Origin: Bacillota bacterium
Lineage (GTDB): Bacteria > Bacillota > UBA4882 > UBA8346
Direction of reading: 5' to 3'
NCBI GenBank assembly: GCA_029776205.1
Contig: JAKOTQ010000034.1
Span: 1-37,527 of the forward strand
Length of the DNA stretch: 37,527 nt
A model generated the notes under the pieces. The model did not search any database and was not told the origin of the DNA. It was given only the letters and a program-made list of their open reading frames with translations. This document shows positions 1 to 37,527 of this stretch, one piece after another. Made by a program: the position numbers and the translations under genes. Every line of letters starts with the position of its first letter. The stretch's first letter is position 1.

Positions 1-1694
1 TGGGTATAATAATCCACATTGACTTTTTCCACATAGGAAATCTTTTGGGGCACATTCATTTCTTTGACAAAATAGGTCTCCCCGTCATGCAGATAGATGG
101 CTTCCGTATAAATCTGCTGATAAGCGCTGAGCTCCTCCAAGGTGCCGATGACCTTAGGCGGATCAATCGAGGTATCCACGATGGTGAAAACATTATCCGA
201 TATATTCCTGAGGCTGACGTCAGCCGCAGGAAAGCCGGGGCTCCGCCAGTGCCATTTGGAACCGATGGGCTTCAGTTCGCCCGCTTCCCGGAGGAGCTCC
301 AATAAGGCCGAGGCATACTCGCCAAAATCGTAACAATCACCGGCCCCCACCGGCGCTTCAAACGCCGCGCTGCGCAGGTGACCCAGTAAGATATGGGGGT
401 TGTTGGGGTCCACCACCGCTGCTTCCGGGTTTCGCTCAAAGAAATAATGGGTATTTTTGATTAAATATTGATCGATGGGATTTTGGTGCGGAATAAAGAT
501 TACCAGCGAGTCTTCGCCGGCCCGGCCCACCCGGCCCGCCTGTTGCCAGGTGGAAGCAATGGTTCCGGGATACCCCACGATCAGGCAAGCCTCCAACTGC
601 CCGATGTCGATCCCAAGTTCCAAAGCATTGGTGCTGGTCACGCCCAACAATTCTCCGGAAAAAAGCTGTTGCTCGATCTCCCGACGTTCTTCCGGAAGGT
701 ATCCTCCGCGGTAGGCCCGGATCCGTTTTGCCAATGACGGGCTGTCCTTGGTCAATTGGTCCTGGATATAACGGTAAATCAGCTCCGTCACCACCCGCGC
801 TTTGGCGAAGGTAATGGTGGGAATCCGTTCTTTGATCAATTCCGTCATCAACAGGGCGGCTTCCGTATTGGCACTTTTCCGCTCCGTTTTGCCGGCGTCC
901 AAATAAGGGGGATTCCAAAAGACGAAATATTTGCGGCCTCGGGGCGCACCGTCGCAGTCGATGAGCCGCATCGTGCAACCGGTTAGCTCTTCTGCGTGTT
1001 GCCGCGGATTGTTAATGGTCGCAGACGTACCGATAAATACGGGGTTGCTTCCATAGTGACGGCAAATTCGCTTCAATCGTCGAATGACATTGGCCACATT
1101 GGAACCAAAGACCCCGCGATAGGTATGGATCTCATCAATCACCACATATTTGAGATTCGCGAAAAAGCTTGACCAGGATGGATGTTTGGGCAATATCCCC
1201 TGATGCAGCATATCTGGATTGGTCAGCACAAAATTGCCGCTGTCCCGCAGTTTTTTACGGCTATTTACCGGAGTGTCCCCGTCATAGGTTCCCATGACCG
1301 GAAGAGGGCCTTCGTAATTTTCCAGCAAACGGCTCCAGGTTTTTAATTGATCTTGAGCTAATGCTTTGGTAGGGTATAAAAACAACGCCCGGGAACGGGG
1401 ATCTGCCAAAAAACTTTCTAAAACGGGCAGTTGATAACAGAGAGTTTTCCCGCTAGCCGTCCCGGTAACCACCACCGTATGTTCCCCTTGACGAGCCGCA
1501 TTCACCGCCTCAGCCTGATGCCGATAAAGTTGGGTGATTCCCCGGGCTGCAAGCAACGATCGAACTGTCTCTGAAAGGGGCGGCTCCGCTTGGCCGTATA
1601 CCGGTTCACGGCTTCCCAACTCCTTCACGAAAACGATCTGATCCTGATAATAGGGACTGGAGGTTATATGATTTAAAAAACGTTGAACGTTCAT
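1..1694 (-). CDS. DEAD/DEAH-box ATP-dependent helicase, MrfA/YprA type (3' end outside window)
   Basis: Superfamily 2 helicase running off the left edge; 564 codons are visible and no in-frame stop was met where I checked. Visible motifs: Walker A TGTASGKT (residues 78-84 region), Ia PTKALAQDQ, the DEAD-box equivalent DEIH (187-190), motif III SAT, and motif VI WQQAGRVGRAGE (383 onward). This order and the downstream 'EKVNVDYY' segment match the MrfA (YprA) family, which in Bacillus subtilis is about 750 residues and acts with an exonuclease partner in repair of mitomycin C damage; the missing C-terminus would carry the cysteine-rich DUF1998 domain. The ATG at 1694 follows AAGGTG. It lies 72 bp downstream of the FAD oxidoreductase on the same strand and may be cotranscribed with it. 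Family identity is firm, the exact repair role is inferred. Confidence 0.88.
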   Translation of the reverse strand, partial: MNVQRFLNHITSSPYYQDQIVFVKELGSREPVYGQAEPPLSETVRSLLAARGITQLYRHQAEAVNAARQGEHTVVVTGTASGKTLCYQLPVLESFLADPRSRALFLYPTKALAQDQLKTWSRLLENYEGPLPVMGTYDGDTPVNSRKKLRDSGNFVLTNPDMLHQGILPKHPSWSSFFANLKYVVIDEIHTYRGVFGSNVANVIRRLKRICRHYGSNPVFIGTSATINNPRQHAEELTGCTMRLIDCDGAPRGRKYFVFWNPPYLDAGKTERKSANTEAALLMTELIKERIPTITFAKARVVTELIYRYIQDQLTKDSPSLAKRIRAYRGGYLPEERREIEQQLFSGELLGVTSTNALELGIDIGQLEACLIVGYPGTIASTWQQAGRVGRAGEDSLVIFIPHQNPIDQYLIKNTHYFFERNPEAAVVDPNNPHILLGHLRSAAFEAPVGAGDCYDFGEYASALLELLREAGELKPIGSKWHWRSPGFPAADVSLRNISDNVFTIVDTSIDPPKVIGTLEELSAYQQIYTEAIYLHDGETYFVKEMNVPQKISYVEKVNVDYYT

Positions 1695-1766
1695 TGTTAC
1701 ACCTTATTTTTTTCGTTTCCGGAAGTATTCTACACACCTCCTGCCCCTCCCTGCTTTAAAACCAAA

Positions 1767-2996
1767 TCAACTTTGGCGTTCAAGCTGACGTCGGAGATGA
1801 GAAAGGAGACCGTCGACGGAGACTGTAGTCCAATCGCGGCCATTAACTTCCACTTCCTTTTCAATGGCGCGTTTCAACAGATTGGAGCGGTTAAGATCGC
1901 CGATGACAATTGCGCCGACAATCCGGTTTTCACGGATAAAAATCCGGCTGTATCGATTGGCCTGAATATCTTCCTCAATCACCGAAAAGGTATCATTGCT
2001 TTCCACAATGGTCCCCATGGAAAATACCCCAAGCTGAAAAGCATTTAAAACCGTCACCGGAACCACCGGGCGGTAAAATAACGGATAATGTACCATATTG
2101 GAGCCGGCCACTTTCCCCTGGGCCATGGCTATACTCCACAACCCGCCGACCCGTCCCATATATTCGGCCACATCTCCGGCAGCATAGATATTAGGGATAT
2201 TGGTTTGCATCGTATCATCCACCAACACGCCGCGGTCTCTTTTAATGGAGGTGCCCTCCAAAATATCCAAATTAGATCGAATCCCCGTTGCATAAATCAC
2301 CATGTCACAGTCGATCCGTTGGCCGTCTGCCGTAACCACGCCTTCACATGCCTGTTCGCCACAGGCTTTTGTGATCCGGGTATCGGTTAATACTTGAACA
2401 CCGAAGGCCTCCATACTTTTTTTCACAATGGCGGCAGCCGCCTCATCCAGTTGATTGGGAAAGAGTCGCGGCCCAATTTCTACCACCAATACTTTCTTTT
2501 GGTGTTGACACAACGCCCAGGCCGTCTCGATCCCCTGAACGCCACCGCCAATATTGACGATCCTGGATTTCTCCAGTACCCGCTTTTGGATCCGCCGGGC
2601 ATCAGCTAACGTCCTCAACGTATAAAGATCGCCGGCCAGGCCCGTTTCCAGCGGCGGCGGATTGTTAGCCGCTCCGTTGGCTAGCAGCAGACTATCATAC
2701 ATATCGCAGGAGCCATCCGCTAACCATAGGGTCTGCTGGTCCGGGGCGATCCGCACCACTTTCCGGCCAGGATAAAAGTTCACCCGATGGGTTTCATACC
2801 ATGCTTTCGTTTGAATGAGCAATCCGTCTTCCGCAAGGTTTCCCATCAGGTTTTTGCTTAGTTTTAATCGGTAATAAGGATAAAAAGGTTCTTCCCCGTA
2901 TACTGTAATATCAATCGACGGATTATGTTCCCGAATGGTTTTAATGGCATGAACTGCCGCCACTCCAGCCCCAACGATAATGATTTTTTTTCGCAT
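1767..2996 (-). CDS. NAD(P)/FAD-dependent oxidoreductase (rubredoxin reductase/NirB N-terminal-like)
   Basis: 409-residue flavoprotein of the pyridine nucleotide-disulfide oxidoreductase class I fold. The N-terminal FAD dinucleotide site is IIIVGAGVAAVHA (residues 5-17). A second Rossmann motif, NIGGGVQGIETAW (about 147-159), binds NAD(P)H, and the FAD-closing motif is IYAAGDVAEY (about 270). The redox-active CxxC of disulfide reductases is absent, so it should pass electrons to a separate partner such as rubredoxin, ferredoxin or a nitrite reductase. No partner is encoded next to it. The start is well supported by GGAGGCGG upstream. It is divergent from ubiE, and the helicase lies 72 bp downstream on the same strand. 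The substrate cannot be assigned from sequence alone. Confidence 0.85.
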   Translation of the reverse strand: MRKKIIIVGAGVAAVHAIKTIREHNPSIDITVYGEEPFYPYYRLKLSKNLMGNLAEDGLLIQTKAWYETHRVNFYPGRKVVRIAPDQQTLWLADGSCDMYDSLLLANGAANNPPPLETGLAGDLYTLRTLADARRIQKRVLEKSRIVNIGGGVQGIETAWALCQHQKKVLVVEIGPRLFPNQLDEAAAAIVKKSMEAFGVQVLTDTRITKACGEQACEGVVTADGQRIDCDMVIYATGIRSNLDILEGTSIKRDRGVLVDDTMQTNIPNIYAAGDVAEYMGRVGGLWSIAMAQGKVAGSNMVHYPLFYRPVVPVTVLNAFQLGVFSMGTIVESNDTFSVIEEDIQANRYSRIFIRENRIVGAIVIGDLNRSNLLKRAIEKEVEVNGRDWTTVSVDGLLSHLRRQLERQS

Positions 2997-3132
2997 CTGA
3001 GCCGCCTCCTGTCATCGATAGTATATGTGTTCCCTGTTTTCCCTATCTCCCCTATTTGGCGGTATCTGGAATTTTCCGAATGACTGCATCAACTCTCGCA
3101 TAAAAATAGAAAAACTTCACCGGAGGACTTCT

Positions 3133-3864
3133 ATGTTCAGAATGAACTCCATTTCATCGATGAAGGAACAACAGATTTATGAATTCTTCAACAGCATCGC
3201 TCCCCGCTATGACATCACCAACTCCTTGATGAGCTGGGGAATCCACCATCATTGGCGAAAACAATTGATCCACAGCCTGTCCCTTCCCAAAAACTGTAAA
3301 ATTATGGATTTATGCTGCGGTACCGGTGCTGTGACTCTGGATTTGGCCCAGCTGGCTGGCCCCGGCAGCCTGGTGGTTGGCGTCGATTTTTCTGAAGTCA
3401 TGCTTTCCATCGCAAGACAGCGCCTATCCGGCCACCCATTTCAAAAGCAGATCCAATGGATCGTTGCTAACGCTCTGGAGCTGCCCTTTTCAGACCAATC
3501 CTTCGACTGTATCACCATCGCCTACGGACTCCGTAACGTCACAGATATCCTTCGGGCCCTTCGCGAAATGAGGCGGGTACTCAAAGTCGGAGGCCAAATC
3601 GCCATTCTCGAAATGGCCGTCCCGGTACATCCGGTAGTCAAACGCCTTCACGAACGATATCTTAGCGGTTGGGTCCCCTTTTTGGGCCATCTCATCACCA
3701 ATTATCGAAAGCCCTATCAATACCTGCATGAATCCATCCGGGCCTTTCCCCAACCAGAGCAGATCTGTAAGCTCCTTGAAGATATCGGTTTTGCCAACAT
3801 CCAATGCCAACGTTTAACCTGGGGTATTGTCGCTCTTTATACCGGACAAAGAAAAACGCCATAA
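3133..3864 (+). CDS. ubiE: Demethylmenaquinone methyltransferase (UbiE/MenG)
   Basis: SAM-dependent class I methyltransferase of 243 residues that adds the C-methyl group to demethylmenaquinone in the last step of menaquinone synthesis. Visible: the family N-terminus IYEFFNSIAPRYD, SAM motif I MDLCCGTGAVTLDLA, the acidic loop GVDFSEVM, and the UbiE signature around YGLRNVTD, followed by MRRVLKVGGQ. The frame is open 36 codons further upstream, but the ATG at 3133 has GGAGG seven bases before it and gives the usual family length, so I use it. No other menaquinone gene is in the window, so the gene stands alone between an oxidoreductase and a DUF378 gene. It suggests the organism makes menaquinone despite its anaerobic look. 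Confidence 0.92.
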   Translation: MFRMNSISSMKEQQIYEFFNSIAPRYDITNSLMSWGIHHHWRKQLIHSLSLPKNCKIMDLCCGTGAVTLDLAQLAGPGSLVVGVDFSEVMLSIARQRLSGHPFQKQIQWIVANALELPFSDQSFDCITIAYGLRNVTDILRALREMRRVLKVGGQIAILEMAVPVHPVVKRLHERYLSGWVPFLGHLITNYRKPYQYLHESIRAFPQPEQICKLLEDIGFANIQCQRLTWGIVALYTGQRKTP

Positions 3865-3891
3865 TGGAAAAACGGTATTTCAACCCTCTAT

Positions 3892-3918
3892 AAAAAAAGT
3901 TTCCCGGATAACCGGGAA
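3892..3918 (-). terminator. Intrinsic terminator of the DUF378 gene
   Basis: The stem TTCCCGG/CCGGGAA (3901-3907 with 3912-3918) is followed on the minus strand by a run of seven T (3892-3898). It lies just after the DUF378 stop codon and also faces the end of ubiE, so it may stop both strands, though the T run favours the minus strand. Confidence 0.8.
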
Positions 3919-3955
3919 TTCTCTTTGTAAAACATCACATTGTTTATTACTATAC

Positions 3956-4159
3956 TCAGACTTTTTCCCGGACATCACGTTCCCGGAATAAAAAGCTGAT
4001 CGCATACAATCCGGCGATTCCGACCAACGTATATACTGCCCGGCTGAGCCATGCATCCTGTCCCCCGAACAACGAAGCCACCAGATCAAACCTAAACACC
4101 CCAACCAGCAGCCAATTTAACGCGCCAATAATGACCAGTACCAACGCTAGTTTGTCCAT
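3956..4159 (-). CDS. DUF378 small membrane protein (YuzA-like)
   Basis: Small integral membrane protein of 67 residues with two hydrophobic segments, roughly residues 3-23 and 40-58, separated by a short loop containing FGGQDAW. The N-terminal pattern 'ALVLVIIGALNWLLVG' is characteristic of the DUF378 family, whose function is unknown. I place the start at the ATG at 4159, preceded by GGAGTGG; a GTG three codons earlier (4168) overlaps that ribosome binding site. A strong terminator follows. It faces ubiE and is divergent from aguA. Confidence 0.82.
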   Translation of the reverse strand: MDKLALVLVIIGALNWLLVGVFRFDLVASLFGGQDAWLSRAVYTLVGIAGLYAISFLFRERDVREKV

Positions 4160-4261
4160 ATGTACCACTCCATTCCATTTTCAACTTTATCTTAGGATTT
4201 CCAATTTTAGCTCATGCTTATGCACTGCCTTTACCACAGCTGTTTCCTTGTAAATTCGCTA

Positions 4262-4290
4262 TTGTTTCTTCATCTGTTTATGTTTACAAT
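4262..4290 (+). promoter_or_regulatory. Sigma-A-type promoter of the aguAB operon
   Basis: The -35 box TTGTTT (4262-4267) and -10 box TACAAT (4285-4290) are separated by 17 bp, about 60 bp upstream of the aguA start. Five of six -10 bases match consensus. Confidence 0.6.
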
Positions 4291-4353
4291 AGTATGGAAA
4301 TTAATAATCCAGAAAATTTTTCCTAAAGATATCGAAATCAATGAGGTGCTCTG

Positions 4354-5376
4354 ATGTTACCGATTGAATCCGGATTTATGATGCCTCCCGAATGGGCCCG
4401 GCATCAGCGGACCATCATGGAATGGCCGGTTAAAGAAGCCCTATGGCCGGAACCTTTTTGCGAAATACTACCGGCCTATGCCGAGATCGTCAATACCATC
4501 GCCCGGTTCGAACCGGTTACCCTCTTGGTCAATCCCCATCTGGCAGACGAAGCTCGGACGTTTTGCCACCACAATGTTGAAATTCTCCCCGTCAAGCATA
4601 ATGATTCCTGGGCCCGGGATAACGGTCCCACATTTATCGTGAACCCTCAGGGAGAATTGGCCGGAATTAACTGGATCTTTAACGGCTGGGGCGGTAAATA
4701 TCCATCCGAAGACGATAACCGTGTCGCATCCATACTGCTTAGCCATTGGAACTTACGGCAATTCGATGCACCATTGGTGATGGAAGGCGGCTCCTTCCAT
4801 GTGGACGGCGAGGGTACGTTACTCACCACGGAAGAATGCCTTTTAAATCCCAACCGAAATCCCGGCTTAACCCGAAAAGAGATTGAGACATACTTACAAA
4901 AATACCTGAACGTTTCCAAAATCATTTGGTTAAAACGGGGCTGGGTCGGCGATGATACGGATGGCCATATCGATAACGTAGCCTGCTTTGCCAAACCGGG
5001 GACCATCATCACCCAAATCTGTTCTGATCCGAAAGATCCGAATTATGCCATCTCCCAGGAAAACCTGGAGATTTTACAGAGGGAAACCGATGCTAAAGGC
5101 CGGAAGTTCGACATCATCACTATCGAGCAACCTCAAGCTACTTATTATCAAGATGTTCGGTTAACTTTAAGTTATTTAAATTTCTACTTTGTCAACAACG
5201 GGATCATCTTGCCGGTTTTCGGCGGAGTTCATTCAGAAACGGACAAAAATGCCATCGCCGTATTGCAAAAGGTATTTCCGGAACGTACCATCGTCCCCGT
5301 CAACGGCCTAATCATCGCCCGGGGCGGCGGCAACGTACATTGTCTCACGCAGCAGGTACCGGATCCTGCATCCTGA
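4354..5376 (+). CDS. aguA: Agmatine deiminase
   Basis: Hydrolyses agmatine to N-carbamoylputrescine and ammonia, the first step of the agmatine route to putrescine. The 340 residues contain the guanidine-modifying enzyme signatures DSWARDNGP (84-92), MEGGSFHVDGEG (143-154), GDDTDGHIDN (199-208) and the C-terminal GGGNVHCLTQQ, in which Cys330 is the expected nucleophile. Length is slightly under the usual 360 or so, but all catalytic blocks are present. The ATG at 4354 follows GAGGTG. aguB begins 79 bp downstream on the same strand, so the two steps are coded together. A sigma-A-type promoter lies upstream. Confidence 0.95.
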   Translation: MLPIESGFMMPPEWARHQRTIMEWPVKEALWPEPFCEILPAYAEIVNTIARFEPVTLLVNPHLADEARTFCHHNVEILPVKHNDSWARDNGPTFIVNPQGELAGINWIFNGWGGKYPSEDDNRVASILLSHWNLRQFDAPLVMEGGSFHVDGEGTLLTTEECLLNPNRNPGLTRKEIETYLQKYLNVSKIIWLKRGWVGDDTDGHIDNVACFAKPGTIITQICSDPKDPNYAISQENLEILQRETDAKGRKFDIITIEQPQATYYQDVRLTLSYLNFYFVNNGIILPVFGGVHSETDKNAIAVLQKVFPERTIVPVNGLIIARGGGNVHCLTQQVPDPAS

Positions 5377-5455
5377 AAATAAGGGTACACCGAACACCAG
5401 AAGCTTCAATCTTTAACTGTCACCTGTAAACTATTTAACGAACGGAGTTGATAGT

Positions 5456-6322
5456 ATGCGGAATGTGGTGGTTGCGGCTACACAAATGAGTTGCACCTGG
5501 AATATTGCTGAAAATATTGCCCGGGCGGAGAAGATGGTATATGAAGCAGCTGCTTCCGGAGCTCAGATCATCTTACTGCAGGAGTTGTTTGAGACCCCCT
5601 ATTTTTGTCAGGAAAAAAATCCGGATTATTTTAAATATGCGACTACGCCCGAAGAAAATCAGGCCATTCGTCATTTTGCCCAATTAGCCAAAACATTGAA
5701 GGTGGTTCTCCCCATCAGTTTTTACGAACATCATTCAACCGGCAACTACAATTCAGTAGCTGTCATTGACGCCGATGGCGAAATATTGGGCATTTATCGA
5801 AAAACCCACATCCCTTATGGCCCCGGATATGAAGAAACCTTTTACTTTCAACCGGGAGATACCGGGTTTAAAGTCTGGAAAACCCGTTACGGTACGATAG
5901 GAGTCGGGATTTGCTGGGATCAATGGTTTAGCGAAGCGGCCCGTTCCATGTCGCTGCTCGGTGCGGAACTGCTCCTCTATCCGACGGCTATCGGCTCCGA
6001 ACCCCAGGAACCGGACGTGGACTCCAAGAACCACTGGCAATTGGTGATGCAAGGACATGCTGCCGCCAATATCACACCTGTCATCGCCTCCAACCGGGTT
6101 GGCACGGAAACCGTTGGAAACTCCACAATCACCTTTTATGGCTCATCGTTTATCACCAATGAAATTGGAGAAAAAATCGCCGAAGCGGACCGCTCCTCGG
6201 AAACCATTCTTCTTGCCGAATTTGATTTAGATCGGATCGCTGCATACCGGGAGTATTGGGGAATCCATAAAGGGCGTCGGCCGGAGATGTACAAAGAGAT
6301 CATCAAACAAAAGACACAATAA
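5456..6322 (+). CDS. aguB: N-carbamoylputrescine amidase
   Basis: Nitrilase-superfamily amidohydrolase of 288 residues that converts N-carbamoylputrescine to putrescine, CO2 and ammonia. The catalytic triad is visible as Glu43 (LLQELFETPYF), Lys116 (YRKTHIPYGPGYEE) and Cys153 (GVGICWDQWF). The active-site surroundings and the ending WGIHKGRRPEMY are typical of the carbamoylputrescine branch rather than of beta-ureidopropionase. It follows aguA and is followed after 37 bp by an esterase gene. The start has an upstream AACGGAG-type site. This pair gives putrescine, which speE (13.5-14.4 kb) could extend to spermidine. Confidence 0.95.
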   Translation: MRNVVVAATQMSCTWNIAENIARAEKMVYEAAASGAQIILLQELFETPYFCQEKNPDYFKYATTPEENQAIRHFAQLAKTLKVVLPISFYEHHSTGNYNSVAVIDADGEILGIYRKTHIPYGPGYEETFYFQPGDTGFKVWKTRYGTIGVGICWDQWFSEAARSMSLLGAELLLYPTAIGSEPQEPDVDSKNHWQLVMQGHAAANITPVIASNRVGTETVGNSTITFYGSSFITNEIGEKIAEADRSSETILLAEFDLDRIAAYREYWGIHKGRRPEMYKEIIKQKTQ

Positions 6323-6359
6323 CCGAATGTTCCATCACTTCGAATAGGGAGGCCCTAAA

Positions 6360-7136
6360 ATGGCTTGGCTTCATGTTCATTATCACTCTGAAGTTTTGGA
6401 GATGCCGACAGCGATGGAGGTACTCCTTCCTGAGTTCATTGCCGGAAAGGACCGCCGCGTTGACACTCCGGGCCCATATCCAACTCTATATCTGCTGCAT
6501 GGCATGGGCGACGACCATACAGCCTGGATGCGGCGTACCAGCATCGAACGATATCTCGAAAGATTACCTTTAGCTGTTGTGATGCCAGCCGGCCAACTTG
6601 GATGGTATACCGATATGGCTTGCGGCAAACGATATTTTACATTTATCACGGAAGAACTTCCCCGGATTTGCGAGCGGATGTTTCCTCTCTCCCCCACCCG
6701 CCGGGATCGTTTTATTGCCGGAATCTCTATGGGCGGATATGGCGCTATTAAAGCCGGCTTACGAGCTCCCGATGTTTTCGGGAAAGCCGCATCTCTTTCA
6801 GGGGCTGTCGACATTCAGAATACTTTAAGCCGGCTCGATCCCCAACTTGCTCAGGATGTCTTCGGAAATACCAACGAGATAAAAGGCAGTCGGAATGATC
6901 TTTTTACAGTTGCCAAGGATCTAGCCAATGCCAGTACTTCCTGTCCTGAACTTTATCTCTGGTGCGGCACAGATGACTATTTTTATCCAGATAATCTCCG
7001 CTTCAAGAGCCACTTGGCCCAATTGAACCTTCCCTTTACCTATGAAGAAGGTCCCGGGGATCACCAGTGGGAACATTGGGACCGCCAGCTTAAACGACTC
7101 ATTGAATGGATCATGCTTCCGTCCAAAACCGGTTGA
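6360..7136 (+). CDS. Alpha/beta-hydrolase esterase of the EstA/esterase D family (copy 1)
   Basis: 258-residue serine esterase. The oxyanion-hole segment is YLLHGMGDDHTAW (44-56), the nucleophile elbow GISMGG puts Ser at 123, the acid is probably the Asp in WCGTDDYFYPDN, and the His is in GPGDHQWEHW near the C-terminus. The family includes tributyrin esterase, S-formylglutathione hydrolase and carbohydrate acetyl or feruloyl esterases, so the substrate is open. No signal peptide is seen, so it acts in the cytoplasm. GGGAGG precedes the ATG at 6360. A paralogue follows 28 bp downstream, and both seem to belong to the aguAB transcript. Confidence 0.85.
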   Translation: MAWLHVHYHSEVLEMPTAMEVLLPEFIAGKDRRVDTPGPYPTLYLLHGMGDDHTAWMRRTSIERYLERLPLAVVMPAGQLGWYTDMACGKRYFTFITEELPRICERMFPLSPTRRDRFIAGISMGGYGAIKAGLRAPDVFGKAASLSGAVDIQNTLSRLDPQLAQDVFGNTNEIKGSRNDLFTVAKDLANASTSCPELYLWCGTDDYFYPDNLRFKSHLAQLNLPFTYEEGPGDHQWEHWDRQLKRLIEWIMLPSKTG

Positions 7137-7164
7137 TAAGATCCAAATGAAAGGAGAAACACCC

Positions 7165-7965
7165 TTGGCCCGGATCGAAACACATATTCACTCAGACGTA
7201 TTGGCAATGGATACCACAGTCAATATCATCCTGCCGCAAGAACGGCAGCCTTACACTGAAGACCGCCGCCTAAAGGTACTTTGGCTCTTACACGGAGGTT
7301 CAGGCGATGAAACAGCCTGGCTACGGATGAGCGCCGCAGAGCGCTATGCGGTGGATTATGGTATCGCTTTAGTCGTTCCCAATGGCATGCATTCCTGTTT
7401 TACCGATATGGCTCATGGTGGGCGTTTTTTCACCTACCTGACGGAAGAGCTTCCGTTGATCCTAAGTCACTTATTTCCACAGTTATCGACGGAACGCTCG
7501 GATAATTATATTGCCGGATATTCCAACGGCGGTTTTGGCTGCTTAAAAGCTGGTCTTAGCTGCCCCCACCGCTATGCAGCTATCGGCGCCTTCTCAGCCG
7601 GAAATAAAGCCGATGTCCCCTTTGCGAAGGACAGCTCGCACCGTTCCCATCTCCGTATATTAGCTTTTGGCGATGGCGATCTGAAAAATACTGAAAATGA
7701 CCTGCAATATCTGGCCATGCAGGCATTAACCAAAAAAGCCCCTCTTCCTGCCATTTATCACGCCTGCGGTCAGCTCGATCCCTGGCGGGATCTAAACCAA
7801 ATCCTCCAGCGTTTCTTCAGCGAACTGGAAGGCAACCCTTTTCATTACACCTATCACGAGGCGGAAGGCTTGGGCCATACGTGGGATTTCTGGGAGATGG
7901 AACTTCCGCGTTTTCTCGACTGGATCGGGTTAAAAAGAGAGCCTGGAAAATTCCTCGCCTTATGA
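7165..7965 (+). CDS. Alpha/beta-hydrolase esterase of the EstA/esterase D family (copy 2)
   Basis: Paralogue of the preceding gene, 266 residues. I choose the TTG start at 7165 because AAGGAG lies eight bases upstream and because the protein then aligns from residue 1 with copy 1 (ARIETHIHSDVL against AWLHVHYHSEVL). A longer frame would begin inside copy 1 and lacks this support. Visible are LLHGGSGDETAW, the nucleophile elbow GYSNGG with Ser120, Asp in GQLDPW and His in GLGHTWDFW. The elbow differs from the GISMGG of copy 1, so substrate preference may have diverged. No export signal is seen. The gene runs head-on into sspH with only 10 bp between stop codons. Confidence 0.83.
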   Translation: MARIETHIHSDVLAMDTTVNIILPQERQPYTEDRRLKVLWLLHGGSGDETAWLRMSAAERYAVDYGIALVVPNGMHSCFTDMAHGGRFFTYLTEELPLILSHLFPQLSTERSDNYIAGYSNGGFGCLKAGLSCPHRYAAIGAFSAGNKADVPFAKDSSHRSHLRILAFGDGDLKNTENDLQYLAMQALTKKAPLPAIYHACGQLDPWRDLNQILQRFFSELEGNPFHYTYHEAEGLGHTWDFWEMELPRFLDWIGLKREPGKFLAL

Positions 7966-8013
7966 AAAAACTTCGTCAATCTTCCATAAGGTTTTCCAAA
8001 GGAACTTCCAGGC
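7941..8013. terminator. Long inverted repeat across the convergent ends of esterase 2 and sspH
   Basis: Nested arms GCCTGGAA/TTCCAGGC (7941-7948 with 8006-8013) and CCTTATG/CATAAGG (7958-7964 with 7985-7991) surround an A-rich loop. The arms lie within the last codons of both genes, so the structure probably serves as a shared transcript end or mRNA 3' stabiliser. Confidence 0.5.
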
Positions 8014-8152
8014 GTTCATCATTGAAGAGATTGATTACTTCCGCAGTCTCCCTGTCAGCATGCAACTGCTCCAGCCAAACCGGTGCATTTTCATAACTGA
8101 CACTAATGACACCATGAGACTCCATAATCTCCTTGGCCCGTTGATAATCCAT
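7976..8152 (-). CDS. sspH: Small acid-soluble spore protein, H type
   Basis: A 58-residue protein reading MDYQRAKEIMESHGVI at its start, then a central VSYENAPVWLEQL and the ending VPLENLMED. This matches the pattern of Bacillus SspH: an N-terminal 'RAKEI' helix, a 'VxYxGxPVxI' strand and a terminal 'VPLxNLME'. SspH-type proteins are packed in the forespore core. GGAAGGAG lies upstream of the ATG at 8152. It is monocistronic as far as can be seen, and its stop faces the end of the second esterase. It is direct evidence that the organism sporulates. I recognise the family from the pattern and could not run an alignment. Confidence 0.85.
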   Translation of the reverse strand: MDYQRAKEIMESHGVISVSYENAPVWLEQLHADRETAEVINLFNDERLEVPLENLMED

Positions 8153-8263
8153 CCCGATTCTCCTTCCAAATTATTCTTGATATTAGTATCATCCGGATGG
8201 AGTGGGATATTCACATAATCATTCATAGTGCACAATGCACAGTTCACGGGCCAAATTCTTAAT

Positions 8264-8773
8264 TTAAGAACTTTGACTAAAATTCTCCGCCAAATCCACC
8301 AGCGCTTTACCGGTCACCCGGTACACTGTCCAATCCTCCATGGGCTGAGCTCCCATCTTCCGATAAAAGCGGATCGCCGGTTCATTAGCATCCAGGCACC
8401 ACCATTCCAAACGGCCACAATCACGTTCGATAGTAAGCTTGGCCAAAAAAGCAAGCATTAACTTACCGATCCCCTGGCCACGATAGGCCGTTTTAACATA
8501 CAGATCCTCAAGATAAATACCGGGCCGTCCTAAAAAAGTCGAGAAGTTATGAAAAAAGAGGGCAAAACTCACCGGTTCCCCCTGATATTCTCCGATCACC
8601 ACTTCAGCCGCCCTGCGCCGAAACAGTGAATCATGAAGGATTTCCTCCGTCGCCGTAACCTCATGGAGGAGTTTCTCATATGTAGCCAGCTCTTTAATAA
8701 ATTCCAGGATAAGACCGGTATCTTCCGGTTCAGCAAACCGAATCATAAAACCTGGCAACGGACTTTTAATCAT
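8264..8773 (-). CDS. GNAT N-acetyltransferase, diamine acetyltransferase-like
   Basis: 169-residue GNAT enzyme. The acetyl-CoA loop is RGQGIG (98-103), preceded by YLEDLYV and followed by the conserved CGRLEWWCLDANEPAIRFYRKMGA. This combination, with FALFFHNFSTF upstream, is typical of the diamine (spermidine/spermine or thialysine) acetyltransferase branch. Acetylation of polyamines would fit the nearby aguA, aguB and speE, but that is inference. The start at 8773 follows GGGGAGG; an internal ATG nine codons later is less well placed. A hairpin lies between it and the upstream sleB gene, so the two are probably separate units. Confidence 0.83.
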   Translation of the reverse strand: MIKSPLPGFMIRFAEPEDTGLILEFIKELATYEKLLHEVTATEEILHDSLFRRRAAEVVIGEYQGEPVSFALFFHNFSTFLGRPGIYLEDLYVKTAYRGQGIGKLMLAFLAKLTIERDCGRLEWWCLDANEPAIRFYRKMGAQPMEDWTVYRVTGKALVDLAENFSQSS

Positions 8774-8798
8774 CGTTAAACCTCCCCATCATCATTCG

Positions 8799-8823
8799 TC
8801 CCCCGCCCAATTCGAGCGGGGGA
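8799..8823. terminator. G+C-rich hairpin between the cortex hydrolase and GNAT genes
   Basis: Perfect 8-bp stem TCCCCCGC/GCGGGGGA (8799-8806 with 8816-8823). The plus strand has a weak TGTCTTTT tail, and the minus strand has no T run. By position it would separate sleB from the GNAT gene on the minus strand, so it is a possible terminator or mRNA end stabiliser. Confidence 0.4.
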
Positions 8824-8853
8824 TGTCTTTTCAAAAGATATTCACCCTTTGCA

Positions 8854-9456
8854 TCAAATTGCAAAAACGTGTCGTCCAATCCTGCCGGTTATCTTCCGGC
8901 TCCAAATCCAGTTGGTTTTCGATTTAATTTTTGCCGGATTGTAGAAATACAGGGCACCGTTGGTAGGATCAACCCCGGCCATAGCTGCCCGAGCTGCCTT
9001 CAGCGCTGAAGCAGTCACCGTTTTCCAGATCTGTCCGTTGGAAACGGATTCAAATTGCCCACGCTTAAAGATGTTTCCCCTGACCGTCGACGGGAACTTG
9101 CTCGATGCGACCCGGTTCATAATGACCGCACCGACCGCTACTTGTCCCTGATAAGACTCCCCGCGAGCTTCACCGCTGATCAATCGTGCCAACAGGTAAA
9201 GATCGTTATTGCCCCGCGAATTCTGCATTGGTTTGATATCCGGGATCCAGAGTTTTTTACCGGAAATAATCCGGGTTGATTGCAAATGATTGGCTTTCTG
9301 TAAAGTATTCACTTGAGTCCCAAATCGCTTGGAGATTTTATATAATGAATCTCCTTTTTTAATCTGATAGGTCCAAGCCATGGCCGGTGCCGTTGAAATG
9401 AGTACCGTCACAGCAAGTAAAATCATGGTCACAATAAGTTTCATAAATCGTTTCAT
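8854..9456 (-). CDS. LysM-containing spore cortex-lytic-type cell wall hydrolase (SleB/CwlJ family)
   Basis: Exported 200-residue hydrolase. It has a signal peptide (residues 1-27, basic start, hydrophobic core, cleavage near AMA|W), a LysM peptidoglycan-binding domain (about 29-73, YQIKKGDSLYKISKRFG), and a Hydrolase_2 catalytic domain (about 86-200) with LARLISGEARGE, in which Glu96 is the probable catalytic acid, and MNRVASSKFP. This family includes SleB and CwlJ, lytic transglycosylases that open the spore cortex at germination. SleB proper carries a different binding domain, so this is a LysM variant like those common in Clostridia. A sigma-A-like promoter lies about 85-115 bp upstream, so expression may not be forespore-specific. 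Confidence 0.88.
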   Translation of the reverse strand: MKRFMKLIVTMILLAVTVLISTAPAMAWTYQIKKGDSLYKISKRFGTQVNTLQKANHLQSTRIISGKKLWIPDIKPMQNSRGNNDLYLLARLISGEARGESYQGQVAVGAVIMNRVASSKFPSTVRGNIFKRGQFESVSNGQIWKTVTASALKAARAAMAGVDPTNGALYFYNPAKIKSKTNWIWSRKITGRIGRHVFAI

Positions 9457-9540
9457 CTGTTTTCCCCTTTCTGTCTCGGTATCTTGCCCAATGCTTTCGC
9501 GGAGCTGGTTGGGATATCGGGTCCTTCAGGGGACTTATGC

Positions 9541-9570
9541 ATTATAACAAGGATTTTCAAATAGGTCCAA
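9541..9570 (-). promoter_or_regulatory. Candidate promoter of the cortex hydrolase gene
   Basis: On the minus strand TTGGAC (9565-9570) and a perfect TATAAT (9541-9546) are separated by 18 bp, about 85 bp upstream of the start codon. The rest of the 9457-9660 gap shows nothing else clear. Confidence 0.55.
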
Positions 9571-9660
9571 CGACAAACCATACCGCATCCTCAAGGATTC
9601 AGGCGGATAATCCAGCATAAGCCGGTTATTTAGTTTACATAATATCAGAAGGGGTGAGTT

Positions 9661-10440
9661 TCAAGAGGAAGTATCGAAAGAGCGGTTGACACTTAATTTT
9701 TGCAATTTTTCACGGTAGTACTCGGCTAAATCATTGTAAATCCTTAAACTTTCTTTACCGGTTTGACTTAATCCATAAAGCCCTCTTTCCAAATGGTCGA
9801 ACCACCCATAAAAATTATCCCGTAAAATCGATGCGGTCTTCTTAGGATCCGTACCTAAATCTCTGAGCTGTTTCGGCGACATCGGCCCGAACATCTCCAA
9901 ACAACAGGCAATTTCAATGGCACTCTCCCGATAGGCTGTGACCAGCTTTTTTCGTTGACTGCCGCCGAGGTTCCCATCTATCGTCCGGCTCTGGAGTTCT
10001 TTTAAAACCTGATTCCGCTTTCGTTGATTCTGTACCATACTGCGGGACCGGTCAAAAGGCTGAGGATCAATAGCCACCTCCACCCTTGGTATATCCCCTT
10101 GCATCGACACAAAGATCAACCCTAGCTCTAAGCGGCGGAATAAATGAAAAAGATCCCGCCATTTTTGATTCCATGCCATCCGTTGCGGTTTGGGTACAGC
10201 CATATAAACCAGGTCAGTCAGCTTTTGCCGTTTCACCGCCTGACTCAGCAGTTCAAGGCTGAGATTCCGCTTTAATTCGATGATTATCAACTGTCCGTCC
10301 TTGAAAGCCGAAACATCGCAATCTTTGACTTCGCTACGGACCGTATAGCCTTGACGGACAAAAAAATCACGTACCGGAGGATATAAATCCGTCTCCAAGA
10401 ACTTATTCTCCGGTTCGCTCGAAGAACGTTTTTTTCTCAT
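9661..10440 (-). CDS. DUF2161 domain protein (predicted PD-(D/E)XK nuclease-fold)
   Basis: 259-residue cytoplasmic protein. The N-terminal third, with ETDLYPPVRDFFVRQGY, a following VKDCDVSAF and LIIIELKRNLSLELLSQAV, has the D...ExK arrangement of PD-(D/E)XK enzymes and matches the DUF2161 family, often labelled a putative phosphodiesterase. The C-terminal half is rich in basic helices and ends in what may be a winged-helix segment (MFGPMSPKQLRDLGTDPKKTASIL). I use the ATG at 10440 because it overlaps the upstream PHP gene's stop in an ATGA arrangement, a sign of translational coupling; a longer frame lacks support. Function is unproven, but nucleic acid cleavage is the likely chemistry. Confidence 0.78.
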   Translation of the reverse strand: MRKKRSSSEPENKFLETDLYPPVRDFFVRQGYTVRSEVKDCDVSAFKDGQLIIIELKRNLSLELLSQAVKRQKLTDLVYMAVPKPQRMAWNQKWRDLFHLFRRLELGLIFVSMQGDIPRVEVAIDPQPFDRSRSMVQNQRKRNQVLKELQSRTIDGNLGGSQRKKLVTAYRESAIEIACCLEMFGPMSPKQLRDLGTDPKKTASILRDNFYGWFDHLERGLYGLSQTGKESLRIYNDLAEYYREKLQKLSVNRSFDTSS

Positions 10441-11270
10441 AACGCCACTCTTTTCCAGGTGTTTGCCTGTAAAATACATTGCTCGTTAAAACCTGCTTCT
10501 TTCAAACAGGACCGGGCCAGATCAAAGGAAGCATCTAGATGTTTGGGGTTATGGGCATCGGACGTGATCATGACCGGAATCTCCCGTTGCCGGCAGCGTT
10601 TTAAAATCCACAAACTGGGATACGGCTCCTGAATATATCCTCTGCTGATCCCGCCGGTATTGACCTCCACAATAGTGCCATGGCTTTGAATCACATCCAG
10701 AACCCCGTCTATCCATTCACGATACCAAGTTTCCGATTCTGAAAAATATTTCCCGTTTCCGTTATTTTTCTTAATTACATCCAAATGGCCAACGATCGGC
10801 GGACGATGCCGCTTGATCATCTCCGCCACCTGTTGATAATACGAAGATACGAGCCTCTTTATATCGCCGTTAAACAGCACCTGTAACGTTTTTTGAAACT
10901 CCGCTTCCGTATCATCGATGCTATAATAACGCCGGTTGGAAATATCCGCAAAAAAATGAACGGAACCGATGATATAATCCACCGGATAATCGATAAACAC
11001 CTTGCGACCATCGCCTTCGAAATAGTCAATTTCCAACCCGGTATAAATATCTATCCTACCTCGATATTCTTCCTTAAGGGCTGCCACAGTTCGAAGATAA
11101 TCATCCATCCGGCTTTCTGCCATGTTCCACTCGCTTTCAAAAGGAATCGGTGCATGACTCGAAAAACCCAATACCTTGAAACCCTTTTCAATCGCAGCCT
11201 CCACATACTCCCGCGGCTCTCCCGAGCCGTCACAGAAATGGCAATGGGTATGTAAATTGCATAGGATCAT
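10437..11270 (-). CDS. PHP-domain phosphatase, histidinol-phosphatase (HisJ) family
   Basis: 277-residue PHP hydrolase. Metal-binding motifs are visible in order: NLHTHCHFCDG near the N-terminus, GLEIDYF, GSVHFF, GHLDVIKK, and ITSDAHNP near the C-terminus. These are the HisJ-type histidinol-phosphatase signatures, though PHP enzymes in this group can act on other phosphomonoesters and no his gene is nearby. The ATG at 11270 (MILCNLHTH) has GAGGTG upstream and gives the family length; an ORF extension of 22 codons before it is probably not translated. The stop overlaps the DUF2161 start by 4 bp. The 5' side carries a strongly structured region on the same strand, which could be its leader. Confidence 0.82.
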   Translation of the reverse strand: MILCNLHTHCHFCDGSGEPREYVEAAIEKGFKVLGFSSHAPIPFESEWNMAESRMDDYLRTVAALKEEYRGRIDIYTGLEIDYFEGDGRKVFIDYPVDYIIGSVHFFADISNRRYYSIDDTEAEFQKTLQVLFNGDIKRLVSSYYQQVAEMIKRHRPPIVGHLDVIKKNNGNGKYFSESETWYREWIDGVLDVIQSHGTIVEVNTGGISRGYIQEPYPSLWILKRCRQREIPVMITSDAHNPKHLDASFDLARSCLKEAGFNEQCILQANTWKRVAL

Positions 11271-11339
11271 TACGTTCACCTCACAAGTTTCATCAAACAA
11301 TTCCACACGAGTATTTTTTTCCCTTTTTAGAAACAAAGA

Positions 11340-11640
11340 AATAGATTGAAATTCATTGAAGCTATACTACTGAAACTCTTGGCAGCTTCCGCTTGCATAT
11401 CCTCTTTTGACCTTCCCCATCCTTGAGGCCTTATCCTCGCAGCCATCCTGCCGCACAGAACCTAAGGTTCCCGGCGAACGCTGTTTTTCGGTCGTTCATT
11501 GAACTTCCTTAGATATATTTATTTAAGAGTTCGATGAATCGACAAGCATCTGTATCTGAAAAGATGCGTCCCAGGCTCCATCCCTGGAACCTTTAAAACT
11601 CACCAGGAATGATAGACCCGCGGTATAACAGGAGTACATC
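11340..11640 (-). ncRNA. Candidate large structured RNA upstream of the PHP gene
   Basis: No gene fits here, but many short stems do: GCATCT/AGATGC (11546-11551 with 11562-11567), AGGCTCC/GGAACCT (11573-11579 with 11586-11592), GCAGC/GCCGC (11439-11443 with 11450-11454), GAGG/CCTC (11425-11428 with 11435-11438), and the near-palindrome GAACCTAAGGTTC (11458-11470). Two of these stems pair with G-U wobbles when read on the minus strand but need A-C mismatches on the plus strand, which argues for a minus-strand RNA. It ends about 70 bp before the PHP start, with no clear terminator, so it could be a leader or a separate RNA. The raiA motif is my leading guess, from memory only. Confidence 0.4.
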
Positions 11641-11671
11641 ATCCTTTTTTGCTACAGAAAAACTATGATAT

Positions 11672-11909
11672 TTCCGGCAAGGAAGCCGGAACGCAAAATG
11701 GATACATGGATGTATCCTTGACGTCGGCATCGAAGCATAAGCAAGCGAAGCCACTATGGATGGTATTTCCAGAAGGATGGGACCCGCGGCCTAGGATGGA
11801 CGCGGGATAATGGGGGGGTGGGAGTATCCCCCAACCGGGGGATTCAGGGGCGAACGGCCTCGCCCCTGATTCGGGAGGTGCAAGAAGACGAACAGCGCCT
11901 CCTGTCGGC
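11672..11909. repeat. Hairpin-rich intergenic repeat, copy A
   Basis: A series of near-perfect hairpins: TTCCGGC/GCCGGAA (11672-11691), GGATACAT/ATGTATCC (11700-11717), CCCGCG/CGCGGG (11783-11806), ATCCCCC/GGGGGAT (11826-11843), TCAGGGGCGA/TCGCCCCTGA (11844-11869) and GGAGGTGC/GCGCCTCC (11874-11902). The part from about 11765 aligns with copy B at 18122-18252 (TGGGACCCGCG, GATAATGGG, GCGCCTCCTGTCG in the same order). Between it and the next gene at 12113 I see only A+T-rich sequence and one AATCTCC/GGAGATT hairpin (12071-12093). Confidence 0.65.
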
Positions 11910-12112
11910 AAATTTTATAAACTCCCAAATTTAGAGATAAAAAATAAATTCACACAAAACCCAAATCCATCAACCATTTAATCCTATAAATTATTACGGT
12001 TTCCTTAAACATTCTCTCCCATATTGAAAGCCCTATTCAAATCCGTTAAGATGGGAAATATCACATCACAAATCTCCAGCTATCCCGGAGATTAGAACCG
12101 AGGCGCACAAGG

Positions 12113-13462
12113 ATGTCAACTACTACTGTCAAATCCGAGAACCAACCGGTAACTTATAGGCAATTGTTTGCCTATTTTCTGCCTCTAGCCCTCCAAGGCT
12201 TTTCAGCCAGTTTCAACTATCCATTGATCGCCATGGTCGCTTCAAGGGGGCCTGGCGGTGCCATCAACCACGCGGCCATGTCACAGGCCCATTCCACCAT
12301 GTTCTTCCTCGGCACCTTACTCACTTACGGTCTGGTGACCACCGGAATGGTCTACGGCAAAACCCGTCAAGGATTTAACCAATTTTTCAAGGTCAATACT
12401 TTATTAACCGTCTGTCTGGGAGTACTCCAGTTTTTCCTCAGCCTTCCGCTGATCGCTTATTTTATTTTGGAAACGCTCATCGGATTACCGCCCAGCATTG
12501 CCGAACCGGCCCGTTGGATCCTGTTGTACAGCATCCCGGTACATCTTCTATTCGTCATTCGCAATCCTTATCAAGTGATTTTATATAACTATAAATCTAC
12601 CGGTAAAGCCAGTTTTGCAACGATGCTCCGAATCATTCTCACCATGCTGTTGGCTCCGGTCTTCGTTTTTTTCGGAAAGGTCGGACCCTTCTGGGCGACT
12701 GTATGCCTGACGATTCCGACCATCATTGAAGTAGTTCTCTCTTGGTATTTCGCTTATCCATTTTTGAAAAATTTGCCAGATGATCCCCATGCGCAAGTTG
12801 AACCGCTCCACAAATTGATCCATTTCAACCTGGTCCTTTCCCTGGGTGGCGGGTTCATTTGGCTGTCCCAGATCATTCTGGGCTCATTCATCGTCCGTTC
12901 TCCGGACCCGGAACGGATTGCGCCCATATATTATGTGGCGGCCGGCATCGTCAATGCATTGGCCTCCGGCGCGGGACGCATTCAAAACGTTGCACTTTCT
13001 TTTCCGCCCAAAAACCGCCATGATAAAAAGACGTTATATTTTTCCGTGATGGTTGGTTTGATGTTAGGTGCATTGATTTTAATTTTATTGTACCCTCCAA
13101 TTACCAAGTGGTACTTTATCCAAGTCCAACGGTTACAACCGGAGGATCTGCCGTTGATTTATACGACGATTATCGCCTTTTTACTGTGCCCTTTAACCGT
13201 CAGCCTTCGGGCCCGCTTGGAAGGTGTAGTTGCTTACAAGAAAAAACCCGGGCTCTTCCTTATCGGACAACTGGTTTATTTAGGTGCCTTAACGGCTTCC
13301 GGATGTATCCTAAGTGCCCTAAAGTTTCCCGGCAATCTCCTGGGGCCTCTGGGCTTTATTGCAACTAACTTAATTACAGCCTATGCATTCCATTATCTCT
13401 TAACCTCCAGTCGTCAATTGCGGAACTTTCAAAAGGCAGTCACAGGGCTATGGAAGCGGTAA
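12113..13462 (+). CDS. Polytopic membrane protein, MATE/MOP flippase-like
   Basis: 449 residues with about 12 hydrophobic segments spread through the protein, short loops, and a mostly polar N-terminal 14 residues. The layout and segments such as LFAYFLPLALQGFSASFN near the start and ARLEGVVAYKKKPGLFLIGQL near the end recall exporters of the MOP superfamily (MATE, polysaccharide flippases, Ank-like proteins). I could not place it in a named subfamily, and the substrate is unknown. The ribosome binding site is poor (GAGG about 11 bases before the ATG). It has its own terminator and is convergent with speE. Confidence 0.65.
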   Translation: MSTTTVKSENQPVTYRQLFAYFLPLALQGFSASFNYPLIAMVASRGPGGAINHAAMSQAHSTMFFLGTLLTYGLVTTGMVYGKTRQGFNQFFKVNTLLTVCLGVLQFFLSLPLIAYFILETLIGLPPSIAEPARWILLYSIPVHLLFVIRNPYQVILYNYKSTGKASFATMLRIILTMLLAPVFVFFGKVGPFWATVCLTIPTIIEVVLSWYFAYPFLKNLPDDPHAQVEPLHKLIHFNLVLSLGGGFIWLSQIILGSFIVRSPDPERIAPIYYVAAGIVNALASGAGRIQNVALSFPPKNRHDKKTLYFSVMVGLMLGALILILLYPPITKWYFIQVQRLQPEDLPLIYTTIIAFLLCPLTVSLRARLEGVVAYKKKPGLFLIGQLVYLGALTASGCILSALKFPGNLLGPLGFIATNLITAYAFHYLLTSSRQLRNFQKAVTGLWKR

Positions 13463-13471
13463 AATGAAATG

Positions 13472-13515
13472 AAAAAAGGGACGAATCCTATTCCATTCGT
13501 CCCTTCTTATTTTTC
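13472..13515. terminator. Bidirectional terminator between the flippase-like gene and speE
   Basis: Perfect 11-bp stem AAGGGACGAAT/ATTCGTCCCTT (13476-13486 with 13495-13505). There is a TTATTTTT tail on the plus strand and an A run (13472-13477) that gives a T tail on the minus strand, so it can serve both convergent genes. Confidence 0.85.
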
Positions 13516-13537
13516 AATTCTCCCAAACAGAGGGAAA

Positions 13538-14365
13538 TTACCGCACCAAATCGGCAACAAACTGCGGCAGTTTAAAGGCTGCATAATGCATATCAGCATT
13601 GTAATATTTCGTAACCATCGGCCGGATCTGAGCGGGAGTTACCTTTAACGGATCATATTGCTTACTGGCGATGGTAAAACTCCAAAGCCCTGACGGATAG
13701 GTCGGAATATTCGCTAAATAAAGATACTTCACGGGGAAAATTCCGTCAAGATTTTTATGAATCATCTGAATGACATCCTGATTGACGAAGGGCGATTCGC
13801 TCTGAGCCACCATAATGCCGTCCGGAGTAAGGGCTTCATAAACATCCTGATAAAATTCGCGGCTGAACAACCCTACCGCCGGGCCTACCGGTTCGGTGGA
13901 ATCGATCAAGATCACATCATACTCCCCTTTATGCTCGCGGACATGGGCAACCCCGTCACCAATAGCCAAAGTTACTCTCGGATCCGTCAAAGCCCCGGCA
14001 ATGGACGGCAGATATTTCTGGCAAACTTCAACCACCCTGCCATCGATCTCAGCGAGCACAGCTTCTTCGACTGTTGGATGCTTAATAATTTCACGAATGG
14101 AACCGCCGTCACCGCCACCGACCACCAATACCTTTTTCGGATTGGGATGAGTGTTCAAAGCAACGTGAGTAATCATCTCATGATAAACAAACTCGTCCAC
14201 CTCAGTGGTCATCACCATTCCGTCCAACACCAGCATTTTTCCATATTGGAGCGTATTCACAACTGCCAAATGTTGAAACTCCGTTTGCTCCGTATGCAAA
14301 GTCTCCGTAATCTTGCAAGATAAACTAAGATTGGGAGTTTGTTTTTCCGTAAACCACAATTCCAT
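13538..14365 (-). CDS. speE: Spermidine synthase (polyamine aminopropyltransferase)
   Basis: 275-residue aminopropyltransferase that transfers the propylamine group from decarboxylated SAM to putrescine. Seen: the N-terminal beta domain with LVLDGMVMTTEVDEFVYHEM, the cofactor motif VVGGGDGGSIREI (GGGDGG at 83-88), the acidic AEIDGRVVEVC, and the catalytic DSTEPVGPA with Asp155. Length and motif order are standard. The start follows GGAGATG, and a TATAAT box lies at 14405-14410 on the minus strand. Decarboxylated SAM would need SpeD, which is not in the window; putrescine could come from AguA and AguB 8 kb away. Confidence 0.95.
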   Translation of the reverse strand: MELWFTEKQTPNLSLSCKITETLHTEQTEFQHLAVVNTLQYGKMLVLDGMVMTTEVDEFVYHEMITHVALNTHPNPKKVLVVGGGDGGSIREIIKHPTVEEAVLAEIDGRVVEVCQKYLPSIAGALTDPRVTLAIGDGVAHVREHKGEYDVILIDSTEPVGPAVGLFSREFYQDVYEALTPDGIMVAQSESPFVNQDVIQMIHKNLDGIFPVKYLYLANIPTYPSGLWSFTIASKQYDPLKVTPAQIRPMVTKYYNADMHYAAFKLPQFVADLVR

Positions 14366-14462
14366 CGTTTAGCATCATCTCCAATCCATGTCATTTTGCA
14401 TCTGATTATATCAAAAAACAACTTGGAAATACATTACATATCGTTAAACATTAGTATATCCG

Positions 14463-16772
14463 TCATTCCGGCCGATAGTCGACGAAAACTGCACAGTAAT
14501 GAATACCCGAAGCTTCACCGGTTCCTTCCGAAAATTGATACCGGATAAAGATCACCTGCCGTCCCGGCTCTGCGCCAATCCGCCAGATGCTGCCGGTATC
14601 ACCCTCAAACCACTGGGACCAAATGCGGAAATCATTGCTGATGGACCACAGTAAACCCCTGTGTTCGGGTGAGATCACCACTTGTCGGGATGAAGCGACG
14701 GAACGACCACCATTCACCCGAAACCGGACTGGATTATTTGTCATCAATAGTTCATTGAAAACCGGATCCGTATAAACGACGGTATGACCAACCTCGTCCA
14801 CCATTATCAATTGACAGAACCGGGATTCTTCCGGAACATTGGCCGTAAACACTCCTGATTTATCGCTCTGAACAGCAAATTCCCGCCATTTTCCGTCAGC
14901 GGTCAGTATCCGAATCCGGCTCTTATATTCACTTTCGGAACGCCATTTTAATTGATATCCTTCGCCATTCGAACGGTAGCTAAAATCAAAAACAGAAGGC
15001 ATCACCGGCGTTTTCATCAACAAACCGACATCCAGCTGGGGTTTCAACACTTCTTCAACCTTAGGTTTTTCGGGTAAATTGAGCTGAAAGATTTCGGTCT
15101 GCCAGACCTCTCCCCTCACCTGATACCAGACCCGTAACCGTTGACGGTTACTTCCAAAGGGTGTCAGAGGAATACGTTGCTTCTCCTGGATACGCTCCGA
15201 GACAAAGGAGGCACCGGCTGTACCGTTCCCTATTTGTTCCGCGACCACCTGGCCTTTTACCGGCAAATGCAGCTCAAAGTGCTCATCATATACTGCCGGG
15301 ACCTCTCTTAAACCTGCCGGTTTAACCAATTTAACCCGGACTGCGCTCCCGCTTATTCCGGGGCCAACTGGAACCACCCAGACATGGGTGGCATTTCGTC
15401 TGGGAGTAATCCGCCCCCACGGAGTGAACGACCAATTACTTCCATCCTCACTAAACCACAGTCCCAATACCTTACCTACGTCATGACTGAGATTAAGATA
15501 AACCGTTCCGGATTCATTCCAAATCTGACTGACTGCAAAAGAAGGCTGTTGCTCCCAGGCCAAACGAATCGCCGCCCTATCCGCAGCAGCCTTCGCTCCT
15601 TGATTGAGATGCTCATAAATCTCTGCCCGTTTCGTCAACAGCGGTATGAAACTCGGATTGAGCTCCAAACCTTTCGAAAAAAGTTTCAATGCAGTGTTAT
15701 AATTTTGACGTTTCCATTGCCATGTACCGGCTTCCAAATATCCGATCAGTGACCGCTTATCGGCTTTCAAAGCATTGTTGAAAACCTGAGAAGCTTCTTC
15801 CGTTTTCCCTTGTTTATTCAATAATTGACCCTGGCGGATCTCAATAACGCTTCTCAGTTGGACATCCATTGGCCCGATTTCCGGCACAGACCCGTTAAGA
15901 AGCTGCAACCAGGCACTGTAGAAATTCCAATAGTGAAATTCCGGAACAATGGTTTGCGCCGACTGCACTTGGACCATAGCCTCGTCATATCTTCTTTCCA
16001 TAATCGCAACGGAAATAGCGATATCCTGAACCAACACCTGGCCAATTCCACTGGTAGGAACCGCTTTGCCCAACCATTGTTTAACCTGTGCCAGACTGCC
16101 GACCGCCCGGTAAGCTTTTGCTAAATCTTTCACCCGGACCTCTTCCAGAGGCCCCGGCTTGATACCTGCCCGAATCAAGTATCCCACTGCCAACGGATAA
16201 CGTCCTTGGGCCAAATGGGCAATGCCTTTCCGCAACCAAGTCTCGGGAGAGTCCAACCCCTCCAATAATTTCAAGGCCTGTTCCGGGTTGCTTTCCGACA
16301 GATAACCGTCAGCTAACCCAAGATAAGCCGGTTCATAACCCGGCGCAACCTGGAGCGCCCGGCGGTAAAGCTGCCGGGCAGTATCTTTTTGACCCGTCGC
16401 CTCGTGGTAACGGCCGGCCATAACTAAAACTTCCGGATCCGCCGGATACCGTTGGAATATTTCCCAAAGCACCATTCCCATCCGCCGGGCCTGTTCCACA
16501 TTGACCTGGACTATCGCCGGACGTAATGTAGCCCGGGTTTTATCCGATTCAGACCATAAAAAAGCGACATCTTTAAAATACTCCTCCAGCCCGGCCTGGC
16601 GGTAAAGTTCCCTTACTTCCGCCATGCGCTGACTTAAGGTCGTCTTTTCCGAAAGCACCTGAAAGGTTTCTGCCGGAATCGCATAAACCGGTTCAACCAT
16701 ATTGGTTAGTAGAGCAATAATCCCTATTGAAAGAGCTATCTTGAAGCATAATCTCTGCAGAATATATTTCAT
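14463..16772 (-). CDS. Exported TPR-repeat protein of unknown function
   Basis: 769 residues. The N-terminus has a signal peptide or membrane anchor (hydrophobic segment about 12-31, then a likely cleavage site after VYA). Residues about 95-400 carry TPR-like helical pairs, for example AGRYHEATGQKDTARQLYRR, then ALQVAPGYEPAYLGLADGYL, and FSKGLELNPSFIPLLTKRAE. The C-terminal 350 residues are beta-rich with many Trp/Arg residues, WFSEDGSNWSFTPWGR being one example, and may form Ig-like domains. I do not recognise the family. The ATG directly abuts the stop of the alcohol dehydrogenase gene upstream, so the two are translated from one message. The role of a surface TPR protein beside a cytosolic dehydrogenase is unclear. 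Confidence 0.75.
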   Translation of the reverse strand: MKYILQRLCFKIALSIGIIALLTNMVEPVYAIPAETFQVLSEKTTLSQRMAEVRELYRQAGLEEYFKDVAFLWSESDKTRATLRPAIVQVNVEQARRMGMVLWEIFQRYPADPEVLVMAGRYHEATGQKDTARQLYRRALQVAPGYEPAYLGLADGYLSESNPEQALKLLEGLDSPETWLRKGIAHLAQGRYPLAVGYLIRAGIKPGPLEEVRVKDLAKAYRAVGSLAQVKQWLGKAVPTSGIGQVLVQDIAISVAIMERRYDEAMVQVQSAQTIVPEFHYWNFYSAWLQLLNGSVPEIGPMDVQLRSVIEIRQGQLLNKQGKTEEASQVFNNALKADKRSLIGYLEAGTWQWKRQNYNTALKLFSKGLELNPSFIPLLTKRAEIYEHLNQGAKAAADRAAIRLAWEQQPSFAVSQIWNESGTVYLNLSHDVGKVLGLWFSEDGSNWSFTPWGRITPRRNATHVWVVPVGPGISGSAVRVKLVKPAGLREVPAVYDEHFELHLPVKGQVVAEQIGNGTAGASFVSERIQEKQRIPLTPFGSNRQRLRVWYQVRGEVWQTEIFQLNLPEKPKVEEVLKPQLDVGLLMKTPVMPSVFDFSYRSNGEGYQLKWRSESEYKSRIRILTADGKWREFAVQSDKSGVFTANVPEESRFCQLIMVDEVGHTVVYTDPVFNELLMTNNPVRFRVNGGRSVASSRQVVISPEHRGLLWSISNDFRIWSQWFEGDTGSIWRIGAEPGRQVIFIRYQFSEGTGEASGIHYCAVFVDYRPE

Positions 16773-17927
16773 CTAAAACCGTTCCTTCAAAATATTGACG
16801 ATATCCTCCAACGTAGCATCCCGAGGATTGGCTTTCATCGAAACCGTATGAATACTCTCAGTGGCAATCTGTTGATACTCGCTTTCATCCAGGCCAAAAT
16901 ATCTGACTGTCGCAGGAATGCCCAACTTCTTCTGGAGAATCATAATGGTCTTTATGCCCAAAGCTGCCGCATCGATCGGATCCATTCCATCAGTCCGGCA
17001 TCCCAAAGCTTTCGCCATTTGCGCATATCTTTCATAACTTACCGCCATATTAAAACGAAGCACTGGAACCAACAAAACAGCAGACACCAATCCGTGAGGC
17101 TTTCCGGCACGAGCGCCGATAGCATTGGCCAAACCGTGCACAGCCCCTAAACGGGCGTTGGTCAGAGCCACCCCGGCCATCAAGCTTCCTTCAGCCATGG
17201 CTTCCCTGGCAGCCAGATCACTGCCGTCCTGAACCGCCTGACATATATGACTCCCGATCTTTTCGATGGCGCGGTAAGCGTAAATATCCGTCAACGGGCC
17301 TGCTCCTTTGGAAGTCAATGCTTCAATGGCATGGACCAAAGCATCAAATCCTGAATAGGCAGTCACGTCCGGCGGAGTCGACACCGTGAACCGGGGATCA
17401 ACGATAGCTACTTGCGCGGCAAAGTAGGGACTGCTGATCGACCGTTTGATCCGGCGGTCAGTATCCATCAAATCCGCACTGACAGTAACCTCTGCACCGG
17501 ACCCGGCCACCGTCGGAATAGTAATCAACGGAATCCCCGGAGTTTCCAGTTTCAAACCGTCAAAATACTCCTTGAGGTCATGTTGGCTATGGTATAAACC
17601 GGCAATGACTTTAGCAACATCCATAACACTGCCGCCGCCCAAACCGATAACCAGATCGGCTCTTTCCGCTCGGGCAACGGCCAATCCCTTCTCAACCGTT
17701 GCCAAAGATGGTTCCGGTTCCACTTCAGCAAAATGAATCGATTTCACTCCGCCGACTTTGAGCAGGTCAGTGATCTCATCCAGGATGCCGTTCTGACTTA
17801 AAGCCTGTTTCCCGGTTACCAACAAGGCCCGTTTTCCACAAAGTCGGCCTTTATAGGGAAGAATCCGGATAGCGCCGGATCCAAAATGGATTTCAGTCTG
17901 CAATTTGAACCAACGCGCCGCTGCCAT
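16773..17927 (-). CDS. Iron-containing alcohol dehydrogenase
   Basis: 384-residue group III (Fe-type) NAD(P)-dependent alcohol dehydrogenase. The NAD-binding motif GGGSVMD begins at 97, and the metal ligands appear as Asp195 and His199 (YSGFDALVHAIEA), His264 (LGAVHGLANAIG) and His278 (GKPHGLVSAVLL). PTVAGSGAEVT is also typical. Such enzymes include butanol, 1,3-propanediol and lactaldehyde reductases; substrate cannot be chosen from sequence. AAAGGAG precedes the ATG at 17927. A terminator upstream separates it from the GNAT/AbiGi operon, and its stop touches the start of the TPR gene. Confidence 0.92.
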   Translation of the reverse strand: MAAARWFKLQTEIHFGSGAIRILPYKGRLCGKRALLVTGKQALSQNGILDEITDLLKVGGVKSIHFAEVEPEPSLATVEKGLAVARAERADLVIGLGGGSVMDVAKVIAGLYHSQHDLKEYFDGLKLETPGIPLITIPTVAGSGAEVTVSADLMDTDRRIKRSISSPYFAAQVAIVDPRFTVSTPPDVTAYSGFDALVHAIEALTSKGAGPLTDIYAYRAIEKIGSHICQAVQDGSDLAAREAMAEGSLMAGVALTNARLGAVHGLANAIGARAGKPHGLVSAVLLVPVLRFNMAVSYERYAQMAKALGCRTDGMDPIDAAALGIKTIMILQKKLGIPATVRYFGLDESEYQQIATESIHTVSMKANPRDATLEDIVNILKERF

Positions 17928-17979
17928 CTTCTGGCTCCTTTAAACCTTTTTTACATTATATGTAACATTCGTGAATCAT

Positions 17980-18007
17980 AAAAAAACTCCTTCGCAGCCA
18001 GAAGGAG
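17980..18007 (-). terminator. Terminator of the AbiGi-GNAT operon
   Basis: The stem CTCCTTC/GAAGGAG (17987-17993 with 18001-18007) is followed on the minus strand by seven T (17980-17986). It lies 270 bp after the GNAT stop and beyond repeat copy B, which implies that copy B is transcribed as a long 3' untranslated region. Confidence 0.82.
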
Positions 18008-18121
18008 AAGAATTGAACTTTCAGTAAACAAAAGATATTCATCTAAAAGACAATTAAAAATTAGCTGGAAGAACATTCCGATATAAACTACGAGAAAAAG
18101 CCAACCAATCGGAGGAATGAC

Positions 18122-18252
18122 AATTCCAGCGAGTGGGACCCGCGACCAGGCCGATAATGGGAGGCTGGGGGTACTCCCAGCTTGGGGGTTCAGGACTTTC
18201 AGCCAGCCTCTGATGGGGAAGGTACAGGAAGGCAAATAGCGCCTCCTGTCGA
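18122..18252. repeat. Hairpin-rich intergenic repeat, copy B
   Basis: Aligns with copy A from about 11765 to 11909: TTCCAG, TGGGACCCGCG, GATAATGGG, GGGGTTCAGG and GCGCCTCCTGTCG occur in the same order. The hairpin at ATCCCCC/GGGGGAT in copy A is matched here by ACTCCCA/TGGGGGT (18173-18189), which has changed sequence but can still pair with one wobble. The last stem uses ACAGGAAGGC with CCTCCTGT (18224-18249). The rest of the 17928-18280 gap holds only the terminator. A 94-codon open frame across it looks spurious. Confidence 0.65.
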
Positions 18253-18280
18253 TATCAAATGATTTGCTAATTATTACATT

Positions 18281-18919
18281 TTAACCGGCAAGACCTTTTC
18301 TACCTTCCAATAGAGATTCATCCGGTATCACCTGCAAGGCTCTGGAAATAATCGTTTCAAATAGCGGCATATCTTTGATATCATCAATCCTTTTCGGCTG
18401 TTCCGGAACTGCCGGATGTTCGGCAAGGGTCATTTCCATCCAGACCACATCATACCATTGGCCGAATTTATACCCCACCTTATGATACATCCCAATCGGT
18501 TTGAAATGAAAGGTTTCATGAAATCGCAAGCTCTTTTCATTGGTTGCAGTGATACCCGCATAAACATTGTAATATCCCTGATACTTTAATAATTCAAATA
18601 ATGCAATATAAAGAGCTTTTCCAACCTTTTTCCGGTGATATTCGGGGCGGATATAAATCGATGCATCCACGGCCCATCCATAAGCGGCCCGTTCCCGATG
18701 CCGATTAGCATAGGCATAACCCGCTATACTTTGGTCTATCTCACAGACCAGCCAAGGATACTGATCCAGGACCTTAACGATTCTTTCGCGGAAATCGGCA
18801 ACGGAAGGCACTTCATACTCAAAGGAAATGGCCGTGTTCCTGATATATGGAGCATAAATCTCCAGTAAGGCAGCAGCATCAGCCTCCGTAGCCAACCGGA
18901 TATTTTTGGTGATACCCAT
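18281..18919 (-). CDS. GNAT acetyltransferase, phosphinothricin/methionine sulfoximine acetyltransferase-like
   Basis: 212-residue GNAT enzyme close to the phosphinothricin/methionine sulfoximine acetyltransferase group. It reads IRLATEADAAALLEIYAPYI at its start, followed by the pattern SFEYEVPSVADFRERI, GYAYANRHRERAAYGWAVDASIYI, a modified CoA loop YHRKKVGKALY, and the ending VGYKFGQWYDVVWMEM. The family detoxifies glutamate analogues such as phosphinothricin. The body ends near residue 165, and a further 45 residues rich in charged groups form an unusual C-terminal extension. AGGAGATG precedes the ATG. It lies 15 bp after an AbiGi-like gene on the same strand. Confidence 0.85.
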   Translation of the reverse strand: MGITKNIRLATEADAAALLEIYAPYIRNTAISFEYEVPSVADFRERIVKVLDQYPWLVCEIDQSIAGYAYANRHRERAAYGWAVDASIYIRPEYHRKKVGKALYIALFELLKYQGYYNVYAGITATNEKSLRFHETFHFKPIGMYHKVGYKFGQWYDVVWMEMTLAEHPAVPEQPKRIDDIKDMPLFETIISRALQVIPDESLLEGRKGLAG

Positions 18920-18933
18920 CTTTTCATCTCCTA

Positions 18934-19665
18934 TCAGAAATCCGAACGGATCTGTTCCACCGAAATAAGTTTGGAAGCTAATAGCTTTAATGTATCTGTA
19001 CCGGCATTGGTATAAATCGCCTCCAATCGATTAATAACCGGTAGCTTTTCGGCTTCCTTCGCGACGATGATATACTTCACATCTTCCGGCTTAAAGAATA
19101 ACCGGCCAATTTCCGCCAGTTTTCGATGGGCTGCTTCATTCCGTTTCGAATTTAAATATTCTTCCCGGGTTAAAAGATGCGGAGCCGGTTGCGGCACCCA
19201 TCGCCACTCTTTTTCATCATAAAATCGTTTGTGATGGACTTTACCGTCTATATCCACATAACCTTCATAAGGTTTAATATAGCGTAACAGCTCCAAATAG
19301 TCTCCGTGAAGTTCCGGATGCCCAGCGCCGACACCCCCTTTAACCTTTGGCAGAATATGGGCAGCCAAATCCGAACGGGGATGCAAATAAAGAACCGGGT
19401 TGATTCCGCTAGCGATCCCCCATTCCTTCGTCATACCGATGCCGTAACACCCATAAAAGTGAACATGCTCACCCAACTGGGACAGGGGTAAATCACAAAA
19501 GCAAACCATCGCTAATGCCCACTGCCATTTGGAAGAACCGGCTTCTCCAAAAAAACCTGAAAAGTCTTCCAAACAATACCGGGCCGAAAACCCTCTCTCG
19601 AAAACCTGAAAAATATCATCGACGCGCTTGGTAAAATGAAATAACGCCTGGGAACTGATGACCAT
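18934..19665 (-). CDS. AbiGi-like protein (antitoxin component of abortive infection system AbiG)
   Basis: 243 residues beginning SSQALFHFTKRVDDIFQVFE, then a conserved RYCLEDF, LAMVCFCDLPLSQLGEHVHFYG and YGIGMTKEWGIASGINPVLYL. This pattern is the AbiGi family, whose founding member is the antitoxin half of the lactococcal AbiG phage-resistance pair. Here no AbiGii toxin lies next to it: the downstream gene is a GNAT acetyltransferase, and upstream is a 284-bp gap. It may be a stand-alone member with a different job, or the GNAT may be its partner. GGAGG precedes the ATG at 19665. Family call is from pattern recognition. Confidence 0.75.
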   Translation of the reverse strand: MVISSQALFHFTKRVDDIFQVFERGFSARYCLEDFSGFFGEAGSSKWQWALAMVCFCDLPLSQLGEHVHFYGCYGIGMTKEWGIASGINPVLYLHPRSDLAAHILPKVKGGVGAGHPELHGDYLELLRYIKPYEGYVDIDGKVHHKRFYDEKEWRWVPQPAPHLLTREEYLNSKRNEAAHRKLAEIGRLFFKPEDVKYIIVAKEAEKLPVINRLEAIYTNAGTDTLKLLASKLISVEQIRSDF

Positions 19666-19915
19666 AAGATCCTCCGCAACACTTCATCATCCTGCTGCTG
19701 ATCTGTTCTATCAAAACTCGTTAAACAATATGCATGCCCGAATCAAATCAGCATTCTCTGTTCAAACAACGCTCGTAATGAAGTATGCCCAACTTTTAGG
19801 TACTCATGGTCTTGTTAACCGGTTTTCTGTAGGTTTTCCCCTTATCCAACTCTACAAGTAACCAACTTCCATGATTTCTATCATATACCATGGATTACCA
19901 AAATACCATACCAAA

Positions 19916-19947
19916 TTTTAAAGCCCTGGAATCCCAGGGCTTTAAAA
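19916..19947. terminator. Strong terminator after yhhQ
   Basis: Perfect 14-bp stem TTTTAAAGCCCTGG/CCAGGGCTTTAAAA (19916-19929 with 19934-19947) with a 4-base loop, just beyond the yhhQ stop. The symmetrical T and A ends allow termination on both strands. The remaining 19666-19915 stretch shows no gene. Confidence 0.85.
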
Positions 19948-19949
19948 TA

Positions 19950-20642
19950 TTATTTTAACACAAAAGGATTATAATTGGCGTCATAGTCATAATGGTCTTC
20001 CGCTTCCCTATGCTTCAACCAGTTGACCACCAGATAGGTTAAGGGCGTCGCGACGATCTCATAGGAGGTCTTAAAAACGTAGTTGGAGATAAGCACCGTA
20101 TAAATGAGGGCCGGTTCCCAGATTCCCCAAAAAGCAATGAACACAAAGAGTAAGGTATCGACAAACTGGCCGACCACGGTTGACCCAATAGTACGGACCC
20201 ACAGATACTTTCCCTGGGTCACGATCTTCAACCGCGACAAAATATAACTATTGCTGAACTCCCCGACAAAATAAGCAACGATGCTGGCGAAGGCGATGCG
20301 GGGCGCTGTCATCAACAGCGACTGATAAGCTGATTGCCCTGTCCAAAGAGGATCCGGAGGAAAAATGCCAACCAGCCATACGACTACAGCCATCAACACC
20401 AAACCAAAAAAACCGGACCAAATCACCCGGCGGGAGCGCTCATACCCATAGACTTCCGTAAGAACATCCGCAAAAATATAACTAAAGGGGAATAAAATCG
20501 TTCCCCCGTCAAAGGAAATATGCCAATGAAAAAAAGGAACTGTCAGCCGGAGCGCTTTGACCGATACGATATTGCTTATCAGCAAAACCGCCACAAAAGC
20601 TCCTAAGATCCAATCAAAATAACGATAAGTCCGTTCACCCAT
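19950..20642 (-). CDS. yhhQ: Queuosine precursor transporter (YhhQ family)
   Basis: 230-residue membrane protein with six or so hydrophobic segments. Hallmarks of the YhhQ/vitamin-precursor-transporter family are visible: GGTILFPFSYIFADVLTEVYG followed by RRVIW, then RIAFASIVAYFVGEFSNSY, and a C-terminal GQFVDTLLFVFIAFWG. The family imports 7-cyano-7-deazaguanine or 7-aminomethyl-7-deazaguanine for queuosine in tRNA. The ATG is one base after the dxs stop, so translation is coupled to dxs. I saw no preQ1 riboswitch, as expected given that position. It is the last gene of the xse-dxs operon. Confidence 0.9.
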   Translation of the reverse strand: MGERTYRYFDWILGAFVAVLLISNIVSVKALRLTVPFFHWHISFDGGTILFPFSYIFADVLTEVYGYERSRRVIWSGFFGLVLMAVVVWLVGIFPPDPLWTGQSAYQSLLMTAPRIAFASIVAYFVGEFSNSYILSRLKIVTQGKYLWVRTIGSTVVGQFVDTLLFVFIAFWGIWEPALIYTVLISNYVFKTSYEIVATPLTYLVVNWLKHREAEDHYDYDANYNPFVLK

Positions 20643-20643
20643 T

Positions 20644-22542
20644 TCAAATCCTCACACTCATACAAGTCAACGGTATATCCAAACCGCGGACAACCTTTAC
20701 TATACTTTCCGCATCCAACCCGCAATCCCGAAGCAGCTGGTCATTGGAACCATGAGGGACAAATTGATCCGGTATTCCTAGAATTTTCACAGAAAGATTC
20801 GGCAGATTCTGCCGGTTCAAATATTCCAAAACTGCTGTTCCAAATCCACCGGCCGCCACATTCTCCTCAATGGTGATTAAGTGTTGATGAGTAATGGCCA
20901 ATTTGTAAAGTAACGCTTCATCCAATGGTTTTGCGAAACGGGCATTCATCACAGTACACGAGATTCCATCAGATTCCAACCGCTTCGCTGCCTCTAACGC
21001 CGTATTAACCATCGAACCGATAGCGATCAAGGCCACCTTCTCGCCAAAACGGGCAATTTCCCCCCGCCCGATAGCTAACTGTTGATAGGGAGTATTGTAC
21101 CGTATCCCCATTCCGTCCCGTTTCGGATAACGAATAGCCACTGGGCCGTCATGATGAAGGGCGGTAAAGATCATATCTTTCAATTCTGCCTCATCCTTTG
21201 GCGCCATCAAGGTTAAATTAGGAATATGTCTTAAATAAGAAAGATCAAATACGCCATGATGAGTCGGACCATCCTGGCCGACCAGCCCAGCTCGGTCCAA
21301 CATAAACAATACCGGCAGATTTTGCAAACATACATCATGTAGAATCTGGTCATAGGCTCTCTGTAAAAAAGTGGAATAGATGCATACCACCGGCCGGAAT
21401 CCCTTTTTAGCCATCCCCGCGGCCATCGTCACTGCATGCTCTTCAGCGATCCCCACATCAATAAACCGCTCCGGTAATTGCTTGGCAAAATCCAACAAAC
21501 CGGTACCATCAGCCATCGCAGCCGTCACCGCGATAATCCGTTCATCCTGTTTAGCGAGGTTAACCAATGTCTTTCCTACAACTTCGGTATAGGTAACTGC
21601 CTTCGATGATTCTATTTTTCGGCCGGTAGCGACCTGGAAAGGCCCTGTTCCGTGGAATTTTTGTGGGTTGACTTCGGCCAAAGGATAACCTTTTCCCTTA
21701 ACCGTTAACACGTGAACCAGTACCGGTTTATTTAGAGCTTTCACATGAGCAAAACTCTCTTTTAAATCCGCGATATTATGGCCGTCGATAGGACCAACAT
21801 ATGTAATACCGAGATCCTCAAACAACATCCCGGGAATCACCAGATAATTAAGGGCATCCTCAAATTTACGCAGATACTGGACGGTAACCTTACCAACCCG
21901 GGGAATTCGATGCAGCATCTCTTCAACTTCCGCTTTGATTTTGCGGAGACGGGGACTTAGTTTCAACCGGGTAAGATACCGGGAAAGCGCACCCACGTTT
22001 TTGGAGATGGACATCTCATTGTCGTTTAAGACGATAATCAAATCCGTTTGTAACTGACCCAAATGATTTAGCGCCTCAAAGGCCATACCTCCGGTCATGG
22101 ATCCGTCGCCGATAACGGCGATAACTTTATGCTTCTCTCCCTTGAGATCGCGGGCTTTCGCCAAACCAACAGCTGCAGAGATCGAGGTCGAACTGTGGCC
22201 AGTGCCAAATATGTCATGTTCGCTCTCCTCCGGCTTAGGAAAACCGCTCAATCCCTTATATTGGCGCAACGTTTCAAACCGATCCCAACGGCCGGTCACC
22301 ATTTTATGAATATAAGCCTGGTGCCCTACATCCCATACGATCTGATCCCGGGGGCTGTCAAATATCGCATGCAGGGCAAGGGTTAATTCAACCACACCCA
22401 AATTGGGAGCCAGATGGCCTCCAGTCTGTGAAACCGTATGAAGTAGCAATTCCCGGATTTCTTTGGCCAACGCTTCCAATTCTGGTTCAGAGAGCGCTTT
22501 CAGATCTTGCGGCCCGTTAATTTTTTCCAATAGTTTTCCCAT
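20644..22542 (-). CDS. dxs: 1-deoxy-D-xylulose-5-phosphate synthase
   Basis: 632-residue thiamine-diphosphate enzyme that condenses pyruvate and glyceraldehyde 3-phosphate, the first step of the methylerythritol phosphate pathway to isoprenoids. Seen: DVGHQAYIHK (71-80), the ThDP motif GDGSMTGGMAFEALN beginning at 145 with the closing NDNEMSISKNVG, then FIDVGIAEEHAVTMAAG in the pyrimidine-binding domain and the C-terminal transketolase domain. Length is standard. Its start overlaps the upstream oapA gene by 26 bp and has AAAGGAAG upstream. The product supplies isoprenoids for the polyprenyl synthase encoded in the same operon. Confidence 0.96.
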   Translation of the reverse strand: MGKLLEKINGPQDLKALSEPELEALAKEIRELLLHTVSQTGGHLAPNLGVVELTLALHAIFDSPRDQIVWDVGHQAYIHKMVTGRWDRFETLRQYKGLSGFPKPEESEHDIFGTGHSSTSISAAVGLAKARDLKGEKHKVIAVIGDGSMTGGMAFEALNHLGQLQTDLIIVLNDNEMSISKNVGALSRYLTRLKLSPRLRKIKAEVEEMLHRIPRVGKVTVQYLRKFEDALNYLVIPGMLFEDLGITYVGPIDGHNIADLKESFAHVKALNKPVLVHVLTVKGKGYPLAEVNPQKFHGTGPFQVATGRKIESSKAVTYTEVVGKTLVNLAKQDERIIAVTAAMADGTGLLDFAKQLPERFIDVGIAEEHAVTMAAGMAKKGFRPVVCIYSTFLQRAYDQILHDVCLQNLPVLFMLDRAGLVGQDGPTHHGVFDLSYLRHIPNLTLMAPKDEAELKDMIFTALHHDGPVAIRYPKRDGMGIRYNTPYQQLAIGRGEIARFGEKVALIAIGSMVNTALEAAKRLESDGISCTVMNARFAKPLDEALLYKLAITHQHLITIEENVAAGGFGTAVLEYLNRQNLPNLSVKILGIPDQFVPHGSNDQLLRDCGLDAESIVKVVRGLDIPLTCMSVRI

Positions 22543-23116
22543 TCTTCCTTTTGACCTTCCTTGAGCCCGGTTTATTTTTGCGTTTCCTTTTTTTTACATC
22601 AAAGTCGAATATTTTAAACAACGAAAGGAATCGGCCTACAGTAAAAATAATATCATTGGCCCGCTTGATGGCGAAAGATTTCCCTAAAGATTTACCTCCC
22701 ACAGTGCAAGCTGCGATCAAAGCGATCCCTGATGCACTAAGTATATCCTGAAGTCCGTTTAACTTGCCTTGGCACACTTGCAAAATAACACTGGCCACAA
22801 TCGCCCCGCTGATGGTACCGGCAATGTCTCCAATGACATCATTGCAAAAATTAGCTACCTGATCTGCATGACGGATTAAAAAGATAGCTTCTTTAGAACC
22901 GGCTACCTTATCCGCACCCATGGCATGAAAAGGAGCTTCCGTAGCAGCGGTCACAGCCGTACCGATTAAATCAAACAAAATTCCGGTTAAAATCACCGCA
23001 CACAAAATCGCCAACGAAATCCAGATCGCTAATGAAAATTCAAATAAGAACGAAATAACGAGAGAAATCGTAAACGTCAAACACGCAATTTTAGCCGCAT
23101 GGGCCAAATTATCCAT
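22517..23116 (-). CDS. oapA: OLE-associated membrane protein OapA
   Basis: 199 residues with four predicted membrane spans (about 8-26, 30-52, 98-115, 124-146), a conserved-looking middle with VTAATEAPFHAMGADKVAGS, AIFLIRHADQVANFCNDVIG, and a very basic tail (KKRKRKNKPGSRKVKRKNGK) that could touch RNA. In OLE-containing Firmicutes a four-span membrane protein, OapA, is coded right after the OLE RNA gene and before dxs; it binds OLE RNA at the membrane and the complex affects Mg2+ and cold/alcohol stress responses. Both position and topology match here. AGGGGAT precedes the ATG, and the 3' end overlaps dxs by 26 bp. Automatic tools may label it a CorB-like transporter. Confidence 0.75.
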   Translation of the reverse strand: MDNLAHAAKIACLTFTISLVISFLFEFSLAIWISLAILCAVILTGILFDLIGTAVTAATEAPFHAMGADKVAGSKEAIFLIRHADQVANFCNDVIGDIAGTISGAIVASVILQVCQGKLNGLQDILSASGIALIAACTVGGKSLGKSFAIKRANDIIFTVGRFLSLFKIFDFDVKKRKRKNKPGSRKVKRKNGKTIGKN

Positions 23117-23129
23117 GGTTATCCCCTAA

Positions 23130-23829
23130 AAGTTTTCGATAATTCCTTGCCGTAATATTCAAAAACCGACCAATCGGCCGATTTAACATGAACCACTATG
23201 TAGTGGCGATGGTATCCCACCGGGTAAAGATTGTGACTTAGGTCCAGTAGGTTTTCCCACAGGCCTCCCAAGCGTCGCCGCTCAGGCGGTTTCCCTTTAT
23301 GGCCTGTTCGCTTTGTCGCCAAAAGCGAGACTGGATTACCACTGAGTACACACTGCAATCCCCGATGGAACTCAAGGATTTGAATAGCCTAGGAGTTTTC
23401 CTCAACAGGGTAAATCCATCTCCTAGCCTCTTTTGCAGCATTGGGTTTCAAATGGCAAGAGTTGTTTGGTCCTCGAGTAACCGCACAACTTGATACCCAT
23501 ATCCTCCCAAGCCACTCAAGGCAGGCTACGCTGCACCGATACTAAGTAAAATAATCGTACCATATGCAGGTTTACCCCCAAGCCGTAGTTCACGCTCGTT
23601 TTTAAATTAAATCAAAAACGGGATTCCCACGCACTTGGGCCTCCACGGTAGTGGGGTCAACGCCTACATGCCATTGTAGATCGCCCCATCCACCTTAACC
23701 CCCAGCACCAGCTCCCGACTGGGCGTCAGCGGCCAGCACCAGGGACTTCATCGATGTGCCCTTAACGGATTTTTAGGCCCGTCTTCAAAGACGGCTACCC
23801 CGACTAGGATACTACACCATCGCCGTTCT
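23130..23829 (-). ncRNA. ole: OLE RNA (ornate, large, extremophilic RNA)
   Basis: About 700 nt with no convincing gene, directly upstream of the OapA-like gene and downstream of xseA-xseB-polyprenyl synthase-PAP2, the known home of OLE RNA. The region is denser in G+C than the A+T-rich stretch next to it and full of stems read on the minus strand: CCGTCT/AGACGG with loop TTGA near the 5' end, CTACA/TGTAG inside a TGGGG/CCCCA stem (about 23655-23686), and CCACTA/TAGTGG (23193-23206) near the 3' end. Scattered short open frames of 60-80 codons on both strands do not resemble known proteins. OLE RNAs are about 600 nt or longer. Ends are estimated: 5' from the TATAAT box, 3' from the last stem before oapA. 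Confidence 0.78.
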
Positions 23830-23835
23830 CAACCT

Positions 23836-23841
23836 ATTATA
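23836..23841 (-). promoter_or_regulatory. -10 box of the OLE RNA promoter
   Basis: A perfect TATAAT on the minus strand about 7 bp before the first structured bases of the OLE region. The -35 region is weak: TTATGC at 18 bp spacing is the best candidate. It suggests OLE has its own promoter besides read-through from xseA. Confidence 0.5.
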
Positions 23842-24189
23842 ACATATTTTGAAGATACTGCATAAAAAGCTGTTCCCAATAATAACGGTTAATGGAATCT
23901 CTTATGAAAGATAAATCATAGATGGCAGAATTTAGGAGCCAGGAGTCAGAAGCTAAGTTAGTCATTCCTGAAAGAGCTTTTATCAATTTCTGAATAACAG
24001 TTTTATTGCTCCTAAAATCGCTAAATCGCTGCATTTCTGCATAAAAATGGTTAATTATAACTGAAAGATTATAAAAGCAGGAGCGAAATTATTCATTATT
24101 CCCTATCATTTAATACATAGAATACTACGAGATAAAAACCCGGAGAAACCTATCTACTATCTACTGTCTACTGTCTCCTGTCTACTAAA
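23842..24189. other. A+T-rich spacer between PAP2 gene and OLE RNA, with heptamer repeats
   Basis: No gene seen. Holds a tandem array of five 7-bp units (TATCTAC twice, TGTCTAC, TGTCTCC, TGTCTAC; 24151-24185) directly after the PAP2 stop, and a looser heptamer run around AGGAGCC AGGAGTC (23934 onward). A 65-codon frame on the minus strand overlaps this repetitive text and is unlikely to be coding. Confidence 0.6.
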
Positions 24190-24648
24190 TCACTTAAGCA
24201 ACAACAGTGCAACCACAATACCCAAAGCAGCTCCGGCGAAGACTTCGATCGGGGTATGCCCTAAAAGCTCTTTCAATCGTTCCTGATGAAATTCTCCCTC
24301 TTCAAAGACCTCATCCAGCATTTTATTTAAGACAATCGCCTGTTTACTGGCTGCCAACCGGACTCCGGCTGCATCATACATCACGATCAATGCCGTAACC
24401 ACTGACAAAGCTGCGATCGGGCTGTCCCATCCTTCGGTTATTCCAATGGCCACTGTCAGGGAAGATACTAAAGCCGAATGGGAGCTGGGCATCCCCCCTG
24501 CTCCCACAAACCGACGGAAATTAATCCGTTTTTCCTTGATAAAATAGAAAATTCCTTTCAAAAATTGGGCCAAGAACCATGCGGTCAACGATACCCCTAA
24601 AATTTGATTGGCCGCAATTTCTTGCAAAAAAGATCTCAAATCGATCAC
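24190..24648 (-). CDS. Divergent PAP2-family membrane protein (YuiD-like)
   Basis: 152 residues, several membrane spans. It contains the divergent PAP2 (DUF212) signatures GGMPSSHSALVSSLTVAIG, YDAAGVRLAASKQAIVLN and the C-terminal ELLGHTPIEVFAGAALG. The family is related to phosphatidic acid phosphatases; a role as lipid or prenyl pyrophosphate phosphatase is plausible beside isoprenoid genes but not shown. It starts 9 bp after the polyprenyl synthase stop, in the same operon. The OLE RNA gene follows after 350 bp. Confidence 0.88.
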   Translation of the reverse strand: MIDLRSFLQEIAANQILGVSLTAWFLAQFLKGIFYFIKEKRINFRRFVGAGGMPSSHSALVSSLTVAIGITEGWDSPIAALSVVTALIVMYDAAGVRLAASKQAIVLNKMLDEVFEEGEFHQERLKELLGHTPIEVFAGAALGIVVALLLLK

Positions 24649-24657
24649 TCTCTTTAA

Positions 24658-25737
24658 CTAAAATTCCCGATTAACAACATATTTAGCCCAAGTTAACAAC
24701 AGTTCTTTGTATTTCGAGTCCGGAAGGGGCTCGATTTCTTCCACTGCCCGGTTTACAATGCTTTCTGCCAGGTGACGGGTATATTCAACTCCATTATATT
24801 CGATCAACAGTTGTTTTACTTTTTGAATTTCCTCCTCTGTCGCCTCTGGATTGCCCAATGTCTCCACCATGAACTCTTGCTCCTTCGAACTGGCGTTGCT
24901 AAACGCATGGAGCACAATCGTGGTTCGTTTGCCCTCCCGGATGTCAGAATCAACCGCTTTTCCCAGCAATTTTTCATCCCCGATGATTCCCAAGATGTCA
25001 TCCTGTAATTGAAAAGCCGTACCGCATTGCCGGGCAAAACGGCCGATAGCCCGAACCAAACCGTTTTCAGCAGCAGACTGCCCTAACCCGATCGAAGCCC
25101 CGGCAATCCCGCAAAACTCATATAAAACTCCGGTTTTCAGCTCCAACATCGTGAGAACTTCCGTCTCCGTCAATTCGGTAATGGGCTTGGCCGCATACAT
25201 CACATCCAAAGCTTCACCGGCGACCAGTCCATTGGTTAATTCATTTTCCATCCGCCCGACCAGATCCAGGACAACCGGAACCGGAACCCCCAGTTCGATC
25301 GATTCCAACAACAAACGAACCGCCCAGGCATGTTGAAGATCTCCGGTCAAGATCGCCACATTTCTTCCCAAATCTTTAGCTTCATTCGGCTGATAACCCC
25401 AATCCATCGCTTTCAAACGATACTCTTCATGGATCGTTGGAAATCCCCGCCGTTTAGAATCATTATCGATGATATCATCATGAACCAGCGTCCAGGTATG
25501 ATAGACCTCAACGGATGCCGCCGCCAACCGGGCTTGTTCCTCCGTACCTCCGACAGCACCACAACTGAAGAAAACGACTCCAGGCCGAAAACGTTTGGCC
25601 GGCCGACTTAAGTAAGAATACACTGCATCCCGGAGCTGCTCCGGTTTAAAACTTTCTCGATATTTCTCCTGATAAAATACATCATTGACGATCTGCGAAC
25701 AACGTTTGAGCTCATCAAAAAAAACGCTCCGTTCCAA
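24658..25737 (-). CDS. Polyprenyl diphosphate synthase (IspA position)
   Basis: 359-residue trans-isoprenyl diphosphate synthase that condenses isopentenyl units onto allylic diphosphates. The first aspartate motif is HDDIIDND (Asp87, Asp88, Asp91), the second is QLQDDILGIIGDE (Asp246, Asp247). Bacterial farnesyl synthases of the IspA type have a two-residue insertion, DDxxxxD, in the first motif; here it is DDxxD, as in geranylgeranyl and longer-chain enzymes, with Trp82 at the -5 position where a bulky residue limits chain length. It is also about 60 residues longer than IspA. So I hesitate to name it ispA despite the operon position after xseB. It starts 2 bp after xseB. Confidence 0.9.
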   Translation of the reverse strand: MERSVFFDELKRCSQIVNDVFYQEKYRESFKPEQLRDAVYSYLSRPAKRFRPGVVFFSCGAVGGTEEQARLAAASVEVYHTWTLVHDDIIDNDSKRRGFPTIHEEYRLKAMDWGYQPNEAKDLGRNVAILTGDLQHAWAVRLLLESIELGVPVPVVLDLVGRMENELTNGLVAGEALDVMYAAKPITELTETEVLTMLELKTGVLYEFCGIAGASIGLGQSAAENGLVRAIGRFARQCGTAFQLQDDILGIIGDEKLLGKAVDSDIREGKRTTIVLHAFSNASSKEQEFMVETLGNPEATEEEIQKVKQLLIEYNGVEYTRHLAESIVNRAVEEIEPLPDSKYKELLLTWAKYVVNREF

Positions 25738-25739
25738 CC

Positions 25740-26000
25740 CTATTCCTCCTCTGTATTTGTGCGAAACGGGCCGATTTTCGGTTCATTCCCGTCAAATCCC
25801 AATAGGATTTGGAGACGGCCTTCAGCGGCATCCAATTTCCCTGTACAATATTTTGCTAATTTTACGCCTTCTTCAAACAAAGCTAAACTTTCTTCCAAAG
25901 GTAATTCGCCGGTTTCCAAACGGCTGACGATCTCCTCCAAACGGGTAACGGCCTCTTCATAACTGCGTTCTGCCGCATTGCCCTCCATAACTTCACTCAT
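25740..26000 (-). CDS. xseB: Exodeoxyribonuclease VII small subunit
   Basis: 86 residues with the XseB core SYEEAVTRLEEIVSRLETGE, then LPLEESLALFEEGVKLAKYC and the ending KLDAAEGRLQILLG, forming two antiparallel helices that bind the large subunit. The C-terminal tail is acidic. Its ATG overlaps the end of xseA by 8 bp, typical of this gene pair and of balanced translation. Several XseB copies assemble on each XseA in the cytoplasmic complex that degrades single-stranded DNA to oligonucleotides. Confidence 0.94.
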   Translation of the reverse strand: MSEVMEGNAAERSYEEAVTRLEEIVSRLETGELPLEESLALFEEGVKLAKYCTGKLDAAEGRLQILLGFDGNEPKIGPFRTNTEEE

Positions 26001-27207
26001 TGGTATCTGCCTCCTTACTCAGGACCTTACAATGTAGCAAACCTTTGGCCAGCCTTACTTGGATCATCGCGCCGACCTCCACTTGATCGGAATGATTCAA
26101 AAAGCGCCCATCCTCCGTTTGGGCAATAGCATAACCCCGCTCTAATGTGGCCAAAGGACTTAACGCATCCAATTTCCCTAGCAGCCGATAAAAACGCTCC
26201 CTCTTCATTTGAACAGTTTGAATTCCCCAACGGGTTAAGCGTTCGGTCAGCCAATCCAGGTCCTGACGCTTCCGGTTCACTTGGAAATAGGGATCGAGCA
26301 ATACCCGGCTTTGGGTAAGTTTCCGCAAATCCTGCCGCTTGCTCTGAATCGTCCGGCGGACTGACTGATACAGCCGCTGCGTCAACCCATTCAGCGTCCG
26401 GGTTAAACTTTCCTGGTCGGGAACTGCCAATTCCGCTGCAGCAGACGGAGTCGGCGCCCGTAAATCGGCCACAAAGTCGGCAATGGTAAAATCCGTCTCA
26501 TGGCCGACCGCCGATATGATCGGCTTGGGGAAATGGGCAATGGTCCGTGCCAGTTGTTCGTCATTGAAAGCCCACAGTTCTTCAATGGACCCGCCACCCC
26601 GGCCAATGATCACTAAGTCCAAATGCTGAAACTTTGCAGCTTCTCCCAAGGCCTTGATAAGACTGGCAGGAGCTTCCTCCCCCTGTACCAAGGCAGGAAA
26701 TATCAATATATCCAGATTCGGACGGCGGCGGCGCAAGATCTTGATCATATCCTGCACAGCAGCACCCGTTGGAGAGGTAATTAAGCCGATCTTTTGGGGA
26801 AGGGGAGGCAACGGGCGTTTACGCCTGGAATCAAACAAACCTTCCTGTTCCAATTGGCGTTTCAAGCGTTCAAAGGCCTGATACAAATCGCCTAAACCAT
26901 CGGACTCCATCTGGTCCACATAAAGTTGGTAATTGCCGCTCTTTTCGTAGACCGACATCCGCCCGGTCACCGATACAGCCTGTCCGTTTTCAGGCCGAAA
27001 CTTGAGCAGCCTGGCCTGATTACGAAACATCACACAGGACAACCGGGCATTTTCATCCTTTAACGTGAAATATAAATGACCGGAAGAATGGGCCGTAAAA
27101 TTGGAGATTTCGCCTTTAATCCAAATTCCGTCTAAAGAGACATTTTCTTCTATCAAACGCTTTAAAGCATATGTAAGCGCTGTTACCGTCAGATATTGTG
27201 GAGCCAC
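25993..27207 (-). CDS. xseA: Exodeoxyribonuclease VII large subunit
   Basis: 404 residues from the chosen GTG. N-terminal OB fold (YLTVTALTYALKRLIEE followed by IWIKGEISNFTAHSSGHLYFTLKD), catalytic domain with IGLITSPTGAAVQDM, RGGGSIEELWAFNDE and ISAVGHETDFTIADFVADLRAPTPSAAAEL, then a long helical coiled-coil region that carries XseB. I place the start at GTG 27207, which has AAGGAGG five bases upstream; an in-frame ATG eight codons earlier (27231) lacks any ribosome binding site. First gene of the xse-dxs operon. Upstream sequence to 27460 is low in complexity, and I found no convincing promoter. Confidence 0.94.
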   Translation of the reverse strand: MAPQYLTVTALTYALKRLIEENVSLDGIWIKGEISNFTAHSSGHLYFTLKDENARLSCVMFRNQARLLKFRPENGQAVSVTGRMSVYEKSGNYQLYVDQMESDGLGDLYQAFERLKRQLEQEGLFDSRRKRPLPPLPQKIGLITSPTGAAVQDMIKILRRRRPNLDILIFPALVQGEEAPASLIKALGEAAKFQHLDLVIIGRGGGSIEELWAFNDEQLARTIAHFPKPIISAVGHETDFTIADFVADLRAPTPSAAAELAVPDQESLTRTLNGLTQRLYQSVRRTIQSKRQDLRKLTQSRVLLDPYFQVNRKRQDLDWLTERLTRWGIQTVQMKRERFYRLLGKLDALSPLATLERGYAIAQTEDGRFLNHSDQVEVGAMIQVRLAKGLLHCKVLSKEADTNE

Positions 27208-27461
27208 ATTCTCCTCCTTTTCAATAAACATAAATTAGGAGCGCGGAGTAAGTTTCAGGTCCTTCCATTCTAAGTCATAGTGCACAGTGGACGGTTTTGC
27301 TATTCTGAATTTATCTCCATTCAGCTGGTTCCTGTCTCCTTCCCAGTTCCCAACAGCCAGAAACCATTATTCTGTATCCATTTTACACTATTCCATAATC
27401 TTTACCTAAAATCCTGCCAAAATTCGATATATACCGGTAATAGCCGGAAATAAACAGCATC

Positions 27462-27489
27462 AAAAAACCGGTTGTACCAACAACCGGTT
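27462..27489 (-). terminator. Terminator of the sigma/anti-sigma operon
   Basis: Perfect 10-bp stem AACCGGTTGT/ACAACCGGTT (27466-27475 with 27480-27489) with loop ACCA, followed on the minus strand by T residues (27462-27465 and on into the stem edge). It sits 11 bp beyond the anti-sigma stop. Confidence 0.85.
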
Positions 27490-27499
27490 AAAACTTCCA

Positions 27500-28177
27500 T
27501 TATCGGGTCAACGGCTTAACTTCTACCCGGGCCCCGAGACCTTCCAGTTCTTTCCGCAGCCGTTCAGCATCCTCAAAAGATAAATCTCTAAATAATGTCC
27601 ATTCTTCATTTTTGGCTTTATGGGAGAAAACGATTCCCTCTTCGTGTGAACTCCGGAAATTCCGGATAATCCGTTGAACGTCCCGGCTTCTCGGCCCAAC
27701 TTCCACCAGTTTGAGTTCATATAAAGCAGTATCTGCCGTATCGGTTACATCTACCGCTGCACTCCGCAAAACCATAGTCTGCTCCTGGGAAACTGCCGGA
27801 CCCTTTTCTGCCATGTGCAAAGCTTCATTCTTCGGTGCATGAACACTGTTCTGATAACCTATCACCGCCACTACAGCGATGAATAAAAACGCCAACGAAT
27901 ACGCAGGTTTCAGCCAAGAGTTCCATTTAAGCCGCTTTTCCGGAACCACTGTGGCCTTGGCAGCCTCCTCCCGGACTCGATTCCTCCACCCGGCCCGAAA
28001 CTCTGCAGTCGGTTCCACCTGCGGCATACTGCTTAACAAGGTAAATGCCCCTTCAATTTGAGTTTGCTCCGCCCGGCACAATGAACAACCCGCCAGATGA
28101 TTTTGAACCTCTTCATCAAGGGCGACGGACGGTTCCCATTCCGTAGTTAAATATTTATAAACCGTTGAACATTTCAT
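27500..28177 (-). CDS. Membrane anti-sigma factor with zinc-finger ZAS domain
   Basis: 225 residues. The N-terminal cytoplasmic ZAS domain has the metal motif H27-x3-C31-x2-C34 (HLAGCSLC), which clamps the partner sigma factor. One membrane span lies at about 91-109. The external part ends in a domain (152-221) that closely follows the ribosomal protein L7/L12 C-terminal fold: YELKLVEVGPRSRDV, and then LSFEDAERLRKELEGLGARV followed by EVK. That is unusual outside the membrane and may be a sensor fold. The start overlaps the sigma gene stop by 4 bp, so the pair is coupled. It presumably releases the sigma factor on envelope stress. Confidence 0.87.
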   Translation of the reverse strand: MKCSTVYKYLTTEWEPSVALDEEVQNHLAGCSLCRAEQTQIEGAFTLLSSMPQVEPTAEFRAGWRNRVREEAAKATVVPEKRLKWNSWLKPAYSLAFLFIAVVAVIGYQNSVHAPKNEALHMAEKGPAVSQEQTMVLRSAAVDVTDTADTALYELKLVEVGPRSRDVQRIIRNFRSSHEEGIVFSHKAKNEEWTLFRDLSFEDAERLRKELEGLGARVEVKPLTR

Positions 28178-28755
28178 ACCTGAACCCGCCCTTCTGCTAA
28201 AATGTTAAACCGCGGCTGGGTCGCAAGTTTTTTGCGGAAAGCCTCCCGAGCCCGGCTTAACCGGGATTTTACCGTACCCATATTGCATCCAAGAACATAA
28301 GCGATTTCTGTATACTCAAGTCCTTCAATATCTTTAAGAATTAAAATCGTCCGTTGCTCATCAGGAAGCATTTGCAAAATTTCCTGAATCATAGCACTTT
28401 TTTCGCTAAGTTCAGCCGCTTCCTCCGGACTATCATATGCGGTCGCCGGTTCAAAGCCTTGCTCTTTCAATTCGTCCAACGAATGGCTCTGATTCTTTCT
28501 CCGCCTCAACTCATCCATACAAAGGTTGACGACCACCCGGTATAACCAGGTTTTAAATGACGAATTACCGTTAAAGTCCTTAATCTTTTGATAAATCCGC
28601 ACCATCGCCTCCTGGCCGACATCGGAAGCATCATGATGGTTTCCAAAATATTTGAAGGCCAAATTATATATGATCTTTTCATAGTTGGCCAACAATGTTT
28701 CGAACGCATTCGGATCTCCGGCTTGACACAAACGAATCAAAGTTTGCTCTTCCAA
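28174..28755 (-). CDS. ECF-type RNA polymerase sigma factor (SigW-like)
   Basis: 193 residues. Sigma region 2 reads ALLANYEKIIYNLAF-like text around LLANYEKIIYNLAFKYFGN, with DASDVGQEAMVRIYQKI, then SSFKTWLYRVVVNLCMDELR; region 4 has LPDEQRTILILKDIEGLEYTEI and the helix-turn-helix LGCNMGTVKSRLSRAREAF. Group is SigW/RpoE-like. I place the start at TTG 28755, seven bases after GGAAGGGG, giving a typical N-terminus (EEQTLIRLCQAGD); a TTG seven codons upstream lacks a ribosome binding site. A clean sigma-A promoter lies upstream, so basal transcription does not depend on itself. Coupled to the anti-sigma gene by a 4-bp overlap. Confidence 0.9.
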   Translation of the reverse strand: MEEQTLIRLCQAGDPNAFETLLANYEKIIYNLAFKYFGNHHDASDVGQEAMVRIYQKIKDFNGNSSFKTWLYRVVVNLCMDELRRRKNQSHSLDELKEQGFEPATAYDSPEEAAELSEKSAMIQEILQMLPDEQRTILILKDIEGLEYTEIAYVLGCNMGTVKSRLSRAREAFRKKLATQPRFNILAEGRVQV

Positions 28756-28832
28756 ATGGCAATCCCCTTCCGCCAAGCATTCGGGGTTCAGTACACCAGC
28801 CGGTCCATCTCAAGCCCTTAACCCCTTCGTCT

Positions 28833-28860
28833 ATTATACCATCGCCAAAAAGGGAATCAA
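28833..28860 (-). promoter_or_regulatory. Sigma-A promoter of the sigma/anti-sigma operon
   Basis: TTGATT (28855-28860) and TATAAT (28833-28838) on the minus strand, 16 bp apart, about 80 bp before the sigma start. Confidence 0.75.
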
Positions 28861-29107
28861 GGCAGATTCACAAGTTACCATAAGTTCCAACAACTTACCT
28901 GCAATTCAGCTCTTGTTTTGCCGTTACCTATTACGTAAGCCGGTTATAAATGCTGTTTCAGCGTTCGGCATTCCGTTCTTCATCTTTATCTATTATTAGA
29001 CTGATTCACCCTTATTTTTGTTCCGGCAATCGCTGATTTTGTAAGCATCAATTCGTCATCCCAGAAATTACATGAAAGAAAGTCCAGCTAAATGACTAAA
29101 AATGCTT
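28861..29107. other. Intergenic region between divergent sigma operon and SLH gene
   Basis: I see no gene, tRNA or strong hairpin here. It carries only the upstream edges of the two divergent promoters. Confidence 0.5.
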
Positions 29108-29113
29108 TATAAT
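29108..29113 (+). promoter_or_regulatory. -10 box of the SLH-protein gene
   Basis: A perfect TATAAT about 75 bp upstream of the start codon. No good -35 hexamer is seen at 16-18 bp, so it may depend on another factor or on an extended element. Confidence 0.5.
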
Positions 29114-29186
29114 GTTTTATGTAAAGTTACAAAACCCATCGCAACCTCATTTTAAAATTATTCCCTCTACATTTGGAAAGGAGCGC

Positions 29187-30419
29187 ATGCATCAGATGTT
29201 GTTTTTAAGAAAGAAATTTTGGACCCTGTTTACGCTTTCAATGGTATTCAGTTTGGTCTTTAGTGTTGGAGTTCAGGCACAGGATTTGACCGACGTCAAA
29301 GGCCACTGGTCAGAAAAAGCCATCTCCTCTTTGACGGAGAAAGGCGTTATCAACGGATACCCCGATGGCAGTTTCAAGCCGGATCAAGCGATCACCCGGG
29401 CGGAATTTGCCAAACTAGTCAGTAAGACCTTTGGCTATTCTACTCAGACCCAAGCCAAATTCGACGATGTATCATCCGAACATTGGGCTTCCGGCTTCAT
29501 CAATGCGGTATCCGAAAAGAAAGTCATGAATGCTTTCAGCGACGGCAACTTTAAGCCCGATCAAACCCTGAACCGGGCACAAGTAGCTACCATGATTTCC
29601 AGAATCTTAAACATGGGCAAAGAAGAAGAACAATACGGCGATTGGGCAGCCAGCTTCACCGATGTTCCCTCTGGCCATTGGGCTTTCCGGTACATCGAAA
29701 TTGCCAAAAAGCTCGAGCTGCTCCCATCCAGTTATCAGACGCAGTTTCATCCCGATTACGCCGTAACCAGGGCAGAAGCAGCCTGGATGATTGAAGCGCT
29801 GAGCAAGGTATCGATCAACAAAGGTAAAATCGCTACCGTCGATCCGGATACCGGATTAGTTAACATTCAAGGAGAAAATAACGGTGAACCGTTATTGTCC
29901 ATGATCGTTCCGGAAACCGTTGTACTGCGGAATAACGCCACGTCCTCCGTCGAAGCTTTATTGGCCGGCGACGACGTCACCATCATCGCTTTATCATCCG
30001 GCGATGCCAAATTTGTCAAAGCTTACGGCGAGATCACCAAGAACGATCTGCTTTCTCGGCTTAGCTCCATGACGAAAGGCAAGTTGACCCCGGATCATAT
30101 CAGTGCTATTCTCGCCGGAGATTGGGATGCGATTAAAGACGATATCAAAGGCGGTTTATATAACCAAATGATCGAACTGGGTCTGACACCGGCTGAGGCC
30201 GAAAGCATTATGGTTCAAGACTGGAGCTATCTGGACACCTTGAGCCGCGACCGACTCTCTGAGGGCCTTTCCAGCTATCTTGGAATTACGACCGACTTGA
30301 GCCAGGCACTCATCGATCGGGACGTCGATAAAATCAAGGAATACGGTAAGATCGAATTAGCCACTGCCGCCCTCAGCCGCTTATTGGGCGTTGCTGATGC
30401 TGGGCAGGCTAACAACTAA
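29187..30419 (+). CDS. S-layer homology (SLH) domain surface protein
   Basis: About 410 residues. After a signal peptide ending near VQAQDL come three SLH repeats: DVKGHWSEKAISSLTEKGVI with GYPDGSFKPDQAITRAEFAKL, then DVSSEHWASGFINAVSEKKVM with NFKPDQTLNRAQV, then DVPSGHWAFRYIEIAKKLEL with VTRAEAAWM. They would tie the protein to cell wall polymers. The C-terminal 200 residues are a mixed domain of unknown type, rich in Asp/Leu. Start: ATG 29187 lies close behind GGAAAGGAG; an ATG three codons later is an alternative. A longer frame upstream is not credible because it begins at the -10 box. Monocistronic with its own terminator. Confidence 0.9.
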   Translation: MHQMLFLRKKFWTLFTLSMVFSLVFSVGVQAQDLTDVKGHWSEKAISSLTEKGVINGYPDGSFKPDQAITRAEFAKLVSKTFGYSTQTQAKFDDVSSEHWASGFINAVSEKKVMNAFSDGNFKPDQTLNRAQVATMISRILNMGKEEEQYGDWAASFTDVPSGHWAFRYIEIAKKLELLPSSYQTQFHPDYAVTRAEAAWMIEALSKVSINKGKIATVDPDTGLVNIQGENNGEPLLSMIVPETVVLRNNATSSVEALLAGDDVTIIALSSGDAKFVKAYGEITKNDLLSRLSSMTKGKLTPDHISAILAGDWDAIKDDIKGGLYNQMIELGLTPAEAESIMVQDWSYLDTLSRDRLSEGLSSYLGITTDLSQALIDRDVDKIKEYGKIELATAALSRLLGVADAGQANN

Positions 30420-30442
30420 CCTAACGTGTAGTTTCAAAAACG

Positions 30443-30476
30443 AACACAGGACTCCATCATCGGAGTCCTGTGTTTT
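30443..30476 (+). terminator. Terminator of the SLH gene
   Basis: Perfect 13-bp stem AACACAGGACTCC/GGAGTCCTGTGTT (30443-30455 with 30462-30474) ending in TTTT. It could also act for the convergent DUF1848 gene. Confidence 0.85.
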
Positions 30477-30485
30477 CGCTGGTTT

Positions 30486-31382
30486 CTACTCCCCAAGAAC
30501 CGGCGCTTCCGGGCAAAAACGGGCAGTCTTCCGTTTTACCGCTTGTTCGCTCCGGTTGGCATAACAATAGCAACAATGAAATTGGCACATATCATACGTC
30601 CCCATATCCACTGCCTGTAAACATCGGCAACGGGGCCGTTGGGACCGATCCCGTTTGACTTGAAGCCTGCGTCCCAGGATCGCTGCAATCCGCTCTCCAT
30701 CAACGCAACTTCCGGGGTTTATGCCATATTTCTCAATATCTAAAATCTCCGCACAGCTCACGATCATCAATTTATTTGAACGGGCAATTTCAGCCAAACC
30801 GGTGAGTAACCGCTCCAAATCGTCACGATAACGTTCTTCCCGGATATCAATGACCTTAAGCCCTGCAATAGCCTGCAGCTGCCAAAGGCGTTTCCGAACC
30901 TTTGGGTAGATTTGCAACAGACTAATAATGACTTGATCGGTATAACCCTTTAAGGCCTCGGCCAATCGATGGAAACGTTCCAAATGATAATCCACATCCG
31001 TCTTCTGGCTGACCAGAATCGGATCATACCGCCAAACTACTTTTCCGGGCCCCAACTGTTCGCTCAACCGTTGAAATGTCTCAATACGAAACCGGAGATC
31101 CGACACCTGCGGCTCGATGAAAGTCGGATAATCATTTAATGTGTAATGAAAATAATAATGATACCCCCGGCAATCTAACTCAGGTAAATACGGCATTATC
31201 GGGCTAGGATTTTTGGTGATAAATAAAAAGATATCCACATCATTCGGAGCCAGACTTATTCGCCGGTGCTGATTCGCATTAAACGGATTAATATTGATAA
31301 AATATCCGTCTGATACCCGTTTCATAAACCATTCGCTGTAAAATGCGGGTATATCGGTCCTCCGGCTGGCCGTGATAATCAC
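30486..31382 (-). CDS. DUF1848 protein with C-terminal cysteine cluster (radical SAM-like)
   Basis: 298 residues from GTG 31382. The N-terminus IITASRRTDIPAFYSEWF and the motif NPFNANQHRRISL, later FLFITKNPSPI and VVWRYDPILV, match DUF1848. Near the C-terminus lie CRCLQAVDMGTYDMC and CQFHCCYCYAN, which contains C-x3-C-x2-C, the spacing of radical SAM iron-sulfur sites, but placed at the wrong end of the protein. Function is unknown; resemblance to spore photoproduct lyase-like TIM barrels has been suggested for the family. I choose GTG because GAGAGGG lies eight bases upstream; a longer ATG frame has no such site. Convergent with the SLH gene. Confidence 0.83.
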   Translation of the reverse strand: MIITASRRTDIPAFYSEWFMKRVSDGYFININPFNANQHRRISLAPNDVDIFLFITKNPSPIMPYLPELDCRGYHYYFHYTLNDYPTFIEPQVSDLRFRIETFQRLSEQLGPGKVVWRYDPILVSQKTDVDYHLERFHRLAEALKGYTDQVIISLLQIYPKVRKRLWQLQAIAGLKVIDIREERYRDDLERLLTGLAEIARSNKLMIVSCAEILDIEKYGINPGSCVDGERIAAILGRRLQVKRDRSQRPRCRCLQAVDMGTYDMCQFHCCYCYANRSEQAVKRKTARFCPEAPVLGE

Positions 31383-31547
31383 GAAATCGACCCTCTCTCT
31401 TCGGTTAATTCGCAATATTTTTAGCAATTTAAATTTTATATGTAAATCAATTCATATTTTCTACTTTTTTTGCTTTCATTTCCAGTAATCTCAGTATACA
31501 ATATTCATATGTAAAGATGCTCAATCCCTTAGTAAGCGGGTGATCTT

Positions 31548-32384
31548 ATGGAAGCCTCAATCAAAACGGCGCTGCCTGAACCTTTGCTTGTGGAATATCG
31601 GCAGATCAATCAACCATTCACCATGCCTCTCAATCATTATCATGAAGCATATGAAATTTATTATTTATTATCCGGTGAACGCTACTATTTTATCACCGAT
31701 AAAACCTATCATGTTATCCCCGGCGATCTGGTCCTTATCGGCCTCAACGAACTCCACAAGACTTCTCAAGTGGAAACATCATCCCACGAACGGATCTTAA
31801 TCAATTTCACTCCGGAAGCAATTCCTTGTCATCTGTCCGAGGGCGAAGACCTGCTAGCATGTTTTTCCGGTCCCAACAATGTCCTTCGGCTGGATATTGC
31901 CGAACGTAATAAAATTGAAGAAATATTGTTTAAGATGATTCATGAGAAAAATAATCGGGCCTATGGATATCAAACATACATTAAAACCCTGGTTGTCCAA
32001 TTGCTCATCTTGATCAACCGACATAAAAACCAGAAAACCGCCCCCGAACTTCGCCATGCCTCTTATGAAAAGATCTATGATATCCTTCGGTTTATCAATC
32101 AACATTACCGTGATGACATCACCCTGGACGTCTTGTCCAAATCCTTCTTTATCAGCCCTTACCACCTGAGCCGGACCTTTAAGAAAGTCACCGGATTTTC
32201 GTTTATTGAATATCTAAACAGCATCCGCACCAAAGAAGCGCAACGACTGATTCGTGAGACTTCCCAAAGCATCAGCCATATTGCAGCCTCAGTCGGTTTC
32301 GACAGTTTAACCCATTTCGGACGAGTTTTCAAGTCTATTACCGGCTTGTCCCCTTCCCAATATCGAAAAAAATCAAATTGTTAA
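31548..32384 (+). CDS. AraC-family transcriptional regulator
   Basis: 278 residues. The N-terminal half is a cupin-like ligand domain (NHYHEAYEIYYLLSGERYYF, HVIPGDLVLIGLNELHK). The C-terminal 100 residues hold the two AraC helix-turn-helix motifs: DDITLDVLSKSFFISPYHLS with RTFKKVTGFSFIEYL, and ISHIAASVGFDSLTHFGRVF with KSITGLSPSQYRK. It sits directly before uxaB, so control of the hexuronate genes in response to a sugar acid is likely but inferred. GGGTG lies before the ATG. Between it and uxaB (32385-32559) there is a TGTTAACA palindrome at about 32412 that could be part of an operator. Confidence 0.9.
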   Translation: MEASIKTALPEPLLVEYRQINQPFTMPLNHYHEAYEIYYLLSGERYYFITDKTYHVIPGDLVLIGLNELHKTSQVETSSHERILINFTPEAIPCHLSEGEDLLACFSGPNNVLRLDIAERNKIEEILFKMIHEKNNRAYGYQTYIKTLVVQLLILINRHKNQKTAPELRHASYEKIYDILRFINQHYRDDITLDVLSKSFFISPYHLSRTFKKVTGFSFIEYLNSIRTKEAQRLIRETSQSISHIAASVGFDSLTHFGRVFKSITGLSPSQYRKKSNC

Positions 32385-32559
32385 AAAAATTGTAACTTAA
32401 TCTTAAATAACATGTTAACATTTTCCCTGGTAGATACGTTTAAATAGGTGTAAAATAATATCGGAGTATTTGTAACAAGATATGCATCTGTTGTTTTTAT
32501 TTTTATCAATTTTATAACTCTTCCCAAATTGGAGTTAAAATTTAAGGAGGCTTTTTTAA

Positions 32560-34083
32560 ATGTCAGAGCTACCAATGTTAAATCGCAAACTTCTCGAAGA
32601 AAAATATCTGGGCACCCCGCTTGCCGATTATCCGGCCGAAATTTTAAATTACCCTGAAAGAGTCATCCAATTTGGTGAGGGTAATTTCTTACGGGCTTTT
32701 GTGGAATGGATGTTCCACAAAACCAACAAAGCTGGATTATTTAAAGGAAGAATCGTTGTTGTTCAGCCTATTGAACAGGGCCGTGTTAAAAACCTCAATG
32801 AACAAGACGGTTTATATACCTTATTGCTCCGCGGAAATCAATCCGGAAAAATCGTCGATGAACGGGAAATTATTCCGGTCATCAGCCGCGGTCTGGAATC
32901 TAGCACTCAATGGGAAGAAGTGCTCAAATGCGCTGAAAATCCGGAGATCGAATACTTCGTTTCCAATACCACTGAAGCCGGTATCGCTTACCGTGCGGAA
33001 GACAAACTCACCGACACACCGCCGGTATCCTTCCCCGGTAAACTTACAGTTTATCTGTATCGTCGTTTTCAACATTTTCAAGGGGATCCTTCCAAAGGAA
33101 TGGTTATTATCCCTTGCGAATTGATCGATCGGAACGGCGACAACCTCAAAAAGATCGTTCTGCAATATGCTAAAGAATGGGGGCTTCCTGAGGCATTTTC
33201 GACTTGGGTTGATCAATCCAACCATTTCGTAAACACGTTGGTAGACCGGATCGTCACCGGATATCCCTTTAAAGAAGCAGCTGCTCTCGAAGAGGAATTT
33301 GGTTATCATGATCAAAACCTCAACACCGGCGAAATCTTCCATCTGTGGGTTATCGAAGGCGATGCCGCTCTTTCCGAACGTTTGCCTTTCCACAAAGTAG
33401 GCCTCAATGTCAAATGGGTGGATGATCTTACGCCCTATCGTACCCGTAAAGTACGGATTTTAAATGGAGCCCACACTTCAACGGTGGCAGTAGCTTGCTT
33501 ATCCGGTATCGAATTCGTCCGGGATGCCATCACCGATGAATCCGTCGGCAAATTCCTGCAGGACGTATTGTTTGAAGAGATCATTCCGACGCTGGACTCT
33601 GATGAGAACGAATTGAAAACCTTTGCCAATGATGTACTGGATCGGTTCAACAACCCGTTCATCGATCATAAATGGTTTGATATCGCATTAAACTCCACCT
33701 CTAAATTTGAAACCCGGGTTATGCCGTCTCTCCGCCGTTATGTAGAGCAAAACGGCCAACTTCCGAAGAAATTAACCTTCTCACTGGCTGCCTTAATCGC
33801 TCTCTATCGCGGTACTGAGATCCGCAACGGTAAACTGGTGGGTATGCGCAGCGGCAAAGAATACTTTGTCCAGGATGATTCAGATACCTTGGAATTCTTC
33901 CGGGATAACTGGTCCCAATACGAAGCCGGCCAACAAAACATTGAACAGTTGGTGAAAAACGTATTAAATCGTTTCTGGGCTGACTTTACAACCCAAAACC
34001 CGCAACTCGTTACCGACGTAGCGAATTATGTTGAGGTTATCATCAACGCCGGTATTACGCCCGGATTGCAAAAATGTTCATAA
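32560..34083 (+). CDS. uxaB: Tagaturonate reductase (altronate oxidoreductase)
   Basis: 507-residue member of the mannitol/polyol dehydrogenase family that interconverts D-tagaturonate and D-altronate with NADH. Seen: the nucleotide-binding start VIQFGEGNFLRAFVEWMF, then FVSNTTEAGI, LIDRNGDNL, and the family lysine/asparagine block KVRILNGAHTSTVAVACLSG. UxaB is preferred to fructuronate reductase UxuB because of these motifs and because uxaE and uxaA follow. AAGGAGG lies upstream of the ATG. It is probably regulated by the adjacent AraC protein. Confidence 0.92.
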   Translation: MSELPMLNRKLLEEKYLGTPLADYPAEILNYPERVIQFGEGNFLRAFVEWMFHKTNKAGLFKGRIVVVQPIEQGRVKNLNEQDGLYTLLLRGNQSGKIVDEREIIPVISRGLESSTQWEEVLKCAENPEIEYFVSNTTEAGIAYRAEDKLTDTPPVSFPGKLTVYLYRRFQHFQGDPSKGMVIIPCELIDRNGDNLKKIVLQYAKEWGLPEAFSTWVDQSNHFVNTLVDRIVTGYPFKEAAALEEEFGYHDQNLNTGEIFHLWVIEGDAALSERLPFHKVGLNVKWVDDLTPYRTRKVRILNGAHTSTVAVACLSGIEFVRDAITDESVGKFLQDVLFEEIIPTLDSDENELKTFANDVLDRFNNPFIDHKWFDIALNSTSKFETRVMPSLRRYVEQNGQLPKKLTFSLAALIALYRGTEIRNGKLVGMRSGKEYFVQDDSDTLEFFRDNWSQYEAGQQNIEQLVKNVLNRFWADFTTQNPQLVTDVANYVEVIINAGITPGLQKCS

Positions 34084-34156
34084 ATTGACCAAGTTTAACC
34101 ATGTTTAAACTATAAACTGCTGATAGTTCACAAAACTTATTACCTTCTTGTACAAA

Positions 34157-34199
34157 AATCCCCTTAATTATACTATAATTAAGGGGATTAAGTTTTTTT
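34157..34199 (+). terminator. Terminator or attenuator between uxaB and uxaE
   Basis: Perfect 15-bp stem AATCCCCTTAATTAT/ATAATTAAGGGGATT (34157-34171 with 34175-34189), then AAGTTTTTTT. A second hairpin, CCAGGA/TCCTGG (34203-34222 region), follows at once, before the uxaE ribosome binding site. With uxaE only 160 bp after uxaB, this may set the level of read-through. Confidence 0.8.
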
Positions 34200-34246
34200 C
34201 AACCAGGAGAAACTTTTTCCTGGATACAAAAAGGAGGGTAAAGTAC

Positions 34247-35782
34247 GTGAACACATTAGAATCATTCATCCAACTGATCGCAGAAGGTACACCCCTTGTC
34301 GATTTGAAAGCAGCCGCTGAAAATCGTCCGGAGTTTAAAGGTATTTACCCAAACTCCATCCATCAACATGAACAATCGATCTTGTTCATCTTTAAAGGTG
34401 AGTCTGTCAAGAAATTGATCATCGTCAATGACGGCTCGCCTCTTTTTACAGAATTCAGCGGTAATCTTTTGAATTCTCCATCCGGCTTAAAAATTAAAGA
34501 AGTCGATTTAAACGTAGAAAACAGTTTGGTTCTTCGGAAATATTTCCCCTTTACCAATCCGGTTTCCCTGGCTTCTGCTCCCGCTACTTTTGGCGTCGGC
34601 GACCGGTTGGGACTGGCTTCCGGCGGGCACATCCGTGTTCTCCGAAACAGCAAAGCAAAACCCATTTTAGCCCAACAATCCATTCGTGAATTAAACTTAA
34701 CGGGACGGACCTACCCCGCAGTTTTAGCTGATGCCGTTTGGGCTGTTTTCCAAGAAGATTACCAAGGCGGTTTTGGGGCGGACGGCGATCACTTGAAGAC
34801 TCCCGCTGAAGTCAAGATGGCTTTGGAAGACGGGTTTACCATGATCACGCTGGACTGTTCGGAACATATCAACAACGTTTCAGCAGAAGATACTGAAAAA
34901 ATCAATGCCTTATATGAGCAAATCACTTCCGAACAACGGGCGAAACTGGAGCAAACTTTTTTAAATAAAGAATTTAAACTCAAAAGCGGTTTGACTCTCT
35001 CTTTCTCCCCTGAAAAGCTTAAACTGAATATTGTCATCTATCAAAAGGCCATCAATTTTGCCATTCAAATTTATAACGATCTGATTCGAACCAGTCCACA
35101 CCAGGTTGATTTTGAAGTCTCCATCGACGAAACCTTGACTCCCACGGATCCGGCGTCCCATTACTTTGTTGCTGCCCAGCTTATTGAAGCCGGCGTCAAA
35201 GTAAACAGTATGGCACCGCGTTTCTGCGGCGAATTCCAAAAGGGAATCGATTACATCGGAAGCCTTGCCCAATTTGAGAAAGAGTATAAAGAACACCAAC
35301 AAATTGCCGATCATTTCGGCTACAAACTCAGCATCCACTCAGGCAGTGATAAATTTAGCGTCTTCCCTATCATCGGCCGGGAAAGCAAAGGCCATATCCA
35401 CGTTAAAACCGCCGGTACCAACTGGCTGGAAGCTGTCCGGGTGATTATTGAAGCTGATCCTGCCTTGTATCGTGAGATTCACAAATTTGCCCTGGAAAAT
35501 CTGGCTGAGGCCAAAAAATACTACCACATTTCCGCTGATATGAACCGGGTGCCGAATATCGATACTCTATCCGACGCTGAACTGAAAGATCTGATGAACC
35601 AAAACGATGCTCGCCAACTGATTCACATTACCTACGGTCTGATCTTACAAGCTAAGGATTCCGCTGGTAACAGCCGTTTCCGGGATCGGATCTACGCCTG
35701 CCTCCACCAGCATGAGGACCTTTACTATGAAATGCTCCAAAAGCATATCGGTAAACACCTGGAACTGTTGAACCTGATGTAA
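34247..35782 (+). CDS. uxaE: Tagaturonate/fructuronate epimerase
   Basis: 511 residues matching the tagaturonate epimerase family, which interconverts D-fructuronate and D-tagaturonate at C4 and so joins the glucuronate and galacturonate routes. Visible are FGVGDRLGLASGGHIRVLR near residue 120, TPAEVKMALEDGFTMITLDC and a following SEH, an SIHSGSDKFSVFPIIGR block, and HVKTAGTNWLEAVRV. Metal-binding His and Asp residues are expected among them. I use GTG 34247, with AAGGAGGG upstream; a 33-codon extension would run through the attenuator hairpin. A terminator follows, so uxaA is likely a separate unit. Confidence 0.9.
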   Translation: MNTLESFIQLIAEGTPLVDLKAAAENRPEFKGIYPNSIHQHEQSILFIFKGESVKKLIIVNDGSPLFTEFSGNLLNSPSGLKIKEVDLNVENSLVLRKYFPFTNPVSLASAPATFGVGDRLGLASGGHIRVLRNSKAKPILAQQSIRELNLTGRTYPAVLADAVWAVFQEDYQGGFGADGDHLKTPAEVKMALEDGFTMITLDCSEHINNVSAEDTEKINALYEQITSEQRAKLEQTFLNKEFKLKSGLTLSFSPEKLKLNIVIYQKAINFAIQIYNDLIRTSPHQVDFEVSIDETLTPTDPASHYFVAAQLIEAGVKVNSMAPRFCGEFQKGIDYIGSLAQFEKEYKEHQQIADHFGYKLSIHSGSDKFSVFPIIGRESKGHIHVKTAGTNWLEAVRVIIEADPALYREIHKFALENLAEAKKYYHISADMNRVPNIDTLSDAELKDLMNQNDARQLIHITYGLILQAKDSAGNSRFRDRIYACLHQHEDLYYEMLQKHIGKHLELLNLM

Positions 35783-35802
35783 AAATACCGTTCATCATCA
35801 AA

Positions 35803-35835
35803 GGGCTCACCCTCCTTCGACGGTGAGCTCTTTTT
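35803..35835 (+). terminator. Terminator after uxaE
   Basis: Nine-bp stem GGGCTCACC/GGTGAGCTC (35803-35811 with 35822-35830, one wobble) followed by five T. The 35836-35992 stretch beyond is A+T-rich and probably holds the uxaA promoter, though no clear boxes were seen. Confidence 0.82.
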
Positions 35836-35992
35836 AACTGCCTGAATAACTAAAAAACCTGATTTACCAAATAAATTAACATTTTTTCAATATCCTTCTA
35901 AAGGGAAAATAAGCGTATACCTCGAATTATTAAAAATTAATAAATTTCAGCAAATTGCAAACTTTAAAAACATAAGAAAATGGTGATTAACA

Positions 35993-37496
35993 ATGAGCAA
36001 TGTACTGCAAATCCGGCCCGAAGATAATGTGGCCATCGCCCTGGCTCCGATTTCAAAAGGCACTGTCCTGAAAATTGGCAACCAGGAGATCGAAGTCAAA
36101 CAAGACATTCCCAATGGACATAAAGTGGCACTCCGTGATATCGCTCCGAGTGAACACGTGCTCCGCTATGGTTATTCCATTGGCTTAGCCAGCAGTCCGA
36201 TTAGCAAAGGTGAATGGGTACATACCCATAACCTTCATACCGGTCTCAAAGACAAGCTGGAATATACTTATAATCCAACGCCACAGCGGGCAGCCCAACC
36301 GGAGGGCCCCATCCCCACTTTCCTGGGTTACCGCCGCCATGACGGCCAGGTAGGTATCAGAAATGAAATTTGGCTCATTAATATGGTGGGATGTACCAAC
36401 CGGCAAAGCCAACGCTTAGCCCAAATGGCCACCCAAAAATATCAATCCTTAATCAATGACGGCATCATCGACGGATTCTATGATTTTGCCCATCCCTACG
36501 GCTGCTCCCAGTTGGGGGATGACCTGGAAAACACCCAGAAAATTTTGGCCGGATTTGTCAAACACCCGAATGCAGCCGGAGTTCTGGTTATCGGTTTAGG
36601 CTGTGAAAACAACCGGCTGGATGACTTTAAACACTTTATCGAAGGCTATGATCCGAACCGGGTGAAGTTTATGGTCCTCCAAGAGGTTGAGGATGAATTT
36701 GCCACCGGTATGGAGCTCCTGGATCAACTGGTCCAGTTTGCTTCTACCTTCAAGCAGGAACCCATCCCGGTTTCCGAGTTGAAAATTGGCCTCAAATGCG
36801 GCGGATCCGATGGATTCTCCGGAATCACCGGCAACCCCTTAGTCGGCCATGTTGCCGATAAACTTATCAGCTACGGCGGTACTGCCGTTCTCACCGAAGT
36901 TCCGGAAATGTTCGGTGCAGAAACCATTTTGATGAACCGGGCCAAAGATGAAGAAATCTTCAAAAAGACCGTTTCCCTTATTAATGACTTTAAAGATTAT
37001 TTCATCAGAAACGGCCAGGAAGTGTATGAAAACCCCCCCCGGCAATAAAGACGGCGGCATCACCACTCTGGAGGAGAAATCCTTGGGCTGTACCCAAAAA
37101 GGCGGTACCAGCACAGTGATGGATGTCTTAAAATATGGTGAACGAATTAAAACCAACGGTTTGAACCTGTTAGAAGGCCCGGGCAATGACATTGTCTCAA
37201 CCACAGCCATGACCGCTGCCGGTGCCCATATCATCCTCTTCACCACCGGACGGGGTAACCCGATGGGAGCTGCAGTTCCCACCATTAAAGTATCGACCAA
37301 TTCCGGACTGGCACAGAAGAAAGCCAACTGGATTGACTTTAATGCCGGTCAACTGTTGGAAGGCGTCTCCATGGAAGCCTTGACGGATCAATTCTTCGAA
37401 TATCTGTTGAAGGTTGCCAGCAAACAGGAGCTGACCAAAAATGAGATCAACGGATATCGGGATATCGCTATTTTCAAGACCGGAGTTACGTTGTAA
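35993..37496 (+). pseudogene. uxaA: Altronate dehydratase, split by a frameshift at a C8 tract
   Basis: Dehydrates D-altronate to 2-keto-3-deoxy-D-gluconate. Residues 1-90 form the SAF-type domain (IRPEDNVAIALAPI). The large catalytic domain follows with RRHDGQVGIRNEIWL, VGCTNRQSQRLAQ, FAHPYGCSQLGDD and LKCGGSDGFSGITGNPLVG. At 37033-37040 a run of eight C shifts the frame, and translation ends after ENPPRQ at 37048. The next frame continues the protein as PPGNKDGGITTLEEKSLGC and ends normally at 37496. Seven or ten C would restore one protein of about 500 residues, the usual size. Cause unknown: sequencing error, real mutation, or slippage. GGTGATT precedes the ATG. Confidence 0.88.
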
Positions 37497-37527
37497 AAAT
37501 AAGAGAAGCGCGCCAACAAAGGGAGTT

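Follow-up and report, generated by a model that had tools for sequence, protein, structure and literature searches.

The window, a 37,527-nt stretch of DNA from a Bacillota bacterium (contig JAKOTQ010000034.1), carries the gene for a full-length OLE RNA, immediately followed by oapA, in a genome that also encodes OapB, a YbxF/OapC candidate, and bS21. We put the probability of this reading, including a ribonucleoprotein (RNP) mechanism as published for Halalkalibacterium halodurans, at roughly 0.98. The identities of the RNA and of OapA, the presence of the partner proteins, the conservation of the ole promoter, and the self-complementarity of the L9.3 loop were all observed directly in our analyses. 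OLE is a membrane-associated RNA and, among structured bacterial RNAs whose biochemical function is not known, one of the largest; each lineage with a complete partner set therefore helps to tell which features are essential. The locus is a clear further example of a known system rather than a new kind of system, and it does not by itself solve OLE function.

The structured block is a full-length OLE RNA

A sequence-only reading of the window had pointed to a structured noncoding block of about 700 nt between a PAP2 gene and a membrane-protein gene and had identified this block as OLE RNA. Both points were borne out by the Rfam covariance model RF01071, which matched positions 23836-23193 of the minus strand over model positions 1-616 without truncation (488.7 bits, E = 1.4e-140; the gathering score is 50 bits), and by a predicted fold of -251.5 kcal/mol versus -211.6 kcal/mol in dinucleotide shuffles (z = -4.0). 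The core of the RNA is in near-perfect agreement with the conserved model positions. Furthermore, P7, P8, and a long P9 are all aligned and the RNA has the length of about 600 nt that marks the full-length class, to which we assigned it by anatomy because the published 390-bit cutoff belongs to a different model. That the block is OLE RNA is beyond doubt. Searching the whole 2.73-Mb genome with RF01071 revealed a single copy, and an Rfam scan detected no second family above threshold anywhere in the window.

A -10 box occupies positions 23841-23836, so that the first 7 nt or so of the Rfam match would consist of this box and spacer and the RNA would start near 23829, in agreement with the upper coordinate originally given for the block. 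The likely extent of the mature RNA and its terminal helix are as follows.

About 23829 to about 23206, minus strand: OLE RNA, likely mature transcript of about 624 nt (RF01071; 5' bound from the -10 box, 3' bound from the end of P1)
23206-23214, minus strand: 3' strand of the P1 terminal helix, ACCAUCGCC, pairing with GGCGAUGGU at about 23824-23816

Pairing between GGCGAUGGU and ACCAUCGCC is preserved despite sequence change in most of the window's family.

Genes surrounding OLE

OLE and its named neighbors all lie on the minus strand in the order xseA, xseB, polyprenyl synthase, DUF212/PAP2, OLE, oapA, and dxs, which is largely identical at related OLE loci.

25993-27231, minus strand: xseA, exonuclease VII large subunit (PF02601, PF13742)
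25740-26000, minus strand: xseB, exonuclease VII small subunit (PF02609)
24658-25737, minus strand: polyprenyl synthase (PF00348, 160.6 bits)
24190-24648, minus strand: DUF212, divergent PAP2 family membrane protein (PF02681, 168.5 bits)
22517-23116, minus strand: oapA, OLE-associated protein A, a 199-aa membrane protein (phmmer homologues, invariant residues, Foldseek)
20644-22542, minus strand: dxs, 1-deoxy-D-xylulose-5-phosphate synthase (TIGR00204, 860 bits)

Pfam and NCBIfam matches for xseA, xseB, polyprenyl synthase, and dxs agree with the xseA/xseB/polyprenyl synthase/oapA/dxs neighborhood that the sequence-only reading had recognized. Its PAP2 gene is indeed of PAP2 type and belongs more precisely to DUF212, the 'Divergent PAP2 family' (PF02681). 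Its placement of OLE inside an xse-isoprenoid operon holds for position, with the qualification that ole also has its own conserved promoter. The oapA ATG lies 76 nt past the end of the OLE model match, and oapA overlaps dxs by 26 nt (22517-22542).

Several other features of these loci and of the window were recorded. A short tandem array with a 7-nt unit CTATCTA, or a 14-nt unit TCTACTATCTACTG, occupies 24150-24187 within the 354-nt gap between DUF212 and OLE. At four other OLE-oapA loci (L049, L060, L061, and L066), a dxs match was absent from the approximately 900 nt past oapA. Two genes downstream of dxs, a lone AbiGi-family protein is encoded (18934-19665, minus strand; PF10899, putative abortive phage resistance antitoxin, 98.6 bits). 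On the plus strand, 32560-37496 holds a probable hexuronate pathway cluster with an AraC-type regulator upstream, a probable altronate/tagaturonate oxidoreductase, a UxaE tagaturonate epimerase (PF16257, 657 bits), and an altronate dehydratase-like gene apparently in two overlapping frames near 36948-37048, a possible frameshift.

The gene 3' of OLE encodes an OapA homologue

Since Pfam and NCBIfam searches gave no family for the 199-aa protein, its identity rests on homology and synteny. A phmmer search with this protein found a homologue in about 60 OLE/oapA loci, and a homologue lay directly 3' of OLE in all 37 loci that had been fetched by the OLE model alone. Across 58 aligned sequences (the window protein and 57 OLE-adjacent homologues), D93, G96, D97, and K146 are invariant and K142 is conserved at 98%. 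These residues include the DxxxD motif that is distinctive of OapA (PMC11332333), which reads DVIGD at residues 93-97 of the window protein.

The AlphaFold2 model (medium confidence; mean pLDDT 79, pTM 0.65) predicted four long membrane helices (residues 2-26, 31-57, 84-115, and 120-151), and the last 34 residues contain 15 K/R versus 2 D/E. With the 26-nt overlap, these features match the four-span, basic-tailed membrane protein overlapping dxs that had been described from the sequence. In a Foldseek search with the predicted model, the best six matches were all CNNM proteins, led by MtCorB (7m1t; probability 1.00, TM up to 0.55) at a weak E value (0.027), which agrees with an already published comparison of OapA and CorB. 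The proposal that this protein is the OapA partner of OLE is thus well supported by OLE-adjacent homologues, the retained DxxxD, and a CNNM-like predicted fold.

A conserved promoter precedes OLE and a terminator-like hairpin precedes oapA

Two putative expression signals flank the OLE RNA, neither of which was reported by a scan for generic consensus promoters and terminators.

23836-23844, minus strand: extended -10 promoter element of ole, TGTTATAAT, with the TATAAT box at 23841-23836 (TGnTATAAT conservation)
23161-23180, minus strand: terminator-like hairpin, CGGCCGATTGGTCG followed by GTTTTT, between OLE and oapA (5 bp, -5.6 kcal/mol)

In 40 of 50 distinct loci, the 80 nt preceding the OLE 5' element contained TGnTATAAT, compared to 9 of 452 control stretches of the same loci and 0 of 200 upstream controls, and a TTGA-like -35 element was enriched at the usual spacing from the OLE -10 element. 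This conserved promoter of its own indicates that OLE is not merely an operon passenger. A promoter of ole has already been reported in H. halodurans (PMC9723947), and we accordingly dropped the idea of presenting it as an unreported feature; our addition is the survey of its conservation, not the promoter itself. Separately, 8 of 100 control stretches from the OLE-oapA region, lying between +720 and +880 relative to the OLE 5' element, also contained TGnTATAAT, which hints that some lineages have a second promoter close to oapA.

The element at 23180-23161 is a weak hairpin with a U tract and may be regarded as a putative terminator. Counterparts with different sequences occur in several members of the window's family. 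Such hairpins are not general, being present at 8 of 31 OLE loci versus 1 to 4 (about 2) in shuffles, and we do not claim the hairpin as a family-wide feature.

The L9.3 loop has a new self-complementary form

The OLE RNA of Clostridium acetobutylicum forms a dimer as visualized by cryo-EM, partly via a symmetric L9.3 kissing loop, and covariation of this loop among GGCC, GAUC, and AGCU has been published (PMC12286853). We located the corresponding site in the window.

23472-23477, minus strand: self-complementary hexamer CUCGAG in the L9.3 apical loop, the site of the published kissing loop (loop palindrome survey)

Among 67 distinct OLE RNAs with a long P9, 52 contained a 6-nt palindrome in L9.3, versus 11.9 +/- 2.9 in shuffled sequences. 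The loop centers were GGCC in 52, UGCA in 7, and UCGA, AGCU, GCGC, and CGCG in 1 each, with none in the remaining 4; these sequences are related, so the counts do not represent independent events. All seven UGCA-centered loops came from the window's family. P9 was too short to form an L9.3 loop in 18 of 85 distinct OLE loci. Comparing CUCGAG in the window with CUGCAG in sister genera, the two central bases are swapped and self-pairing is kept. Due to the earlier report of GGCC, GAUC, and AGCU (PMC12286853), we dropped L9.3 covariation as a discovery of our own; as judged from its sequence, CUCGAG appears to be a new form of L9.3 self-complementarity that extends the published covariation.

The proposed bS21 site of P6 is rarely conserved

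In H. halodurans, a CCUCCU anti-Shine-Dalgarno mimic in P6 of OLE has been proposed as the bS21 site (PMC12054373). This motif is absent from P6 in the window, where CCCCACUACC is found instead. Among 69 OLE RNAs with a readable P6 site, only 2 carried CCUCCU, indicating that the exact mimic is not general, and 15, including those 2, carried CCUCC. The conserved G-C pairs of P6 may yet play a part. We consider it possible, at somewhat less than even odds, that anti-Shine-Dalgarno mimicry is local to some lineages and that here and in most others bS21 reads another feature of P6 or stays outside the complex, although the genome encodes bS21 along with the other partners. Retention of the promoter without the CCUCCU mimic bears on which of the published mechanisms are general.

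OLE partner proteins are encoded elsewhere in the genome

The sequence-only reading had suggested looking for oapB and oapC outside the window, and the genome yielded OapB and a candidate for OapC. An early impression that OapB was missing, obtained when the Pfam KOW model matched rplX and nusG only, was overturned by a three-sequence profile of KOW proteins encoded between map and infA. This profile, itself checked against PDB 7k9b, picked out a KOW protein of 102 aa (L141:1459-1767, minus strand) whose gene lies between map and infA and whose best PDB match was 7k9b, 'OLE-associated protein B' (E = 3e-10). Between rpoC and rpsL, a 90-aa L7Ae-like protein is encoded (L026:1468-1740) with YbxF/L7Ae-like chains 3v7e and 4lck as best PDB matches (E = 2.3e-8). 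Its score of 71.8 is below the NCBIfam cutoff of 113, and its assignment as a YbxF/OapC candidate therefore leans on gene position; a YlxQ paralogue is encoded separately. The genome also encodes bS21 and one 439-aa CNNM protein of MpfA-type length that is separate from OapA. OLE-bearing species have been reported to have 'no more than one' MpfA, with which this genome agrees.

OLE is common in the order and phylum of the window

The OLE family has hundreds to thousands of known members. We found OLE in 8 of 10 genomes of the window's order, including all 5 that are at least 90% complete, and in 284 of 398 sampled genomes of the phylum, making the window OLE ordinary for its group. One genome of the same genus without OLE (G005) also lacked OapA, and the second exception in the order (G008) contained OapA only as a fragment at a contig end; both absences look like assembly gaps rather than losses. 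OLE, oapA, and dxs also occurred together at two loci (L011 and L014) in metagenome-assembled genomes labeled Desulfovibrio sp. These bins are probably misassigned or contaminated, given that almost all other OLE RNAs come from Bacillota.

Alternative explanations for the locus

The block immediately precedes oapA-dxs, and a terminator-like hairpin separates it from oapA; this leader-like layout might suggest some large structured RNA other than OLE, or a riboswitch or long leader serving oapA-dxs. The full-length OLE covariance match (E = 1.4e-140) already refutes this explanation, and the separate conserved promoter, the closed P1 ends, and the lack of a match to any other Rfam family in the window further argue against it, leaving it practically no probability. 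A decayed OLE gene and a defunct RNP in the window's lineage would account for P8 and P9 sequences that depart from the consensus, a loop insertion near P7/P8, and the missing CCUCCU mimic. However, the conserved core is near perfect, a compensatory change preserves the L9.3 palindrome and P1, OapA is intact with its invariant residues, the OapB, YbxF/OapC candidate, and bS21 genes are all present, and OLE is kept in 5 of 5 order genomes of at least 90% completeness, so that decay is scarcely credible.

It is also conceivable that OLE in the window's family is only a cis-regulatory RNA, such as an attenuator of oapA-dxs acting via the terminator-like hairpin, considering that several family members have a hairpin and U tract in the OLE-oapA interval. 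We view an exclusively cis-acting OLE as very unlikely because this hairpin is weak (5 bp) and is found at 8 of 31 OLE loci versus about 2 in shuffles, we found no antiterminator, and the OLE RNA of H. halodurans is known to act as a discrete and abundant molecule (PMC9723947). The two roles, in cis and as an RNP, are compatible and could coexist.

A model for the OLE RNP and comparison with known systems

Our preferred reading is an OLE RNP of the H. halodurans type. In this model, OLE RNA most likely has two sources, its own extended -10 promoter and transcription of the xse-dxs operon. The P1 helix would close the RNA, and some transcripts may be terminated or processed ahead of oapA. Contacts at L4, at the P5/P6 loops, and at the self-complementary L9.3 may join two RNAs into a dimer, with OapA anchoring it at the membrane. 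Helped by OapB and OapC, the OLE RNP may then act as a stress- and divalent-metal-responsive particle, as proposed for H. halodurans. For dimerization, membrane docking, and a physiological role in the window organism, we draw on the literature, in which stress from cold, alcohol, Mg2+, or carbon source is described as eliciting a response of a membrane-anchored OLE-OapA RNP (PMC12265935).

The protein encoded 3' of OLE resembles the OapA family in having four long predicted membrane helices, the DxxxD motif, basic residues, and a gene directly after ole, and we saw no departure from this family. Its predicted fold compares best with that of the CNNM Mg2+ transporters (MpfA/CorB), with MtCorB (7m1t) as the best match. 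Unlike these transporters, OapA has no room in its 199 aa for the CBS and CorC domains and no PF01595 match, and it retains the DxxxD that is absent from CNNM domains.

Compared to H. halodurans, the window shares the full-length OLE architecture of about 620 nt, the xseA/xseB/polyprenyl synthase/oapA/dxs neighbors, an ole promoter, and genes for OapA, OapB, YbxF/OapC (a candidate here), and bS21. It differs in lacking the CCUCCU mimic in P6, in carrying an AU-rich insertion within a loop of the P7/P8 region, in the terminator-like hairpin before oapA, and in an L9.3 loop that is CUCGAG rather than GGCC centered. The window sequence also contains the elements of the C. acetobutylicum OLE dimer, namely an A-rich L4, the P5/P6 loops, and a self-complementary L9.3. 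Whereas GGCC, GAUC, and AGCU are the L9.3 tetranucleotides named in the paper on that dimer, the window has UCGA and its sister genera have UGCA, and L9.3 self-complementarity at the window locus has survived replacement of the loop center.
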